Assembly (NCBI RefSeq): GCF_000430685.1
Contig: NZ_KE387194.1
Coordinates: 4,291 to 68,290 of the forward strand
Source of the DNA: Tuberibacillus calidus DSM 17572
Lineage (GTDB): Bacteria > Bacillota > Bacilli > Bacillales > Sporolactobacillaceae
Reading direction: 5' to 3'
Length of the DNA stretch: 64,000 nt
Shown here: positions 1-64,000 of the stretch, piece by piece
Layout: each line of letters opens with the position of its first letter
How positions within the stretch are numbered: position 1 is the first letter of the stretch
Program-made: the position numbers and the translations under genes
The notes under the pieces: generated by a model
Database searches by the model: none
What the model was told of the DNA's origin: nothing
The model's input: only the letters and a program-made list of their open reading frames with translations

Positions 1-243
1 GAAAAATGAGCATAAATGCGGTTTTTGCGCATTTTTGCCCTGGATCTGGTTTGGAAATGCGCATATGCTCCAGTTTTTAACATTTTTAGCTGCAATTTTT
101 CCAGATTATGGAACGCCTGCTCAATTTCGCGGGCTTCACGGCTGAAAAATGAGCATAAATGCGGTTTTTGCGCATTTTCGCACCGGATCGGCTTGACAAG
201 TACGCATACACTCCAGCTTTTTACAGTTTTAACCTTTAAGCAT
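1..243. repeat. Intergenic direct repeat, period about 143 bp (two copies)
   Basis: Two copies of an AT-rich unit begin near positions 5 and 148. Each holds the word GAGCATAAATGCGG followed by TTTTTGCGCATTTT and, about 50 bases on, a word like GCATATGCTCCAG (the second copy has GCATACACTCCAG). A diverged inverted copy of the same unit lies at about 21930-22020 and a short fragment near 27880. The ORFs through this stretch have no ribosome site and no recognisable product, so I read it as non-coding repeat downstream of the converging BtuF-like gene. Confidence 0.7.
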
Positions 244-1050
244 TTAAAAAGGTGTTAGAAAGCTCCGGGCTTCCGGAAACCGTTCCGGGTAAAGAAGATG
301 AGCCAAATGTTCGGCACCGGTCACTAAGCGCGGTGATGGGCGGCAGTACCAACCTTCTTCCAAGACATGGACGCGGTCAGGCTGCGCAAAAGGGGCTCCT
401 TGCCATTCGGGCCGGTTCAATATTTTTGCAATCGGCACATGCTTAGCCGGCACCCCTGTCCAGACGACAAGCGTGTAATCCGGCTTTTTTTCGGCCACCG
501 TTTGCCAGTCGGTTTTCACTTGGTCTTGGGCAATATGGGCAAATATGTTTTCTGCACGAACTACTTCCGACAAATCGGTCAGCCAGTTGTTTCCTCCTGG
601 TGAAAATACCGGCTTCGGCCACCATTCCCAGTAAAGCCGTTTTGCCGGGACATCGAAGGGACATTTTTCGTTAATTTCCTGCAGCCGCTCTTTCATGGCT
701 TGGACGAGGGCAACCGCCTTTTGATAGCAATCGCATGCCTCACCCACCTCTATAATGGTATCATAGATATCGTTCAGGCGGTGCGGGGCGAGAACGAGAT
801 AGGGAATGGTCATGGTTTCGAGTTCGGAAACAATTTTCTCCATTCCTGGCACACTAAGTGAAGCGACGATCAAATCAGGATGTAATGCTTTCACTTTTTC
901 TATGTTAATATGTAAATCGGGACCGAGGTCGGGAAGTGACTGCACTTCAGGCGGCCAATCCGAATAATGGTCAACGCCAACGAGTGAATCGGTCAATCCT
1001 AAACATGCAAGGATTTCCGTATTGCTTGGACAAAGTGATACAATTCTCAT
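244..1050 (-). CDS. BtuF-like cobalamin/metal-binding protein without signal peptide
   Basis: A 268-residue protein of the helical-backbone metal receptor fold used by BtuF/FecB-type ABC substrate-binding proteins. It opens with the family's MRIVSLCPSNTEIL strand-turn, then VGVDHYSDWP and the domain-linking helix segment, and ends with a PSPRLVTGAEHLA tail typical of cobalamin-binding members. No signal peptide or lipobox is visible, so it is probably cytoplasmic or membrane-peripheral rather than a secreted binding protein. No permease or ATPase gene is next to it, so its role in corrinoid or iron-chelate handling is inferred. The start at 1050 is chosen over the upstream ATG at 1080 because AAAGGAG lies eight bases before it. 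It converges with nothing but repeat DNA downstream. Confidence 0.85.
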   Translation of the reverse strand: MRIVSLCPSNTEILACLGLTDSLVGVDHYSDWPPEVQSLPDLGPDLHINIEKVKALHPDLIVASLSVPGMEKIVSELETMTIPYLVLAPHRLNDIYDTIIEVGEACDCYQKAVALVQAMKERLQEINEKCPFDVPAKRLYWEWWPKPVFSPGGNNWLTDLSEVVRAENIFAHIAQDQVKTDWQTVAEKKPDYTLVVWTGVPAKHVPIAKILNRPEWQGAPFAQPDRVHVLEEGWYCRPSPRLVTGAEHLAHLLYPERFPEARSFLTPF

Positions 1051-1135
1051 GACGAGCGCTCCTTTTTCCTTTTTATCCATTTTACAAAAAAGAGCCGCCT
1101 GTCTCTAATCATTTTAAAAAGAAGGGACATGCCTC

Positions 1136-1999
1136 ATGAAATTGTTTGCGTCAGATATGGATGGCACGCTGTTAAATAAAGACCATGAAATCAGTGAAGA
1201 AAATTTGAAAGCTTTGCGTTTTGCGCAATCGCGCGGTGTGGAGCTGGCCATTGCGACCGGCCGCATTTATTATAATGTCGATGATTATTTAAAAAAAGCA
1301 GGGCTCAAAGCGGCTATTATCGGGACGAACGGCGCCACCGTCCACACAAAGGAAGGTGAAAAGATTTATGAGGCGCCGCTCGAAAAAGAAGCGCTTATCC
1401 CACTGTTTGCGGAACTCGTAAGGCACCAGATTTATTTTACCGTTTTTACGGAAAACGGGAAGTACGGCCACAAACAAGGCATCGATTGGCTCGAAAGCGA
1501 CTATGAACGATGGAAAAATCACTGGTCAGCCAAAGTTCAAGACATCACTCGCTTTTTGACTCCGAACAAATTGACGAAAGATATGGCCCGCCTTTTTCAT
1601 GATTATCAAGAAATCTTGGAGCTTAAGGAGACCATTTACAAAGTCGTTGCGTTTTCTTTTGACCCGGAAAAACTCGAAAATGCAAGAGCGGCACTTGGCG
1701 ATGATGAACGCTTTCACATCGTTTCCTCTGGCAAGGGAAATTTCGAAATTATGGATTGCAAGGCAACGAAAGGGAAAGGGCTGGAAACCTTAGCAAAACA
1801 TTTGCAAATCCCTCTTCAAGAAACGGTTGCCATCGGCGATAATTATAATGACGCTTCGATGTTTCAGGTAGCGGGCATTAGTGTCGCCATGGGTAATGCG
1901 GAACCACCGGTAAAGGCGATGGCCGATTACGTCACCGCCACAAATGAGGAAAATGGTGTGGCTTTAGCGATCCACCGTTTACTCAGCGAGCACCTATAG
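1136..1999 (+). CDS. Cof-type HAD phosphatase (subfamily IIB)
   Basis: A 287-residue haloacid-dehalogenase hydrolase. The catalytic Asp-x-Asp pair is in SDMDGTLLN (residues 6-14), with the second Asp as general acid. The motif IV acidic loop GDNYND sits at about 234-239, and the cap between them is of the IIB type, which identifies the Cof/YcsE/YkrA group. These enzymes dephosphorylate small sugar phosphates, FMN-like compounds or pyridoxal phosphate; the substrate cannot be read from sequence. It is divergent from the BtuF-like gene, with only about 85 bases between the two starts, so they probably share a promoter region. Downstream comes a Dabb-domain gene after 70 bases. Length is normal for the family. 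Confidence 0.92.
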   Translation: MKLFASDMDGTLLNKDHEISEENLKALRFAQSRGVELAIATGRIYYNVDDYLKKAGLKAAIIGTNGATVHTKEGEKIYEAPLEKEALIPLFAELVRHQIYFTVFTENGKYGHKQGIDWLESDYERWKNHWSAKVQDITRFLTPNKLTKDMARLFHDYQEILELKETIYKVVAFSFDPEKLENARAALGDDERFHIVSSGKGNFEIMDCKATKGKGLETLAKHLQIPLQETVAIGDNYNDASMFQVAGISVAMGNAEPPVKAMADYVTATNEENGVALAIHRLLSEHL

Positions 2000-2068
2000 G
2001 TTTGGCCCGATATCTTCGACACAAAGATGGTCCATAAATTTTTATGATGATGAAAGGAGAAAAATCTC

Positions 2069-2362
2069 ATGGTCGAACACATTGTCCTTTTTAAATTTAA
2101 GGAAACAACCACTCAAGAGGAAAAAGAAGAAGGTATGAGACGGCTCAAAGCCCTTAAAGACAAATTGCCGGGCATTCTTGATTTACAGGTAGGCCATAAC
2201 TTTTCTGATCGTGGAAAAGGCTACACTATGGGTCTTGTCGTTCGTTTTGAATCGAAAAAGGCGTTAGAGCATTACGGGCCGTCGCCTGAGCACCAAGCCG
2301 TCGTCCAGTATCTGGATCAGATCGGCTGTATTGATAAATTGGCCGTTGATTTTGAGTTTTAA
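2069..2362 (+). CDS. Dabb-domain (stress-responsive alpha/beta barrel) protein
   Basis: A 97-residue single-domain protein. It starts VEHIVLFKFKE, followed by a helix rich in Glu/Lys and a second strand pair (YTMGLVVRFESKKALEHY), which is the dimeric ferredoxin-like barrel called Dabb. The signature HIVLFKFK strand, the conserved small-residue GHNFSDR turn and the closing YGPSPEHQAV segment are all present. Family members bind small hydrophobic molecules or act in stress responses; no enzymatic residue is obvious here. A good AAAGGAG ribosome site precedes the ATG. It lies between the HAD phosphatase and smpB on the same strand but probably forms its own small unit, because weak hairpins follow it at about 2361-2423. 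Confidence 0.85.
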   Translation: MVEHIVLFKFKETTTQEEKEEGMRRLKALKDKLPGILDLQVGHNFSDRGKGYTMGLVVRFESKKALEHYGPSPEHQAVVQYLDQIGCIDKLAVDFEF

Positions 2363-2400
2363 GTGAACATCTAAAATTTCACTTATGGCGTTTTCTGTAA

Positions 2401-2423
2401 ACAGCATTTATAATGAATGCTGT
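2401..2423 (+). terminator. Weak hairpin between the Dabb gene and smpB
   Basis: ACAGCATT and AATGCTGT form an 8-bp stem with a 7-base loop. No T-run follows, so this is at best a weak or factor-dependent terminator or an mRNA-end stabiliser. Confidence 0.35.
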
Positions 2424-2470
2424 GTCAAAGTCTTCAATCGCTGTCACTTTTACGCAAGGGAGGGAAACTC

Positions 2471-2938
2471 ATGCCAGAACACGGACATCTGATTGCCCAA
2501 AACAAAAAAGCCCGCCATGATTATTTTATTGAGGATACGTATGAAGCAGGGATCGTGTTAAAAGGTACGGAAATCAAATCCATCCGTAAAGGCTCGGTCA
2601 ATTTCAAAGATGCCTTTGCTCGCATCGAAAATGGCGAAGTGTTTTTATATAACATGCATATCGCGCCATATGAACAGGGCAACCGTTACAACCACGATCC
2701 TTTGCGGACCCGGAAATTGCTTTTGCATAAAAAGGAAATCAGCAAATTGATCGGTAAAGTGAAGGAAACCAGCTATACGATCGTGCCATTGAAGCTTTAT
2801 ATAAAAGGCGGTTTCGCCAAACTGGAGATTGGGCTCGGAAAAGGGAAGAAAAATTATGATAAACGTGAAACGCTGAAAAAACGAACAGCGGAGCGGCAAA
2901 TTCAAAAGGCATTGCGCCGGTCGGAAAAAGGCCTGTAA
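2471..2938 (+). CDS. smpB: SsrA-binding protein SmpB
   Basis: A 155-residue SmpB, the partner of tmRNA in rescuing stalled ribosomes. The N-terminus ([23 protein letters not shown]) is the classic SmpB beta-barrel start, followed by [21 protein letters not shown]. The C-terminal basic tail ([19 protein letters not shown]) is the helix that enters the empty mRNA channel. The start at 2471 is chosen over the longer frame from 2417 because AGGGAGG sits seven bases before it and the homologous core begins at once. The tmRNA gene follows about 170 bases downstream, the usual Bacillales arrangement. Nothing unusual is visible. Confidence 0.97.
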
Positions 2939-3025
2939 AGATTCTCGAAAATGAGCGGAGGTTTGAAGTTGGGGGCAAACGTCACATTTGGCAGGATTCA
3001 CTAAAGGTAGAAACTGAAAAAGCCC

Positions 3026-3053
3026 TTGAATTTATCCACAGGTTTGGTATACT
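3026..3053 (+). promoter_or_regulatory. Housekeeping promoter of ssrA
   Basis: TTGAAT and TATACT are separated by 16 bases and the -10 box is preceded by a TTGG extension. The expected transcription start is near 3060, about 50 bases upstream of the mature tmRNA 5' end, as expected for a processed precursor. Confidence 0.7.
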
Positions 3054-3109
3054 ATTAACTGTCAGCCATTGAAGACTGATGCTGTCCAAGAACGTTTCTT
3101 TTACATCAT

Positions 3110-3469
3110 GGGGACGTTTTGGATTCGACAAGGGTAGGTCGGATTTAAGTGGCGAGCCGAGGGGGTCGGCCTCGTAAAAACGCCAAAGCCAATAACTGGC
3201 AAAGCTAACAACAATCTCGCTTTAGCTGCCTAATTAGCCTAAAGCGGTTCCTCCCTCCATCGCCCACGTGGTAGGGTCAGGGACTCAACGTAGTGGGATA
3301 CGCCCTGTGTCCGCAGTCCGAGGATAGGGGAAGAGACCAATCGGACTAGCAGCACCGGTGCCTGTCGATAGGCCGACGTGTTCGCGAAAATGGAATATAT
3401 CGACTACGCTCGTAGAAGCTTAAATTACGATGCCTTTGGACGTGGGTTCGATTCCCACCGTCTCCACCA
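3110..3469 (+). ncRNA. ssrA: tmRNA (transfer-messenger RNA)
   Basis: The 5' end GGGGACGTTTTGGATTCGAC pairs with the 3' end CGTCTCC-ACCA to form the alanine-tRNA-like acceptor stem, and the T-arm GGTTCGATTCC precedes it. The resume codon GGC (3198) opens an 11-codon tag that reads GKANNNLALAA and stops at TAA 3231-3233. The ending ALAA is the degradation signal recognised by ClpXP-type proteases. CCA is encoded in the DNA at 3467-3469. The length of 360 nt is normal for Bacillales. smpB lies directly upstream. Confidence 0.98.
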
Positions 3470-3492
3470 TACATAACGATGGTGGTTTTTTT
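3464..3492 (+). terminator. Terminator of ssrA
   Basis: CCACCAT and ATGGTGG form a stem that overlaps the CCA end of tmRNA, followed by a run of T. Confidence 0.8.
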
Positions 3493-3504
3493 ATACGCTG
3501 TGAC

Positions 3505-3550
3505 AGGAACCATAAAATTTCCGTTTGGAAATTTTATGGTTCCTTTTATT
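3505..3550. terminator. Perfect 18-bp inverted repeat after ssrA
   Basis: Two 18-base arms (3505-3522 and 3527-3544) are perfectly complementary around a GTTT loop, and a T-rich stretch follows. It could be a second, bidirectional terminator or part of the end of the degraded IS element that follows. Confidence 0.6.
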
Positions 3551-3935
3551 TTAAAGGATAAGAATGTATAAAAATTCGGGTCTACCACAGTGATGTAAAC
3601 TGTGGTATTTTCTATATATGGAAACAAATATACTAAGGCAGATTTTCTTTGATCAACATCAACATAGGGAAGCTTTCAAACGAAAATATAGACGTCGAAT
3701 CCGCCTTATTGTGATCAAAGAGGTTGAAAAATTTCGTGACTGCGGGGATTTGAAAAAAGGATTTAAACTCTTTGTTTGCGAAGGTTGCCATGATGTACGC
3801 AAGGTACCCTATCGTTGTAAAGGACGATTTTGTACCACATGTTCAGTTGGAGAAAGTGAAGAGTGAAGTCGACTATTGACTGAAGATGTTCTTCAAGTCA
3901 ACCATCGTCATGTTATTTTTACGATTGATGAAGGC
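3551..3935 (+). mobile_element. IS91-family element relic (left end plus 5' part of transposase)
   Basis: The segment begins with about 60 bases (3551-3615) that recur, diverged, at 52910-52975. This shared block contains a small palindrome (ACCACAGT, six bases, AACTGTGGT) like the subterminal hairpins of IS91-type rolling-circle elements. It leads directly into the start of a zinc-binding IS91-type transposase. The right part of the element is missing. Together these show an old insertion next to the tmRNA gene that has decayed. Confidence 0.7.
3618..3935 (+). pseudogene. IS91-family transposase, N-terminal fragment
   Basis: The frame from ATG 3618 encodes the N-terminal zinc-binding domain of IS91/IS801-type transposases. 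A basic HREAFKRKYRRRIR start is followed by a four-Cys knuckle made of CEGC and CKGRFCTTC. At 3864-3866 a TGA replaces what is likely a Trp codon. The same frame then continues with VNHRHVIFTIDEGL, the expected next conserved block, until similarity disappears near 3935. A full protein is about 400 residues, so the HUH catalytic part is gone. The nonsense codon and the missing three quarters make it a non-functional relic. Confidence 0.75.
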
Positions 3936-4012
3936 TTAAGGAGGGCGGAAGACTTCTCTTTCGGAACTATGTTAAAAAGAGAAAAAACCCCGGCAGATAG
4001 CCGCGATTTTGA

Positions 4013-4570
4013 TTATTGAAGGGATTCTGCAATCTTGATTAATTTGTCGGCTTTAATGTTCATACCTCGGACATTAAAGTAACGACCATCTTTCCAAAAT
4101 ATCAGCTGAATAGGATCATGTTCGCCACGCTTAATCAACCATGCATCTACGCCAGCTACTTGAATTTTTTCTCCTTTTGAGAGAACATTCATCGGCTTAA
4201 CTCTTCCATCATCATCGGATTGAATGATTAACAATTCTTTTCGTTGATACTTTAACTTCTTATCAGCGTCTTTATCCACCCACGCCTGTTTGACAACCTT
4301 TAGTCTTTTGGCTCCTTGAATAACTACCTCTGTTTTAGGTTCAAGTTCTTTCACATCTTCCGGAAGCACAGTCGGTTTTTTGGCTTTAAACGACAGTTTA
4401 TCTTGGGCAATTCCATTAAAACGTTCGACCTTTATTTTTGTATCTTCTGTCACTTTCGTGTTTTGATAGGAATTTGCTGATGTTGCTTTTTCTTGTGAAA
4501 CAAAACCGGAAATAACAACAGCTAGTGCTGCTCCTACAATACCGCCAATTATGAGATTTTTCTTCTTCAT
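4013..4570 (-). CDS. Membrane-anchored hypothetical protein (DUF4367-like)
   Basis: A 185-residue protein with a short basic N-terminus and one hydrophobic segment (residues about 5-24, KNLIIGGIVGAALAVVISGF), so it is either anchored or secreted. The soluble part is rich in Lys and beta strands and ends with a domain resembling the DUF4367 C-terminal fold (IQLIFWKDGRYFNVRG then a short helix ending KIAESL). Such domains occur in Bacillus surface and anti-sigma proteins; no catalytic residues are visible. The start at 4570 follows TAAGGGGGG, and that site overlaps the stop of the upstream small ORF, suggesting translational coupling. It sits in a small cassette between the tmRNA/IS relic and the EamA gene. 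Confidence 0.7.
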   Translation of the reverse strand: MKKKNLIIGGIVGAALAVVISGFVSQEKATSANSYQNTKVTEDTKIKVERFNGIAQDKLSFKAKKPTVLPEDVKELEPKTEVVIQGAKRLKVVKQAWVDKDADKKLKYQRKELLIIQSDDDGRVKPMNVLSKGEKIQVAGVDAWLIKRGEHDPIQLIFWKDGRYFNVRGMNIKADKLIKIAESLQ

Positions 4571-4581
4571 GATAACCCCCC

Positions 4582-4827
4582 TTATAAGCACATGTACGTT
4601 AATCTTTCAAAATCATGGTCAACATGCCAATAGTCCTCGGAATTGTTAGTTGTTACATCAATATACCATCCATAACATGCATTACGCAAATAGGTAGCCG
4701 GATGGCTATCGGTTAAGTTATAGTTCCATTCATAATATTGAGTAGAACCTAAATAACCAACATAGACCCTCTCGCAAATTTGCAATTTAATATAAAAAGA
4801 CTTTCCTACGTGGTAAAATGAAATCAT
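4582..4827 (-). CDS. Small Tyr-rich hypothetical protein
   Basis: An 81-residue frame that ends 11 bases before the next gene's start, with the downstream ribosome site overlapping its stop codon. That spacing favours a real cistron. The product is rich in Tyr, Trp and Asn (for example VGYLGSTQYYEWNYN and YWHVDHDF) and has two to three Cys. No signal peptide, membrane segment or known domain is seen. The ATG has AAAGG immediately against it, too close for a normal ribosome site, and a stop precedes it directly, so this may be a truncated remnant of a longer secreted protein. I do not recognise it. Confidence 0.35.
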   Translation of the reverse strand: MISFYHVGKSFYIKLQICERVYVGYLGSTQYYEWNYNLTDSHPATYLRNACYGWYIDVTTNNSEDYWHVDHDFERLTYMCL

Positions 4828-4852
4828 CCTTTAATATAAAGGTCTGATCAGG

Positions 4853-5764
4853 ATGAAATTTTTTACCCGCAGCAAAAGTGTGGTTTGGGTTTTAATCTTC
4901 GTCATTACAGTGATTTGGGGTTATTCATGGGTGATGATGAAAGTCTCGTTGGCTTACATGGGACCATTTACGTTCTCGGCTTTCCGTTTTGGGACGGGAG
5001 CCATCACCTTATTTATTTCCATCCTTTTATTCAAAATGAAAAGGCCGCCGAAGAAATACATCAAACCGCTCATTGTTCTTGGGATCCTACAAACATCCAT
5101 TGTCTTTTTACTTGTGATGTACGGCATGCAATTTATTGGCGCGGGTAAGGCTTCGATTTTGCTTTATTCCATGCCCATTTGGAGCACTCTTCTTGCGGTA
5201 AGATTTTTAAGGGAACATGTCACGCCATGGCAGGTGGCGGGGAACATCTTAGGATTGGTGGGTTTATTGGCCATTCTCGGCGCAGATCTATGGGCGGGCC
5301 AGAATTTACGGTCAATTTTTGGTGAACTGCTGATTGTGCTGGCTGCCGTTTCATGGGGAGCTTCCAATGTTTATTATCGGGTGAAGTTGGAAGAGCTGCC
5401 GCGTCTTGTGGTTACCGCTTATCAAATGTTATTCGGCACAATAGGCATAACGCTAGTGGCCTTTATCATGGAATGGGGTGAGCCGGTTAAATTTACTGGC
5501 ACAAGCCTTTTTCTTATTTTGTTTACGGGTATTTTAGCGAGCGCTCTGTGCTTTTCTTTATGGTTTCTCATACTGAGCTTGATTGACATGGTCACGGCAA
5601 CCATATCCACGATGCTTGTCCCCGTTTTTGGATTATTTTTGGGATGGCTGTATTTAGATGAAAAATTAACTTTGGGAACCATCACGGGATCCATTTTAAT
5701 TATTGCGGGTATTGTGATCGCCCAAATGATGAAAAAAGGAGAAAAGAAAAGATCCATCGCATGA
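4853..5764 (+). CDS. EamA/DMT-family transporter
   Basis: A 303-residue integral membrane protein with about ten transmembrane helices in two homologous EamA halves. The first half carries WGYSWVMMKVSLAYMGPFTFSA near residues 22-45; the second begins AVSWGASNVYYR near residue 165. The drug/metabolite transporter superfamily exports amino acids, metabolites or drugs; the substrate here is unknown. The C-terminus is a short basic cytoplasmic tail (MMKKGEKKRS). AAAGGT lies ten bases before the ATG. Its 3' end overlaps a terminator stem. It diverges from the small two-gene cassette, with only about 25 bases between starts, so the promoters must overlap. Confidence 0.88.
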   Translation: MKFFTRSKSVVWVLIFVITVIWGYSWVMMKVSLAYMGPFTFSAFRFGTGAITLFISILLFKMKRPPKKYIKPLIVLGILQTSIVFLLVMYGMQFIGAGKASILLYSMPIWSTLLAVRFLREHVTPWQVAGNILGLVGLLAILGADLWAGQNLRSIFGELLIVLAAVSWGASNVYYRVKLEELPRLVVTAYQMLFGTIGITLVAFIMEWGEPVKFTGTSLFLILFTGILASALCFSLWFLILSLIDMVTATISTMLVPVFGLFLGWLYLDEKLTLGTITGSILIIAGIVIAQMMKKGEKKRSIA

Positions 5765-5787
5765 ATCACGCGAGGATCTTTTTTTAC
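5748..5787 (+). terminator. Terminator of the EamA gene
   Basis: AAAAGATCC and GGATCTTTT form a stem that includes the stop codon region, followed by TTTTTT. Confidence 0.8.
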
Positions 5788-5794
5788 TTATTTG

Positions 5795-6012
5795 AAAGTA
5801 TATCATTTTTTGGCCAATATAAGGGTAATGAAAAGGCGCCACATTCGTTTAAAAGGTTTGTACTTTATCTGGCTAGAATAAGGGCATTGAAAGCTCTGTC
5901 ATTACGTAAAAGGCACGCTTGGCATGAGATTTTTCTTTTTTAGGGCATGTATCTCTACCAATATCCAAAAGCCCTGGCAGAGCCAAGTTGACTTTAGTAG
6001 CGCTAACTTTTC
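5795..6012 (+). repeat. Degenerate copies of the dispersed ~90-bp intergenic element
   Basis: Words such as TATCATTTTTTGGCCAATAT, AAGGGCATTGAAAGCTCTG and GGCAGAGCCAAGTT match the family consensus, described fully at 53149-53240. Two to three decayed units appear to lie end to end between the EamA and atoE genes. No gene is seen in this gap. Confidence 0.6.
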
Positions 6013-6013
6013 T

Positions 6014-7348
6014 TTATAAAAATAACATGGCGATGGCAATGGGGATAAAACTGTAAAATAAAGCGATGACACAAAAGCCCATAATGTCACGGATTTTTAA
6101 GCCAGCAATAGCAAGGAGCGGCAAAGCCCAAAACGGTTGAATCATATTCGTCCATGCATCCCCCCATGCAATGGCCATAGCCGTTTTTGCCGTATCTGCA
6201 CCAATTTGCAGTGCCGCTGGAATCATAATCGGCCCTTGAACCGCCCATTGACCGCCGCCGGACGGGACAAAAACGTTCACGATTCCCGCGCTGATAAATG
6301 TAAGAAGCGGTAAAGTTGTTTCGTTTGAAATATGAACAAACCACGTAGATAAAGCCGCTGACAGCCCAGAAGCGGTCATCATGCCCATGATGCCGGCGTA
6401 AAAAGGGAACTGGATGATGATGCCACCAGCATTTTTTACCCCATCCGCAACAGAATCTAAGAATCGGCGCGGAGTACGATGCAGCAAAATACCGAGGAAA
6501 AACATAATAAAGTTCACAATGTTGATGTTTAAATCAAAGCCTTTCGTCACAAAATGATACACAATGTATGCAAGACCAAGTAAGCCAATGATGAGCGAAA
6601 TGATCCGGCTGTTTTCCAACTTGTCGGCGGGATACATATCTGTCTTGGCAACAGGTTCCTCCGCCGTCTCGGGTTCCATACTTGCTGCCTGAAAAATATG
6701 GGCATCATAGTCTTTTATTGGGTCACGCGTTTTCATGATGTACCAATTGAGAAGCGGCAAGGTGACGAGTAAGACAACAACAATAAAAATATTATAGCTG
6801 CTAAATAACGTTTCGGTGACGGGAATGACACCGATGGTTTTTTCTAAAAAGTGTCCGGGTGTGGCAATCGTTAACGGTATGGAACCGGAAAATCCGCCAT
6901 GCCAAACCAAAAAGGCGCTATAAGCACCGGCTATGAGTACACGGTAATCTGCCGTAGGGACCCGTTTGGCAACGTGTACGGCTAGCAGTGCCCCAACAAT
7001 GAGCCCAAATCCATAGTTAATTAAACAAGCGATAATGGAGACAAATGTGACAAGTAAAATCGCTTGTCCTGGTGTTTTTGCCAGTGAACTTATTTTATAT
7101 AGCCCTTTTTTTACGGTGGGGGTGTTAGCCAAGACATATCCCGTTACAACCACTAAGGACATTTGCATGGAAAAGCTCAGCAATTCCCAGAAGCCTTCGC
7201 CCCAATATTGAACCATGTCGACAGGGCTGTGACCCATGACGACCATGCCTAATACAAAAACAACCAGAGTTAAAATAATTGCAAATAAAAAAGCATCGGG
7301 TAAGTATTTTCTTACCAATTGATCAAAGAAATTCGTTAATGTTTTCAA
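6014..7348 (-). CDS. atoE: Short-chain fatty acid transporter, AtoE family
   Basis: A 444-residue polytopic membrane protein of the AtoE/TIGR00366 family, which takes up acetoacetate, butyrate and other short-chain acids. Family hallmarks include the N-terminal FFDQLVRKYLPDAFLFAIIL, GFWELLSFSMQMSLVVVTGY, INYGFGLIVGALLAVHVAKR, WHGGFSGSIPLTIATPGH and NVFVPSGGGQWAVQGPIM. About 11-12 membrane helices are expected. The ATG at 7348 follows a purine-rich AGGGGGAG. A near-consensus catabolite-response site lies about 20 bases upstream, suggesting repression when preferred sugars are present. It stands alone and would fit with the acetate and glyoxylate genes elsewhere in the window. Confidence 0.92.
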   Translation of the reverse strand: MKTLTNFFDQLVRKYLPDAFLFAIILTLVVFVLGMVVMGHSPVDMVQYWGEGFWELLSFSMQMSLVVVTGYVLANTPTVKKGLYKISSLAKTPGQAILLVTFVSIIACLINYGFGLIVGALLAVHVAKRVPTADYRVLIAGAYSAFLVWHGGFSGSIPLTIATPGHFLEKTIGVIPVTETLFSSYNIFIVVVLLVTLPLLNWYIMKTRDPIKDYDAHIFQAASMEPETAEEPVAKTDMYPADKLENSRIISLIIGLLGLAYIVYHFVTKGFDLNINIVNFIMFFLGILLHRTPRRFLDSVADGVKNAGGIIIQFPFYAGIMGMMTASGLSAALSTWFVHISNETTLPLLTFISAGIVNVFVPSGGGQWAVQGPIMIPAALQIGADTAKTAMAIAWGDAWTNMIQPFWALPLLAIAGLKIRDIMGFCVIALFYSFIPIAIAMLFL

Positions 7349-7369
7349 TGCTTCTCCCCCTCTTGAATG

Positions 7370-7383
7370 CGAAAACGCTTACA
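7370..7383 (-). promoter_or_regulatory. Candidate cre (CcpA) site upstream of atoE
   Basis: CGAAAACGCTTACA differs at one position from the cre consensus TGWNANCGNTNWCA. It is 22 bases upstream of the atoE start, where CcpA binding would repress. The rest of the gap 7384-7586 holds no other recognised feature. Confidence 0.5.
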
Positions 7384-7586
7384 ATTATAAAAATAGCAAA
7401 TTGTTTGTATACGGTCAACAGCATTGTCATCGCCAGAAGATGCGGTGGATGGAACATAAGAGCTCTTGGTCACCTTTTTTTGGAAAGGTGGCATTTGGTT
7501 GATGGCCCATTCATCCGTTCACCGAAAAAGAATCATTGTGTTCGGCTATTTTCGAAGAAGGAATGTCGCAAGAAGGTGCATTAAGA

Positions 7587-7616
7587 TTGACAAAGATACG
7601 ATAGGGGGGTATAGTA
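7587..7616 (+). promoter_or_regulatory. csoR-copA promoter with CsoR operator
   Basis: TTGACA (7587-7592) and TATAGT (7610-7615) are 17 bases apart. The spacer and -10 box lie inside TACGATAGGGGGGTATAGTA (7597-7616), which matches the B. subtilis copZA CsoR operator in layout and in the central G-run. Apo-CsoR would block the promoter and copper would release it. Confidence 0.85.
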
Positions 7617-7642
7617 TAACTAAAAATGAAGGATGTGTTGAT

Positions 7643-7945
7643 TTGGACAAATTTTTGCATGATCACCCAAGCCAGCCAAGAACCCAAGGGGAAAAGCAAG
7701 CGTTAATCAACCGCTTAAAACGAATAGAAGGCCAGATCCGCGGCATCCAAAAGATGATTGAAGAAGATCGTTACTGTATGGATATTTTGGTGCAAATCAG
7801 TGCTGTTCAGTCGGCTTTGAAAAATGTCGGCTACTCGATTACCGAACGGCATATACAACATTGTGTCAGCGATGCGATCAAGCAAGGTGACGGAAAAGAA
7901 ACGATTGCAGAATTAATGGAGGTCTTAAAGCAGTTTACGAAGTAA
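7643..7945 (+). CDS. csoR: Copper-sensing repressor CsoR
   Basis: A 100-residue all-helical DUF156 repressor. The core LINRLKRIEGQIRGIQKMIEEDRYCMDILVQISAVQSAL carries the first metal-ligand Cys, and ERHIQHCVSDAI supplies the His and second Cys (the H-x2-C pair), completing the Cu(I) site. The TTG start at 7643 is chosen because GAAGGA lies eight bases ahead and the length then equals that of known CsoR proteins. An upstream ATG at 7466 would add 59 residues unlike the family and lies before the promoter. copA follows after 12 bases. CsoR controls the csoR-copA unit through the operator at 7597. Confidence 0.93.
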   Translation: MDKFLHDHPSQPRTQGEKQALINRLKRIEGQIRGIQKMIEEDRYCMDILVQISAVQSALKNVGYSITERHIQHCVSDAIKQGDGKETIAELMEVLKQFTK

Positions 7946-7957
7946 GGAGGGATTCGG

Positions 7958-10342
7958 ATGGGTGAAACCAAACAGGCAACCCTCAGTGTCACAGGGATGA
8001 CGTGTGCCGCTTGTTCGAATCGGATTGAAAAAACGTTAAATAAAATGGACGGCGTCGAAGCCCAAGTGAATTTAACGACAGAAAAAGCCACTGTCCAATA
8101 CGATCCGGAGAAAACCTCGCTTGAAGAGATCACAAAGAAAATTGAGCAGATCGGTTACGGGGTTTTAAGGGAGAAAGCAGAACTTGACGTCTTTGGCATG
8201 ACGTGTGCGGCTTGCTCAAACCGCATCGAAAAAATGCTGAACAAACAAGCCGGCGTCGCCAGAGCCACGGTTAATTTAACGACGGAAAGTGCCGCAATTG
8301 AGTATTATTCCGGATTAGTGGATGTGCAAACTTTAATTGAGAAAATCCAACGTTTAGGCTACGATGCGAAACCAAAGGCTGAAGCCAACGAAAAACAAAC
8401 TTATAAGGAAAAAGAACTGCAACGCAAGAAGGTTAAACTGATCATTTCGGCCGTCCTTTCCGCACCTTTATTATTAACAATGCTTTTGGAAATGCTTGGT
8501 GCCAACTTGCCAGAAATCTTGATGAATCCCTGGTTCCAGTTTACGTTGGCTACTCCAGTACAATTTTATATCGGCTGGCCGTTTTATGTGGGTGCTTTTA
8601 AAAACCTCCGGAACGGCGGAGCCAACATGGACGTCCTTGTCGCATTGGGAACGAGCGCAGCCTATTTTTACAGCCTTTATGAAGCCTTTAAAACTATAGG
8701 AAATCCGGGATATATGCCGCATTTATATTTCGAAACGAGTGCGGTACTCATGACATTGATTTTATTCGGCAAATATTTGGAGGCAAGGGCGAAAAGCCAA
8801 ACGACTAATGCCATTTCCGAATTGCTAAATTTACAAGCCAAAGAAGCGCGCGTCATCCGAGACGGCGAAGAAATAATGGTTCCGGTGGAAGAGGTCGTTG
8901 TTGGCGATCATTTGATTGTGAAACCTGGGGAGAAAATACCAGTGGATGGATTCGTTGTCAACGGCCGTACGTCTGTCGATGAATCGATGCTCACCGGCGA
9001 ATCCCTACCTGTGGAAAAAGAGCGCGGCGCCAAACTCATCGGATCGACGATTAACAAAAATGGTGTCATCGAAATGGAAGCAACAAAAGTAGGGAAAGAT
9101 ACGGCCCTTGCCGCCATTATAAAAGTCGTAGAAGAAGCTCAAGGTTCCAAAGCGCCGATCCAACGACTGGCTGATGTGATTTCCGGTTATTTTGTTCCGA
9201 TCGTTATTGGCATCGCTGTCCTAACCTTCTTGATCTGGATCATCTTTGTTGCGCCTGGCCGATTTGAACCGGCATGGGTTGCGGCGATTGCTGTCCTTGT
9301 GATTGCCTGTCCGTGTGCACTGGGCCTGGCAACGCCAACCTCGATTATGGTCGGCACCGGAAAGGCCGCTGAAAACGGCATCCTATTTAAAGGTGGAGAA
9401 CACCTGGAAAGAACCCACCAAATCGAAACCATTGTATTGGATAAAACGGGAACCATCACGAAAGGGAAGCCGGAAGTCACCGATTTTACGGGGGATAGAA
9501 AAACCCTACAGTTATTAGCGAGTGCGGAAAAAGGTTCGGAACACCCGCTGGCAGGTGCGATCGTGGCGTACGCGGCGGAGCACGAAATCGAATGTTTACC
9601 TGTCGATGATTTTCGCGCCATCCCCGGCCAAGGCATCGAAGCGAAAGTTTCTGGAAAACACGTTCTTGTCGGTAACCGCAAGCTATTGCGGGATTATCAT
9701 ATCGCCATGGAAGAATATGAAGCGCAATTAGCCGAATATGAAACAAACGGCAAAACCGCGATGGTGATCGCCGTCGACGGACAATGTCGGGGACTCGTGG
9801 CGGTCGCCGACACTATTAAAGAAACGGCACCCAAAGCGATCAAGCAGTTAAAGGATATGGGGATTGAAGTGATCATGTTGACCGGCGACAACGAAAGAAC
9901 GGCAAAAGCGATTGCCAAACAGGTGGGCATTGATCGCGTGATCGCTCAAGTCCTTCCCGAACAAAAAGCCGATAAGGTTAAAGCCCTTCAAGACCAAGGA
10001 AAAAAAGTGGCGATGGTTGGCGATGGCGTTAATGATGCCCCCGCGTTGGTTACCGCCGACATCGGCATGGCCATAGGCACTGGGACGGAAGTGGCCATTG
10101 AAGCAGCCGATGTGACGATTCTCGGCGGGGAGTTATTACTCATACCGAAGGCCATTAAGATTAGCCATGCCACGATCCGCAATATCCGACAAAATTTGTT
10201 CTGGGCATTTGGGTATAACACGGCGGGAATACCAATTGCAGCCTTTGGTTTGCTTGCTCCGTGGATTGCCGGCGCCGCGATGGCACTGAGTTCCGTAAGT
10301 GTTGTCACCAATGCCCTTCGTCTGAAGCGAGTGAGGTTGTAA
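7958..10342 (+). CDS. copA: Cu(I)-exporting P1B-type ATPase CopA
   Basis: A 794-residue copper pump. Two heavy-metal-associated domains each carry GMTCAAC (Cys 16/19 and Cys 83/86). Eight membrane helices follow, with the ion-path motif CPC at 451-453, the phosphorylated DKTGT at 495-499, the SEHPLAGAI nucleotide-binding His-Pro pair and the hinge GDGVNDAP near 690. CPC plus NTAGIPIAA and MALSSVSVV in the last helices identifies a Cu(I)-specific P1B-1 pump that moves copper out of the cytosol. AAGGAGG precedes the ATG. It is the second gene of the csoR unit, with copZ about 165 bases downstream, so its expression should be copper-induced. Confidence 0.97.
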
Positions 10343-10506
10343 AGTAGTTTTTCTAAACTAGCCTTAAAGGGTTTGCGACCTAAATCAAGAAAAACGCGCG
10401 TCATTCTAAAAATTATTCCCTTTAACATGCCAGGATATGGGCTACGTAAGTTCCGCCTTCACTTAAATGGGTTCTTGGTTTTCCTTATAAAAGGGGGTGA
10501 AAACGA

Positions 10507-10716
10507 GTGGAAAAGAAAACGTTGAACGTTCAAGGTATGACATGCGGACATTGTAAAATGGCTGTTGAAGGCGCTTTGAAAAAACTGGACGGAGTATCCA
10601 GCGCCGAAGTGAATTTGGAGGCCGCTAATGTCGCAGTCACTTATGACGAATCAAAAGTCACCGTTGAGGCGATGAAAGAAGCCATTGAAGATCAAGGCTA
10701 TGAAGTCGTCCTTTGA
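10507..10716 (+). CDS. copZ: Copper chaperone CopZ
   Basis: A 69-residue ferredoxin-like metallochaperone with the Cu(I)-binding loop GMTCGHC (Cys 13 and Cys 16) and the usual YDESKVTVEAMKEAIEDQGYEV tail. It hands Cu(I) to the N-terminal domains of CopA. The GTG start is preceded by AAAAGGGGG. It follows copA in the same direction and is probably part of the CsoR-controlled copper regulon. A second, diverged CopZ lies at 16076; the two share almost the same C-terminal sequence. Confidence 0.95.
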   Translation: MEKKTLNVQGMTCGHCKMAVEGALKKLDGVSSAEVNLEAANVAVTYDESKVTVEAMKEAIEDQGYEVVL

Positions 10717-10726
10717 GATAGGGATA

Positions 10727-10766
10727 AAAACGGCTGGTTTTCCGTTCGGGAAATCAGCTGTTTTCA
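10727..10766 (+). terminator. Terminator of copZ
   Basis: A stem of about 15 pairs (AAAACGGCTG.TTTTCC against GGGAAA.CAGCTGTTTT) with a GTTC loop, ending in TTTT. Confidence 0.75.
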
Positions 10767-10868
10767 CTTGTAGTATAAGAAAACATTAAAAATCGGCTAA
10801 ATCAAGTCCTCTAATTGGGCGGTATGTATACGCTACGCAGTTGTAGGTGTGAGTGGCTGTCCTGTGTT

Positions 10869-11488
10869 CTATCTGCCATTTTGGACTGAAAAATTTTTTG
10901 AAATGGTATTTAGCTTGAATTTACTGGAAGAACAAGCCTGATTTGAGGTTAGAATTTCCAATAACTGTATCCTAATGACCATTTTGACAAGGTAAAGGGA
11001 CCAAAACGGCCTTTAGAGAGGCTCTATCTGCCATTTCGGGCTGTAAATTTTTTTGAAATGGTATTTAGCTTGAATTTACTGGAAGAACAAGCCTGATTTG
11101 AGGTAATAATTCCTAGAAACTGTATCCTAATGACCATTTTGACAAGGTAAGAGGACCAAAATGGCCTTTAGAGAGGCTCTATCTGTCATTTTGGGCTAAA
11201 AATTTTTTTGAAATGGTATTTAGCTTGAATTTATTGGAAGGACAAGTTTGATTTGAGGGTAGTTTTCCCAATATCTGTATCCAATTGGTCATTTTGAGAT
11301 GGGAAGGCGCTCAAAATGGTCTTTAGAGAGGCTCTATCTGCCATTTTGAGTTGAAAATTTTTTCAAAATGGTATTTAGCCTGAATTTATTGGAAAAATGA
11401 ACCCGATTCGAGCCATATTTTCCTAATAACTGTATCCCAAAAGCCATTTTGGAGTAAGAGACGATCCAAAATGGCTTTTAACGCGATT
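10869..11488. repeat. Four tandem copies of a 155-bp unit
   Basis: The word CTATCTGCCATTT (or a one-base variant) recurs at 10869, 11024, 11179 and 11334, exactly 155 bases apart. Each unit holds GAAATGGTATTTAGC, then GAATTTA(C/T)TGGAAG in most copies, then ACTGTATCC and a small inverted pair (CCATTTTGA with CCAAAATGG). Copies are mostly 85-95% alike; the fourth is the most diverged. The period is not a multiple of three and no frame crosses the array, so it is non-coding. It fills the gap between copZ and the malic enzyme gene; the rest of 10767-10868 and 11489-11600 shows nothing recognisable. Confidence 0.92.
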
Positions 11489-11600
11489 CGAATCACGCCA
11501 TCGTTTTAGAAGAAAAATAGCAGCGAAAACAGTTAAATTTTTTTTTGAAATCTAGTAGAATAGTTTTTGACAAGCTAAATTTGTACAGAAGGAGAAAACC

Positions 11601-12998
11601 ATGGCTTACAATAATTTAATCGCTCGTGTGGAATTAACGCATGTCTCGTTTGGTGAAGTGGCCTCCGTCATTGGCAAAGCGGGCGGCGATATCATTTCTA
11701 TTGACGTGATTAGCTCAAGCGGTGAAACATCCGTACGCGATATCACCATTGAAGTGAGGGACGCAGATGAGGAGCAAGTTTTAGAAAGCTTGCGCGCGAC
11801 CCCGGGCGTCAAAATTATCAATGTTTCGGATCGGACATTCCTTGCCCACTTGGGCGGTAAAATCGCCATGAAATCAAAAATTCCGATTAAAAACCGTGAC
11901 GATTTATCGAGGGTATACACTCCGGGCGTTGCGCGTGTGTGCGCAGCCATCCATGAAGATGAAAGGAAAGCCTATTCTCTGACAATCAAGCGAAATACGG
12001 TCGCCGTCATTTCCGACGGAAGTGCCGTTCTTGGTCTCGGAAATATCGGTGCGCTGGCTTCAGCCCCGGTTATGGAAGGAAAAGCGATGTTATTCAAGCA
12101 ATTGGCGGATGTTGATGCCTTCCCGATTTGTTTGAACACCCAAGACACTGAGGAAATTATTCAGACGATCAAAAACATCGCCCCGATTTTTGGTGGCATT
12201 AACCTTGAAGACATCAGTTCGCCGCGTTGCTTTGAAATTGAAGAAAGATTGTCTAAAGAGTTGGATATCCCCGTTTTTCATGATGACCAACACGGGACCG
12301 CTGTCGTTGTCATTGCCGGGCTTTTAAATGCGTTAAAAGTTGTCGGAAAGCAAATGGATCAAGTACGCGTCATTGTGAATGGCATCGGTGCAGCTGGGGT
12401 GGCGATTTGTAAAATGCTGATCAATGCCGGCGTCAAAAGACTTGTGCCCATTGACCGCGATGGTGCCATCGTGCGCGGGGGAACCTATCAACATCCCATG
12501 TGGCAATGGCTTTCGGAGCAAGAACAGGTTGAAGCCCAAGAAGGCACGCTTAAGGATCTCATTCGTGATGCTGATGTTTTCATCGGGGTGTCTCGCGGCG
12601 GCATTTTAAATGTCGAGGATGTTAAAAAAATGGCGCCGGATCCGATTGTTTTTGCGATGGCTAATCCGGACCCGGAAATTTCACCGGAGGAAGCTCTGGA
12701 GCATGTGCGCGTGTTTGCGACCGGTCGGAGTGACTATCCGAACCAAATCAATAACGTTTTAGTTTTCCCTGGAATTTATCGAGGCGCACTCGACTGCCGC
12801 GCAAGCGTCATCAATGAACCGATGAAATTGGCAGCCGCAAGAGCGATCGCTTCTGTGGTCACCAATAGTGAATTGAATGAACAATACATCATCCCAAGTA
12901 TCTTCAATGAACAAGTGGTTTCGAAAGTCCGCCATGCCGTGATTGAAACCGCAATTCTGACGGGGGTCGCCCGCCGTATCCCGCCGGAATTCAGATAA
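11601..12998 (+). CDS. NAD(P)-dependent malic enzyme with N-terminal ACT domain
   Basis: A 465-residue malic enzyme that decarboxylates malate to pyruvate. Residues 1-80 form an ACT regulatory domain ([20 protein letters not shown]), then [22 protein letters not shown] starts the catalytic part with the Tyr of the active site. [25 protein letters not shown] (metal-binding Asp pair) and the Rossmann [15 protein letters not shown] follow. The short (non-PTA-fused) form with an ACT head resembles the MleA-type malolactic/malic enzymes of Bacillus, but cofactor choice cannot be read here. GAAGGAG precedes the ATG. With aceA/aceB and poxB in the same window it fits C4-to-pyruvate supply. A strong terminator follows. 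Confidence 0.93.
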
Positions 12999-13025
12999 AA
13001 TATTCAATAAGTCCTTGCGATCATG

Positions 13026-13073
13026 AGGTTGACTCAAAGGGGTTTTGCCCCGAGCTTTGAGTCAACCTTTTTT
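13026..13073 (+). terminator. Terminator of malic enzyme gene
   Basis: AGGTTGACTCAAAG and CTTTGAGTCAACC form a 13-bp stem with an inner GGGG/CCCC pair, followed by TTTTTT. Confidence 0.9.
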
Positions 13074-13076
13074 GTA

Positions 13077-13243
13077 TTGGGAAGAAAGTCATTCATTTTT
13101 CAGACTAGCATAGGTGCAACTGGTTTAGCTTTCGCCCAAAAAGCTGGCCCTGGTAAGAAATTTTTTTCATTTGTCAAGCTAGCATGAGAGTAACTATGGG
13201 TCTGCTATCGCTTAAAAGGTGTGGTAGAGCCAAGTTTTTTTAT
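13077..13243 (+). repeat. Dispersed ~90-bp element, one partial and one full copy
   Basis: The full copy runs from GGTAAGAAATT (13152) through GCTAGCATGAGAGTAACTA and TAGAGCCAAGTTTTTTTA. A shortened copy (CAGACTAGCATAGGTGCAAC) lies directly before it. Both are in the same orientation as the copy at 53149. The remaining gap to 13391 has no recognisable feature. Confidence 0.75.
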
Positions 13244-13391
13244 TAGCCAATCAGCTCATTGCAAGATTTGCGCATCACTTTTTACCATGTGTTTTGTCAC
13301 TGATCGGACCCTGTGGTATAGCTGTTAAGGTTTCAAGGCATATTAGTCAATAGTTAAAGAATGTTTATAAGCGAAAGGGCGGCGACATTCG

Positions 13392-13574
13392 TTGTACATA
13401 AAAAACGTCATCGCAACGATCAAAGAACGTGTGAACCTCGATCGTCACTTACCACCGGAGACTTTTTCTTTGTTTGGCGATCTCTTCGAAGATGCCGATT
13501 TGAATATTTCCTACGATGATATGGCAGACGCTGAATCGCTCATGCGCGATGCCAAATCACCACAATCCCCTTAA
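13392..13574 (+). CDS. Small hypothetical protein
   Basis: A 60-residue frame starting at TTG with GAAAGGGCGG upstream. The product begins with a basic amphipathic stretch (YIKNVIATIKERVNL) and continues acidic (DLFEDADLNISYDDMADAE). There is no membrane segment, Cys pair or known domain. Codon use looks like the neighbouring genes. I do not recognise it. The only support for translation is the ribosome site and an open frame in an otherwise gene-free gap before poxB. Confidence 0.4.
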   Translation: MYIKNVIATIKERVNLDRHLPPETFSLFGDLFEDADLNISYDDMADAESLMRDAKSPQSP

Positions 13575-13686
13575 TACAAATCCGAAAGAATATTTCTTAC
13601 ACGGATGTTACGCCCGTGGTACACACATGTGAACGCTATTCAATATTGTTGCTCAAGGTTTGAACGATAGACTATTGGAGGTCACC

Positions 13687-15411
13687 ATGAAACAAACCAT
13701 TGCTGATTTACTGATTGATGCTCTTGTTCGTGCTGGTGTCAAAAGAATTTATGGCATCGTTGGGGATTCCCTTAATGCCGTTCTGGACTCGATTCGCCGC
13801 TCAAAAAAAATCCAGTGGATTGGCGTTCGCCATGAAGAAGTGGCGGCGTTTGCTGCAGGTGCGGATTCCCTTCTCAGCGGAAGCATTGCCGTATGTGCCG
13901 GCTCAAGCGGACCGGGAAATTTACATTTGATCAATGGGTTGTATGATTGTCATCGAAGCCGTATTCCTGTGTTAGCCATTGCAGCACATATTCCGAGTAA
14001 TGAAATTGGCAGTGAATATTTTCAACAAACCAACCCCCAAGAGCTGTATCGCGAATGCAGTGTTTTCAGCGAGGTGCTAACACGCCCGGAACAAATGCCG
14101 CGCATGGTGACGATTGCCATGCAACACGCCATTTCAAGAAAAGATGTTTCCGTACTCGTGCTTCCCGGTGATGTTGCGGCGCTTCCGGATGATGAGTCCG
14201 TCCCCAAGGAAGTCATTCATGTCACCCATCCCGTCGTTCGCCCGTCTGATGAAGAAATTAAAAAGCTCTCTGAATACCTGAATAAAGGCGAGCGCATCAC
14301 TTTGTTATGCGGAGCCGGTTGTGAGGGCGCTCATGACGAACTGATGGCACTTTGTGATCGGCTAAAAGCGCCGATGGTCATTGCCCTAAGAGGGAAAGAA
14401 CATCTGGAGTATGATAATCCCTATTCTGTAGGTTTAACAGGGCTCATCGGTTATTCGTCCGGTTTTCACGCCATGATGGACTGTGATGTTTTACTCATGT
14501 TGGGGACCGATTTTCCATACCGGCAATTTTTTCCGAAAGAAGCCGATATTCTTCAAGTCGACATTCGGGCAGAGCATCTTGGGCGGCGTGCCAATCTGAC
14601 GATGGGGGTTTGCGGGGATGTCAAAGAAACGGTTGAGGCATTATTGCCCCATGTAAACGAAAAGACCGATGACCGTCATTTAAGAAAATATGTTGCTCAC
14701 TATCAAAAAGTGCGCCGCAGCCTTGACGCATTGGCGGATGGCAAGCCGGGGCGCAAACCAATTCACCCTCAATTTTTAACGAAAGTCGTTAGCGACCACG
14801 CCAAGGAAGATGCTGTGTTTACATGTGATGTAGGCACGCCGACGTTATGGGCGGCGCGCTATTTGAAGATGAACGGAAAAAGGCGGCTCTTAGGTTCGTT
14901 TAATCACGGGACGATGGCAAATGCCATGCCGCAAGCAATCGGTGCGCAGTGTGCTGACCCCAAAAGGCAAGTGATCGCATTATGCGGCGATGGCGGGCTT
15001 TCAATGTTAATGGGTGATTTATTGACGATTCACCAATATCAATTGCCGATTAAGATCGTGGTTTTTAACAACAGCGCATTGAGCTTTGTGGAGCTTGAAA
15101 TGAAAGCCGCCGGTTACTTAGAGACAGGCACAGAACTCGTTAATCCGAATTTTGCCTCCGTCGCGCAAGCCATCGGCATTACCGGAATAAGGGTTGAAGA
15201 CCCTGGTGACCTGGAAGCAGCGGTCGATCGGGCCTTTACCATGGACGGCCCCGTGCTGCTGGATGTCCTAGTCAACCGCCAAGAACTTTCACTGCCGCCG
15301 AAAATCAACTTTGAACAAGCGCATGGTTTTACCCTCTGGATGCTGAAAGCCGTCCTGAACGGTGAAGGCAGCAAATTGGTGCAATTGGCTAGAACGAATT
15401 TATTGCGCTAG
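13687..15411 (+). CDS. poxB: Pyruvate oxidase / quinone-dependent pyruvate dehydrogenase, PoxB type
   Basis: A 574-residue thiamine-diphosphate and FAD enzyme that oxidises pyruvate to acetate and CO2, passing electrons to membrane quinone. It follows E. coli PoxB closely along its length: RHEEVAAFAAGAD with the catalytic Glu, CAGSSGPGNLHLINGLYDCHR, ALRGKEHLEYDNPY, the FAD region GLTGLIGYSSGFH, and the ThDP-binding stretch GDGGLSMLMGD continuing to KIVVFNN. The C-terminus QAHGFTLWMLKAVLNGEGSKL matches the amphipathic membrane-binding tail of PoxB. The ATG at 13687 is picked over an ATG nine codons upstream because GGAGG lies five bases ahead. Bacillus YdaP is the nearest known counterpart in the phylum. 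Confidence 0.93.
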   Translation: MKQTIADLLIDALVRAGVKRIYGIVGDSLNAVLDSIRRSKKIQWIGVRHEEVAAFAAGADSLLSGSIAVCAGSSGPGNLHLINGLYDCHRSRIPVLAIAAHIPSNEIGSEYFQQTNPQELYRECSVFSEVLTRPEQMPRMVTIAMQHAISRKDVSVLVLPGDVAALPDDESVPKEVIHVTHPVVRPSDEEIKKLSEYLNKGERITLLCGAGCEGAHDELMALCDRLKAPMVIALRGKEHLEYDNPYSVGLTGLIGYSSGFHAMMDCDVLLMLGTDFPYRQFFPKEADILQVDIRAEHLGRRANLTMGVCGDVKETVEALLPHVNEKTDDRHLRKYVAHYQKVRRSLDALADGKPGRKPIHPQFLTKVVSDHAKEDAVFTCDVGTPTLWAARYLKMNGKRRLLGSFNHGTMANAMPQAIGAQCADPKRQVIALCGDGGLSMLMGDLLTIHQYQLPIKIVVFNNSALSFVELEMKAAGYLETGTELVNPNFASVAQAIGITGIRVEDPGDLEAAVDRAFTMDGPVLLDVLVNRQELSLPPKINFEQAHGFTLWMLKAVLNGEGSKLVQLARTNLLR

Positions 15412-15579
15412 CTGATGTCACCGTATGAAACAGGGATTTCTAAGAAAATCCGCGAAATGATCCATACGGATACACCTTATTTCTTGAATTTTTTGTGTCG
15501 CCGGTACGAAAAATTGGGAAAGACGAGTGGATTGCTGTATATTGGAATCGAAAAAAGAACCGGAATGAGGGTGGAGCAC

Positions 15580-15873
15580 ATGGCATTCTCAGTCAGTAAA
15601 GAAGCGGCAGAATGGTTTAAAGAAGAACTTGGTGTCGGTCAAGGGGACTATGTCCGCTTTTTTATAAAACTTTATGGCGGTATTCCAACCGCCCATCCGG
15701 ACTATTATTTGGGGGTTACCGTCGGAAAAGAAGGGGAACCGGCCATTAAAGATGTCGTAGATGGCATCACCTTCTATTTTAATGCGGATGACGCCTGGTT
15801 CCTGAATGAATACCAGCTGAAAGTGGTCATGGGTAGTGATGAAGTGGAGTATATTTTTGACTCCGCGAAGTGA
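15580..15873 (+). CDS. HesB/YneR-like iron-sulfur-biogenesis-related protein
   Basis: A 97-residue protein of the HesB-like family (Bacillus YneR type): SKEAAEWFKEELGVGQGDYVRFFIKLYGG, a long hairpin, then DGITFYFNADDAWFLNEYQLKV. The three Cys of true A-type Fe-S carriers are absent, so it is a non-ligating relative of unknown role. The start at 15580 is chosen because AGGGTGG precedes it and homology begins there. The frame is open upstream to 15415, adding 55 residues (with Cys and Arg-rich text) that do not look like this family. If those were translated they would be a fusion, which I consider unlikely. It lies just after poxB. Confidence 0.75.
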   Translation: MAFSVSKEAAEWFKEELGVGQGDYVRFFIKLYGGIPTAHPDYYLGVTVGKEGEPAIKDVVDGITFYFNADDAWFLNEYQLKVVMGSDEVEYIFDSAK

Positions 15874-16075
15874 ATTTGGAGATCATAAAGCAACTGACCC
15901 AAAGCACTTTCACACTGGCATGACCTATTCGGTTTGATTCGGGATTTTAACGAGAAACCGACTAAAAATTCCGCATCACCGTGCCAAGTTCAGGGCTTGA
16001 GGCTCAGCCCTGTAGGCATTGTCGCTCATGCGTTAAGATGAAAGCGGGTTAAACTTTTTAAAAGGAGATGTCGGC

Positions 16076-16279
16076 ATGGAAAAGTTAACTTTAGATGTTC
16101 AAGGAATGTCTTGTAGCCACTGCGTTCAGGCCGTAACGAAAGCCTTGAATGAAATCGGCGTCCGTGACGTCAAAGTGGATCTTGAGTCTGGTAAAGTCGA
16201 TGTCCAATACGATCCAGCCAAAGTCACCATCGACCAAATGAAAGAAGCCATTGAAGATCAAGGCTATGACGTGCTTTAA
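16076..16279 (+). CDS. Second CopZ-like heavy-metal chaperone
   Basis: A 67-residue heavy-metal-associated domain with GMSCSHC (Cys 13 and Cys 16) and the tail YDPAKVTIDQMKEAIEDQGYDV. It differs from the CopZ at 10507 in the metal loop (SCSHC against TCGHC) and in the middle of the chain, yet the last 20 residues are nearly the same, so the two look like old duplicates. AAAAGGAG precedes the ATG. It is monocistronic with its own terminator and no CsoR operator is visible upstream, so it may respond differently or serve another metal or partner. The upstream gap 15874-16075 shows nothing else. Confidence 0.9.
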   Translation: MEKLTLDVQGMSCSHCVQAVTKALNEIGVRDVKVDLESGKVDVQYDPAKVTIDQMKEAIEDQGYDVL

Positions 16280-16317
16280 GCGCGTCCACTCCGCCACCTG
16301 TTTCATAAAAAGCGACG

Positions 16318-16349
16318 AACGGCTCCGCTATAACGCGGTGCCGTTTTTA
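16318..16349 (+). terminator. Terminator of second copZ-like gene
   Basis: AACGGC, CCGC, GCGG and GCCGTT form a nearly continuous stem, followed by TTTT. Confidence 0.75.
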
Positions 16350-16505
16350 CTTTATGGGATAAGAAAATTTTCCCAAAAGACTTGCGCTATGGCGGCTATT
16401 CAATAGATGAAATAGTAGTGCCTTACCAAAATATGAATTATACTAAAGTAGATTAATGAGAATCGCACGGACATTGAAGACCTTTTAACAGTGAGGAGCG
16501 GAAAA

Positions 16506-17018
16506 GTGACGGAGACCAAACGTTTTCATCGTGCCTTCGGGGTATATGGCATATGTTATCAAGAAGGAAAGCTGCTCGTCATTAGTAAAAACGGCGGTCC
16601 ATATATCAACCGGTACGACTTGCCCGGCGGCAGCTTGGAAGACGGGGAACCTTTGCTACATGCTCTAAAGCGCGAGTTCCACGAAGAAACCGGTTTTGAC
16701 ATTGCCGTTGAGAAAAACATCGGGGTTTGTGACTTTATGCTGCCTTGGCAATGGAAAACATTTACCGATGTCCACCATATTGCCGTCTTTTATTTAGTTA
16801 ACATTATCGGCGGCACATTATCCACACCGAAAATTTTTGAAGGTCAGGATTCCGACGGCGCATTATGGATTTCGGAAGAAGAAGCGACCATTGATACGGC
16901 ATCACCGTTAGTGCTTGCCGCATTCGCTTGGCTCCGAAAGGGAGAACTGGATTTGAATGTTATTAAGTATGACAGTTGGAAAATCAAAAGAGAGGCGGCA
17001 TCTCCCTTAAAGGAGTGA
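16506..17018 (+). CDS. NUDIX hydrolase
   Basis: A 170-residue NUDIX-fold protein with the box running from GGSLEDGEPLLHALKREF into HEETG (the G-x5-E-x7-RE-x2-EE-x-G pattern is complete), so the Mg-binding glutamates are present. Such enzymes split nucleoside diphosphates linked to another moiety; the target is not evident. The GTG at 16506 is chosen over an upstream GTG because GAGGAG lies seven bases before it. pheA follows after 80 bases and is probably transcribed from its own signals. The C-terminal extension (LNVIKYDSWKIKREAA) is basic and unlike the core. Confidence 0.88.
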   Translation: MTETKRFHRAFGVYGICYQEGKLLVISKNGGPYINRYDLPGGSLEDGEPLLHALKREFHEETGFDIAVEKNIGVCDFMLPWQWKTFTDVHHIAVFYLVNIIGGTLSTPKIFEGQDSDGALWISEEEATIDTASPLVLAAFAWLRKGELDLNVIKYDSWKIKREAASPLKE

Positions 17019-17098
17019 CCGCCATTTTAAATATGATTGGCTTAGCGGCCGAACCGTTATATAATGTGTAGAAAATGTTTCTTAAGGACTGTGATATC

Positions 17099-17947
17099 AT
17101 GAAAACTGCATTTCTTGGACCTGAAGCAACCTTTACAGAGATGGCAGTGAAAGCCGTCTTTCCCGACACTGAAAGAATCGCTTGCCAGACGATTCCTGAT
17201 TGTTTGGAAGCCGTAAAAAACAATCAAGCGGATGCAGCGGTCATTCCTTTAGAAAATGCGTTGGAAGGATCCGTAAATGTCAGTGTGGATTATTTGTATC
17301 ACGAAGAAAATCCGCCGATTCGGGGAGAAATCATCGTTCCGATCAAACAACATCTGATGGTCCACCCGCACCATGCACAGAATTGGGAAAAGGCAATAAA
17401 AATAGTCTCACACCCCCATGCCCTTGCCCAATGTCATAAGTTTCTCCGTTCTCATTTTCAAAAGGCCGTGATTGAACCGATGAATTCAACGGCTGCTGCC
17501 GCTAAATATGTGAGTGAGCATCCGGAAGGTAACTATGGAGCCATTGCCAATCAATTGGCGGCTGAAAAATACGGGTTGACGATCGTCAAGGCGGATATTC
17601 AAGATTATACCGTTAATCATACGCGATTCATCGCTTTATCCGATCGCCCGTTGAAGTTTGCCCTTTCCTCATCGGTGGTAAAAACATCTGTCATGGTTAC
17701 GCTTGCTTCAGATCGAGCGGGCAGTTTAAATCAAGTGCTCTCGGCTTTTGCTTGGCGCAATCTCAATTTAAGCAAGCTGGAATCCCGCCCGCTAAAAACC
17801 GGCCTCGGGAATTATTTTTTTATGATCGATATTAATCATTCCTTGAATGAGCCGCTTTTGCAATTTGCATTAGAAGAAATCAGAGCCCTCGGATGTACTG
17901 TTAAGATCTTGGGAAGTTATAAGAGTTATGCGGTGGAGTCGCCATGA
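17099..17947 (+). CDS. pheA: Prephenate dehydratase
   Basis: A 282-residue prephenate dehydratase, which makes phenylpyruvate in phenylalanine synthesis. The N-terminus AFLGPEATFTEMAV, the PLENALEGSVNVSVDYL loop and the catalytic TRF motif (NHTRFIALSDR) mark the PDT domain. From about residue 200 there is an ACT domain with the Phe-binding ESRPLKTGLGNYFF motif, so feedback inhibition by phenylalanine is expected. The start at 17099 is used because AAGGA lies ten bases upstream; an ATG eight codons earlier has no site. No other shikimate genes are nearby. Confidence 0.95.
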   Translation: MKTAFLGPEATFTEMAVKAVFPDTERIACQTIPDCLEAVKNNQADAAVIPLENALEGSVNVSVDYLYHEENPPIRGEIIVPIKQHLMVHPHHAQNWEKAIKIVSHPHALAQCHKFLRSHFQKAVIEPMNSTAAAAKYVSEHPEGNYGAIANQLAAEKYGLTIVKADIQDYTVNHTRFIALSDRPLKFALSSSVVKTSVMVTLASDRAGSLNQVLSAFAWRNLNLSKLESRPLKTGLGNYFFMIDINHSLNEPLLQFALEEIRALGCTVKILGSYKSYAVESP

Positions 17948-18080
17948 AAAACCAAGCCGCATGACTCGTCTTTTAGTAAAATAAAATACAGATTGATACC
18001 ACTGACAATGAAAAATACATAAGCGGTGGTTCTTCTTCAAAGAGGATCCGTGTGTAAAAATAATAGTAGGGGTGAGGCAG

Positions 18081-19535
18081 TTGTTTAACGACTTTAAGCC
18101 TGAGGAAGGCCGGCCGGTGTATATCCAACTTAAGGAGTATTTGAAACGCTTGATCACAAACGGCCATCTTCCAGAGCATACGAAACTGCCGTCAACCCGT
18201 GAAATGAGTGAACTCGCGGGAGTCAGCCGCAATACGGTACTTGCTAGTTATGGGGAGTTGGAACAAGAAGGGCTCGTCTATCCGGTAAAAGGCAAAGGCC
18301 ATTTTGTTGGAAAAGTCACCACCGAGAAGTCCCCGGAAGCGAGTCTCGATTGGGAAAAGAAGCTCAATGATGATGTGCGCATCGCGTGTGACATGGATTT
18401 AATGAAACACGGCGTTCGCTGGGAAAAAGGTATGATCGCCTTTAACAGCATTGCGCCTGATGAAAAACTGTTTGATGTTGAAAATGTGAAAAGAGCGTTT
18501 CTCAACCGGATGGCCATTGAGGGGCAAGTGGTTTTAAATTACGGCTATGCCAAAGGCTATAAACCGCTGATTGATTTACTTTTTCACTATATGGAAGTGA
18601 AGGGTGTCGATCTCACTGGCAAAGACATCCTGATGACAAACGGTTTTACAGAGGGGTTGGACATTGTTTTATCCGCCTTGTGTAAGAAAAGCGGGCGCAT
18701 TATTTGTGAAAACCCCACCCATCAATCGGCATTGAAGCTGTTTCGCCTGCACGGGTATGTCGTCCATGGGATTCCCATGGAAGAGGATGGCGTCTCGATC
18801 GAGCAACTGAAAGAGGCGCTCTCTCAATCAGACTATGATTTGGCGTATTTTATTCCGTCCTATCATAACCCAACTGGCATCGTCACATCCTCAGAAAAAC
18901 GCATGGCGGTGATGAACCTGTTTTCCCATTACGACATCCCCATCATTGAAGATGGGTTCAACGAAGAGTTGCGGTATTCCGGATCCCACTTTTCACCGCT
19001 TTTGGCCATTGCTGGTCAAGGTAATAATGTCGTCTATATCAGCAGTTTTTCGAAAATCCTTTTTCCCGGTTTGCGCGTCGGCTGGATTCTTGCCGATCGA
19101 TATCTTATTGAGCAGTTGGAAAGCGTCAAACGAGCCCGAACCATCCATACCTCAACGTTAGATCAAGCGCTGTTGTATCAGTATATGCACGACGGGTATT
19201 TTGAAAAATATTTGAAGAAAGCCAAAGCCGTTTATAAACGAAAATATGAATGCGCCTGGGCGGCATGCCAAAAATATATTCCTTATAAGCGTTTAACAGG
19301 TGACGGGGGCTTGCATCTTTTTGTTGAGTTAGAAGATGGTGTGGACGCGCGAACATTATTAAGACAGTGTTATGCAAAAGGTGTCGTTTTCTCACCCGGT
19401 GATGTTTTTTATACGAACGGTGGTGGCAAAAACACCTTCCGTCTCGGCTTTTCCCGCTTGAGTGAAGCGGAGATCCGTCTTGGCATTCAACGGATCGGCG
19501 ACACTTTAAAAAATATGTTGGAGGCTAGAACATGA
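18081..19535 (+). CDS. ddlR: MocR-type regulator of ddl (DdlR-like)
   Basis: A 484-residue MocR/GabR-family regulator. Residues about 8-75 form a GntR winged helix (PVYIQLKEYLKRLITNG, LPSTREMSELAGVSRNTV, GLVYPVKGKGHFV). The rest is an aminotransferase-I fold with the PLP-binding Lys at 325 in SSFSKILFPGLRVGW and YHNPTG before it. It ends by overlapping the ddl start by four bases. A MocR protein called DdlR is known to activate ddl in Brevibacillus brevis, sensing D-Ala-D-Ala, so this is very likely its counterpart in a co-transcribed arrangement. The TTG at 18081 fits the AGGGGTGAGG site better than the GTG at 18072, but either is possible. Confidence 0.88.
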   Translation: MFNDFKPEEGRPVYIQLKEYLKRLITNGHLPEHTKLPSTREMSELAGVSRNTVLASYGELEQEGLVYPVKGKGHFVGKVTTEKSPEASLDWEKKLNDDVRIACDMDLMKHGVRWEKGMIAFNSIAPDEKLFDVENVKRAFLNRMAIEGQVVLNYGYAKGYKPLIDLLFHYMEVKGVDLTGKDILMTNGFTEGLDIVLSALCKKSGRIICENPTHQSALKLFRLHGYVVHGIPMEEDGVSIEQLKEALSQSDYDLAYFIPSYHNPTGIVTSSEKRMAVMNLFSHYDIPIIEDGFNEELRYSGSHFSPLLAIAGQGNNVVYISSFSKILFPGLRVGWILADRYLIEQLESVKRARTIHTSTLDQALLYQYMHDGYFEKYLKKAKAVYKRKYECAWAACQKYIPYKRLTGDGGLHLFVELEDGVDARTLLRQCYAKGVVFSPGDVFYTNGGGKNTFRLGFSRLSEAEIRLGIQRIGDTLKNMLEART

Positions 19536-20446
19536 AAGTTGGCGTAGTCATGGGGGGCATCTCCTCCGAAAGAGACGTATCTTTAATGACCGGTCAGGAA
19601 ATGATCGCTCATCTAGATCAAACGAAGTATGACGTTATTCCGGTGCAAATTGATAAGAAGGAAGATTTATTCGCGAAGGCCAAAGACTTAGATTTGGCTC
19701 TAATCGCCCTGCACGGGAAGTTCGGCGAAGACGGCACCATCCAAGGCACGTTGGAAACGCTTGGCGTCCCTTATACCGGAAGCGGCGTGTTATCAAGCAG
19801 CTTGTGCATGGATAAAAATATGTCCAAGAAAATCATGCGTTTCGAAGGGATTCCGACACCGGATTGGGTCTGTTTTTCAAGGGAAGACGAAGTCCCTTAT
19901 GCGGAGCTAGAAAAATTGGGATACCCACTAGTCGTCAAACCCAACTCCGGCGGCTCCAGTGTCGGAGTGAAAATCGTTAAAGACCAAGACGCTTTATTAT
20001 CGGCCATTAAAGAAGTTTTTCAATGGGATAGCGAAGTCCTCATCGAACAATATGTGAAAGGCGATGAAATCACGTGTGCGGTGTTGGACGGTAAGCTCCT
20101 TCCCGTATTATCCATCCGGCACGCCGGCGAATTCTTCGATTATCAGTCCAAATATAATGATGCCCGAACGATTGAAGAGCCCATCGAGCTTCCCGAGGCG
20201 CTTCAGGACAAAGTGGCCAAAGCAACCCTCGATTGTTATCGCGCGCTAAAGTGCAGCGTGTATGCGCGCATTGATATGATGGTGAAAGAAGGCATTCCCT
20301 ATGTGATGGAGGTCAACACATTGCCGGGAATGACGAAAAACAGCTTATTGCCCAAAAGCGCCCGGGCCGCCGGCATCTCATACAGCGAATTGCTTGACAT
20401 GATCATTCAAACCTCGCTCAGAGTAAGACAAAGTGAAGGGCTGTAA
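19532..20446 (+). CDS. ddl: D-alanine--D-alanine ligase
   Basis: A 304-residue ATP-grasp enzyme that makes the D-Ala-D-Ala dipeptide of the cell wall. Motifs: VVMGGISSERDVSLMTG at the N-terminus, ALHGKFGEDGTIQG, the ATP-binding loop KPNSGGSSVGVKIV and the metal and product-binding VMEVNTLPGMTKNSLLP near the end. The Tyr of the omega loop is present in DYQSKY, so a D-Ala product rather than D-lactate is expected. Its ATG overlaps the stop of the regulator gene upstream, pointing to a ddlR-ddl operon and autoregulation. A terminator follows. Confidence 0.97.
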   Translation: MKVGVVMGGISSERDVSLMTGQEMIAHLDQTKYDVIPVQIDKKEDLFAKAKDLDLALIALHGKFGEDGTIQGTLETLGVPYTGSGVLSSSLCMDKNMSKKIMRFEGIPTPDWVCFSREDEVPYAELEKLGYPLVVKPNSGGSSVGVKIVKDQDALLSAIKEVFQWDSEVLIEQYVKGDEITCAVLDGKLLPVLSIRHAGEFFDYQSKYNDARTIEEPIELPEALQDKVAKATLDCYRALKCSVYARIDMMVKEGIPYVMEVNTLPGMTKNSLLPKSARAAGISYSELLDMIIQTSLRVRQSEGL

Positions 20447-20497
20447 TAAGATTAAAAAACAACTTGGGATAATGGGCATGTGACCCATTCCAATAAC

Positions 20498-20540
20498 CAC
20501 CCCGTATCACGCTAAAAGTGGTACGGGGTGTTTCGTTTTA
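20498..20540 (+). terminator. Terminator of ddlR-ddl
   Basis: CACCCCGTA.CAC and GTG.TACGGGGTG form a long stem, followed by a T-rich tail. Confidence 0.85.
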
Positions 20541-20599
20541 CAAGTAGGGAGTCAAAAAAATTCTCAAACCATCATTAGAGTCTTCTTTCAACCAGGTTT

Positions 20600-20785
20600 T
20601 CGATTTTCCGTCATGTTTTAGCATATTACCGACGGATTTTGATGATTTACCTTCATGTTTTAGCATTTTACCGTCAGATTTTGATGATTTACCGCCATGT
20701 TTCAGCCGTTTACCGTCAAGTCTTGGGGATTTACCGTCATCTTTTAGCATTTTACCGTCAGTTTTTTTAAATTTACCGCTGGATG
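20600..20785. repeat. Minisatellite of 21-bp half-units (42-bp period)
   Basis: TTTACCGTCA or a close variant recurs about every 21 bases, and alternate units share TTTTAGCAT or TTTTGATGA, giving a 42-bp period over about 4.5 copies. Read on the minus strand it would code for a Lys/Asp/Gly repeat (alternating DGKMLKH and DGKSSKS blocks). That frame starts at a TTG without a ribosome site, so I list it as a repeat. The rest of 20786-20938 before the FAH gene shows no other feature. Confidence 0.8.
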
Positions 20786-20938
20786 GAAACAATTCTGAAT
20801 TTTTAAGGCGAAAAATACGCCTCTCGAGATCTCCCGGGGGGTGTTTTTATGAACTGTCATGACTCGCTAACATTTTTCCATCAAATAAAGTTTGAAAAAC
20901 GCTAAAGATGATTGTCAAAGAAGAACGAGGGGATTAAC

Positions 20939-21595
20939 ATGGGAAGTGTAACCAATGAAGAGAGGACGTTGGCCATGGAAACCATTCGCAACATTTTTTG
21001 CGTCGGAAGAAACTATGTCGAACATGCCAAGGAATTGAACAACGCCGTCCCGTCATCCCCATTTATGTTTACCAAACCGACCCATGCTTTGGTAAAAGCA
21101 GACGGTCAAGCGATTCACTTGCCAAAGGGCGCTGGCGCCATCCATTACGAAGCGGAATTGGTGCTATATATCTCCAAGCCGTATGAGAAAGGGATTCGGG
21201 TCGATGACATTGTCGACAAAATGGCCTTGGGCATCGATTTTACGTTAAGAGACATCCAAACGGAGTTGAAAAAGAAAGGCCTGCCGTGGCTTCGGGCAAA
21301 AGGCTTTAAAAATTCCGCCGTTCTTACCCGTTGGCTTGCTTTTCCCGGCATTGAACCATTGAAAGATACCGATTTTGTTTTACTGAAAAATGATGCAGAG
21401 GTTCAGCGTGGCAACATCAAGGAGATGATTTTTGATCCGCAAACTTTAATTGATTTCGCGGGCGAGCATTTTGGCCTCGGACCTGGGGATCTCTTATACA
21501 CCGGCACGCCTTCAGGAGTCGGTGCGGCGGAAACCGGCGACCGTTTTACGTTAAAATGGGGAAATGATGTTTTAGGGACATTTTCCATCGAGTAA
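20939..21595 (+). CDS. Fumarylacetoacetate hydrolase (FAH)-family protein
   Basis: A 218-residue FAH-fold hydrolase/isomerase. The metal ligands are the two Glu of HYEAELVLYI and the Asp of GIDFTLRD; the C-terminal GPGDLLYTGTPSGVG loop is the family signature. Members act as acylpyruvate hydrolases, oxaloacetate decarboxylases/tautomerases or catechol-pathway hydratases. This compact form most resembles YcgM/YisK-like acylpyruvase or oxaloacetate-processing proteins, but the reaction is not certain. The start at 20939 has GAGGGG six bases ahead and is chosen over a TTG nine codons upstream. It is single, with its own terminator. Confidence 0.88.
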   Translation: MGSVTNEERTLAMETIRNIFCVGRNYVEHAKELNNAVPSSPFMFTKPTHALVKADGQAIHLPKGAGAIHYEAELVLYISKPYEKGIRVDDIVDKMALGIDFTLRDIQTELKKKGLPWLRAKGFKNSAVLTRWLAFPGIEPLKDTDFVLLKNDAEVQRGNIKEMIFDPQTLIDFAGEHFGLGPGDLLYTGTPSGVGAAETGDRFTLKWGNDVLGTFSIE

Positions 21596-21609
21596 AAAGA
21601 ATCGAACAG

Positions 21610-21633
21610 CCGTCTCATTGGAGGCGGTTTTTT
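21610..21633 (+). terminator. Terminator of FAH-family gene
   Basis: CCGTCTC and GAGGCGG pair (one G-T pair), followed by TTTTTT. Confidence 0.75.
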
Positions 21634-21681
21634 GCGGATAAGAACGTCTGTCGTTTTTTGGGCCAGCATCAGGATAACAAA

Positions 21682-21703
21682 GGCTCCGCCTACAAGCGGA
21701 GCC
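21682..21703. terminator. Hairpin in the gap after the FAH gene
   Basis: GGCTCCGC and GCGGAGCC form a perfect 8-bp stem, with a loose T-stretch after. It may be a second terminator. Confidence 0.5.
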
Positions 21704-21929
21704 CAGTTTTCTTAAATTCCCTTTATATCGTCCAATCGCCGATCATCCTCATAAGCTGGATACCTTCAATAATGGAAGCACTTGTGACTTCAATGAAAAA
21801 GCACTAATTATTTAATGTTTTAACCGAAACAATGTATTTTTGATACCATTTCTCCCAATTTTCTTTAGGGAAAACAGCGTGAGATTTCCCATTTAATAAA
21901 TCCAGTAAATGGAAAAACAAGGACAAAAA

Positions 21930-22020
21930 CTGTAAATAACTGGAGCATATGCGCAAATTCAGGCCGAACGGCCACCGAAAATGAGCAAAAACCCGATTTA
22001 TGCGCAATTTTAAGGCTCAA
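21930..22020 (-). repeat. Inverted diverged copy of the repeat at 1-243
   Basis: On the minus strand this reads GCGCATAAAT, GGTTTTTGC, then TTTGCGCATATGCTCCAG, in the same order and spacing as the unit at the window's left edge. The remainder of 21704-22195 has no supported gene. Confidence 0.65.
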
Positions 22021-22195
22021 GCAGATTATATTTATGGTTTTATTGTAACGGTAACCTAGGGGGAAGATGTCTGACCATGAGGCTTTGTTCCCGTCATTCA
22101 TAGCCTTTTTCCAACACGTTTTATTTAGGAAAACGAACCTTTCCATTCGTCCGCTTAAAAAAGGTTTCCTGATGGTCTTCAACGCCAGCCACGCA

Positions 22196-22591
22196 TTATT
22201 TTTGATAGTTAAGTTCCCAAATCACACCATAACGGTCGACCACAATGCCATACCGCGCTCCCCACATGGTATCCTGCAATTCCATCTTGATTTGTCCTTC
22301 TTTAGAAAGGGCTTCGTAAACGCGATTGATCTCGTCTTCACTATCCATTTGAAGAGCGAGTTGAATATGGTACCCTTTAATCGGCTCCTTTCCGAAAATA
22401 TCAACGAGGTAGATGACGCAAGCTTCATTAATATGCAATTCAGCATGGATATACTTGCCTTCATGGCCCTTAAACATCTCGATGCCGTCGGCGAGCTGGG
22501 CGTTTCGGACTTCGCCACCGAAAATGCCTTGATAGAAATCGAGAGCTTCCTTGCAATTTTCTACAGTAATATGTGGAATGATTTGTTTCAT
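22196..22591 (-). CDS. VOC-superfamily protein (PhnB/glyoxalase-like)
   Basis: A 131-residue vicinal-oxygen-chelate protein made of two beta-alpha-beta-beta-beta modules: MKQIIPHITVENCKEALDFYQGIF at the start, HAELHINEACVIYLVD in the middle, and DTMWGARYGIVVDRYGVIWEL at the end. This PhnB/YjdN-like arrangement is common in Firmicutes and often linked to antibiotic or electrophile binding; metal ligands are not certain here. The ATG is preceded by GGGGGTAACAGA, a moderate ribosome site. It stands alone between repeat DNA and a small convergent-side gene. Confidence 0.88.
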   Translation of the reverse strand: MKQIIPHITVENCKEALDFYQGIFGGEVRNAQLADGIEMFKGHEGKYIHAELHINEACVIYLVDIFGKEPIKGYHIQLALQMDSEDEINRVYEALSKEGQIKMELQDTMWGARYGIVVDRYGVIWELNYQK

Positions 22592-22688
22592 TCTGTTACC
22601 CCCATATCGATCTCATTTGCCTTTCAAATATAATATTATCTTTTAAAATGGCAAAAATAAATATAGGAAAAAGAAGGAGTAATTCGCG

Positions 22689-22877
22689 ATGACTTTCAAA
22701 AAGGAATATGAAATACAAACAAAACGAATCCTCGACCACTTAGAACAGTCGCAAGTATCCCTAAGCGATATGGACAAGTCCCTGATTGAAAAAGCTGTCA
22801 GGGAAGCCTATGGCGCCGGCTATGAAGATGGTCTGGCCGATGGGAAGGAAATCTCCGAACACCCCATTTCCGGATGA
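22689..22877 (+). CDS. Small acidic hypothetical protein
   Basis: A 62-residue soluble protein with predicted helices (EYEIQTKRILDHLEQS, DKSLIEKAVREAYGAGYEDGLADG). AAGGAG lies nine bases ahead of the ATG, a strong site, and codon use matches neighbours. The GAGYEDGLADGKE segment resembles the short Gly/Asp turns of small Bacillus proteins, but I cannot name a family. It diverges from the VOC gene. Confidence 0.65.
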   Translation: MTFKKEYEIQTKRILDHLEQSQVSLSDMDKSLIEKAVREAYGAGYEDGLADGKEISEHPISG

Positions 22878-22986
22878 TGTTCACCCGCGTCGTAAAATTT
22901 ACGCGCACTTGTAAAGTAAATTTTATATAAGATAAACCAGGCATACGACCCGGCCTTCTTTGTTTAGAGATGTTCCCATTTAAAGA

Positions 22987-23911
22987 CCCTTTTACGCAAC
23001 GTTTTCGCGTGTTGGAAGCTTAAAAAAGTCGCGCAAAGGCGTTTGGACTCGTGATACGCGTTTATATTTTTCTAATATCTGGTTGCAGCGCGATGTTTTG
23101 GCCGCCGTTGATCCAAAAAATGTTGCACTTCCACCTTTTACGCAACGTTTTCGCGTGTTGGAAGCTTAAAAAAGTCGCGCAAAGGCGTTTGGACCCGTGA
23201 ATTGCTTTTATTTTTTTCTAATATCTGGTTGCAGCGCGATGTTTTGGCCGCCGTTGATCCAAAAAATGTTGCACTTCCACCTTTTACGCAACGTTTTCGC
23301 GTGTTGGAAGCTTAAAAAAGTCGCGCAAAGGCGTTTGGACTCGTGATACGCGTTTATATTTTTCTAATATCTGGTTGCAGCGCGATGTTTTGGCCGCCGT
23401 TGATCCAAAAAATGTTGCGCTTTCACTTTTTGCGCAATGTTTTTGTGTGTCGGAGGCTTAAAAAAGTCGCGCAAAGGCGTTTGGACCCGTGAATTGTGCC
23501 TTGATTTCCCTAATATCTGGTAGCTGCACGACGTTTTGGACACCATTGAACCGAAAAACGTTGCGATTCCATCTTTTGCGCAACGTTTCCGTGTGTCGGA
23601 GCCCTAAAAAAGTCGCGCAAAGGCGTTTGGATCCTAGCATCGCGTCTGATTTTTCCCAATTTCTGGTTGTAGCGCGACGTTTTGGACGCCATTGAACCGA
23701 AAAACGTTGCGCTTCCTCTTTTTGCGCAACGTTTTCGTGTGTCGGAGCCCTAAAAAAGTCGCGCAAAGGCGTCTGGACCCGTGAATCGTGCCTTGATTTC
23801 CCTAATATCTGGTTGCAGCGCGACGTTTTGGACGCCATTGAACCGAAAAACGTTGCGCTTCCTCTTTTTGCGCAACGTTTTATCATGTCCGAAGCTTAAA
23901 AATATCGCACA
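22987..23911. repeat. Array of 146-bp tandem repeats, about 6.3 copies
   Basis: The block TTTTACGCAACGTTTTCG (later copies TTTTGCGCAACGTTTTCG) recurs at about 22990, 23136, 23282, 23428, 23574, 23720 and 23866, i.e. every 146 bases. It is always followed by AAAAAAGTCGCGCAAAGGCG, then TCTAATATCTGGTTGCAGCG and GCCGCCGTTGATCC or a variant. The first three copies are nearly identical; later ones have drifted. The period is not a multiple of three, so the frames seen on the minus strand shift between copies and are not genes. The array fills the space between the small gene at 22689 and the amino-acid permease. Confidence 0.93.
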
Positions 23912-23966
23912 AAGGCAAAGCCGTAGTTGTGTCATGCTAGCCTGAAAAAGGATAGGTCACTTACCG
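23908..23966 (-). repeat. Fragment of the dispersed ~90-bp element
   Basis: On the minus strand it begins CCGGTAAGTGACC and continues CAGGCTAGCATGA, AACTACGGCTTTGCC, matching the first two thirds of the family. It abuts the end of the 146-bp array. Confidence 0.6.
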
Positions 23967-23973
23967 GAAAAAT

Positions 23974-23998
23974 AAAAACGGGGATTGTCCCCGTTTTT
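23974..23998. terminator. Terminator after the amino-acid permease gene
   Basis: AAAAACGGGG and CCCCGTTTTT around ATTGT form a symmetric stem with T-runs on both strands. It overlaps the permease stop codon. Confidence 0.85.
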
Positions 23999-25341
23999 CA
24001 TGAAGCTTTTTTCGCCCAATCCTCTTTCAAATTGGCCTGATAGTCAAAGCCTTTCCGTTTACCCTCCCATTTACCGATGAAAAATAAGGCTGTTCCTATG
24101 ATTGCCCAGCCAATGAGCATCGGTGCGACGGAAAGTATCATTTGAAAACTGAATACGGCAAGCACCACGAAGGCAAAACAGCCACAGATAACCATCCATT
24201 TTTTTGACGGTTTAAAAAGAGCGGTTTCCAATAATGCCGGCCGGACATATGGGAGGGCGATCATGGCGATGGCATGTCCCATATACATCAGAAACATTCC
24301 CTGTAAAGATATGTTGATAATAAAATCCAATGTTTTCGTCCAAAGCAACCCAATGACAAGAAGCGTATTTACTGTTAATGACAGATGAGGCGTGCCAAAT
24401 TTTTTGTTAACCAATGCCAAAACAGATGGGACGGTTCGGTCCTCTGCATAACTGAACAGCATGCGGCTTACGACCATCATGATCGAATTTAAAGTCGTGG
24501 CAAAAGCCATGATGATACCGATGACGACAATCCATTTGGCCCATCCCGGTAAATAAACGGCCGCCACATCGGCCATCGCACTTTGCGATTTAGCTAGAAT
24601 GTCCGCCGGCAGAACCCCAAAAGCAACCCAAGACACTAAAAAGTAAATAGCCATCGTGATGAGCGCCCCGCGCAACATCGTTCTCGGCAGGGCTTTTTGT
24701 GGATTTTTCATTTCTCCCCCAGTTTGTGCGAGCTGTTCAAAGCCGAAATAGGCAAAAAACAACGAAGGAAGGATGCTAAAGAATCCATGCCACCCATGGG
24801 GAAGGATGGGGGTGTAGTTTTTCAGGTGTACAGCAAACAACCCTGGTAAGACGAGAAAGCCGATGGAAACCAAAAGGATAATCGACATCCATAGTTGTAT
24901 GCGTCCGAACCATTTAACACCGATTAAGTTCAGCAAGTAAAAAAAGAGCACGAAGACGGTTGCAAGTAGCAGAGAATGTCCCCAACCTAACAAACTGGTC
25001 ACATAATCGCTGAAAGACAGCGCGATGACCGCCATGACGCCAATTAAAGCGATATATTGAAACCACATAAAGATAAATCCAACGAAGTGACTTTGAAAAG
25101 TACGGCTGATATGGACGTAGGCACCGCCGGGCTTTTTCCCCAATGGACTGCTTAAAAAAATTAAGTAAGCAAGGGCGGAAGCCAGTAAAACCGGTAACAG
25201 GGCGATATAACCGAATGGAACAGATGGCCCGGCCTCTGCGCCAGCTTGGCCTGTGACGACAAATATCCCGGAACCAATCATTCCGCCGATCACTAATGCG
25301 TAACCGTGCCAGCTGCTGAGTTCCCTGCGAAGTTTGTTCAT
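23998..25341 (-). CDS. APC-family amino-acid permease
   Basis: A 447-residue transporter with 12 predicted membrane helices. Helix 1 carries GGMIGSGIFVVTGQAG, the substrate-backbone-binding signature of the APC superfamily; the helix 6 region FAYFGFEQLAQTGGEMKNPQKALPR is the second. It belongs with bacterial amino-acid/polyamine antiporters and uptake systems; the substrate cannot be assigned. The start at 25341 is taken because homology begins at MNKLRRELSSWHGYALVIGG and GGGAG lies about ten bases before; an upstream ATG adds 19 basic residues. It diverges from the metal ATPase, and the 380-base gap between them holds a Fur-type site. Confidence 0.9.
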   Translation of the reverse strand: MNKLRRELSSWHGYALVIGGMIGSGIFVVTGQAGAEAGPSVPFGYIALLPVLLASALAYLIFLSSPLGKKPGGAYVHISRTFQSHFVGFIFMWFQYIALIGVMAVIALSFSDYVTSLLGWGHSLLLATVFVLFFYLLNLIGVKWFGRIQLWMSIILLVSIGFLVLPGLFAVHLKNYTPILPHGWHGFFSILPSLFFAYFGFEQLAQTGGEMKNPQKALPRTMLRGALITMAIYFLVSWVAFGVLPADILAKSQSAMADVAAVYLPGWAKWIVVIGIIMAFATTLNSIMMVVSRMLFSYAEDRTVPSVLALVNKKFGTPHLSLTVNTLLVIGLLWTKTLDFIINISLQGMFLMYMGHAIAMIALPYVRPALLETALFKPSKKWMVICGCFAFVVLAVFSFQMILSVAPMLIGWAIIGTALFFIGKWEGKRKGFDYQANLKEDWAKKAS

Positions 25342-25566
25342 ATTGTTGTCTCTCCCTTGTCGTTGTTTGACTTTTGGCACTTTCGCAGTTTTATGCATAA
25401 ATGCTTTTAAGCATTAAAGTAACTGGTTATACTATAAGGCATGTCTTTCAATTCGTCAACTAAAGAATCATTTTCGACTTCCGTAGTCTGTTCGATTCCT
25501 CTCTTTAGGACAAGTTAGATTCATAATCTTTAATCGAATTTGGTGTGGGAATAAGATAATTGTTAA

Positions 25567-25581
25567 TGATAATTATTATCA
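25567..25581 (+). promoter_or_regulatory. Perfect Fur box upstream of the P1B-4 ATPase
   Basis: TGATAATTATTATCA is an exact 7-1-7 Fur inverted repeat; PerR and Zur sites differ at the flanking bases. A second, imperfect site (TAATGATTCTTATTCTCA, about 25686-25703) overlaps a TATAAT -10 box at 25684-25689, just before the ribosome site. The box is about 120 bases upstream of that -10, which suits activation, or it may act on another promoter. No other gene is seen in 25342-25720. Confidence 0.75.
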
Positions 25582-25720
25582 TCTAAAAATATAATTATTT
25601 ATATTGATTATAATTTAAAATGGGAATATAATGGAGAAAAGCAAGGCTAAATATCAAGTTTTTTTAAACTCGAATATAAAATGTATAATGATTCTTATTC
25701 TCAATTAAGGTGGTGTTTAC

Positions 25721-27721
25721 ATGCATCTCCACATGGCAGAATACGCCAAAATTTTCACTAAAAATAATAATAATACTAAAGTAAAATATATTTTAAATGA
25801 GCATGGTGAGCTGATTGCAGCACTCACAAGCGGTTTACTCATGCTGATCGGATGGCTTTTAACCTATGAAAATACGATTTTTTCCATTGTTTTCTTTATC
25901 ATTGCGTTTGTGATCGGCGGTTATGCGAAGGCGAAGGAAGGCATCACGGAGACCATCGAGAAGAAAACCTTAAACGTGGAACTTTTAATGTTTTTGGCAG
26001 CGATTGGGTCCGCTTTGATTGGCTATTGGTGGGAAGGCGGTGTACTGATTTTCATTTTTGCATTGAGCGGGGCGCTTGAGACCTATACGACAAATAAAAG
26101 CAGAAAAGAAATCTCATCCCTGATGAATATCCAGCCGGAAAAAGCGACGCGCATCGAAGACGGAGAAGAACGAGTGATTCATGCCAAGGAACTCGCAGTC
26201 GGTGACCGAATTATTGTAAAACCCGGGGAACGCATTCCGGCGGACGGCGTGATTCTCAAAGGGGAAACCACGGTCGATGAATCGGCTATTACAGGAGAAA
26301 GCCTCCCTGTGATGAAGTGTAAGAATGACGAGGTGTTTGCCGGGACGATCAATGTCAATGGCGTCTTGATCGTTGAAGTGGCAAAAAAGGCAAACGATAC
26401 GTTATTCCAAAAAATTATAGACCTTGTCCAAAATGCCCAAAGTGAAAAATCGCCATCCCAGCTTTTTATTGAAAAATTTGAGGATGTCTACGTCAAAGTC
26501 GTTTTATTCGCTGTGCTCCTGATGATGGTGATCCCCCATTTTGCTTTCGGTTGGAGCTTTGCGGACACCCTTTATCGCGCCATGGTGCTCTTGGTTGTGG
26601 CGTCTCCATGCGCGGTTGTCGCTTCCATTATGCCCGCTACACTGGCCGCCATTTCAAATGGAGCCAAGCGCGGGGTTTTATTTAAAGGCGGTGTCCATCT
26701 TGAACAATTAGGTCATATTAAAGCTGTGGCTTTTGACAAAACCGGGACATTAACGCTTGGTCAACCGAGTGTAACGGATGTTGTGCCGTTCGGCGACCGA
26801 AATGAACATGATCTTTTGCGATTAGCGGCAGCTATTGAGCACCATTCCAATCATCCGCTTGCCCAGGCAATTGTCCATGAATATAAAAAGCTTTCTCAAG
26901 TTCCTCTACCGGAAGTCGGTGACATGGAAGAAACCGCTGGACTTGGGGTGGAAGCGACGGTTGATGGCCAACGATGGCGCATCGGGCAAGCCGGTTGGTT
27001 TCTAGATGACGAACCGGCCGAGGCCCAATCGCTTAAAGAAGAAGGGAAAACCGTCGTTTATGTTGGTAATGAAGCCGGCATTCAAGGTTTGATTGCGATG
27101 AAAGATAAGGTACGGCCTGAAGCTTCCTCAGCCATTAAGACATTGAAAAGCTTAGGCATTCACACGATCATGCTCACCGGGGATCATGAGACGACGGCCC
27201 GTGCAGTTGCTAAGGAAGCGGGAGTCGATGTTTATGTCGCGAAATGCTTGCCGGAGGAAAAATTGGCATACATTAAAAACATTAAAGAAAGCTATGGGCG
27301 AACGGCGATGGTCGGTGACGGCATGAACGATGCCCCGGCACTTGCGACTGCCGATGTGGGCATTGCGATGGGGGAAGGAACGGATGTGGCCCTTGAGACG
27401 GCCGATGTCGTTTTAATGAAAAACAGCCTTGATAAAATCGCCTATGCCATTCAACTTTCACGGCGGATGAACCGGGTCGTCAAACAGAATATCACCTTTG
27501 CCGTGGCCGTGATCTTCCTATTAATCTGTTCCAATTTTCTTCAGGTCATCAATTTACCCTTTGGTGTTGTCGGCCATGAAGGAAGCACCATCTTAGTTAT
27601 TTTAAATGGCTTACGTCTTTTGCGGTCCGTTGCCGGGGAAAAAGGAAGAACCGAAACCCCATCTTCAAAGTGGAGGTTAACGGAAGGACTGAACCGGCAA
27701 GCCTCCGTTTCTAAAAACTAG
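25721..27721 (+). CDS. P1B-4-type metal-efflux ATPase (PfeT/FrvA-like)
   Basis: A 666-residue heavy-metal ATPase without HMA domains. The membrane ion motif is SPC (295-297) in VVASPCAVVASIMPATLA, the phosphorylated Asp is 339 in DKTGTLT, and GDGMNDAP is the hinge. The last helix pair carries HEGST (619-623). SPC plus HEGST defines the P1B-4 class, whose Firmicute members PfeT (B. subtilis, formerly ZosA) and FrvA (Listeria) export Fe(II) and protect from iron or peroxide stress. The perfect Fur box upstream supports iron rather than zinc or cobalt. AAGGTGGT precedes the ATG. A His-rich start (MHLHMAE) is of unknown value. Confidence 0.92.
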   Translation: MHLHMAEYAKIFTKNNNNTKVKYILNEHGELIAALTSGLLMLIGWLLTYENTIFSIVFFIIAFVIGGYAKAKEGITETIEKKTLNVELLMFLAAIGSALIGYWWEGGVLIFIFALSGALETYTTNKSRKEISSLMNIQPEKATRIEDGEERVIHAKELAVGDRIIVKPGERIPADGVILKGETTVDESAITGESLPVMKCKNDEVFAGTINVNGVLIVEVAKKANDTLFQKIIDLVQNAQSEKSPSQLFIEKFEDVYVKVVLFAVLLMMVIPHFAFGWSFADTLYRAMVLLVVASPCAVVASIMPATLAAISNGAKRGVLFKGGVHLEQLGHIKAVAFDKTGTLTLGQPSVTDVVPFGDRNEHDLLRLAAAIEHHSNHPLAQAIVHEYKKLSQVPLPEVGDMEETAGLGVEATVDGQRWRIGQAGWFLDDEPAEAQSLKEEGKTVVYVGNEAGIQGLIAMKDKVRPEASSAIKTLKSLGIHTIMLTGDHETTARAVAKEAGVDVYVAKCLPEEKLAYIKNIKESYGRTAMVGDGMNDAPALATADVGIAMGEGTDVALETADVVLMKNSLDKIAYAIQLSRRMNRVVKQNITFAVAVIFLLICSNFLQVINLPFGVVGHEGSTILVILNGLRLLRSVAGEKGRTETPSSKWRLTEGLNRQASVSKN

Positions 27722-27937
27722 AAGAGACTGCGGCGACCGCCCGTTTTTCAGCAGGAAATGCCTCGATACCTTAAAGGGAAAGCGTTGGGACTCTATTATG
27801 TAAAAACGAGGCGGTATGCCCGTGTCTAAGACCGGGTTAGCAAAGAAAATGGACAAAAACGGGACTTTGGTACACTTTTGAGCTTGGGAAAATGAGCATA
27901 CACTCTAGATCGCGGAAAAACGGTTTTGATATAGATA

Positions 27938-27984
27938 AAAAGAGGTTGACCAGGGGGACAAAACCCCGATCGGTCAACCTCTTT
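27938..27984 (-). terminator. Terminator of the ybcI-like gene (bidirectional)
   Basis: AAAGAGGTTGACC and GGTCAACCTCTTT form a 13-bp perfect stem with an inner GGGG/CCCC pair. It overlaps the 3' end of the minus-strand gene. The preceding gap 27722-27937 has only a short fragment (about 27880-27910) of the repeat seen at 1-243. Confidence 0.8.
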
Positions 27985-28348
27985 CTTCTATGGCATTTTG
28001 AAGATTGCCGGCAAGCTTAAACACCATGACGCGTTCGCCGGTTTTCGTGCTTAAATCCGTATGCATGCTGACGACTTCAAATTGCGTAATATTATAAATA
28101 ATTTCTTTTAAATCATCGACACCGGACTCCACCAAACTATTTCGGTGTTTTTTGACGGACAATAAACCGTCTTTATCGCTACATAGCGAATACTCGGCAG
28201 GCGTTAAAATGCCCCTAAGGGTGACAATAATCATGTTGCGTAAGATGTCCGATTTAACGGATATGGAGCCCCGTCCGAGATATGTTTTTTCCCAGTGCGT
28301 TAAGGCATTGCTGATTTCGGCTTCTAGATCACCTTTTGTTTTTCCCAT
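27974..28348 (-). CDS. DUF2294 protein, YbcI-like
   Basis: A 124-residue protein of the DUF2294 family: KGDLEAEISNALTHWEKTYLGRGSISVKSDILRNMIIVTLRGILTPAE, then the ending TGERVMVFKLAGNLQ. In B. subtilis the homologue YbcI is encoded in the ybc locus beside the DabA and DabB genes (ybcC, ndhF), and here too it follows dabA on the same strand. This supports a role with the bicarbonate transporter, although its function is not known. The start at 28348 has AAAGGA six to seven bases ahead; an upstream frame of 15 residues has no such site. About 150 bases separate it from dabA, so it may have a separate transcript. Confidence 0.85.
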   Translation of the reverse strand: MGKTKGDLEAEISNALTHWEKTYLGRGSISVKSDILRNMIIVTLRGILTPAEYSLCSDKDGLLSVKKHRNSLVESGVDDLKEIIYNITQFEVVSMHTDLSTKTGERVMVFKLAGNLQNAIEERG

Positions 28349-28498
28349 ATTGTGTTCCTTTCCGTGTAGCGTTTCTTTTTTATAGTTTATCATGAATGAG
28401 AATCAACCGTTAATCGTTAGGCCGGCTGACTTTCCACCAAAGCTTTCGCAGTTTCTTCTCACAGGCTGAACAAAAACCGTCTATGAAAAAGGGCCCCT

Positions 28499-31099
28499 CT
28501 AAGACCAGCTGATCCAGTTTCCGTCGGGGTCAATCGTCGCTAGACGAAGCCAACCGTTTTTCAACTTTTGTCGAAAATCCGGGTCATGATCAAGGATGCG
28601 CTGAATGGACTCGGTCGGCGCTTGGATGACCGTGAGCAAGCGTAACGGCTCATGATAGATGGCCGTGTCAGAAGCCATGACGGATTGCCAAGGGAGGCCA
28701 GTCAACAGGTCACTGCCATTGCCTTGCATTACCCCGATACCTGACGTGACGGTTTGGGTGATTTTATTGCCGCTTCCGTAATAATGCGGGGCCACGGTGG
28801 AGGCGTAATATTGCAAGTTAATCCACTGGGCTACCGTCACCGGACCTTTAATTATGTTGGCCAATAATTCACCGTTACGGTCTTTCTGCCATTGATAATT
28901 ATGAAGAAAGACCCTACCTTCCAAATGGCGGCCTTTTGTCAAGGAACGCTCTCCGATGATAAAAGCGGCATTCCCCGCCAGCGCCCACTCAGGACGAATT
29001 TCGCTCCAATCCTTAGCCCGCTTTTCCGCTTCCGCATGTGTGCGTTCTTTTACCGAAACAATGGTTGGAAGAAGGGGGAGACGCTCACGGCCAAGTTGTT
29101 CAGTGACTTTAGGTAAAACTTTTTCGACGCGGTCAAAGGCCGATTGCGCTTCTGGACTAAGGTCTGGTACATCGAGCCATTGCAATTCATCGGTTGTTGT
29201 CACATGTTTGGCGGCGACAAAAACGGTTTCTTCTGGAATGATAATCCCTGTTGTTTTCAACTTTTCGCGTACTTCCGGGAGATTGCACAAGGCGACGAGA
29301 ACGCGGGCGTTGAATGTGCTCGATGCGCCCCCGCAAGCACTGCAATCCAAGGCGGTGGCATGAGGATTATTCACGGTTTCCCCTTCATGCCCGCAAATCA
29401 CCACTAGAGGCGCGAAGTTTTCCGTTAAGCCCATTGTCACCAAGGCTTGGCGCGCAAAGAAGACTTTTTCTTCATCGCTAAATCCCAAAGGCAAGTCCGT
29501 TTCGCCTTCACAACAACGGTCAAGTGTCAAGCCGATCTTCGGCGTTTTGACCAAGCGCTTGTGTATGTTCCCGTACCATTTTCGCACGGTTTCGGGAATA
29601 AAGCTTGAAGCGAGGCTATGCAAAGCGAGCCACGGACCGCTGATTTCCGGAAGCAACAAGCCGCTCGGCATATTGTATTTCAATGTTTCAAAAGTTTGTT
29701 TCGGTGACTCGGCAAGATCGGCGCGTTTCTGGAAATCCCGGTAATCAAGATCCGGCAAGGTTTCCTCGATTTTATATTGCGGTTTGAGCATGACCGGCAA
29801 CGCGCTGTGACTCCGCTTTTTTCCGAGTTTCCGGGCTTTGATCGGTAATCCAAAAAAACCAGCCGTGCCAAAAGTCTCGAATGGACCCGTTTCTTCGAGG
29901 TGGCGACGGATCGCTTCCGAACGAACATCCAAACAAAAAGCAAATTGCGCAACAGGCGGTTGTTCGCGCGTCTTAGGTGCCGATACCTTTTCCGAAATGA
30001 GGTTTTTCAAATGCGCTTCATATGTTCTCTCCCAAGCCTCAAGCCAAATCAGGCGGCGGGCGGCCTTTAGCCGCTGGGCGAGATGCAATCGGCTTTTTTG
30101 TTCATCCGTTGTCAGATGGAGCCAATCACTTGGCGCCATTCCGCCATACGCCGCCCAAGATTGAATGAGCGCTTCAAGCATTCCACCGTCATCTTGCGAC
30201 GAAGGGGTTTCGATCAACTCGGGCGGAATAAGAAAGGCTTCAAGGGAGAGGCGGATGGCAAGATAGTCGATAAGGAGGTGATCATCACCGTTTTCTTCTG
30301 CCATCCAAAGCAACATCCCCGCCCAACCGGGCAAAGCCAAAAGATGTGCTTCTAAATATTGACGGCTTTCTTCCGGGCGTATGTGTAAATCGACGAGCGC
30401 TTTCTTAAGGGCTTGCTCAGCGTCTTCCGGTAAAGCTTTTAACCGTTGACGCAGGCTGCGGGGAAGTGCCGGATCATGAGGCGAAAGCCGCTTCCAAGCG
30501 CCATAAAAGCCTTTTTCCCGGTGCGGCATCGGCCAAGCGGCTTGCTGATCATCGAGATATAACTTACACCACTTCATCATCTGGTGATTGAGGCGTTCCC
30601 CTGTGTTGTCGATGCCGAGCCGTTCCGTTTTCCGACTGTGCGTTTCAACAATCGATGGCCCAGCTAGATGAGAGGCGAGGCGGCGCAGCCGTTTCGAAAC
30701 GGTTTTCACATGACCGGGATCTATGTCGGCGGCGTATTCCTTATTATCATTAAGTAATGCCCAACCAAATTGTTCTTGGATCTCTTGCGGAATGTCCAAG
30801 GCTTGGCTTTCAAGCCAGCGGTGGAGCGCTGCCTTTAATTCCTGTTGGTCGATGTGATGGCTGCTAATAGCGGCTTGAATCATCGCCTCACTGGGTAGGA
30901 TGTCGACATCACACCATCTTTTCAACCGCTCCACTGCTTTATCGAACTGCATGTGTTCCCAACCGGCCCAAGGACTGCGGGCAGCAAAAGCCGTAATCGG
31001 TCCATATGGTGCAATGACGCGTGAAGCTGCTTTTACCAGTTGATGAAGATCAATGGCGTGAACCGATGAAAACGCGAGGTTTTTTAAAGTGGTATTCAT
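28499..31099 (-). CDS. dabA: Inorganic carbon transporter subunit DabA (DUF2309)
   Basis: An 866-residue DabA, the beta-carbonic-anhydrase-like half of the DAB pump that turns CO2 into cytosolic bicarbonate driven by a cation gradient. The zinc site known from Halothiobacillus DabA is intact: Cys389 and Asp391 in FCLDVRSE, His571 in CGHEGETVNNPHA and Cys586 in LDCSACGGAS. The C-terminus LLTVIQAPTESIQRIL is conserved in the family. It overlaps the upstream dabB stop by four bases, so the two subunits are translationally coupled. It serves carboxylation reactions (anaplerosis, lipid synthesis) in a heterotroph. Length is normal for Firmicute forms. Confidence 0.96.
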   Translation of the reverse strand: MNTTLKNLAFSSVHAIDLHQLVKAASRVIAPYGPITAFAARSPWAGWEHMQFDKAVERLKRWCDVDILPSEAMIQAAISSHHIDQQELKAALHRWLESQALDIPQEIQEQFGWALLNDNKEYAADIDPGHVKTVSKRLRRLASHLAGPSIVETHSRKTERLGIDNTGERLNHQMMKWCKLYLDDQQAAWPMPHREKGFYGAWKRLSPHDPALPRSLRQRLKALPEDAEQALKKALVDLHIRPEESRQYLEAHLLALPGWAGMLLWMAEENGDDHLLIDYLAIRLSLEAFLIPPELIETPSSQDDGGMLEALIQSWAAYGGMAPSDWLHLTTDEQKSRLHLAQRLKAARRLIWLEAWERTYEAHLKNLISEKVSAPKTREQPPVAQFAFCLDVRSEAIRRHLEETGPFETFGTAGFFGLPIKARKLGKKRSHSALPVMLKPQYKIEETLPDLDYRDFQKRADLAESPKQTFETLKYNMPSGLLLPEISGPWLALHSLASSFIPETVRKWYGNIHKRLVKTPKIGLTLDRCCEGETDLPLGFSDEEKVFFARQALVTMGLTENFAPLVVICGHEGETVNNPHATALDCSACGGASSTFNARVLVALCNLPEVREKLKTTGIIIPEETVFVAAKHVTTTDELQWLDVPDLSPEAQSAFDRVEKVLPKVTEQLGRERLPLLPTIVSVKERTHAEAEKRAKDWSEIRPEWALAGNAAFIIGERSLTKGRHLEGRVFLHNYQWQKDRNGELLANIIKGPVTVAQWINLQYYASTVAPHYYGSGNKITQTVTSGIGVMQGNGSDLLTGLPWQSVMASDTAIYHEPLRLLTVIQAPTESIQRILDHDPDFRQKLKNGWLRLATIDPDGNWISWS

Positions 31100-32613
31100 C
31101 GCGTTGGACCTCCTTTTGACATAAGCTGTGTGAGATATTTCGGATGGCTTTCCATGGCATCCGGGTGGGCTTCACCAATACGAATGAGCCAAAGGTACAG
31201 CCAAGTATAAAGTTTTGAATGACGCTGCCGTTTGACCCAGATGGCGAGCAGGCTGGCTCCAATTAATAGTATTAACAGAATGATGACTAAAGGCGTTGAT
31301 GGACCGGGGGACGGAATGCCGTTCAAAAGGTGATAAAAAGCGAGATGGATCAAGAAAAACATGAGTCCCGCAACACACAGCACACCCAAGTTGATGAGCC
31401 GTCCCAATCGCCCGTAGTCATAAGCGGTCAGTTGCGTCCAAGCGATAGCGAGTGACCACCCTAAAATGACGGCACTTGCTGTCCGGTAGCCATAGTCCGG
31501 CGAAAGCGTCCAGTAGATAACGCCTGCTGCGATGCCCAAAATAAGTCCGAGCACCCGCCATAGATTGGCATGAAGGCCTGTACGTTCAGGCTTTTCCGCA
31601 TGTTGCAAGGCATTCCCGGATTGCAAGAACAATGTGGCCTTAAATAGACCGTGTAAAACAGCGTGTGTGATGGCGGCAGCGAAAGCGCCCAAGGCACATT
31701 GAACGAGCATAAAGCCCATTTGCGCGATCGTTGAACCGACAAGTTGCCGTTTATAATCCGGCTGAACCAGCATGATGCCCGTTCCTAGAAGTACGGAAAG
31801 CCCTGACGCGATCAAAAGGACGGTTTGGGCTAAAGCATTTGTAAATAAAGGTGCAGCTACCGTCAAAAGAATCCCGCCGACATTGACGATGCCGGCATGC
31901 ATAATCGCCGAAACCGGTGTCGGTGTGACAACAGAGTTGAGTAGCCAACTTTGAAAAGGAAACTGAGCGGCAGGAATCATGACCGACATCACGAGTAGTA
32001 GCGTCATACCGGTATGTGACCAAGGGTGAAGCTGGGCGACATGAGCGCTGAGCTGTGACCAATGCCAGCTTCCGGTTTCTTTGACGAGCCAAACGATGGC
32101 GACTAACAGGAATAGCCAGCTCAAGCTAAACACGCGGCCGGCTAAGGCAGAAGACCATAGTGCTTGCCGCCATGTGTGATTTAGCCGAATCAAAAGCGTT
32201 AAAGACAGAAGGACGGCTCCCCAAAAAACGAGCATAAGCCGTATATCATCGCTGACCCAAGCGAAAGCATCAAAAAAAGTGATGAAGGAAAGAAAAGCAA
32301 AATAGCCGCGATAATGGCGATCGCCCAAGAGATAGCGAACCGAATAGCGTTGGACGATGAGCCCGATCGTCAGTACAAATAAGGCGATCAACCATGATAA
32401 TGAATAGAAGCGAAACGGCCCTAGGATGGTAGGGGTCCGGTCCATAATGAGCGCCCCAAGAGAGATCAAAGGCGGTAACGTTAAAAGGCCCATATGCACG
32501 CGAACATAGGACAATGGTACGCAGGGTTGTAAAAAGATAAGCGCGCTGAGAGCCGCAAGGAGTAAAAATGCGATAAAAAGAATCGGCAATAACGTATGCA
32601 ATAAATCCGTCAT
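31096..32613 (-). CDS. dabB: Inorganic carbon transporter subunit DabB (NuoL/NdhF-like)
   Basis: A 505-residue membrane protein of the proton-antiporter (complex I NuoL) family with about 13-14 helices. PAAQFPFQSWLLNSVVTPTPVSAIMHAGIVNVGGIL is the diagnostic antiporter loop with its lysine-free DAB variant, and AAITHAVLHGLFKATLFLQSGNAL carries the second conserved His/Lys pair. It conducts the cation that drives DabA. The start at 32613 follows GGAGGG; an earlier ATG in frame (32676) adds 21 residues overlapping a leader hairpin and is rejected. It is first in the dabB-dabA unit, behind a promoter at 32901-32929 and a structured leader. Confidence 0.95.
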   Translation of the reverse strand: MTDLLHTLLPILFIAFLLLAALSALIFLQPCVPLSYVRVHMGLLTLPPLISLGALIMDRTPTILGPFRFYSLSWLIALFVLTIGLIVQRYSVRYLLGDRHYRGYFAFLSFITFFDAFAWVSDDIRLMLVFWGAVLLSLTLLIRLNHTWRQALWSSALAGRVFSLSWLFLLVAIVWLVKETGSWHWSQLSAHVAQLHPWSHTGMTLLLVMSVMIPAAQFPFQSWLLNSVVTPTPVSAIMHAGIVNVGGILLTVAAPLFTNALAQTVLLIASGLSVLLGTGIMLVQPDYKRQLVGSTIAQMGFMLVQCALGAFAAAITHAVLHGLFKATLFLQSGNALQHAEKPERTGLHANLWRVLGLILGIAAGVIYWTLSPDYGYRTASAVILGWSLAIAWTQLTAYDYGRLGRLINLGVLCVAGLMFFLIHLAFYHLLNGIPSPGPSTPLVIILLILLIGASLLAIWVKRQRHSKLYTWLYLWLIRIGEAHPDAMESHPKYLTQLMSKGGPTR

Positions 32614-32895
32614 GTGGTTTCCCTCCAAACAGGCCAACTTCATTTTTGTACTTTTATGAAAATAAAAAACCGGCAACTTCCACCGTTCGGAACCGCTCTT
32701 ATGAGAGATTCCACGGATGATGGAAAATTGCCGGTTTACGTTTAACTGGCCAAAAACGGCCCTTTAAGCGTCCACCTATTATTGCATTTTATTAAATATA
32801 AAAAGGGACAGATGGTGGTGCCCCTATGTATCTCATACTTTTTATGATAGATTTCATTTCTCATCCGGGCAACCGAATGTTAAAGAAACCTCGCT
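32614..32895 (-). ncRNA. Structured 5' leader of dabB-dabA (candidate cis-regulatory RNA)
   Basis: Between the promoter and dabB lies about 280 nt of untranslated RNA. It holds a first hairpin (32804-32825, AGGGGCA with TGTCCCT) followed by a T-run, and a second, longer imperfect hairpin (32667-32737) whose outer stem AAACCGGCAA/TTGCCGGTTT is followed by TTTTTTATTTT. Both look like intrinsic terminators, so read-through may be controlled. I could not match it to a known riboswitch or T-box class. Confidence 0.55.
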
Positions 32896-32900
32896 TATAT

Positions 32901-32929
32901 ATTTTATATATGACTCGGTTATTTGTCAA
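32901..32929 (-). promoter_or_regulatory. Promoter of dabB-dabA
   Basis: On the minus strand TTGACA (32929-32924) and TAAAAT (32906-32901) are 17 bases apart, giving a start near 32894. Confidence 0.7.
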
Positions 32930-32987
32930 GTCCAAAACTTGCTCCATCCAAGCCTTCGTGCAGTCATGCTGGCCTAATTAAAAGTTT

Positions 32988-33074
32988 TAAGTGGGAGATC
33001 GGCTAAGCCTGTTAGGCGAAAGCGGGGGACTTAGTAGCACTTATGCTGTCCTAAAAATTTTATGCTTTCCTACC
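32988..33074 (-). repeat. Dispersed ~90-bp element, inverted copy
   Basis: Minus-strand reading GGTAGGAAAGCATAAAATTT, AGGACAGCATAAG, then CGCCTAACAGGCTTAGCC matches the family consensus. It lies between the S53 peptidase terminator and the dab promoter. Confidence 0.7.
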
Positions 33075-33077
33075 AAT

Positions 33078-33105
33078 AAAAAAGCCGGGCGGGTACCCGG
33101 CTTTT
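33078..33105. terminator. Terminator of the S53 peptidase gene
   Basis: AAAAGCCGGG and CCCGGCTTTT around a 6-base loop, with T-runs on both strands. Confidence 0.85.
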
Positions 33106-33142
33106 CGTCTGTCAGTTTAATTTTTAATACAGCCGCCTGATT

Positions 33143-34297
33143 TTAGTATTGCGCTAAAGCGGGTACGAGTTGGTTGGCGATCGGGCTTCCCCAACCGGTG
33201 ACTAAATCATACCCGCTTCCGGCATTATAACCGCTGTTATCGCCGGATAAAATGTCGTGGAAATAGGTCTGATAGTTGGACCCGCTGCCGAGGCTGTAAA
33301 GGGCATTTAAGGTTTCGTTTGATGAAAGTGGGGTGTTACGGCTTTGGTCAGCCAAAGCTACGATCGCTGCCCAGGCTGGCGCGCTGAGGCTCGTTCCTCC
33401 GACGACATACCAGCCGCTTTGTCCTTGATACCTTGTCGTGTCATAGACAGCGACGCCCGTATTCGGGTCGGCATCAAAAGCGATGTCCGGATTACCGCGG
33501 GATGCACCAACCAGCTGGGAAACAACATCTTGGTAAGCGGGTCTTGATACATAGGCACTTAACCCACCGCCGGAACCAGACCAAGCACTTTCACTTAAGT
33601 AATTTCCGGATGGGTCAACATTTAGAGTCGTCCCGCCGACTGAGACGACATAAGGTGAGGACGCAGGCCATGAAACCCCTGCTCCGCTATCACCGGATGA
33701 GGCGAAATACGTCACACCGGGATGGCTAAAGTGACTGTTATAGCTTGATTCAGAGGAAAATTCCGAGCCGCCCCAACTGTTTGAGACGACTTGCGCTCCG
33801 TGGCTAGTGGCATAGTCGATGGCGGCAAGAAGGTCAGTGATGGATGCCGATGGCGCCACAACAAGTAGAATTTTAGCATCCGGAGCAATCGCATGTGCCC
33901 ATTCAACGTCCATTGAGGTCTCAAGTGCCCAACCCGGATCGGTTTTTCTCGGTTTACCATTTGGATAAACGACTTGTAAATTAGCGGGCGGGAGATTGAA
34001 TTGGTTATTAAAAACCTGCAGGTCGTTTTGGATCGTCGGGCTACCGTACGCATCAACAATGGCAATGGTTTGGCCGGCACCGGTTTGACTAAGTTTATCC
34101 AACCCATAGGCATGCCGAACTTGTGCCGGGTTAAGCCCATACTGGTAGGAATGAGTGGCGGATGGTTTTACGTGGACCGGATGATTTGCTTCCCAAGCTT
34201 TTTGATGTGGGGAATAGGCGTCAGCGGTGGCAGTTCCAAGTAGCAATAATGCAGATGAAGACAGTGTGACAGCTAGTTTGCTCCAAAAACCTTTCAT
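33143..34297 (-). CDS. Secreted S53 (sedolisin/kumamolisin-like) serine-carboxyl peptidase, short form
   Basis: A 384-residue exported peptidase. A signal peptide with cleavage after ATADA (about residue 26) is followed at once by the catalytic domain. The S53 triad is complete: Glu126 and Asp130 in LETSMDVEWAHAIAP and Ser303 in GGTSLSAPAW; the oxyanion Asp203 is in SSGDSG. The Ca-binding end is FHDI (Asp348) and AGSGYDLVTGWGSP. Typical sedolisins carry a propeptide of about 190 residues before this domain; here only about 25 residues separate signal and core. S53 enzymes work at acid pH, so an acidic niche is suggested. AGGAGGG precedes the ATG. Confidence 0.93.
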   Translation of the reverse strand: MKGFWSKLAVTLSSSALLLLGTATADAYSPHQKAWEANHPVHVKPSATHSYQYGLNPAQVRHAYGLDKLSQTGAGQTIAIVDAYGSPTIQNDLQVFNNQFNLPPANLQVVYPNGKPRKTDPGWALETSMDVEWAHAIAPDAKILLVVAPSASITDLLAAIDYATSHGAQVVSNSWGGSEFSSESSYNSHFSHPGVTYFASSGDSGAGVSWPASSPYVVSVGGTTLNVDPSGNYLSESAWSGSGGGLSAYVSRPAYQDVVSQLVGASRGNPDIAFDADPNTGVAVYDTTRYQGQSGWYVVGGTSLSAPAWAAIVALADQSRNTPLSSNETLNALYSLGSGSNYQTYFHDILSGDNSGYNAGSGYDLVTGWGSPIANQLVPALAQY

Positions 34298-34655
34298 ACT
34301 TTTATCCCTCCTAATAGATTAATAGGGTGGTCACGTGAATTTATTTTAACATTTAGCAAAATTTCTGGTATTGGGAAAAGGGACTGTTGGACTTTGATTT
34401 AAATGGCAAGGGGACGAAGTTATTTGCGAAAAAAATAAGGCGCTTAAGACATAGGTCTGAAGCTCCTTAATACGAGGTGATTAGGTGGTTTGTTTTGGAG
34501 TGACAGTGATGGGAAAATAGCGGTCAAAAATATACCGGTTTTGGACAAGCATCGAAAAGGGGGGCGGTCAAGGGGTCCCCGTCTCTCTGGAAATTAAAGA
34601 TGAAGAAGTCTTAAAGTACGGCGAGCTGTTAGTGTTACGGATACCACCTTGGAAA
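34298..34655. other. Gap between S53 peptidase and EcsC genes
   Basis: About 360 bases with no supported gene. The word TGGAAATTAAAG occurs twice (near 34588 and 34650), a short direct repeat. The S53 promoter must lie here but I see no clear boxes. Confidence 0.4.
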
Positions 34656-35360
34656 TTAAAGGCGAAAAATCCGCATGCGATAGGCGTTCATGGCTGTATT
34701 TCCTAAATGATCAAGAAAGCGATAATTGGCGAAAGCGCCAACAGCAGCTCCCAAACCCGGAACCAATTGCAGTAATTTGGCTAGGTCAATCGTGTCGCGG
34801 TATTCTTGTTGGAAGGTGTACCAGTCCATTTCAGGATGGTGATCGTACTGCTCCCAATTTTTCAGTTTGAGGAAAGCGTCCTGTCTTTTTTCGTCACTTG
34901 AAAAAGCGGTGAGAAACACGTATAGGATGAACAATCTTTCCCGTTGATCTTTGACATCGAAGCCGTAAAGGGTGGCAGCCTCAAACAAAAATTTCATTTT
35001 AATTGACAATAGAGCAGGGAAATCGGCTAAAGAAAGCCAAAACCCTCCGGCGCCCGTTCCGGCACCTTCCACAGCAGCCACGCGTTTGTAGGTTTTTATT
35101 TTTTCTTGAATAAGTGTTTCTCTTTCCTTTAGTGAAAGATTTGCCGCTGGGGGCCGTTGGGTTGTCCATTTTGACCCGAGCAATGCCGCTTGGGTGATTT
35201 TTTTTATGGCTTCCGTCATAGTGCGATGGACGGCTTCGGGGATTTTATTATTAATAGCCACCTGGACTTTTTTGGCTGCACGGCTTACCATACCGCTCTT
35301 TTTCATCATTTTACGCTGCCAATCCAGGCATTCTTTTTTAGCGATTTCTTCGTAGGTCAT
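34656..35360 (-). CDS. EcsC-family protein
   Basis: A 234-residue EcsC-domain protein. Landmarks are an N-terminal helix (EIAKKECLDWQRKMMKKSG), EGAGTGAGGFWLSLADFPALLSIKMKFLFEAATLYGFDV (the family's small-residue-rich amphipathic hairpin) and LLQLVPGLGAAVGAFANYRFLDHLG near the end. The two glycine-rich stretches are probably membrane-associated. EcsC was named from the ecs transporter operon, but its own function is unknown, and no transporter genes are nearby. The ATG at 35360 is chosen because GGAGG lies seven bases ahead; a GTG two codons earlier is too close. Confidence 0.9.
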   Translation of the reverse strand: MTYEEIAKKECLDWQRKMMKKSGMVSRAAKKVQVAINNKIPEAVHRTMTEAIKKITQAALLGSKWTTQRPPAANLSLKERETLIQEKIKTYKRVAAVEGAGTGAGGFWLSLADFPALLSIKMKFLFEAATLYGFDVKDQRERLFILYVFLTAFSSDEKRQDAFLKLKNWEQYDHHPEMDWYTFQQEYRDTIDLAKLLQLVPGLGAAVGAFANYRFLDHLGNTAMNAYRMRIFRL

Positions 35361-35523
35361 ATTCACCCTCCGGAAATATAAAAATACGTCTTAGGGCTGA
35401 GAGAGGTTAAACCTCTGGAGCGTTTGGCGAAATTCGTTCGGCTTATAAAATGATTGTAGTCGAAAAATAACATCTTTACAACATAACATTGTTATGTTAC
35501 TTTAATGGAGGGGGTGGCAATCA

Positions 35524-36189
35524 ATGGAGAATGAATTGATTTCAAAAAAGGAATTGCTTGAACTAACCGGCATTTCCTACGGCCAGTTATATCGTTGGAA
35601 GCGAAAAAACTTGATTCCCGAAGAATGGTTTATTCGGAAATCGACCTTTACCGGTCAAGAAACGTTTTTTCCGAAGCAAAAAATTTTAAAAAGGATCGAT
35701 AAAATCCTTAACATGAAGGACCATCTGTCTTTGGATGAAATCGCCGCCCATGTTTCACCGAATCCGGCGGCCATCACCGTGGAAACTGAACAATTATTAA
35801 AACAAAACATTGTTTCAAATGTTGCTGTGAAGTTATTTGAAGAAGCCTTTGGAAAGAAGCCGATCCTCAATTTTGATGAATTGCTGACCATTTTCCTCAT
35901 CGATCAAGGGCTGAAAAACGGTTCCATCAGCCTAGAAGAGGGGCGTCTACTCCTTCACGTCATGCGTGACCATTATGAAAACGTTAAGGGGAAAAACGGC
36001 GAGCTCATATTGATTCGAAAGCTAGGATTGCAAATTGCAATGATTATCGGAAGCCCCGCTGAACTTTTTATTGAGAATGAAGCGAGGATTGCCTACCGAG
36101 CCAACATTGCTCAATCCATTGAGGCATTAAAAGAAAAGCTTGAAGCGAATAACCAGGAGGATGGAAATGAGAATGGAAAACAATCATGA
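35524..36189 (+). CDS. yhbD: YhbD-like protein with MerR-type HTH head (DUF4004)
   Basis: A 221-residue protein. Residues about 5-45 are a MerR-like helix-turn-helix (LISKKELLELTGISYGQLYRWKRKNLIP); the rest is a helical domain (DUF4004) with LIRKLGLQIAMIIGSPAELFIENEARIAYR. In B. subtilis yhbD precedes the bactofilin genes yhbE and yhbF, and here it also overlaps the first bactofilin by 23 bases, so co-translation is likely. It may control or anchor the bactofilin system; this is inferred from gene order only. GGAGGGGGTG precedes the ATG. Confidence 0.88.
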   Translation: MENELISKKELLELTGISYGQLYRWKRKNLIPEEWFIRKSTFTGQETFFPKQKILKRIDKILNMKDHLSLDEIAAHVSPNPAAITVETEQLLKQNIVSNVAVKLFEEAFGKKPILNFDELLTIFLIDQGLKNGSISLEEGRLLLHVMRDHYENVKGKNGELILIRKLGLQIAMIIGSPAELFIENEARIAYRANIAQSIEALKEKLEANNQEDGNENGKQS

Positions 36190-36889
36190 TTTAATCATAT
36201 CAGGCACGGCCAAAGCCGCAGGCGGCAAATATCGGCGCGTTGAAATAAGCGGTTCGGCAACGGTTAGCGGGGATTTGATGTGTGATTATTGCCGCATATC
36301 AGGGTCGGGCAAAACGGATGGCGATGTGAAAGTGAAAATCATGAAAGTGAGCGGCACCAGCCATCATTTCGGCAATGTGGAGGCTCAAGCGATGGATGTG
36401 AGCGGCGCATGCCGTGTCGACGGCCGCTTAGCATGTGAAGACTTGAAAGCCAGCGGCTCCCTAAAAGTTGATAAACACTTTACCGGAGAAAAAACAGAGG
36501 TCAATGGAACGCTCACGATCAAAGGAAATTGTGCGAGTGAACATTTTACCATTAAAGGCTCTTTTAAAATTGGTGAAATGCTCAATGCTGATACGATCGA
36601 GATCATGCTTTACCAAAATGCTTCGGCCAAGGAAATTGGGGGCAGTACCATACAAGTGAGAAAAGAGCATAAAGGATTTTCGTTGTCTAAACTTTTTAAT
36701 GGGTTGCAACCGATGTTGTCGGCGGATGTCATTGAGGGTGATGATATTTCGCTGGAAAATACCAAAGCCCGTGTCGTCCGCGGAAAAAACGTACACATCG
36801 GGCCCGGCTGTATGATTGACCTCGTCGAGTATTACGAGGAATTGACGCAAGATCAAGAAGCGGAAGTTAAAAGTTTTAAAAAGCTATAA
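36167..36889 (+). CDS. bacE: Bactofilin-like polymer-forming protein, first of pair (YhbE/BacE-like)
   Basis: A 240-residue protein made almost wholly of short beta-strand repeats with the rhythm I-S-G-S-x-x-V-x-G-D-L (for example RVEISGSATVSGDLMCDYCRISGSGKTDGDV), the right-handed beta-helix of polymer-forming bactofilins. The repeat domain runs to about residue 150, then LSADVIEGDDISLENTKARVVRGKNVHIGPGC forms a second strand block. Bactofilins self-assemble at the membrane or envelope; BacE/BacF of B. subtilis are linked to flagella and motility. ATG 36167 lies six bases after AGGAGG. It sits between yhbD and the second bactofilin with a 14-base gap to the latter. Confidence 0.87.
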   Translation: MRMENNHDLIISGTAKAAGGKYRRVEISGSATVSGDLMCDYCRISGSGKTDGDVKVKIMKVSGTSHHFGNVEAQAMDVSGACRVDGRLACEDLKASGSLKVDKHFTGEKTEVNGTLTIKGNCASEHFTIKGSFKIGEMLNADTIEIMLYQNASAKEIGGSTIQVRKEHKGFSLSKLFNGLQPMLSADVIEGDDISLENTKARVVRGKNVHIGPGCMIDLVEYYEELTQDQEAEVKSFKKL

Positions 36890-36903
36890 GAGGTGTGTGA
36901 ATC

Positions 36904-37611
36904 ATGACAAATAAAGATATCCGCATTAACGGCGCGGGCATGACGGCTGGTGGTGACTTTAGAAAGGTCATCATTCGCGGTGAAGGAAGCATCACAACTG
37001 ACTTAAAATGTGCGGAGTTCATTTGCCGCGGGTCAGGGAGAGCGATGGGACAAATGATGGCCGAAAATGTGCGAGTGGCTGGTCAAGCGAATTTTCATGA
37101 TGATGTCCAAGCCAAAAATGTTCGCATCTTTGGGCAGACCGAGTTTTTACGCAACGTCCAAGCCGACGATTTCGGGATCTGGGGACAGGCAGAAGTTCAG
37201 GGAAATATACAGGCGGAGCGCGTGAGGATTAAGGGAAGGCTCACTGTCCAAGGCGATGTGGAAGCGGAGAGGTTTGAGGCTATCGGAGCGTTTGAAGTCA
37301 ATGGCCTCCTTAATGCTGGAACCATTCAAATTTCAGTGAAAAGTTTCGGCCCGAGTAAAGTCAAAGAAATCGGCGGGGATGAAATCATTGTAAAAAGGCG
37401 GAAAGGGTTAATCGGGTTGTTACACTCTAGAGGGATCTTGAATGCCGAGTCGATTGAAGGTGATGAGATCTACTTAGAATTTACAAAGGCCAAAACCGTA
37501 AGAGGCACAAATGTTCGTCTTGGTCCAGGCTGTGACATCGAGACCGTGGAATATAAAACGCATTATCACGCACACGAAGATTCAGTCGTTCAAAAATATG
37601 AAAAGGTGTAG
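36904..37611 (+). CDS. bacF: Bactofilin-like polymer-forming protein, second of pair (YhbF/BacF-like)
   Basis: A 235-residue paralogue of the preceding protein, with the same beta-helix rhythm (VIIRGEGSITTDLKCAEF, VRIFGQTEFLRNVQADDFGIWGQ, VRIKGRLTVQGDV) and the same C-terminal block ESIEGDEIYLEFTKAKTVRGTNVRLGPGC. The pair probably co-polymerises. AGAGGTGTG precedes the ATG. It ends 13 bases before the drug-exporter start, so all four genes from yhbD appear to form one operon. Confidence 0.87.
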   Translation: MTNKDIRINGAGMTAGGDFRKVIIRGEGSITTDLKCAEFICRGSGRAMGQMMAENVRVAGQANFHDDVQAKNVRIFGQTEFLRNVQADDFGIWGQAEVQGNIQAERVRIKGRLTVQGDVEAERFEAIGAFEVNGLLNAGTIQISVKSFGPSKVKEIGGDEIIVKRRKGLIGLLHSRGILNAESIEGDEIYLEFTKAKTVRGTNVRLGPGCDIETVEYKTHYHAHEDSVVQKYEKV

Positions 37612-37624
37612 AAAGGGTGGTATG

Positions 37625-39139
37625 ATGACAGAACGTAAAAATCGATTAAAGTTTGTTCTTGCAGGACTGATGCTCGGCATGTTTGTGGCTTCCATTGACC
37701 AAACCGTCGTGGCAACAGCGATGGGGACGATTGTCAGCGACCTTGGCGGTTTAGACAAATTCATCTGGGTCACAACCGCTTATTTAGTCACGGAACTCGC
37801 AGGCATGCCGATTTTCGGAAAATTGTCGGATATGTATGGCCGGAAAAAATTCTTTCTCTTCGGTCTGTCGATGTTTTTATTAGGTTCGGTGCTTAGTGGG
37901 ACGGCGCAGTCCATTATACAACTCAGCATTTATCGCGCGATACAAGGGATTGGGGGCGGCGCGCTGATCCCGATCGCCTTTACCATCATCTTTGATGTTT
38001 TTCCAGCAGACCAACGCGGAAAGTTGTCCGGTGTTTTTGGGGCTGTCTTCGGGTTATCGAGCATTATTGGGCCGCTAGCCGGAGCCTATATTACGGATTA
38101 TATCAACTGGCGATGGGTTTTCTACATCAATTTGCCGCTGGGATTAATCACGCTGTTTTTGATCGGCGTCTTTTATCACGAGTCAGCGGTACATGAAAAA
38201 CAAAAAATTGACTGGTGGGGGGCCATCACCCTCGTCACTTCAGTTGTTTGCCTGATGTTTGCCCTAGAGTTAGGCGGAAAAATTTATGCATGGGATTCCG
38301 GCATCATCATCAGCTTGTTTGCCGCTTTTGTCCTGTTTATGGTCGCCTTTCTCATAATCGAAACAAAGGCCGAATCCCCCATTATTTCTTTTGAAATGTT
38401 TAAAAACCGCTTATTTGCGACGAGCACCCTTGCTGGCTTATTTTATGGCATCGTGTTTGTTGCAGCCGTCATGTTTATTCCGATTTTCATTCAAGGAGTT
38501 AAAGGGGGCTCGGCGACGAACTCCGGGATCCTTTTATTGCCGATGAGCTTGGCGTCGGTCATCACTAGCGTTATTGGTGGGATGATTGTCGCTAAATTTC
38601 GGTTCCGTACGGTGATGACCCTTTCAAGCCTGATTCTTATTGCAGGGATTATTTTGCTATCAACGCTATCCGTCGAAACATCGCGGTGGTGGATCACGAT
38701 TTATATGATCATCACCGGTTTTGGCACTGGGTTTTCGTTTTCGGTTCTTAATATGGCAGCGATTCAACCTTTTGATTACACACGTCGCGGTCAGGCAGGC
38801 TCGAGCATCAATTTCGTTCGCGAACTAGGCATGACCGTCGGGTTGACGATTTATGGGATGATTCAAAGCCACTTGATGACGAATAAACTGGCCGATGTCA
38901 TTTCCGGAATGGGACCAATGGGCAAGATGATGTCGGGTGACCCGCGAGCGATGATGGCACCGGAAACTCGCGCCCACATTCCGTCACCGGTGTTAGAAAA
39001 ATGGACGGACGCTTTGTCATCGTCCATCACCATCACGTTTTTATGGTTGATCCTGCCGGCAGCGTTTACGTTCGTTTTTGCTCTATTGATGGGGAAAGAA
39101 AAATTCATCAACCTGACGAACAAAGAAATCTCTGGTTAA
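37625..39139 (+). CDS. DHA2-family MFS drug exporter (EmrB/QacA type)
   Basis: A 504-residue transporter with 14 predicted helices. SIDQTVVATAMGTIV in helix 1 and LSDMYGRKKFF (motif A) between helices 2 and 3 are diagnostic, and the helix 5 antiporter motif is GPLAGAYITDYINWRWVFYINLP. It exports toxic organics in exchange for protons. The ATG at 37625 (or 37622) follows AAAGGGTGG; a long in-frame extension back to 37511 overlaps bacF and is rejected. Its place at the end of the bactofilin unit suggests co-expression rather than a shared function. Confidence 0.9.
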   Translation: MTERKNRLKFVLAGLMLGMFVASIDQTVVATAMGTIVSDLGGLDKFIWVTTAYLVTELAGMPIFGKLSDMYGRKKFFLFGLSMFLLGSVLSGTAQSIIQLSIYRAIQGIGGGALIPIAFTIIFDVFPADQRGKLSGVFGAVFGLSSIIGPLAGAYITDYINWRWVFYINLPLGLITLFLIGVFYHESAVHEKQKIDWWGAITLVTSVVCLMFALELGGKIYAWDSGIIISLFAAFVLFMVAFLIIETKAESPIISFEMFKNRLFATSTLAGLFYGIVFVAAVMFIPIFIQGVKGGSATNSGILLLPMSLASVITSVIGGMIVAKFRFRTVMTLSSLILIAGIILLSTLSVETSRWWITIYMIITGFGTGFSFSVLNMAAIQPFDYTRRGQAGSSINFVRELGMTVGLTIYGMIQSHLMTNKLADVISGMGPMGKMMSGDPRAMMAPETRAHIPSPVLEKWTDALSSSITITFLWLILPAAFTFVFALLMGKEKFINLTNKEISG

Positions 39140-39176
39140 AAAAGTCGGGAGAGGACTGGAATGAAATAAAACAATT

Positions 39177-39240
39177 AGGCTCTGCTAAAGAAACTTGGCT
39201 CTGCCAAGTCTTTTTTTTAGGCGAAGGCAGAGCCTTTGGG
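39177..39240 (-). repeat. Dispersed ~90-bp element, inverted copy
   Basis: Read on the minus strand it gives AAAGGCTCTGCCTTCGCCTA and CTTGGCAGAGCCAAGTTTC, the strongly paired 3' half of the family. It lies between the converging MFS and ltaS genes. Confidence 0.7.
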
Positions 39241-39278
39241 CTCTTTAAGCAAATCTCATAGACTTTCTAACCGGAATA

Positions 39279-39312
39279 AAAAGAGCAGGCTCACTGTGGA
39301 GCCCGCTCTTTT
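39279..39312. terminator. Terminator of ltaS (bidirectional)
   Basis: AAAAGAGCAGGCTC and GAGCCCGCTCTTTT around ACTGTG, with T-runs both ways. It is shared by the converging genes. Confidence 0.85.
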
Positions 39313-39324
39313 TTAAATGATAGA

Positions 39325-41352
39325 TTACTCGCCTTCTGTTCCCATCGTTTTGGTGGTCGTTTCTGGTTGCTGATCATAGTTGATGAAAGAAGATGGCGGC
39401 ATGTCTTTGTCTTGTACTTCACGGCGATAATCAATTTTCGATTTATCCATTGGCACGAAGCCTTTTGGTTTATAGAAGCGAAGCAGGTCGCTGTTGACGA
39501 CTTTATCGGACATTTCCAGTTCCTTCTTCGCAATTTCATCGTAAGGTTTGCAGAGCTTGCTATCGACTTTTTCTCCGGTGGCATTCAAGTAGCAAGTGCC
39601 TTTGACCGACGTGTATTTCGTTGTCACGAAATCGCCGTTACGGAACGGGACGATATCGCGGTGCTGCTTGGATAACAGGTCAGAACCGAAGGCAATAAAG
39701 TCTTTCGTATTAATGCCTAACAGGTGCATGAGCGTCGGCCGGACATCGACTTCACCGCCATACGTTTCAATCGGTTTTCCTGGGCTTTTCACTTGCGGAA
39801 CATGAATGAAAAGCGGAACGCGTTGGAGTTGCGCGTTTTCAAACGGTGTGATTGGCTGACCCATGACTTTCTCCATCGCTTTATTGTGGTTTTCGGAGAT
39901 GCCGTAATGGTCGCCGTACATGACGATCACCGTATGGTCATAAAGACCGCTTTTCTTCAGATCCGTAAAGAACTGCTTGAGCGCTTCATCCAAGTAATGC
40001 GCGGTTTGGAAGTAACGGTTGACGACACCGTCACCGAAATCGCCGGCCGGAAAATCGATATCTTCCGGGTCGAGTTTAAAATCAAAGTGATTGGACAATG
40101 TGATGAACTTCGTGTAAAACGGTTGTTTCAAGCCCTTCAGTAAAGGCATGGATTCGGTAAAGAACGGCTTATCTTCCATACCGTAGTTAATCACATGGTC
40201 GGGCTGCATGTCATAGTAGCGCGCATCGAAAAATTTGTCATACCCGAGCGACTTGTACATGACATCGCGGTTCCAGAAGGATTTATAGTTGCCGTGAAAG
40301 ACCGCTGTCGTATAGCCGTGATCATGTAAAATTTCCGGTGCCGCTTGGTACGTGTTTTGCGCTTTCGTGTAAAAGACGGAACCTTGTGATAACGGGAATA
40401 AAGAGTTTTCCATCATAAATTCAGCATCGGATGTTTTTCCTTGACCGGTTTGATGGAAAAAGTTTTTGAAATAAAACGTATGGTCGTCCGTTGTCAAGGA
40501 ATGCAAAAACGGCATGACATACTGCATTTTCCCATTCTCATCAGGCAATTGATAATCAATCATAAAGTTTTGCAAAGACTCAAGAGAGATATAAATGACG
40601 TTGTCGCCTTTAGCTTTGCCGAAATATTTGGGGTTCGGCTCTGAATAATTCGATTTCACGTAGTTGGCGACATCAACGACATCGCTGCTGTCGGCCATCG
40701 CGCGCTGTGCCGAAGTCCGGGCATTTTGGATCAAGTCGTAAATCGTGTAATTGTATGCCCCAAGATATTTGACCAAATAATTTCGGTCAAACGCCCGTTG
40801 CAACAGCTGCGGGCGGTCAGCTTCAGCAAGGCTTAAGTTGATCGCAAATAGAACAATGGCAGCCGTAAACACTGATCCCACAGTCCGCCATTGCAACCGC
40901 TCATGCGGCTTCACGACTTTGAAGACGACAAGGGCGATTAACAGCAAAATATCAACAAAATAGATTGCGTCGTGCGGCTCCATCAATGCTTGAGCGCTGC
41001 CCGAGACTTCCCCAAAGTTTTTCGTTTGGAAAATAACGGGTAGTGTAATAAAGTCACTGAAGAAGCGATAAAACACGACGTTAGCATATAAAACGATCGT
41101 CAAGATCAAGTCGATAATAATGGTTAAAACATACTGCTTGCGACCTTTAAAAATAAGGGCAATGCCAAGGAAGAATAGGGCGGAGCTTGCCGGGTTCAAA
41201 AACAACAGGAAGCGTTGCATATTGTTTGAAACCCCTAAGTTAAACTCCGTCAAATAGGCATAATAGGATTTCGCCCATAAAAGCAACACAGCTATAAAGA
41301 AAAAGGTCATTTTTCTGTTCATGATTTTCTTTGTAATGTTTAAAAGAGTCAT
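39325..41352 (-). CDS. ltaS: Lipoteichoic acid synthase
   Basis: A 675-residue glycerol-phosphate transferase that builds the LTA chain from phosphatidylglycerol outside the cell. Five N-terminal helices (to about residue 180) are followed by a linker with a likely signal-peptidase site (RTSAQRAMADS) and a sulfatase-like domain. The nucleophile is Thr307 in GQGKTSDAEF, the metal Glu is 258 in SLES, and the later metal ligands are in MYGDHYG and LSNHFDF. The C-terminal tail is unusually charged and Thr-rich. The start at 41352 has AGGAGG eight bases upstream. The product and the Bacillales setting imply a Gram-positive LTA-type envelope. Confidence 0.96.
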   Translation of the reverse strand: MTLLNITKKIMNRKMTFFFIAVLLLWAKSYYAYLTEFNLGVSNNMQRFLLFLNPASSALFFLGIALIFKGRKQYVLTIIIDLILTIVLYANVVFYRFFSDFITLPVIFQTKNFGEVSGSAQALMEPHDAIYFVDILLLIALVVFKVVKPHERLQWRTVGSVFTAAIVLFAINLSLAEADRPQLLQRAFDRNYLVKYLGAYNYTIYDLIQNARTSAQRAMADSSDVVDVANYVKSNYSEPNPKYFGKAKGDNVIYISLESLQNFMIDYQLPDENGKMQYVMPFLHSLTTDDHTFYFKNFFHQTGQGKTSDAEFMMENSLFPLSQGSVFYTKAQNTYQAAPEILHDHGYTTAVFHGNYKSFWNRDVMYKSLGYDKFFDARYYDMQPDHVINYGMEDKPFFTESMPLLKGLKQPFYTKFITLSNHFDFKLDPEDIDFPAGDFGDGVVNRYFQTAHYLDEALKQFFTDLKKSGLYDHTVIVMYGDHYGISENHNKAMEKVMGQPITPFENAQLQRVPLFIHVPQVKSPGKPIETYGGEVDVRPTLMHLLGINTKDFIAFGSDLLSKQHRDIVPFRNGDFVTTKYTSVKGTCYLNATGEKVDSKLCKPYDEIAKKELEMSDKVVNSDLLRFYKPKGFVPMDKSKIDYRREVQDKDMPPSSFINYDQQPETTTKTMGTEGE

Positions 41353-41656
41353 AGTTTCCCCTCCTAAAAAGCCAGAATCGGCCACTTGAAGGAACCTTTG
41401 AGGTATGCATTGGCAAAGATTTTCAAGTTATTACCAACCACGGATTTGTTTACTCCATTTATTTTAGTCGGATTGGTCAAAATGTCAAACTGAATCTTTT
41501 TCCAAAAAACGACGATTTGTGACTTGCTCTTTATTATTTTAGACGAGCAAATTATATGAAAAGATTCGTTGAATTATGCTAGCAAGCTTCAAATGGCCGC
41601 AAAAAAACAGGCATTTTTATTAAGGAAAACCAAACCAAACCCGAACCGTACTGGTA

Positions 41657-42469
41657 TCAATCGAACATCGAAACCGGTAGGGCTCGTTTGTGACAGGTTT
41701 TTGAATATTGGTTTTCAATTTTTTCAGCAACGTCTTCTGGTACCTCTTTACCTTCCAGATAATCGTCAATTTGTTCATAAGTGAGGCCCAGTTCCGTTTC
41801 ATCAGCCTGTTGCGGCTTTTGATCGAGTAAATCTGCTGTAGGCGTTTTTAAGTACAGTTGTTCAGGACAGTTTAAAGCTTTAAGCAAGGCTTTCCCTTGC
41901 CTTTTTGTTAAACCAGCTAACGGCAACAAATCGGCGGCACCGTCGCCATATTTCGTAAAAAAGCCTGTGACCGCTTCGGCGGCGTGATCCGTGCCGACAA
42001 CCAAACCGCGTTTTTCACCAGCAATCGCATATTGCGCGATCATGCGCATGCGCGCTTTGACATTTCCTTTTTGAAAGTCGCCAAGCGGTTCAGGTAAAAC
42101 AGCGTCATAGGTCGCTTTCAATTGGTCTACAGCCGGTTGAATATTAAATTTATAAGTGTAATCAGGCTGGATAAAATCGAGGACAGCGGCTTCATCATCG
42201 GCATCTTTTTGTACCCCGTACGGCAGTCTCACGCCGATAAAAGCATAACCCCCGCCTTCCGTCTCATTGAGCTCATTGGCAGCCATTTGACAAAGTTTTC
42301 CGGCGAGCGTTGAGTCTTGGCCGAGGCTTAAGCCCAGAACGAGCGTTTTTGCCCCCGACTTTAAAAGATATGATTTAATAAAATCCACTCGTGCGCGAAT
42401 CTCGGCTTCAGGGTCAATTTCGGGCCGGACGTGTAAGGCTTGCATAATTTCTTTTTGCATTGGTCGCAT
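41657..42469 (-). CDS. nadE: NH3-dependent NAD synthetase
   Basis: A 270-residue NadE that amidates nicotinic acid adenine dinucleotide. It tracks B. subtilis NadE closely: [83 protein letters not shown]. The ATP-pyrophosphatase loop, normally SGGQDS, reads SLGQDS here (first Gly replaced by Leu), which is unusual. The C-terminus stops right after VSMFD, a few residues short. The ATG at 42469 is best placed relative to GGAG; three nearby in-frame starts are possible. It is followed by about 270 bases without a gene, then ltaS. Confidence 0.93.
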
Positions 42470-42546
42470 GTTCATCACTCCATACAAATAATATATTTTT
42501 AACTAAAAGTATAGCGAATTTAGGTAGATTTTACATATTTAAACCC

Positions 42547-44199
42547 TTAACTGATTTTATATAAATAGATGGTCCAAGGAGAGGATGGCCGGGTAAATTT
42601 TTTTTGCATTACCAAATGATTCTCCTTAGCGTTAGCAATTCTAACCGCTGACAACACATATTTACCACCCATTTCTTGAAGTGCCTTGATATTAAGCTGC
42701 AAATGACGGATCGTTTTGTGTCGGTACATATAGTGCTGGCCCAACTCATCGACAAAAATATAGCAGCGGCTTCCCCAATCATCAAAATAATGGCGGAGGC
42801 GGTCGTTTTTCTTAAGTTCTGGGCTGATGATGCGGCGGAATTCATGTTTATACTTGAGCGGATAGCTTGGCACATAGCCATCCAAGGTATAAAAGCCGTT
42901 ATACGCTGCGATCGCCGGATGGATGCCGATCGAGATGACGCGATACGTCGACGGCGGTTGGCCAATGTATTTTTTTATCTCTTGAAAAAGCGCCGGTGAA
43001 TAAAATTCCCGATAGGTTGGAAAGTGGTAATACGTGTATTTCCACTGTTCATTAAAAGAAAAAAGCAACACGATTTGCGAAATTAAAAGGAGCGTTGACA
43101 CCAAACGGCCGTTTCGGCAGGTTGTTTTAATAATGAAAAGAGCGAGGGCAAAGCCAATGTACCAAAGGACGGGTTCTAAAAAATGAATGCGCCCGAAATT
43201 AAAGGATCGGATGATCGGAAATGATTTCTCAAGCGTCCATGTTCCCTGCCAATAGTAGGCGGCTATCAAAAAAGAAAACAAGCCGCATAACCCAAAAATC
43301 CACCATAATAGATCAACTTTTTTCTTATATACATAGCCAAGATATAAAGCAATAAGGATGGTCGGAAGGACGATAAATTCTGTTAATCGAATGACATGGG
43401 TTTGGCCTATGACAAAATAGATGACGGCGCGTCCGATCATTTCCAAGGTGTTTAATGTGCCGCGGCTGAATTCCTCTCGGTGAGAAAGAAACCGATCTTG
43501 AATGAACATTTCATAAATGACCCTGTAGTTTATGGCTAGGTAAAGCGTCGTCATGATTATTAAAGCCGAGAGCCAAGGGATATGCCATTTTCGTTTCTTA
43601 AGCGCCTCAGCCAGCCACCATATCCCCATGCAGCCAATAAAAAAACAAAAACTGAGGATAAAACTGGAATAAAATGGGATAAAGCAGATGATCAGCCAAT
43701 CCCATTTGGTTTGTTGATTCGCTCTGAAGTTAAGAAAAGCGTAAAGCGCAAGCGGCAAGCCGGCGATGGATAAACCTCCAGATGGCCAAAAAGGTAAAAA
43801 CGCGTAACATAAGGCGGTCCCGATGACCAGCGCTTCTTCCCCTTTTTTAAAGAGATGCCGTTTTAGCAGTAGATACATGCCCAAAAAGGCGGCAAACCGC
43901 ATAAATGTTTGGTTTAACGTGTAGGCCATAAACGGTTTAAACAGTACATAAAGAATGAGTCCGATATCAAATTCAGAACCAAGTGAATTGCGCGGTACCC
44001 CGTTCATCATATTGGGAATCACGCTGTGAAGCCCGCCAAAAAGGGTATGGGTATCTGCCATCAGTTTATACCAAACAACATTTGAGTCTAAATTGTCATG
44101 AATGCGTACTCTCGTATCTTCCCCAAGGATGTAATATGGCGAAAGATAAAGGAAAATCAAGACAAGTGCACCCGTCATTAGAAGCCGGTGCCGTGTCAT
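42547..44199 (-). CDS. Polytopic membrane protein, YkoS-like (DUF6044)
   Basis: A 550-residue protein with 10-12 membrane helices over the first two thirds and a soluble C-terminal domain (YRVISIGIHPAIAAYNGFYTLDGYVPSYPLKYKHEFRRII). The N-terminal loop carries DNLDSNVVWYK, which in GT-C glycosyltransferases is where the catalytic acidic residues lie. It resembles Bacillus YkoS, a predicted envelope glycosyl- or phospho-transferase-like protein. A YkoP-like gene is 0.8 kb away. The exact substrate is unknown. The ATG at 44199 lies nine bases behind GGAG. It is immediately upstream of nadE and may be co-transcribed with it. Confidence 0.8.
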   Translation of the reverse strand: MTRHRLLMTGALVLIFLYLSPYYILGEDTRVRIHDNLDSNVVWYKLMADTHTLFGGLHSVIPNMMNGVPRNSLGSEFDIGLILYVLFKPFMAYTLNQTFMRFAAFLGMYLLLKRHLFKKGEEALVIGTALCYAFLPFWPSGGLSIAGLPLALYAFLNFRANQQTKWDWLIICFIPFYSSFILSFCFFIGCMGIWWLAEALKKRKWHIPWLSALIIMTTLYLAINYRVIYEMFIQDRFLSHREEFSRGTLNTLEMIGRAVIYFVIGQTHVIRLTEFIVLPTILIALYLGYVYKKKVDLLWWIFGLCGLFSFLIAAYYWQGTWTLEKSFPIIRSFNFGRIHFLEPVLWYIGFALALFIIKTTCRNGRLVSTLLLISQIVLLFSFNEQWKYTYYHFPTYREFYSPALFQEIKKYIGQPPSTYRVISIGIHPAIAAYNGFYTLDGYVPSYPLKYKHEFRRIISPELKKNDRLRHYFDDWGSRCYIFVDELGQHYMYRHKTIRHLQLNIKALQEMGGKYVLSAVRIANAKENHLVMQKKFTRPSSPWTIYLYKIS

Positions 44200-44317
44200 T
44201 TCCATCAGCTCCAATTGATAAATAAGTACGCGTCTAGTCTAACCAATTGGACCTAAAGGTTAAACATGACGGAATGGAGGGGATTGGTGTTGACAAATGT
44301 TTTGAATAGCATTCAAT

Positions 44318-44776
44318 TTGTTTTTGAAAGAGACGGTGGAGTATGGTGCAAGCGTTCAATATGCGGTTTGTTTTTTTGCATTGTTAATCAATAGCCCGGG
44401 TGGATCGACATCGGCGGGATTTGCGATTCTTGATACGATGGCATTCATCAAACCGGATGTTCAGACCATTTGTACCGGTATGGCCGCATCATTTGCCGCG
44501 GTTATTCTAGCGGCGGGAACCAAAGGAAAGCGCCTGGCACTGCCGAATAGCGAGATTATGATTCATCAACCGCACGGCGGTGCCAAAGGACAGGCGAGCG
44601 ATTTGGAAATTAGCGCCCGTCGGATTTTACGGCTTCGTCAAAAACTAAACGAATTTCTCGCGGAGCGCACCGGCCAGCCATTGGAAAAAATCGCTCGCGA
44701 TGTTGATCGCGACTATTTTATGAGCGCCGAAGAAGCCAAAGCTTACGGCATTGTCGACCAGGTTTTGTGTAAATAA
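44318..44776 (+). pseudogene. clpP: ClpP protease, N-terminally truncated
   Basis: The frame encodes the C-terminal two thirds of a ClpP peptidase: [19 protein letters not shown], the catalytic Ser in GMAASFAAV, the catalytic His in IMIHQPHGG and the Asp in RDVDRDYF, then AYGIVDQVL. Everything before INSPGG (about 55-60 residues, including the axial loops and first handle strands) is missing and replaced by text unlike ClpP. The only starts are TTG or GTG without a ribosome site. A better placed start (GTG 44287 behind GGAGGGG) is in a different frame that stops after about 35 codons, suggesting a frameshifted or deleted 5' end. Probably a decayed second clpP. Confidence 0.7.
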
Positions 44777-44780
44777 AAGA

Positions 44781-44884
44781 AGGGGTTGACTCATTAAGGG
44801 TCAAACGCCCACCATGATCCATTATTGCGAACCACACGATTGATGGTTTTAGTGGGCATGACCTCGCACTTGAGTCAACCTCTT
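44781..44884. terminator. Long nested inverted repeat after clpP fragment
   Basis: GGTTGACTCA (44784) pairs with TGAGTCAACC (44871-44880). Inside, GGTC and GACC, then GCCCAC and GTGGGC, continue the pairing over about 100 bases. T-rich DNA follows. It probably terminates transcription, but the structure is longer than needed. Confidence 0.6.
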
Positions 44885-44888
44885 ATTT

Positions 44889-44972
44889 ACTTATACTTGC
44901 TAGCATAAGGGAAACTAAGCTCGTCTGTGCTCAAAAGGCTAGGCAGCGCCAAGTTTTCTTTACTTCAATTGA
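44889..44972 (+). repeat. Dispersed ~90-bp element, nearly full copy
   Basis: CTTGCTAGCATAAGGGAAAC, TAAGCTCGTCTGTGCTC, AAAAGGCTAGGCAGCGCC and AAGTTTTCTTTAC follow the family order. It begins a few bases after the nested hairpin. Confidence 0.75.
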
Positions 44973-44998
44973 AAATGGGATGCCGTAGTGCTTATCTA

Positions 44999-45601
44999 CT
45001 ATAACCCATCCATTGTGTTAGAAATAGCACGCTGATCGAGATGGATATAATAACGACTAATCAAGGTGGCTTTTGACATAAATAAATATTTTGGGTGTAC
45101 CCGATGCCGGGCATGGTACGGATGGTCCGATGCGAGTAAATGGATGGGATACTGGGCTAGCGTTTTAAACCAACGATAAAAGCGACTGTAAATGCCATGA
45201 ATTTCAAATCCAAGCCGTTCGCTTCCTTGATGGAGCATGGAAATCCCGATGATGCCCTTGATTACATCCGCCCTGTCATGTTTATGAACGTAATGCGCGA
45301 GCGTCGGTAAGGCATCTTTGATTTTTTTATAAATAAAAAGCCCTTTGTGGAATTCACTGTTGATGTTAACCATGTCTTTCAAAAGTCGGACATTATGAAG
45401 GTGTATTTTAACAAGGAGATCATTTTTTCTAACCATTGTGCCATCCTTAAGAACGACTGGATGTCCCTTATAGCGAACGAGTTTAACTCGGAATACGTTG
45501 TTTTTACGGTCATTGGGGTCAAGCAACGTCAAATGGGAACAGAAATAATAGAAGGGGTCCCACAATCCCCAAAGGGATAAGATAAAAGCGCGAAGTTTCA
45601 T
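44999..45601 (-). CDS. YkoP-like protein
   Basis: A 200-residue soluble basic protein resembling Bacillus YkoP: LSLWGLWDPFYYF at the start, VVLKDGTMVRKNDLLVKIHLHNVRLL in the middle, and IKGIIGISMLHQGSERLGFEI later. The KNDLLVKIHLHN stretch is the most conserved part. No catalytic motif is known; YkoP is encoded near envelope genes in Bacillus, and here ltaS and the YkoS-like gene lie close. AAAGGAG is about 16 bases before the ATG, farther than usual, so the true start may be slightly different. It diverges from the lgt-like gene. Confidence 0.78.
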   Translation of the reverse strand: MKLRAFILSLWGLWDPFYYFCSHLTLLDPNDRKNNVFRVKLVRYKGHPVVLKDGTMVRKNDLLVKIHLHNVRLLKDMVNINSEFHKGLFIYKKIKDALPTLAHYVHKHDRADVIKGIIGISMLHQGSERLGFEIHGIYSRFYRWFKTLAQYPIHLLASDHPYHARHRVHPKYLFMSKATLISRYYIHLDQRAISNTMDGL

Positions 45602-45785
45602 TGCAATGATAATTGGACTCCTTTCATTATGGAGTGAGGACGATTCCTTTTTAGTTTACCTTTTTTGGACCTTTAAAAAAATAGGTAATGGGATTTAATC
45701 GCAAGAAAATGGGATTTTCCGTTTAGCGTTGCGGTACAAATATGATAAAATGGATAAAAACATGGAGTTGGAGTGGACCTGTTCA

Positions 45786-46568
45786 ATGTACAAGGATTTA
45801 TTCACGGTTTTCGGCTATACGATCCAAACGCATGCGGTCATTTCGATCATCGCCATTATCCTCGGCTTTGGGGTGGCTCTGACATTAACGCGTCACACCA
45901 TTTATCACGAACACGTGTATAACTATATCTTTTGGGCGCTGATTGGCTCCATCATCGGTGCGCGAATATGGCATGTGTTTGTGTTCCAATGGCCCTATTA
46001 TATGCACCATCCTGCTGAAATCATAGCGATTTGGAATGGCGGGATTTCCATTATGGGGGCGATTGTCGGCGGCATCGTCTCGCTTCTATTATACGTACAT
46101 AAATACAAGCTCAATTTTTGGGACTTCTCCGATTACCTTGCCCCGGCGTTAATGCTCGGGATGGGGATTGGTCGTGTCGCTTGTTTCTTCGGCGGCGATG
46201 CATTTGGTTCTCCGACACATTCCGGTTATGGCATCGTGTATCCCGAAGGCACCATTGCCTATGATACATTTGGTTCTGAACCTTTGTGGCCTGTCATCAA
46301 CTGGGAGATCGAAGGCGATTTCGTCATCTTCGCCATATTGCTTTACTTTTTCGGCAAAAAAGTTTTCCAAGGCTTTATTTTTTCACTCTTCTTATTCCTA
46401 TATGGCTTGCTGAGGTTTACGATGGAATTTTTCCGCGGCGACTCCCCGAATTATGCCGGGTTCAGCGGCGGACAATGGACGTCGATCGCTTTTATGATTA
46501 TCGCCGTAGTCGTGTTCCTTTATTTAATGATCAAACGGCGGGATAAAATCCATGGGCAAGAAGCCTAG
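45786..46568 (+). CDS. Divergent prolipoprotein diacylglyceryl transferase-like protein
   Basis: A 260-residue protein with seven membrane helices and the Lgt topology: FGYTIQTHAVISIIAIILGF, ALIGSIIGARIWHVFV, IWNGGISIMGAIVGGI, and a last helix with FFRGD. The Lgt family signature, normally R-x-x-N-F-x-N-G-E, reads GMGIGRVACFFGGDAFG here: the Arg is kept but the invariant Asn is Cys and the Glu is Asp. The H-P-x-Q-L-Y-E block is also altered (WPVINWEIEG). It may be a paralogue with changed chemistry. Start 45786 is uncertain because the ribosome site is weak. A terminator follows. Confidence 0.8.
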   Translation: MYKDLFTVFGYTIQTHAVISIIAIILGFGVALTLTRHTIYHEHVYNYIFWALIGSIIGARIWHVFVFQWPYYMHHPAEIIAIWNGGISIMGAIVGGIVSLLLYVHKYKLNFWDFSDYLAPALMLGMGIGRVACFFGGDAFGSPTHSGYGIVYPEGTIAYDTFGSEPLWPVINWEIEGDFVIFAILLYFFGKKVFQGFIFSLFLFLYGLLRFTMEFFRGDSPNYAGFSGGQWTSIAFMIIAVVVFLYLMIKRRDKIHGQEA

Positions 46569-46569
46569 A

Positions 46570-46597
46570 AAAGCTGCTCAATTGGGCAGCTTTTTTT
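46570..46597 (+). terminator. Terminator of the lgt-like gene
   Basis: AAGCTGC and GCAGCTT around an 8-base loop, followed by seven T. Confidence 0.85.
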
Positions 46598-46647
46598 ATT
46601 CCGGTAAGAAAATCGAGCGTTAATCAGATCAGAAAAAGGGGACATAT

Positions 46648-46758
46648 ATGAATCGGCTTGTTTTTGCGTCCGATACGTCGAAAAGAGCATTACGCGGTCA
46701 AGTTTGCTATGGCCTGTGGCATATACATGCTATAGGTGATGGGCGTGATTTTTTATAA
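46648..46758 (+). CDS. Possible 36-codon upstream ORF before yunB
   Basis: ATG 46648 lies behind AAAGGGGACATAT, a good ribosome site. The frame (MNRLVFASDTSKRALRGQ and on, ending RDFL) stops at 46758, 11 bases inside the yunB frame that starts at 46745. It may be a leader peptide or chance. A GCATATACAT word (near 46719) that resembles a sigma-E -10 box falls inside it, so it would not be on a transcript starting there. Confidence 0.3.
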   Translation: MNRLVFASDTSKRALRGQVCYGLWHIHAIGDGRDFL

Positions 46759-47545
46759 AAAGCGAAGATTGAAACTTGGACGACGACCATGGCGCTTATC
46801 GAATGCCCAAATTTTTTATTTCGCATGCATCGTGTTCATTTCAGTGACCATTATGGGACTAGATTATATCAGCCGTGAGCTGACCCCCGTTTTGATGGAC
46901 ATGGCCCAGAATGAAGCGGAACAAGCGGTCATGTATGCGATAAACTATGGGCTCAGCAACGCGACCTTGGAGCAAATGGAGCATGATATTGACCTCTCAA
47001 AGGAAAATATCATTCAAAATAATGCCGATTTTTTTAACGTCGATTATGACAGAAACGGCAATGTCGATTCCATCATTTTTGACAACGCGGCGATCAGAGA
47101 CTTTTTATTTAACAAGTCGGCGCGTATTCAGACGTTTATGCGGCTTGTCGAAAATGGCACGATCTCCATTGAACATGGCTCGGACCGCATTATTCGTATT
47201 AACAGAAAACCGATTGGAACATCCGCAAGTGTCCCGCTCGGCCAAGCAACCGACATGTCTTTATTTGGAAACTTAGGGCCGGAAATTCCGATTCATTTTC
47301 AACCCATTAGTGATGTCGAGACGTATATTGATCCAAAAATTGAAGAAAAAGGATTGAATGTTGTTCAAATTCAACTTGTCATCCATGTTAAAGTTAGCGT
47401 GCGGATTGTGATGCCTTTTGCCACTAAAACTTCAGTCATTAGACAAGATCTTCCCGTTGCCGAAATGACGTACACCGGTGACATCCCCAAGTATATCAAT
47501 GGGAAACCTGTTGACCGCACATCGAAAACTCCAACCAATGAGTGA
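46745..47545 (+). CDS. yunB: Sporulation protein YunB
   Basis: A 266-residue protein of the YunB family, made in the mother cell under sigma-E in B. subtilis. After a basic stretch (KKRRLKLGRRPWRL) there is one membrane helix (IFYFACIVFISVTIMGLDYI), then an outside domain with the family text LTPVLMDMAQNEAEQAVMYAIN, GTSASVPLGQATDMSLFGNLGPEIPI and VQIQLVIHVKVSVRIVMPF. Its presence marks the organism as a spore former. The GTG at 46745 is taken because AGGTGA precedes it by five bases; GTG 46736 or ATG 46739 are possible. A repeat-derived terminator follows. Confidence 0.92.
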   Translation: MIFYKKRRLKLGRRPWRLSNAQIFYFACIVFISVTIMGLDYISRELTPVLMDMAQNEAEQAVMYAINYGLSNATLEQMEHDIDLSKENIIQNNADFFNVDYDRNGNVDSIIFDNAAIRDFLFNKSARIQTFMRLVENGTISIEHGSDRIIRINRKPIGTSASVPLGQATDMSLFGNLGPEIPIHFQPISDVETYIDPKIEEKGLNVVQIQLVIHVKVSVRIVMPFATKTSVIRQDLPVAEMTYTGDIPKYINGKPVDRTSKTPTNE

Positions 47546-47561
47546 ATCTCGATGAAATACC

Positions 47562-47612
47562 ACACGGCTCTGCCTCCGCCTAAAAGGCCCAGCAGAGCCA
47601 ATTTTTTATTGC
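47562..47612 (+). repeat. Dispersed element fragment acting as terminator of yunB
   Basis: GGCTCTGC, CCTCCGCCTAAAAGGCCC, GCAGAGCC and then AATTTTTTA. This is the 3' half of the dispersed family, and here its hairpin plus T-run is placed exactly as an intrinsic terminator 20 bases after the yunB stop. Confidence 0.8.
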
Positions 47613-47685
47613 GCAATAATGGCCGTATAGTTAAGCCCTTAGATTGGGATAATAAGGTAATCGAAAGGCGAAGGAGGAATTTTCA

Positions 47686-49206
47686 TTGTCGGAATTACTC
47701 ATGCCAAAAGAACCGCATTCTTATTGGCGGGAATCGGTGGATATACCAAGCTTTGAACCGCTGAAAGAGGATTTGGAAGTCGATGTCGTTGTGGTCGGCG
47801 GCGGATTGACTGGCATTGTTTCGGCTTATCTTCTGATTCAGGAAGGATTGTCCGTCGCTCTGATTGAGGCCAGTCGGGTATTGAACGGCACAACCGGCCA
47901 TACGACCGCCAAAATTACGGCGCAACATCAACTGTTTTATCACGAAATGATCCAGCATATGGGGAAAACCAAAGCCCGGCTTTATTACGAAGCAAACAAA
48001 AAAGCGATGGATTTTTATCAAGAAACCGCCAAGAAACTTAACATCGATTGCGATTTGTCCGTTCAGGATGCTTATGTGTACGCAACAACCGATACGTCCG
48101 TCACGAAATTGGAAAAGGAGTATGAGGCCTATACGACCTTGGGCATCCCAGGGGAACTTGTCGACCAAATTCCTTTCCCTTTAAAGATTAAACGCGCCTT
48201 AGTCATGAAAAACCAATTACAATGCCATCCGCTAAAATTCCTTGTCCCACTTTTAAACGATTTCGTTAAAAAGGGCGGTAAGGTGTATGAAGGAACGATG
48301 GCAGTCGATGTTGAGAAAAATAAAAAGCCGACGGTCATTACTCGAGATGGTCGGCGTTTGACGTGTCAATGGGTGGTTTCCGCGTCGCATTTCCCCTTTT
48401 ATGAATGGCAAGGCCTTTATTTTACAAGGATGTATGCGTCCCGTGCTTATGTTCTTGCCGTAAAAACCGAAAAACCGTACCCCGGCGGCATGTACATTAA
48501 CGCTGAAAGCCCATCGCGGTCGCTCCGAAGCGCCAAGATTGACGGTGAAGAGATGGTGCTTGTCGTTGGTGAGGACCATAAAACGGGTCAAGGCCTGGAT
48601 ACAAGCATTCACTATGAAAAATTAGCGCAATTCGGCGAAAAAGTTTTAGGCATTAAAGAGATAAAATATAAATGGTCGGCACAAGACCTTTTTACGATTG
48701 ATAAAGTTCCCTATATCGGTGAGATCACGCAAAGTTATCCGAATATCCTCGTTGCGACCGGCTACAAAAAGTGGGGGATGACTTCCGGCGTTGTCGCCGC
48801 TCATATTATGAAGGACATTATTTTGGATCGGGACAACCCTTATCGCAAGGTATTTGCGCCAAACCGCTTTTACGCCGACCCCAGCTTGAAAGAATTTTTG
48901 TTGCTAAACGGTGATGCCGCCAAGCATTTGATTCAGGGGAAACTGGATGTCATCGATCGGTCACCTGAAGAACTCGGTCCATCGGAAGGCGGTGTGGTTC
49001 TTTATAAAGGGGGACGGAGAGGCGCGTTTCGTGATGAAGATGGAAAATTATATATCGTCGACACAACATGCACGCATATGGGCTGTGAATTGGAATGGAA
49101 CAGCGGCGACCGCTCATGGGATTGCCCTTGCCACGGCTCACGGTTTAACTATAAAGGTGAAATTTTAGAAGGGCCTGCAGAAAAACCGCTTAAACGATTG
49201 GAATAA
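47686..49206 (+). CDS. FAD-dependent oxidoreductase with C-terminal Rieske domain (YhfW-like)
   Basis: A 506-residue fusion. Residues 30-400 are a DAO-type FAD fold with the dinucleotide motif VVVVGGGLTGIVSAYLL (34-50). From about 415 a Rieske [2Fe-2S] domain supplies Cys462/His464 in CTHMGC and Cys480/His483 in CPCHGS; Cys467 and Cys482 would form the stabilising disulfide. The layout equals Bacillus YhfW. It probably oxidises an amine or glycine-like substrate and passes electrons through the Rieske centre; the substrate is unknown. The TTG start follows AGGAGG with eight-base spacing. The next gene is 27 bases downstream, so they may be co-transcribed. Confidence 0.92.
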   Translation: MSELLMPKEPHSYWRESVDIPSFEPLKEDLEVDVVVVGGGLTGIVSAYLLIQEGLSVALIEASRVLNGTTGHTTAKITAQHQLFYHEMIQHMGKTKARLYYEANKKAMDFYQETAKKLNIDCDLSVQDAYVYATTDTSVTKLEKEYEAYTTLGIPGELVDQIPFPLKIKRALVMKNQLQCHPLKFLVPLLNDFVKKGGKVYEGTMAVDVEKNKKPTVITRDGRRLTCQWVVSASHFPFYEWQGLYFTRMYASRAYVLAVKTEKPYPGGMYINAESPSRSLRSAKIDGEEMVLVVGEDHKTGQGLDTSIHYEKLAQFGEKVLGIKEIKYKWSAQDLFTIDKVPYIGEITQSYPNILVATGYKKWGMTSGVVAAHIMKDIILDRDNPYRKVFAPNRFYADPSLKEFLLLNGDAAKHLIQGKLDVIDRSPEELGPSEGGVVLYKGGRRGAFRDEDGKLYIVDTTCTHMGCELEWNSGDRSWDCPCHGSRFNYKGEILEGPAEKPLKRLE

Positions 49207-49233
49207 TAGGTCGTCCAAAGGGGTGAATCATCT

Positions 49234-49578
49234 ATGGAGGAGAACCAAGAAAAAGTCATCGAAGAGCTCAAAAAAGTATTGCAGCAATGGATCGGCCGGA
49301 GAATTCTCGTGACAAAGGAAGAAAACGGAGATTTAGATCAAACGGTGATTGACCTCGAGCGTTTCAATGAGGAAGTGTATAACCATACCGATGAATATTT
49401 GCCAAAAACCGCGGTGCAACTGATCGGAAGCGGCCAGACATTAACGAACGACTCTCAAGCCGCCCTCCCTTATGCCTCCTTTGATATTCCAATCGAAGAA
49501 GCTTTAGAGTTGCATTGCGATGCAGAGGGTGTGTTTTTCCGCACGGCCCGAGCCGTGTATACATTAACCCCAATATAA
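49234..49578 (+). CDS. Hypothetical acidic protein
   Basis: A 114-residue soluble protein: an N-terminal helix (EENQEKVIEELKKVLQQWIGRRILVTKEE), then mixed strand text ending AEGVFFRTARAVYTLTPI. No membrane segment, Cys or known motif. AAAGGGGTG is nine bases before the ATG and the codon use is like that of its neighbours, so it is likely real. I do not recognise the family. It follows the Rieske oxidoreductase closely. Confidence 0.72.
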   Translation: MEENQEKVIEELKKVLQQWIGRRILVTKEENGDLDQTVIDLERFNEEVYNHTDEYLPKTAVQLIGSGQTLTNDSQAALPYASFDIPIEEALELHCDAEGVFFRTARAVYTLTPI

Positions 49579-49710
49579 GAAGAGGTGACGGAGGTCAACC
49601 TCTTCTTTGTTTGTATTTGTCGAAAAGTATTTATAAACTTTTCTATATACTGTTATATAATAGGGAACATAAATATAATCTGTATTGGTACAATGGAAGG
49701 AGGTAAAACC

Positions 49711-49869
49711 GTGGATTGCCCAATGTGTAATGGAAACGGCGAAATCGCCTGTTCAAACTGCACTGGCAACAGGGGTGACCATTGCACACCGTGTGATGGC
49801 TGCCGTGGAGAAGGCTTTGTGGTATGTTTACACTGCAATGGGACCGGCTACTTAGAGTATGGATTTTAA
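49711..49869 (+). CDS. Zinc-knuckle microprotein (DnaJ-type CxxCxGxG)
   Basis: A 52-residue protein made almost entirely of four Cys-pair knuckles: [28 protein letters not shown] and CLHCNGTG. These equal the CxxCxGxG units of the DnaJ zinc-binding domain, enough for two Zn ions, without J or substrate domains. GTG 49711 is chosen because AAGGAGG lies six bases ahead; longer readings start before the ribosome site. It ends 25 bases before the malate synthase start, so it is probably co-transcribed with aceB-aceA. Role unknown; binding of metal or a partner protein is likely. Confidence 0.8.
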
Positions 49870-49894
49870 TCTGTTGGAAAAGGAGAGATATGGG

Positions 49895-51475
49895 TTGAAA
49901 CACATGCCAACAACCGACAGCCGCGCCATCGACTGCGAACTTATCACGAAAGAAGCCGCGGTTTTTATGGGGAAATTACATCGACGTTTTGAGGGCCGGA
50001 GAAGACAATTATTGGAATTTCGTAAAAAACGGCAAGAGGCGTTCGACCGCGGACATTTACCGGATTTTCTTGAAGAAACAAAAGCCATTCGGGAAACCGA
50101 TTGGACGGTTTCACCGGTTCCGCACGATTTGGAAGATCGTCGCGTTGAAATTACCGGGCCTGCCAGTGATGCCAAAATGGTCATCAATGCCCTTAATTCG
50201 GGGGCTAAAGTGTATATGGCAGATTTTGAAGATGCACTTACCCCCGCTTTTGATAACCTCCTAAAGGGGCAAAAAAATTTATATGAAGCCATTCGCGGCC
50301 GTCTGACATGGACCGCCGAAAACGGCAAGCGCTATCAATTAAATGAAAAGAGAGCGACTTTGGTCGTACGGCCAAGAGGTTGGCATCTCGTTGAAAAACA
50401 TTTTTTAGTGGATGATGAGCCGATATCAGCGGGTTTATTTGACTTTGGGTTGTACTTTTTTCTGAATGCGAAAACGCTGCTGAAGAATGGCTCCGGCCCC
50501 TACTTTTACTTGCCAAAGCTAGAGAGTCATTTAGAAGCGCGGTTATGGAACGACTGTTTTCTTTTTTCTGAAGATGAACTTGGCATTCCACGCGGCACGA
50601 TCAAAGCCACGGTTTTAATAGAAACCATTCCCGCTGTTTTCGAGGCAGATGAAATTTTATACGAATTAAAAGAACATAGCGCAGGCTTGAATTGCGGCCG
50701 TTGGGACTACATTTTCAGTGTCATTAAAAAATTCCGCTGCAACGAACGCTTTATTTTTCCTGACCGCTCGCAAGTCACCATGGAAGCGCCTTTTATGCGG
50801 GCATATACGAATTATATTGTCAAAACTTGCCACCACCGAGGTATTCATGCGATTGGCGGCATGGCTGCACAAATTCCCGTAAAAAACGACCCGGAAGCAA
50901 ATCATGTGGCATTGGAGAAAGTCTACAAAGACAAAAAACGCGAAGTGCTCGATGGCTTCGATGGCAGTTGGGTGGCACATCCGGGATTGGTTGAAGGGGT
51001 CATGAAGGTTTTTGATGAGCATATGCCAAATGCCAACCAGATTGAGCGCCAACGCGACGATCTCAAAGTATCGGCTGCGGATTTATTGTCAGTACCAGAG
51101 GGCACGATTACCGAGGAAGGGCTGCGGTTGAACATCACTGTGGCCATTCAATATATGGAAGCTTGGCTGAGCGGGCGTGGGGCTGTGCCGCTATACCATT
51201 TGATGGAAGATGCGGCAACGGCAGAAATTTCTCGAGCGCAAGTCTGGCAATGGATCCACCATCCGGCAGGCGTTCTCGAAGACGGAAGAAAAGTCACATT
51301 AGCGTTAGTACTGGAGCTGATGGAGGAAGAGTGTCAGAAAATAAAAAATGACCTTGGAGCGGATCGCTTTGAAACCGGGAAATTTTCGGAAGCCATTGGC
51401 CTTTTCAAAACATTGATTGAGAAGGATGAATTCACGGAATTTTTCACACTTCCAGGGTACGATCTTTTGGAATAA
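49895..51475 (+). CDS. aceB: Malate synthase A
   Basis: A 526-residue malate synthase, which condenses glyoxylate with acetyl-CoA to malate. Family motifs: [87 protein letters not shown] and [17 protein letters not shown]. Length equals that of the A isoform. The TTG at 49895 lies nine bases behind AAAGGAG; ATG 49904 is the alternative. aceA follows after 80 bases, completing the glyoxylate shunt for growth on acetate or fatty acids. This shunt is absent in B. subtilis but present in B. cereus and halodurans-type bacilli. Confidence 0.96.
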
Positions 51476-51555
51476 CGGCGCATGTGCCCAGAATGCACAA
51501 ATGTTCACCCTAAGAGGCTTTGATGACGGGGTTTAAAAAAGGGGAGGAGAAAGGT

Positions 51556-52830
51556 ATGACTAAAGTGGAACAAATTCAAAAGTTAAAGGAAGAATGGAAG
51601 TCCGAACGTTGGCAGGGGATCGTCCGACCTTACAGCGCTGAAGATGTCGTGAAGCTGCGCGGTTCCGTTCTGATTGAACATACTTTGGCACGCCGCGGTG
51701 CCGAGCGGTTTTGGGAACTAATTAATAAGGAAGATTATGTACACGCGCTCGGGGCGTTGACGGGAAACCAAGCCGTGCAGCAAGTCAAAGCGGGTTTGAA
51801 AGCGATCTACGTCAGCGGTTGGCAGGTGGCGGCTGATGCGAATGTGGCGGGACACATGTATCCCGACCAGAGCTTGTACCCGGCTAACAGTGTGCCTCAA
51901 GTGGTTAAGCGGATCAATCAAGCGTTAGAGCGTGCCGACCAGATTGATCACATTGACGGTAAAGAAGGCAATGACTGGCTCGTCCCAATTGTGGCGGATG
52001 CCGAGGCCGGTTTTGGCGGGGCTTTAAACGTTTTTGAAATCATGAAAGCGATGATCGAAGCAGGTGCCGCCGCGGTTCATTTGGAAGACCAACTTTCCTC
52101 AGAGAAAAAGTGCGGTCATCTTGGCGGGAAAGTGCTTTTGCCGACACGGCAAGCCGTCCGCCATTTGATTGCTGCCCGCCTTGCCGCGGATGTTTTGAAT
52201 GTGCCGACGGTCCTTATTGCCAGAACCGATGCCCATGCGGCTCAGCTTTTAACAAGTGATGTCGACCCGTATGATCATCCATTTTTAACCGGGAAACGCT
52301 CAACAGAAGGTTTTTATTATACCAGATCCGGCATTAATCAAGCGATCGCCCGGGGTCTTGCCTATGCGCCCTATGCGGATTTGGTTTGGTGTGAAACCTC
52401 AGAGCCGAATTTAGAAGAAGCGAAACGATTTGCTGAGGCGATTCATAAAAAATTCCCTGGGAAATTACTTGCTTACAACTGCTCACCGTCGTTTAACTGG
52501 AAAAAGAAATTGGATGATCAAACCATTGACCATTTCCAAGAACAATTAGGTAAGATGGGGTATAAATTCCAATTTGTCACGCTTGCTGGCTTTCATGCGC
52601 TTAACCACAGCATGTTTCAATTGGCGCTCGATTATCGCGACCGCGGAATGGCGGCGTATTCTGATTTTCAACAAGCGGAATTTGCCAGTGAAGCGAAAGG
52701 ATACACGGCAACGAAACATCAACATGAAGTCGGCACGGGGTATTTTGATGAGGTGTCGAATATTGTCTCCGGTGGAACCAGTTCCACCACAGCGCTTAAA
52801 GGTTCCACCGAAGAAGAGCAATTTGTGTAA
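51556..52830 (+). CDS. aceA: Isocitrate lyase
   Basis: A 424-residue isocitrate lyase, cleaving isocitrate to glyoxylate and succinate. The catalytic signature KKCGH is at 184-188 with the base Cys186, in [41 protein letters not shown] provides Mg ligands and [13 protein letters not shown] binds the substrate. ATG 51556 follows GGGGAGGAG and is chosen over an ATG 12 codons upstream. It is downstream of aceB in the same direction, a compact aceB-aceA unit. A terminator hairpin follows. Confidence 0.97.
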
Positions 52831-52874
52831 ATGCTCAAATTTAGTGTACGTTGTTCTGAGGCAAACGGCAAATA

Positions 52875-52908
52875 AAAGGCATCGGTTTCTTGCTGATGTC
52901 TTTTTTCT
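52875..52908 (+). terminator. Terminator of aceB-aceA
   Basis: AAAGGCATC and GATGTCTTT pair around about 11 bases, followed by TTTTTT. Confidence 0.75.
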
Positions 52909-52909
52909 T

Positions 52910-52975
52910 TAAGGAAAAGAACGTATAAAAAATCTGGGGTCTACAACAGCGACGTGAACGGTGGTATTTTCCAAG
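52910..52975 (+). repeat. Second copy of the IS91-type left end, without transposase
   Basis: The stretch runs TTTAAGG, AAGAACGTATAAAAAATC, GGGGTCTACAACAG, GGTGGTATTTTC and matches 3551-3615 at roughly four of five bases, in the same order. No transposase text follows. It is a solo end left by an old insertion or an aborted transposition. Confidence 0.65.
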
Positions 52976-53148
52976 ATTCAATAGCGATAAAAATTAGAGT
53001 AAGTGCAATTTGCGCTAGCTTTCCGGGAGGAGTGGCGGTCATGGACTCGCGGTATTCCAATGGGGAATGGCTATAAAAGATTGCGCAACAGCCAAAAACT
53101 CAGTTAAACCCTAAAAAGATTCCGGGTGTATGCCTGGTTTTTTATACT

Positions 53149-53240
53149 GGTAAGAAAGGATATCATTTTTAGGCCAACATAAGGGCAACTAAGGTTCTGC
53201 CTCTGCCTAAAAGGCTTGGCAAAGCTAATTTTTCTTTACA
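53149..53240 (+). repeat. Dispersed ~90-bp intergenic element, best full copy
   Basis: This copy reads GGTAAGAAAGGATATCATT, TTTAGGCCAACATAAGGGC, AACTAAGGTTCTGCC, TCTGCCTAAAAGGCTTGGC, AAAGCTAATTTTTCTTTAC. The first and last nine or so bases are inverted repeats (GGTAAGAAA / TTTCTTTAC), and in other copies GGCTCTGCC pairs with GGCAGAGCC. That is the build of a small non-autonomous (MITE-like) element. It lies between the aceA terminator and the clpE promoter. Confidence 0.8.
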
Positions 53241-53309
53241 CGCATTGGAAGGTAATATAATAAATTTAAACTTAAATGAAAATCATTATAAAAAAATTGG
53301 GCAAAGGGG

Positions 53310-53338
53310 TTGAAAGTCAAAAAAGGTCAGAGTATAAT
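53310..53338 (+). promoter_or_regulatory. clpE promoter
   Basis: TTGAAA and TATAAT are exactly 17 bases apart. A CtsR box overlaps the -35 and spacer. Confidence 0.85.
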
Positions 53339-53436
53339 AAAGGCGTAAGGTCAAAGATAGTCAAACAACAAGGAAGCTCTAAAAATATTTAGAGCGTTAT
53401 TTAAAACCATTAAGGTCAAAGAAAGTCAAAGTCAAA
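53313..53436 (+). promoter_or_regulatory. Three CtsR heat-shock operators
   Basis: Direct heptad repeats of the CtsR type occur at 53313-53331 (AAAGTCAAAAAAGGTCAGA), 53349-53365 (GGTCAAAGATAGTCAAA) and 53414-53430 (GGTCAAAGAAAGTCAAA), with an extra GTCAAA half-site after the third. A GCTCTAAA/TTTAGAGC hairpin (53376-53395) lies between the second and third. Multiple CtsR sites are known for clpE in B. subtilis, where they give very tight repression. Confidence 0.9.
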
Positions 53437-53480
53437 ATAAGAAGTGTGAAAATGAAGCATTGCAGAAGGAGGTTTTTGCT

Positions 53481-55631
53481 ATGCTCTGTGAAAAATGCCA
53501 TATGAATCCTGCAACGATTGAATTAGATTGGCAAATGAACCATCACCATGAACATTTGCAACTCTGTCAAGATTGTTACAATAAAATGCGTGCTGAAGCG
53601 CCTCAATTGAATCTTTTTGGAGGTTCATCTTTTGATGATCTCTTGAAAGGCTTTTTCAGCGATGCCCAAGGCGGACAATTCGCAAACGGCACACCGCATG
53701 TAATGACGGAATCTCCGCATCGCGGTGGTCGTGGCGGGTTGCTCGATCAATTGGGCAAAAACCTAACGGCTGAAGCACAAGCGGGTAAGATTGACCCTGT
53801 CATCGGCCGCGAGAAAGAAATTGAACGCGTCATTGAAACATTAAATCGCCGCAATAAAAACAACCCGGTTTTGATTGGTGATCCGGGTGTTGGTAAAACG
53901 GCCATTGCGGAGGGTCTTGCTCTTCGCATTGTAGAAGGAAAAGTCCCGGCAAAATTAAGGAACAAACAAATTTATGTGCTGGATATGGCAAGCCTTGTTG
54001 CGGGTACTGGAATTCGCGGTCAATTTGAACAAAGGATGCAACAATTGATTCGCGAAATGCAACAACGATCTGACGTGATTGTTTTCATCGATGAAATCCA
54101 TCAAATTGTCGGAGCAGGCTCTGCCGAAGGATCCCAAGACGCCGGCAACATTTTAAAACCGGCTCTAGCTCGCGGCGATATTCAAATCATTGGCGCCACG
54201 ACCTTAAAAGAATATCGGAAAATCGAAAAAGATGCGGCACTTGAGCGCCGATTCCAGCCAATAATTGTCAACGAACCGACGATTGAGCAAGCGATAGCCA
54301 TTTTGAATGGCCTGAAGAAACGCTACGAGGACTATCATGAAGTCACTTATACTGATGAAGCGATTCGCGCCTGTGTCACACTGTCCAATCGCTATATCCA
54401 AGACCGCTATTTGCCAGATAAAGCGATCGACTTGATGGACGAGGCTGGAGCTAAGCTCAATTTGCGGGCGGCTTCGGAAAATGAAACGGAACTCGAAGCC
54501 CAACTTGAAGCGGTGCTAAGGGAAAAAGAAACCGCGACGCGCCAAGAAAACTATGAACGCGCGGCCCAGCTTCGCGATGAAGAACAAAGCTTGCGAGCAA
54601 AAATTGCCGAAGTTAAAGGACAAAATGCCGGTAAGGCCGTCGTCAATAAAGCGGATATTGAAGCGCTCATTGAAGAGAAAACCGGCATTCCGGTGCGTCG
54701 TTTAGAGAAAAACGAACAAGAAAAAATGAAAAACCTTGAAAGCCGTTTGAACGCAAAAGTCATTGGACAAGCGGAAGCCGTTAAAAAAGTGGCGAAAGCG
54801 ATTCGCCGTAATCGCGCAGGTTTCAGGCGTCACCATCGACCGATCGGCTCCTTCCTCTTTGTCGGACCGACCGGTGTCGGTAAAACCGAGTTGTCGAAAA
54901 CGCTGGCGGAAGAACTTTTCGGTGACCGCGAGGCGATGATTCGCTTGGACATGAGTGAATATATGGAAAAACATTCCGTGTCGAAGCTCATCGGTTCGCC
55001 GCCCGGTTACGTCGGCCATGAAGAAGCCGGTCAACTGACGGAAAAAGTGCGCCGCAAACCGTACAGTCTCATCTTGCTTGATGAAGTGGAAAAGGCCCAT
55101 CCAGACGTCATGAATATGTTCTTGCAAATTCTTGAAGATGGCCGCTTGACGGACAGCCAAGGCCGCACCGTAAGTTTTAAAGACACGGTGATCATCATGA
55201 CATCCAATGCCGGCCAAACCGATGTGAAACCGATCAAAGTCGGATTCGGTCAAGTGACGGAAGAGGAAAACAAAAACGATCTATTGGATCGCTTGAAAGA
55301 TTATTTTCGACCGGAATTTCTCAACCGTTTTGACGCTATCGTCGCTTTTTCAGCGCTCAGTCGTGAAGATCTCAAGCAAATCGTTGAACTGATGTTGAAA
55401 GACGTGTATGCGGCGGCGTCTGAGCAAGGCATCACGGTGACCGTTACAGATGCGGCTAAGGAAAAATTAGCTGAACTCGGCTATCATCCGGCCTTTGGTG
55501 CCCGCCCGTTGCGTCGCGTCATCGAAGAAAAAGTTGAAGATGGCATTGCTGAGTTGATGATGGAAGAAAATAATGTTAAAGCAGTCGTCGTCGATGTTGA
55601 CCATGACGATGTCGTTGTAAAAACCGCATAA
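53481..55631 (+). CDS. clpE: ATP-dependent Clp protease ATPase subunit ClpE
   Basis: A 716-residue Hsp100 unfoldase. It starts with the ClpE-specific zinc finger (Cys3, Cys6, Cys29, Cys32; MLCEKC and CQDC), which replaces the usual N-domain. The first AAA+ module has GDPGVGKT at 133-140 and [12 protein letters not shown] short UVR-type coiled linker ([18 protein letters not shown]) is followed by the second module with GPTGVGKTE (462-470) and [21 protein letters not shown]. It feeds heat-damaged proteins to ClpP. ATG 53481 lies eight bases behind AAGGAGG. It is monocistronic under CtsR control. The complete clpP needed as partner is not in this window; only a truncated copy is. Confidence 0.97.
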
Positions 55632-55635
55632 AGAG

Positions 55636-55693
55636 AGGTGGACTTGAAAGAACCTGGCCATAAAAGGACGGGTTCTCCGGGTCCACCTTTTTT
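55636..55693 (+). terminator. Terminator of clpE
   Basis: AGGTGGAC and GTCCACCT pair around an inner GAACC/GGTTC stem, followed by TTTTTT. Confidence 0.85.
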
Positions 55694-55829
55694 AGTCTAA
55701 ATAGAAGAAATAGTGCGGAGCAGGCAGGACCATTGGCATGTTTTAAAGGATTTGGAAATGAAGGATTTTCCTCCGGAATAAAAATAAATATATAATGGTA
55801 GTGTCAGCGGGTTGGGAGGGAAGTCCTTT

Positions 55830-56102
55830 ATGGAAATAACGGTCCCCTATATACTCATTCGAGTCGTCATCGGCATCATCTTATGTATTATTGCCGGAAT
55901 CTTGCAGTACCGATTCCGCAACATTAATCTTATTTATTTTCTGCTCGTTCTGTTTGTGATCGGCGGAATTGTTTGCCTGATTCTTGCCGATGAAATTCTC
56001 TACATACTGTTAACCATTTATTTTATCTTTACAACAGCCGCCTGCGCCTTTATTCGATTCATTCGCTTCATAAGAGACTATCGGAGAAAAAAAGCAAAAT
56101 AA
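55830..56102 (+). CDS. Small membrane protein with three helices
   Basis: A 90-residue hydrophobic protein with three membrane segments (ILIRVVIGIILCIIAGIL, IYFLLVLFVIGGIVCLIL and ILYILLTIYFIFTTAACAFI) and a strongly basic C-terminus (RFIRDYRRKKAK) that would face the cytoplasm. No family recognised. GGGAGGG is eight bases before ATG 55830; an ATG six codons upstream overlaps the ribosome site. It lies alone between clpE and the restriction genes. Confidence 0.7.
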   Translation: MEITVPYILIRVVIGIILCIIAGILQYRFRNINLIYFLLVLFVIGGIVCLILADEILYILLTIYFIFTTAACAFIRFIRFIRDYRRKKAK

Positions 56103-56107
56103 CGAAG

Positions 56108-56137
56108 AAAGAGGACTCGGATGATCGGTCCTCTTTT
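56108..56137. terminator. Bidirectional terminator between membrane protein and restriction gene
   Basis: AAAGAGGAC and GTCCTCTTT around 11 bases, with T-runs on the plus strand side. Confidence 0.75.
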
Positions 56138-56142
56138 CACTT

Positions 56143-56901
56143 TCAACCTATGACCGCCTTTTGGGCACCGAGGATGAGGCTGTTATCATTTCGTTCTTTT
56201 GCGGCTAAAATTTTTTCATAAAGCTCCTCGGCATGGCATTCATAGATGGAAAATTCATCAATGTTTTCATGGTTAAGATGGAGCTGCCCTTCGCCAACAT
56301 TGCCGCGGTGCTGGCCGGTTGAATAGTAAGGATTCATCTCCACTTCTTTTGATGAAAGCACCCAATAACGAATGACATCCCGCCAAACAGCGATCCAAAC
56401 AAAAACATCACAGCAACCGGGCTTGATTTGCTGGAAGTTCATGTTAAACGGAAGGGGAGAGTTTGACGACAGAGCCTTAACATACAAAGGTTCCTTGCTG
56501 TTGAAATCCACCGCTCTCGATGCTTTCACTTCGATTTTAATGTTTTCCAAGAAGAAATCATACTGGCCCGAGTAGTTTGGATCTAGCTTCTTGGACGGTT
56601 TTTTCAATTGAGGCACAAGCTCATGTAGATAATTTTGGGCCCATTTTTCACCAAAGCCCCGCGGGGCACTGATTTCAAAAATCCCAAGATAGCGGTTGTT
56701 TTCAATGTAGTTTTTCCGAAGTTCATAGTAATCCGCAAGAGACAGCTTCCCTTTTCCGATTAACGTCGCGATCATATATTCGAATGCATTGAACGGAAAA
56801 ACCGATTCCAATTGCCGCATTTGTTCTGCAATCTCTTCATGCTCATCAAGTTCGGCGATTAGTGATTCCAGCTTTTTTCTTAAGTTGTCCAAAGGCTTCA
56901 C
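56143..56901 (-). CDS. Putative type II restriction endonuclease (PD-(D/E)xK)
   Basis: A 252-residue protein whose centre holds a PD-(D/E)xK nuclease core: Asp115 in GQYDFFLENIKIEVKAS and the Glu124-x-Lys126 pair nine residues on, which together bind the Mg ions for DNA cleavage. The N-terminal 50 residues are a helical coil. Later come several aromatic-rich strands (VFVWIAVWRDVIRYWVLSSKEV) that may form the recognition part. It overlaps the methyltransferase stop by four bases (ATGA), so the two are co-translated, methylase first. That is the safe order for a restriction system. Sequence specificity cannot be read. No ATPase motif, so it should act alone or as a dimer. Confidence 0.78.
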   Translation of the reverse strand: MKPLDNLRKKLESLIAELDEHEEIAEQMRQLESVFPFNAFEYMIATLIGKGKLSLADYYELRKNYIENNRYLGIFEISAPRGFGEKWAQNYLHELVPQLKKPSKKLDPNYSGQYDFFLENIKIEVKASRAVDFNSKEPLYVKALSSNSPLPFNMNFQQIKPGCCDVFVWIAVWRDVIRYWVLSSKEVEMNPYYSTGQHRGNVGEGQLHLNHENIDEFSIYECHAEELYEKILAAKERNDNSLILGAQKAVIG

Positions 56902-58997
56902 CTCGAAAGAAATTTGGTCCGCACTCTCTGTTTAATCACATCGATTTCAGATGGCGTGAAGTGATAGAGGCGCATAATGTGGTCATCAATTTCCTCATAA
57001 ATACGGCTCCGTTCGTTTTTGTCTTCTGTATCCATCAGTTTTTCAACAAGCTCAACGATGAGGTGCTCGTCGGTGGATGAAGCCGGTGGAATCGGGATCG
57101 CTTCAATATGCTGGCGCAACACCTTCACTGATGCAAACGATAGTTCATGGAAAAATTGCGCCGCCCGGGAATTCAGAACGGCCAAAATGTATTTGACGGA
57201 CCGATTCGGGATCCGCGGGATGACGACATTAGCGCTATTCAAAGAAAGCGTTCCATGATTATCGTACGAAAAAACAAGCTGTTCGTTAATGAAACGATAG
57301 ATGAGTTTTTCTTTTGCCCGGTACCATTTTTCCGGAGCCACTTGCTGAAAGCGTTCCGGTTGAAAAATCATGTATTGTTCGCTCGAATAGAAATTAAATT
57401 TAAAAACATCACCACCGCGAATGACCGGTTCCGCCCCGTCCACGGGTTCATCAAGGACGAATTCTTGATTATTTCCCGTCACAATGCCGAGTGCGAAATC
57501 CGCCTGGTCTTTTAAAAATTCAACCCCGGAAAGCGTCCGCATATGATCCAGCACGTCTTCTTCGGCATCCGATGCCCTGACGTTAAAAATGGTTCTTTCA
57601 TTTTTTGAAAAGCGGCTTTGGGAAACCGTGTAATGCTTGTCCTCATGGACGACCATGATCTCATGATTATCGGCTACTTTTGTGGTTTTTCGCGCGGTGA
57701 CCAAGATGGATGGCGCAAACACCTTTGAAAAACGATGCCCCAATAGGTTGATTTGACAGAGTTCGGCTTGTTCAATCAGGAATTTTCTCGTTGTCTCATG
57801 AATTTGCACATTCAGTAAAGATTCCGGCAAGACATAGGATAAAATCCCGCCGGGTTTGAGGACATCGATCCCATACTCAATAAAAAGGTCAAAGGACTCT
57901 AGCGGCCCGTTTGCGGTGACAAATTTCTGCCTTAAAAGTTCGGCTTCTTCATCAGAAAAGCTGTAGCCCCATGGGGGATTTCCGATGACAAGGTCAAAGG
58001 TGTCGTCATTTTCTGCCCCGAACAACGTGCCATAAGTTGCCAAAGTATCTTGTTCGCGAATGTGAAGAAGGCAATGCTCCTGATCGTCATAAGGCGTTTC
58101 CAAAAGTAACAAGAGGTTGATTTTTGTAAGTATCACAGCCGTTGGGTCAATGTCCCAGGCATATAACGATTCCGAAAGCAGCGCTTTTTCAGCCGCTTCC
58201 ACTGACCATCCGTTTTCAAGAAGGCGCCTTTTCAACTCGATAAAAAGCCGGATCATGAAATTGCCCGAGCCGCAGCAAGGATCCACGACCCGCGGCGTCA
58301 AGGAGCGATCCATGTATCGGAGGCTTTGGTTGATGAGCTGGTCGACGATGTCGGAAGGCGTGTAGTACGACCCTTTATTTTTTCGGGTACCAAGACTCGA
58401 TAATGACATATATAAAAGGCCGAGCAGATCATCACCTTCAATAAAAGGGAGATGCATGTTTCGGATTTTCCGTAAAATGGTTTTATCCTCTTCATTTAAA
58501 GGTTGGGCCGGATTAAAAAGTTCATGGAAGACAGTTCGATAACTGCCAAGTGCCCACCGCCCGTTTTGGAGACCCTCTGTCAGGCTGACATCTGTTTCTG
58601 GTACATGAAGAAGACGCCTTTCCACCAATAAATTCAGGGCGATTTCATATAAAATGAGCCTCAGATCGATTTTTTCATTTGTATGGCTCACCCAATGTAA
58701 AATCGTTTCCGCCGCCTCTAAATAAACTTTTGATGAGACGTATTCCGCTGGGATAACATGTCCTTTCACGGCCTTTTTGTTTCGTCGGCTTTTTAAACGA
58801 TGAGATTTGCCCGATGCGATTTCTTCGACGAGTTTTTCGATCGCCTTTCTCTCAAAAAGGAGTCTGCGGTTTTCTTTCTCCACTGGTTGCAATTTTCCAG
58901 CCTTTACCCAATTACGGACGGTGGCTTGGGAGACAGAGAGCATCGCCGCGGTCTCCCTTATATCAACATAAGTTGGCTGCATAACGGTGCTTTTCAT
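56898..58997 (-). CDS. N6-adenine DNA methyltransferase with N-terminal HTH (type II R-M)
   Basis: A 699-residue modification enzyme. Residues 8-58 are an excisionase/MerR-like helix-turn-helix (VDIRETAAMLSVSQATVRNWVKAGKL). A helical region to about 205 follows, then the gamma-class adenine methylase core: KGSYYTP (208-214, motif X), VVDPCCGSGNF (237-247, AdoMet loop) and DLVIGNPPW (335-343, catalytic NPPW). A C-terminal target-recognition domain of the TaqI/Eco57I type ends with an AAQFF-like stretch and a helical tail. AAGGGG precedes the ATG. The fused DNA-binding head is unusual for a separate-subunit system and could make the enzyme its own transcriptional controller. It is followed, with overlap, by the nuclease gene. 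Confidence 0.88.
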   Translation of the reverse strand: MKSTVMQPTYVDIRETAAMLSVSQATVRNWVKAGKLQPVEKENRRLLFERKAIEKLVEEIASGKSHRLKSRRNKKAVKGHVIPAEYVSSKVYLEAAETILHWVSHTNEKIDLRLILYEIALNLLVERRLLHVPETDVSLTEGLQNGRWALGSYRTVFHELFNPAQPLNEEDKTILRKIRNMHLPFIEGDDLLGLLYMSLSSLGTRKNKGSYYTPSDIVDQLINQSLRYMDRSLTPRVVDPCCGSGNFMIRLFIELKRRLLENGWSVEAAEKALLSESLYAWDIDPTAVILTKINLLLLLETPYDDQEHCLLHIREQDTLATYGTLFGAENDDTFDLVIGNPPWGYSFSDEEAELLRQKFVTANGPLESFDLFIEYGIDVLKPGGILSYVLPESLLNVQIHETTRKFLIEQAELCQINLLGHRFSKVFAPSILVTARKTTKVADNHEIMVVHEDKHYTVSQSRFSKNERTIFNVRASDAEEDVLDHMRTLSGVEFLKDQADFALGIVTGNNQEFVLDEPVDGAEPVIRGGDVFKFNFYSSEQYMIFQPERFQQVAPEKWYRAKEKLIYRFINEQLVFSYDNHGTLSLNSANVVIPRIPNRSVKYILAVLNSRAAQFFHELSFASVKVLRQHIEAIPIPPASSTDEHLIVELVEKLMDTEDKNERSRIYEEIDDHIMRLYHFTPSEIDVIKQRVRTKFLSR

Positions 58998-59320
58998 GTT
59001 CTTTCCCCTTAACGTGTTGTCTTACTCCTATATAGTCTAACACAAGCACCCTAGAAAAGGTGCCTTGATCCCCAAATAGTGAGGTGGAAAAATGGATGTA
59101 TTCGGCTAGGACTAAAGATATAATAAATATGGGAATCATCGTTAAAGCAAAATGTGGAAAAAAGTGGGCTTGTGAAGCTTTTTTTGCCTTGGATACAATC
59201 CGTATACAGTAAAGCCGCCAATGCTTCCAGCCATCATGTTGCTAGACGATGAACGATTTGAGAGATCAGGCGAAAATTGATGCAGCGCCTTGATCCGTCT
59301 TTAAAACGAGGAGGGAAAAT
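58998..59320. other. Divergent intergenic region of the R-M genes and AIM24 gene
   Basis: About 320 bases without a gene. It holds CCTATATAGTC near 59025, a partly symmetric site just upstream of the methylase start that could bind its HTH head, a short hairpin (GCACC/GGTGC, about 59047-59064), and a TATAAT word near 59117 facing the AIM24-family gene. No terminator needed here. Confidence 0.4.
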
Positions 59321-60115
59321 ATGAACAATCACGACATCGACTATAAAATTTACGGGGATGATATGCAATTCGTGGAAATCGAATTGGATCCGAATGAAAC
59401 GACGATTGCTGAAGCGGGCAGCCTCATGATGATGGATGATGCCATTGAAATGGAAACGATTTTCGGTGATGGCAGTAATCAAGGCGGCTTTATGGGGAAA
59501 TTACTGGGAGCCGGGAAACGCCTGCTGACGGGCGAAAGTTTGTTTATGACGGCATTTACTAACAGGGGTAGCGGAAAAAGACATGTGTCCTTTGCCGCCC
59601 CTTATCCTGGTAAAATCATCCCGATGGATTTAAGCGAGTTAGGTGGCAAAATCATTTGTCAGAAGGATGCCTTTCTTTGTGCCGCAAAAGGTGTTAGCGT
59701 TGGCATCGAGTTTCAGCGTAAGCTTGGCACCGGCTTTTTCGGCGGTGAAGGTTTTATTATGGAGAAATTGGAAGGCGATGGTCTCGCGTTTGTGCATGCG
59801 GGCGGAACAATTAAAGAAATCGACCTTGCCTCCGGCGAACTGTTGCGCGTCGATACCGGCTGCCTCGTGGCTATGACACAATACGTCGATTATAATATCG
59901 AAATGGTCCGCGGCATTAAGACCGCTTTATTTGGCGGCGAGGGCCTGTTCTTTGCGACATTAAGAGGTCCGGGGAAAGTGTGGGTGCAATCCCTCCCGTT
60001 CAGCCGTTTGGCAAGCCGCGTCTTTAGCGCAGCCCCGCAAATCCCGGGCGGAAAAAGCCGCGGTGAAGGCAGCCTCCTAGGCGGCGTATGGAACTTGTTA
60101 GACGGCGATGATTAA
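59321..60115 (+). CDS. AIM24 / TIGR00266-family protein
   Basis: A 264-residue protein with the AIM24 beta-sandwich: [27 protein letters not shown], then a Gly-rich middle ([23 protein letters not shown]), [29 protein letters not shown] and [37 protein letters not shown]. Eukaryotic AIM24 is mitochondrial; bacterial members have no proven function but are often linked to tellurite or envelope stress. The core is complete. GAGGAGGG precedes the ATG. It diverges from the restriction-modification pair and is monocistronic. Confidence 0.9.
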
Positions 60116-60165
60116 TTTTTAGCGATCGCTCGGCGTATGGAGCCGATCTGGAATCAGCTTCTCGG

Positions 60166-60191
60166 CAGCCGCCCGCTGGCATGGGCGGCTG
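60166..60191 (+). terminator. GC-rich hairpin after AIM24-family gene
   Basis: CAGCCGCCC and GGGCGGCTG form a perfect 9-bp stem with an 8-base loop but no T-run. It could be a Rho-dependent or weak terminator. Confidence 0.5.
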
Positions 60192-60344
60192 TCTGAGGTT
60201 CTTTCGGCCATTTTGAGGTGAGAAGGAGATCAATAGGCCTTTCAGATTGATTTTACCGAATGGGTGGAATAGCAGCCTTTCGGTTCATCAGCGGCTGAAA
60301 CGTTGCACAACATCCAGATATTGACGATTTTTGATGTTATACAA

Positions 60345-60372
60345 AAAAGACCGGGTGGATGCCCGGCTTTTC
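60345..60372. terminator. Terminator-like hairpin in the 60 kb gap
   Basis: AAAAGACCGGG and CCCGGCTTTT around TGGATG, with T-rich tails. No gene nearby clearly uses it, except the AIM24-family gene 230 bases upstream. Confidence 0.6.
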
Positions 60373-60404
60373 TTATCAACTTTTTCCTTTTATAAAGATT
60401 GTGT

Positions 60405-60650
60405 ATCAGTTGAAAGGGTTCCGGGCGGGAAAATGATATGCAATTTCAGATTGCGTATCAAAATGCTGGCCATTGAGGCGAGAAATGATATGCTTTTTTG
60501 AATTTCGGTTAAAAATCCATCCATAATTTCCCATTTTTAAAAATTGCATATCAGTTGTAAGGCTTCCGGGCGGGAAAATAATATGCAATTTCAGATTGCG
60601 CATCAAATTGCCGGCCATTGAGGCGAGAAATGATATGCTTTTTGGTTCTA
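60405..60650. repeat. Direct repeat, 145-bp period, two copies
   Basis: The block TTCCGGGCGGGAAAATGATA (second copy TTCCGGGCGGGAAAATAATA) starts at 60419 and 60564. Each is followed by GCAATTTCAGATTGCG, GCCATTGAGGCGAGAAATGA and TATGCTTTTT. The rest of the gap to 60851 has no gene; it holds the promoter region of the reductase gene. Confidence 0.85.
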
Positions 60651-60851
60651 GCAAGAAACTCTATCTTTTTTTAGTCGAGCATAAGGACGCTATGGTCCTG
60701 CCATTTGCCAAAAATATCGTTTTCTTTAAAGGTTTTACACTAGAAAAGTTTTGCGCAAACGCGTTTGATATATTAAGCTGATAGTGTAAGTTTTTTTGTC
60801 TAACAAAAAATAGTTTTCTTATAAATAGAGGATAACCACAGGGGTGAAACC

Positions 60852-61850
60852 ATGAGCGAAAAAGAACTTTTTGATGTCACGATCATTGGCGGCGGCCCGA
60901 CGGGGTTGTTCACCGCCTTTTATAGTGGCATGAGACAGATGAAAACGAAGATTATTGAAAGCATGCCGCAGCTGGGTGGGCAACTGACTGCCCTTTATCC
61001 CGAAAAATATATTTACGATGTGGCTGGTTTTCCGAGGATTAAGGCCTGGGACCTCGTAGAAAATCTCATTGAACAAGCGAAGCAATTTGATCCTACCATC
61101 GTTTTGGAGGAATCGGTCGAAACGCTAGAAAAACAAGAAGACGGCACTTTTATTCTCAGGACTAGCGATGGCAGCGAGCATTATACCAGAACCGTGATCA
61201 TTACGGCGGGAGTAGGTGCTTTTCAACCGCGGCGCCTGGATCTGGAAAATGAAAAAATGTATGAAGGAAAAACACTCCATTATTTTGTGAAAGACATGAA
61301 CCGATTTAAGGGGAAAAAAGTTGTTATCTCCGGTGGCGGCGATTCGGCGGTTGACTGGGCCAATATGCTTGAGCCGATTGCTGAAAAAGTTTACATCGTT
61401 CACCGGCGGGATAAGTTCCGCGCCCATGAACGCAGTGTTGAGCAGATGTTGCAATCAAGCGTTGTGGTCAAAACGCCATTTGTCATTACCGAATTGCATG
61501 GCGACGGCGACAACATTCACGAAGTCGTCATTCAAACACCAAAGGGAGAAAATACGGAAACGATTGAAGTGGATGAGGTCATCGTTAACCATGGTTTTAT
61601 TTCCGCTCTCGGCCCCATTAAAGACTGGGGGCTTGAGATCGAGAAGAATTCCATCGTAGTCAATACGAAGATGGAAACCAATATCGAAGGGGTGTATGCG
61701 GCGGGCGACGTCACCACTTATCCTGGTAAAGTCAAACTCATTGCCACGGGATTCGGTGAAGGGCCAACGGCTGTGAATAATGCCAAATCCTATCTTGACC
61801 CTAAAGCGCGTACCCAACCGATGCACAGTACTTCGATGTTCGGGCAATAA
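60852..61850 (+). CDS. Ferredoxin--NADP(+) reductase, YumC type
   Basis: A 332-residue FAD flavoprotein of the thioredoxin-reductase-like FNR class. FAD motif [16 protein letters not shown] (11-26), NADPH motif [17 protein letters not shown] (about 157-173), [12 protein letters not shown], and the C-terminal [22 protein letters not shown] typical of this class. The CxxC pair of true thioredoxin reductases is absent, so it moves electrons from NADPH to ferredoxin or flavodoxin, as B. subtilis YumC does. GGGGTG precedes the ATG. It is monocistronic with a strong terminator. Confidence 0.95.
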
Positions 61851-61946
61851 AAAGATAGGCGTCATTGTTGCCCGATCGGCTTAGGACAAGGGTCTATTTT
61901 AAGCCAAAAAAGCCGACCATATCAAGCCTCACATAAAAATTATAGG

Positions 61947-61988
61947 AAAACAGCTGAGACTGGTTCACGAAGTCTTCAGCTGTTTTTT
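61947..61988 (+). terminator. Terminator between reductase gene and gltC
   Basis: AAAACAGCTGA and TCAGCTGTTTT with an inner GACT/AGTC pair, then seven T. Probably serves both converging genes. Confidence 0.85.
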
Positions 61989-62004
61989 TATGCGCCACTA
62001 TATT

Positions 62005-62907
62005 CTATTCCCCGAACCGTGATAAACGTTGATAGAAAGACTCCAAAAACATCAAAAGCAGAGACTCCGACGGCCCAAGCTCGCGCCGCTTCGGTATCAC
62101 CACGCCGACTGACCGATAGAGTTCGGGATCGACCAGCGGGATTTTAACGAGATCTAAAGAGAGATTCAAAAGGGCATTTTCGGGCAGGATCGCCACGCCG
62201 AAGCCGGACGCAACAAGTGATTTAATGGTCTCGATATCTTCGCCTTCAAAAGACAGTTTCGGTTGAAAACCGATTTGTTCGCAAGTTTTGATAAAGTATT
62301 CGTGAAGCACATGTCCCTGATGAAAACCGACAAAAAGCTCGTCTCTTAATTGGTCTAAACGAAGAAAGTTTTGCTCGGACATCGGATGTGTTGTCGGTAA
62401 TATCGCATAAAATTGCTCGCGGTAAAAGATGCGGCCGTCCACATTGTTATGTTCTTTAGGTACAGGGGCACAAAAAACGATATCGAGCTTTCCTTTTTCC
62501 ACCTGTTCGATTAACGAGGATTGAGAGGCTTGATATAACTGAAACCGAATCCCGGGATACTGTTCGCGAAATTGAGAGAGGGCAATCGGCAGCGTATGGG
62601 CCGATAAGCTTGTGGCGAATCCTAGGCGAATCATGCCTTTTTCCGGGTTTAAATATTCTTCAATTTTCTCAATGCCTTGTTCAATCTCTGCTACCGCGCG
62701 TTCGGCGTAATCGAGAAAAACCCGCCCGATCGACGTGAGCTGGACATTCCGGCCTTCTCTTGTAAAAAGAGAAACGCCAAGCTCTGCTTCAAGCAGGTTG
62801 ATCTGTCGGCTAACCGCTGATTGGGCTACATGCAACCGATGCGCGGCTTCAGTGACATGCTCGTGTCTTGCAACTTCAATAAAATATAAAATTTGCCGCC
62901 ATTCCAT
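62005..62907 (-). CDS. gltC: LysR-type regulator GltC
   Basis: A 300-residue LysR regulator. The winged HTH at residues 1-60 (ILYFIEVARHEHVTEAAHRLHVAQSAVSRQINLLE) and the effector domain follow B. subtilis GltC closely (LGFATSLSAHTLP, EGEDIETIKSLVASGFGVAILPE). GltC activates the glutamate synthase genes gltAB and represses its own gene; 2-oxoglutarate favours activation and glutamate opposes it. Here the neighbour on the other strand is gltA, as in Bacillus. The ATG at 62907 is chosen because GGAGG lies seven bases ahead, giving the same length as the known protein. Confidence 0.95.
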   Translation of the reverse strand: MEWRQILYFIEVARHEHVTEAAHRLHVAQSAVSRQINLLEAELGVSLFTREGRNVQLTSIGRVFLDYAERAVAEIEQGIEKIEEYLNPEKGMIRLGFATSLSAHTLPIALSQFREQYPGIRFQLYQASQSSLIEQVEKGKLDIVFCAPVPKEHNNVDGRIFYREQFYAILPTTHPMSEQNFLRLDQLRDELFVGFHQGHVLHEYFIKTCEQIGFQPKLSFEGEDIETIKSLVASGFGVAILPENALLNLSLDLVKIPLVDPELYRSVGVVIPKRRELGPSESLLLMFLESFYQRLSRFGE

Positions 62908-63017
62908 TTCCATTCCTCCCATCCCACAAGTGAGAAGACCCTCCTTTAAAGCCTCACAACTTACGGGTCTTCGTTCTCCTTAGTTGGCCAAGGGTCTAAA
63001 CCCTCTCACCACAATCT

Positions 63018-63032
63018 ATCTCATTTTGATAT
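63018..63032 (+). promoter_or_regulatory. GltC Box I in the gltC-gltA divergon
   Basis: ATCTCATTTTGATAT differs at one base from the known B. subtilis Box I, ATCTC-N5-GAGAT. It lies about 110 bases upstream of gltA and gltC alike. An ATTGTTTAGATT stretch at about 63054-63065 may be a second half-site. Confidence 0.75.
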
Positions 63033-63128
63033 ATTTTTTATCTTAATTATATATTGTTTAGATTGATTCCTTCCACTTAAAATGAAACTAACCTACATTT
63101 TGAAATGGTCTCACGGGAGGGGTGGATG

Positions 63129-64000
63129 ATGGCGGAAAAAGGTATGTATCATCCGGCATTTGAACATGATGCTTGTGGCATCGGTTTTATCGCTAACATT
63201 AACGGAAAACCGGAACGTTTTATTATAGATCAAGCTTTGGAAATGTTAAGACGGCTCGACCACCGCGCCGGGCATAATAAGAAAACCGGTGACGGTGCGG
63301 GGATTTTGACGCAAATTCCCGATGCTCTTTTTCGCAAAACAATGGCAGATTTACCTGAGTCAGGAGACTATGCCGTCGGTATGATGTTTGTTCCAAGAGA
63401 GGCTTCTGAGTCGCACATCGCTGCCGCGATTTCGGAGGAGTCAGGACAGTTAGGGTTATCTTTACTCGGTTTTCGAACCGTCCCGGTTAATAAAGACGTG
63501 CTGAAAGGCCGCGCCTATGAGACATGCCCACAGATCTGCCAATTTTTTATTGGGAAATCGGCACATTTGGATGATAAAGGTTTTGATAAACGGCTCTACG
63601 TTCTGAGGAAAAAGATCGAACGGCGGCTACAGAAAATAAAAGATTTTTATATTAGCAGTTTATCTTCACGCACGATCGTTTATAAAGGTTTTTTAAGCCC
63701 CGAACAACTCGGGTTTTTTTATACCGATTTATCAGACCCCGATTACCGGTCGGCGATCGGTTTCGTTCATTCCCGCTTTAGTACCAATACCTTTCCATCA
63801 TGGGCCAAAGCCCATCCATATCGGACGTTGATTCATAATGGAGAAATTAATACGATTCAAGGAAATCGGTTATGGATGAAAGCTCGGGAGGCGGTTTTCG
63901 ACGTTGACTTAGGAGTGCCTTTGGATGACATCCTGCCAATTATAGAAGAGAATGGGAGCGATTCAGCCACCCTTGATAATGCGCTTGAATTTTTATTGGT
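63129..64000 (+). CDS. gltA: Glutamate synthase (NADPH) large subunit, partial
   Basis: The frame is open from ATG 63129 (or 63126) to the window's end, about 290 codons; the full protein is about 1500 residues. The N-terminal nucleophile Cys is in HDACGIGFIANING (Cys16), exposed after removal of a short propeptide. RRLDHRAGHNKKTGDGAGIL and HSRFSTNTFPSWAKAHPYR then TLIHNGEINTIQGNRLWMKARE are the class II amidotransferase motifs, and PIIEENGSDSATLDNALEFLL completes the visible part. GGGAGG is eight bases ahead of 63129. GltA makes glutamate from glutamine and 2-oxoglutarate; expression should depend on GltC encoded divergently. Confidence 0.97.
   Translation, partial: MAEKGMYHPAFEHDACGIGFIANINGKPERFIIDQALEMLRRLDHRAGHNKKTGDGAGILTQIPDALFRKTMADLPESGDYAVGMMFVPREASESHIAAAISEESGQLGLSLLGFRTVPVNKDVLKGRAYETCPQICQFFIGKSAHLDDKGFDKRLYVLRKKIERRLQKIKDFYISSLSSRTIVYKGFLSPEQLGFFYTDLSDPDYRSAIGFVHSRFSTNTFPSWAKAHPYRTLIHNGEINTIQGNRLWMKAREAVFDVDLGVPLDDILPIIEENGSDSATLDNALEFLL

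Follow-up and report, generated by a model that had tools for sequence, protein, structure and literature searches.

A conserved antiterminator-terminator element, probably a transcription attenuator, upstream of inorganic-carbon acquisition genes in Tuberibacillus calidus and other Bacilli

Background

The described systems closest to the element studied here are the RAT of the BglG/LicT type, the ydaO c-di-AMP riboswitch (RF00379) and the ion riboswitches of Rfam. The RAT is a short hairpin that contains internal loops and overlaps, through its 3' strand, the 5' arm of a terminator; module 2 of the present element (see below) is likewise a hairpin with two internal loops overlapping a terminator, and the order module, small gene, module, transporter in sbtA loci recalls the order RAT-bglG-RAT-bglF. 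The two differ, however, in bases and helix lengths (module 2 has about 8 bp between the loops), and the genes served here, unlike those of BglG/LicT, concern inorganic carbon. The ydaO riboswitch resembles our element as a terminator-coupled leader in Bacilli, and the operon downstream here is one that responds to c-di-AMP loss (PMC7857571), but the scanned leaders gave no Rfam match to ydaO. The ion riboswitches are also leaders of ion transporters, but no Rfam match fell at the elements in any of the scanned leaders.

The window, i.e., the whole stretch of 64,000 nucleotides of Tuberibacillus calidus DNA analysed here, contains a dabB leader that a preliminary description could not match to the T-box, SAM, ydaO, glycine, guanidine or fluoride classes, and Rfam bore this out: Rfam 15 gave no match in the window leader at gathering score, and in permissive mode the only matches were weak ones, either outside the leader or with scores well under the threshold. 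No Rfam match was found at the elements in 14 dabB loci, 20 sbtA or other loci and 20 further loci; permissive searches of L021 and L215 returned only matches far below gathering scores, and the T-box model had no match in the window leader or the 14 dabB loci. Literature searches found no description of such an RNA, with a large 2017 motif survey, which may describe it, outside their scope. The searched terms were absent from the main text of a 2021 survey (PMC8632094) and from PMC11394868; a 2020 review (PMC7266159) mentioned bicarbonate transporters only among ykkC-associated genes; and the available part of PMC2654142 named no dab or sbt gene. An in-silico table for Bacillus subtilis (PMC4448311) includes a stretch ahead of ndhF (205252-205408) with a structural-entropy score, the part of that source consulted giving no family, structure, covariation or function for it. 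In many bacteria of the Bacillus type, this widely conserved and apparently undescribed RNA family precedes bicarbonate transporters of two unrelated kinds.

Results

Promoter, leader and genes of the window

The genes behind the leader are arranged dabB-dabA-mpsC, all in the minus strand: dabB (mpsA/ndhF family) at 31096-32613, dabA (PF10070; mpsB/ybcC family) at 28499-31099 and mpsC (PF10057), a candidate regulator, at 27974-28393. The start of dabB was taken as the ATG at 32613, which follows GGAGGG, and not as the TTG of the open reading frame list. The operon is of the DabAB/MpsAB type, with DabA (PF10070) adjoining a DabB-type antiporter-like subunit; the genome has one mpsC, one module 2 and no Sbt_1. 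Upstream of the leader lies a gene for a peptidase of the subtilase fold (PF00082; 33143-34297, minus strand), presumably kumamolisin-like, and a hairpin with a T-run is found by it, near 33078-33112.

The promoter reported earlier about 280 bases before dabB was found in the minus strand at 32929-32901, a sigma-70-type TTGACA-17-TAAAAT sequence with 11/12 consensus matches, from which we infer a transcription start near 32894. The leader between promoter and dabB, about 280 nt in the minus strand, is predicted to be strongly folded: the 281-nt sequence reached -93.4 kcal/mol as compared with -65.5 +/- 5.2 for dinucleotide shuffles (z -5.4), none of the 200 shuffles being as low. The two hairpins with T-runs described earlier were also recovered, both in the minus strand: a compact one at 32825-32804, followed by TTTTTATATTT (-9.5 kcal/mol; 32794-32825 with its T-run), which is possibly the terminator of module 1, and a second one, long and imperfect, at 32737-32667. 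By count, neither terminator-like sites (6 vs 3.6 +/- 2.0 by chance) nor promoter-like sites (4 vs 3.7 +/- 1.9) were in excess in the 3-kb region; the second hairpin stands above chance because of its conservation and covariation in relatives, not because of the number of sites. Conservation before dabB in relatives, which the preliminary description had named as a check, was found for the second hairpin, in 57/57 leaders (see below), and is not supported for the first; the module of the first is degenerate in the window, and the hairpin was not recognised by eye in L086 and L087, the dabB relatives nearest to the window. Matches to the BsrC small RNA family occur near the dabB operon of these family relatives (L086 318-403 and L087 365-449). 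A possible leader peptide at ATGAAAAAG was discarded, as by eye the corresponding frames of relatives differ or stop at once.

Structure and conservation of module 2

Module 2 (element B) spans 32661-32781 of the minus strand and consists of a predicted antiterminator hairpin, P0-P1-P2, overlapping the intrinsic terminator. It corresponds to a block of about 110 nt common to dabB leaders of other Bacilli. In order, this block contains GG-N-AG, P1 (8 bp), P2 as a short hairpin bounded by AA and NG, AA-N-CCGACAAUUUU, a top of variable sequence, and finally the second arm of the terminator with its T-run. In the window, also in the minus strand, the P0 5' strand is GGU (32774-32776), P1 pairs 32764-32771 with 32738-32745 and P2 pairs 32757-32761 with 32748-32752 (32738-32771 overall, from covariation and the predicted fold), and the long terminator stem occupies 32667-32737. 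The strand ACC (32733-32735, minus strand) is shared: in predicted folds of partial transcripts it either closes P0 with GGU (read-through) or belongs to the terminator 5' arm (stop).

In a DNA search of 26 family genomes, the window leader matched only its own sequence and three short stretches of a chance-like kind; the family was therefore traced through dabB leaders. The covariance model R1, built from 22 dabB leaders, matched all 57 close-relative dabB leaders (53 named loci, the window and three family relatives), i.e., those of the best relatives of the window DabB, a few of them near-duplicates. Thirty-five of the 57, the window included, were independent of model building; the weakest of these scored 50.9 bits, and the window, absent from the building sequences, scored 68.4 bits (E 2.8e-10). 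R1 also found the element in L086, L054 and L088, in which a first hairpin-picking script had chosen other hairpins (L086, L054) or none (L088). No element was detected by R1 in the four DabB-like loci searched among the 26 outside the close group (L059, L060, L062 and L063). In a wider class sample R1 matched 29/299 genomes, 20 of them outside the order, and DabB was present in 24/200 genomes, 14 of which had an R1 match. With filters off, each of the eight loci searched among the ten missed (L300 and L301 being the remaining two) gave a match upstream of dabB; E values were 2.7e-6, 4.9e-6, 0.0013, 0.0021, 0.0031, 0.0088, 0.03 and 0.32, five of them weaker than 0.002.

Aligning dabB leaders for covariation, as the preliminary description had suggested, showed that P1 and P2, like the terminator, covary strongly. 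In alignment A2, made from sequence only and tested against a structure set beforehand by reading the sequences, 9/15 pairs of P0, P1 and P2 varied on both sides, with a covariation of 0.301 as compared with a mean of 0.171 for shuffled alignments and at most 0.096 for slid structures. In alignment A3, whose 95 sequences were fitted to R1 and which is biased towards the model structure, 25/31 pairs varied on both sides (425 cells vs 91.5 when shuffled), with 94% paired. The unpaired positions of A3 were nearly fixed: GG (95/95), A (94/95), G (95/95), AA (95/95) and CC (95/95). The window is the sole exception at the nearly invariant A, having GGUGG, i.e., GG after the P0 strand where 94/95 sequences have AG; GGUUG is found in L204 and L207, two weaker matches outside A3. 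The P0 bases GG and CC are invariant in A3, so P0 of module 2 is without covariation, and its third pair is non-standard in 42/95 sequences. RNAalifold run on the sequence alignment found the terminator alone, probably due to a one-base length difference between relatives in the P1 5' strand; P1 and P2 were afterwards placed manually, with the invariant bases as anchors.

Hairpin A and module 1

Many dabB leaders carry near the promoter another hairpin, hairpin A, with the consensus CUUU-AG-CAU...AUG-AA-AAAG. The pattern occurred in 39/56 loci, three of these false or misfit, and 9/17 of its pairs varied on both sides. Its model, R2, gave 28 sites in 27/150 genomes; 27 of them were followed by a module 2 at a distance of 30-513 nt, the 28th by an mpsC. 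In mpsC leaders hairpin A is the tip of a longer fold (module 1) with the base YCGW-NAG-AU...AU-AAR-WCGR, whose last four bases again begin a terminator arm. Module 1, hairpin A included, is found ahead of mpsC, dabB and other genes; in a few leaders, such as L161, L184 and L134, it has its own terminator in front of module 2. Hairpin A often lies upstream of module 2 in relatives, and in some of these two complete antiterminator-terminator modules follow one another. The window contains a weakened form of this layout, its module 1 copy being degenerate: the core at 32848-32889 (minus strand), CUUU-AA-CAUUCGG..CCGGAUG-AG-AAA, scored 10.9 bits with R2 (E 0.11 in 701 bases), which is suggestive and not significant.

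The base of module 1 (P0) was compared in 25 leaders, out of 51 for which a script had identified hairpin A and any terminator (often that of module 2). The two strands were CCGA/UCGG in nine, UCGA/UCGG in seven, UCGA/UCGA in three, CCGU/ACGG in three and single variants in three, and they paired in all; 100/100 pair cells were standard as compared with a mean of 93.1 and a maximum of 98 in 2000 shuffles, the selection patterns fixing part of P0 and L223 being anchored at a neighbouring TTGA. This pairing supports, and does not prove, an antiterminator in module 1. In L014, L134, L223 and L241 the other arm of the terminator did not match fully. Whether hairpin A pairs with the terminator arm in a conserved manner was also checked by eye, and the idea was dropped for want of consistent complementarity; in the single sequence of the window, UUGCCC of the hairpin A loop is complementary to GGGGCA of the first terminator arm.

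Distribution of module 2 and genes behind it

R1 matched 99/397 genomes of the order at E 0.01. DabA was found in 33/299 genomes, 30 of them among the 99; the other three are G037, G082 and G155, and G037 had an R1 match in the class search (E 1.8e-4). The first gene at 60 further sites, a subset of the listed matches mainly without a known DabA neighbour, was Sbt_1/SbtA-like in 43, DabB in 8, isocitrate dehydrogenase in 4, DUF6671 in 4 and another in 1, as called by blastp against references from the same set. Pfam searches of representatives gave Sbt_1 (E 1.6e-111 and 5e-89), P-II (E 2.9e-15), ICDH and DUF6671; of two carbonic-anhydrase-like proteins, one remained below the cut-off (E 3.6e-4) and the other had no match. 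Among 63 Sbt_1 genes in 189 genomes, 34 had module 2 directly upstream; of the remaining 29, at least 12, as counted from a partial mpsC list, follow mpsC and one is the case of G094, in which the next frame after the site is on the opposite strand and transposase-like by eye, with Sbt_1 about 4 kb further. In this locus (L155, G094:C1:386200-389100) the transposase-like frame lies between the hairpin A/module-2 leader and Sbt_1, perhaps an insertion splitting the switch from its gene.

Some other gene arrangements were seen. Module 2 precedes an isocitrate dehydrogenase of the NADP type in L160, L163, L164 and L188, the first three also with hairpin A, and the genome of L188 (G167) has two module-2 matches in series with mpsC behind. 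DUF6671 proteins, members of an unassigned family, have a Cys-rich end and recur in the operons L161, L167, L169, L170, L177, L179, L190, L191 and L195. In B. mojavensis (L006, 9024-10488) dabB-dabA are followed by a carbonic-anhydrase-like gene, a gene of 106 aa resembling by eye one in L190, and mpsC.

Discussion

The preliminary description took the tandem hairpins as a possible mark of attenuation, a reading that the sequences now strongly support: a conserved antiterminator and terminator predicted to exclude each other, with covariation, precede dabB and other inorganic-carbon genes. According to predicted folds, covariation and the P0 variants of module 1, a single strand is able to form either of two mutually exclusive helices, of which one is the intrinsic terminator. 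P0 was present in the minimum-energy fold of all five partial lengths of the window module tried (49, 56, 64, 89 and 111 nt), and at full length the terminator displaced it (-50.5 vs -47.8 kcal/mol with P0 forced, a gap of 2.7 kcal/mol). The sequence and these folds show P0 (GGU/ACC), the outermost pairs of the hairpin, using the first bases of the terminator 5' arm, so that P0 and the complete terminator are mutually exclusive. That the leader carries a conserved transcription attenuator of inorganic-carbon acquisition genes is our main reading, with a probability of roughly 0.7. We counted against it the invariance of P0, GGUGG in the window, the 14/24 DabB genomes with a match, the 29/63 Sbt_1 genes without a directly upstream module 2, the presence of ICDH and ilvD, not obvious bicarbonate genes, among those served, and an expression study (PMC7732839) in which the ndhF-ybcCFHI operon of B. 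subtilis was instead associated with heat shock and germination. The hairpins might instead be unregulated plain terminators or intergenic insulators, in keeping with the lack of excess by count and with the position of the element between two genes in sbtA loci; however, covariation reaches P1 and P2, outside the terminator, and a plain terminator would not keep GG-N-AG upstream of its stem in 94/95 sequences. We regard this explanation as very improbable.

As an attenuator the module would work as follows. The P0-P1-P2 hairpin can form before the terminator is complete, and GG-N-AG and AA-N-CC would lie in and close to an internal loop whose existence depends on P0 being paired. A factor recognising this loop would hold the antiterminator together and let transcription proceed into dabB-dabA-mpsC; without it the terminator would close and transcription would stop. 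The recognised state would be that of read-through, since the invariant bases form the loop only with P0 paired. The signal is most likely inorganic-carbon status, because the module precedes both DabAB and SbtA operons. An earlier suggestion of CO2 or bicarbonate as the signal gains support in this respect, since two bicarbonate transporter families, a PII-like protein and a weakly carbonic-anhydrase-like protein are served, the sensing itself being putative. Read-through would probably occur when CO2 or bicarbonate is scarce and stop when it is plentiful, a direction taken from the response of mpsA in Staphylococcus aureus: according to PMC6689103, 5% CO2 lowered mpsA 2.5-, 2- and 1.7-fold in three strains, significantly in HG001 only, a small effect that fits an off-at-plenty reading weakly. 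Four dabB-bearing genomes of one genus carry the Staphylococcus RNAIII; in two of them both elements are clear (B 41.3 and 40.0 bits; A 46.5 and 54.8 bits), and the other two have A at 33.9 with B at 15.5 bits, and B at 26.6 bits with no A.

If the switch is real, a small molecule would be the kind of factor we favour most, at somewhat less than even chances; MpsC is a less likely candidate, another protein an unlikely one, and no factor at all improbable. Within the small-molecule share, bicarbonate or CO2 would take the largest part, another metabolite slightly less and c-di-AMP the least. We consider it possible, if rather doubtful, that MpsC acts in trans, as a small RNA-binding protein that binds purine internal loops in both modules and switches mpsC as well as the transporter gene, by analogy with BglG, which plays the corresponding role in the bgl operon. 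PF10057 was present in 99/99 genomes with the element as compared with 189/298 without it (Fisher p 8e-17), 15/16 sbtA-type loci inspected have an mpsC frame immediately ahead of module 2 and 12/16 have hairpin A 478-561 nt before module 2, and the hairpin A sites themselves precede a module 2 (27/28) or an mpsC (the 28th). Four mpsC-sbtA loci without a module-2 match have, by eye, a module-1-like leader before mpsC, clear in L261 and L263 and divergent in L259 and L264. Against this, shared operons alone would give such co-occurrence, and an S. aureus mpsC deletion grew normally, mpsC being dispensable for mpsAB function (PMC6689103), which speaks against MpsC as an obligatory activator. The predicted MpsC fold (mean pLDDT 82) had no Foldseek match at E 0.001, and the best VIA Z of 7.4 was within background; this model-based search is no guide to function either way. 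Three genomes (G273, G314 and G391) have eleven PF10057 matches each, exceeding the needs of carbon operons, and the mpsC paralogues of L267, L268, L269 and L270, which lie outside carbon operons, have a different upstream stretch in common, of the type GGGTCCTCCGTTC..GAGATTTGGCC.

That the RNA itself is a riboswitch for bicarbonate or CO2 seems to us unlikely. The genes served are dominated by two unrelated families of bicarbonate transporters, but bicarbonate is a small anion and a hard target for RNA, the conserved bases lie in small internal loops with no multi-helix pocket, and a bicarbonate ligand on the read-through state would turn the genes on, contrary to need, unless the other state were bound. 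The lowering of S. aureus mpsA by CO2 cited above would agree with such a ligand. Less probable still is a switch that answers c-di-AMP, or the linked K+/Na+ status, by lowering expression. In its favour, cyanobacterial SbtB binds cyclic nucleotides; against it, the Rfam scans gave no match to the c-di-AMP riboswitch family. In B. subtilis without c-di-AMP the ndhF-ybcC operon is seven-fold up, and suppressors hit ndhF/ybcC; this effect may be indirect, the authors relating it to NADH and respiration (PMC7857571).

Conclusions

The attenuator proposed here suggests a means by which these cells could adjust carbon uptake to supply. With one RNA family ahead of DabAB and SbtA alike, Bacilli would have a defined regulon for inorganic carbon, and how such cells sense CO2 or bicarbonate would become directly testable in B. 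subtilis. The findings also link the DUF6671 family to inorganic carbon and suggest a regulatory role for MpsC, which is reported to be dispensable for transport in S. aureus (PMC6689103). It is an unlikely but conceivable extension that these modules represent the first case of RNA that senses inorganic carbon, i.e., RNA folds answering bicarbonate or CO2, often two in series, across Bacilli. As sensors they would set the expression of MpsC, of the PII-like and carbonic-anhydrase-like proteins and of the bicarbonate transporters, unrelated as these are.
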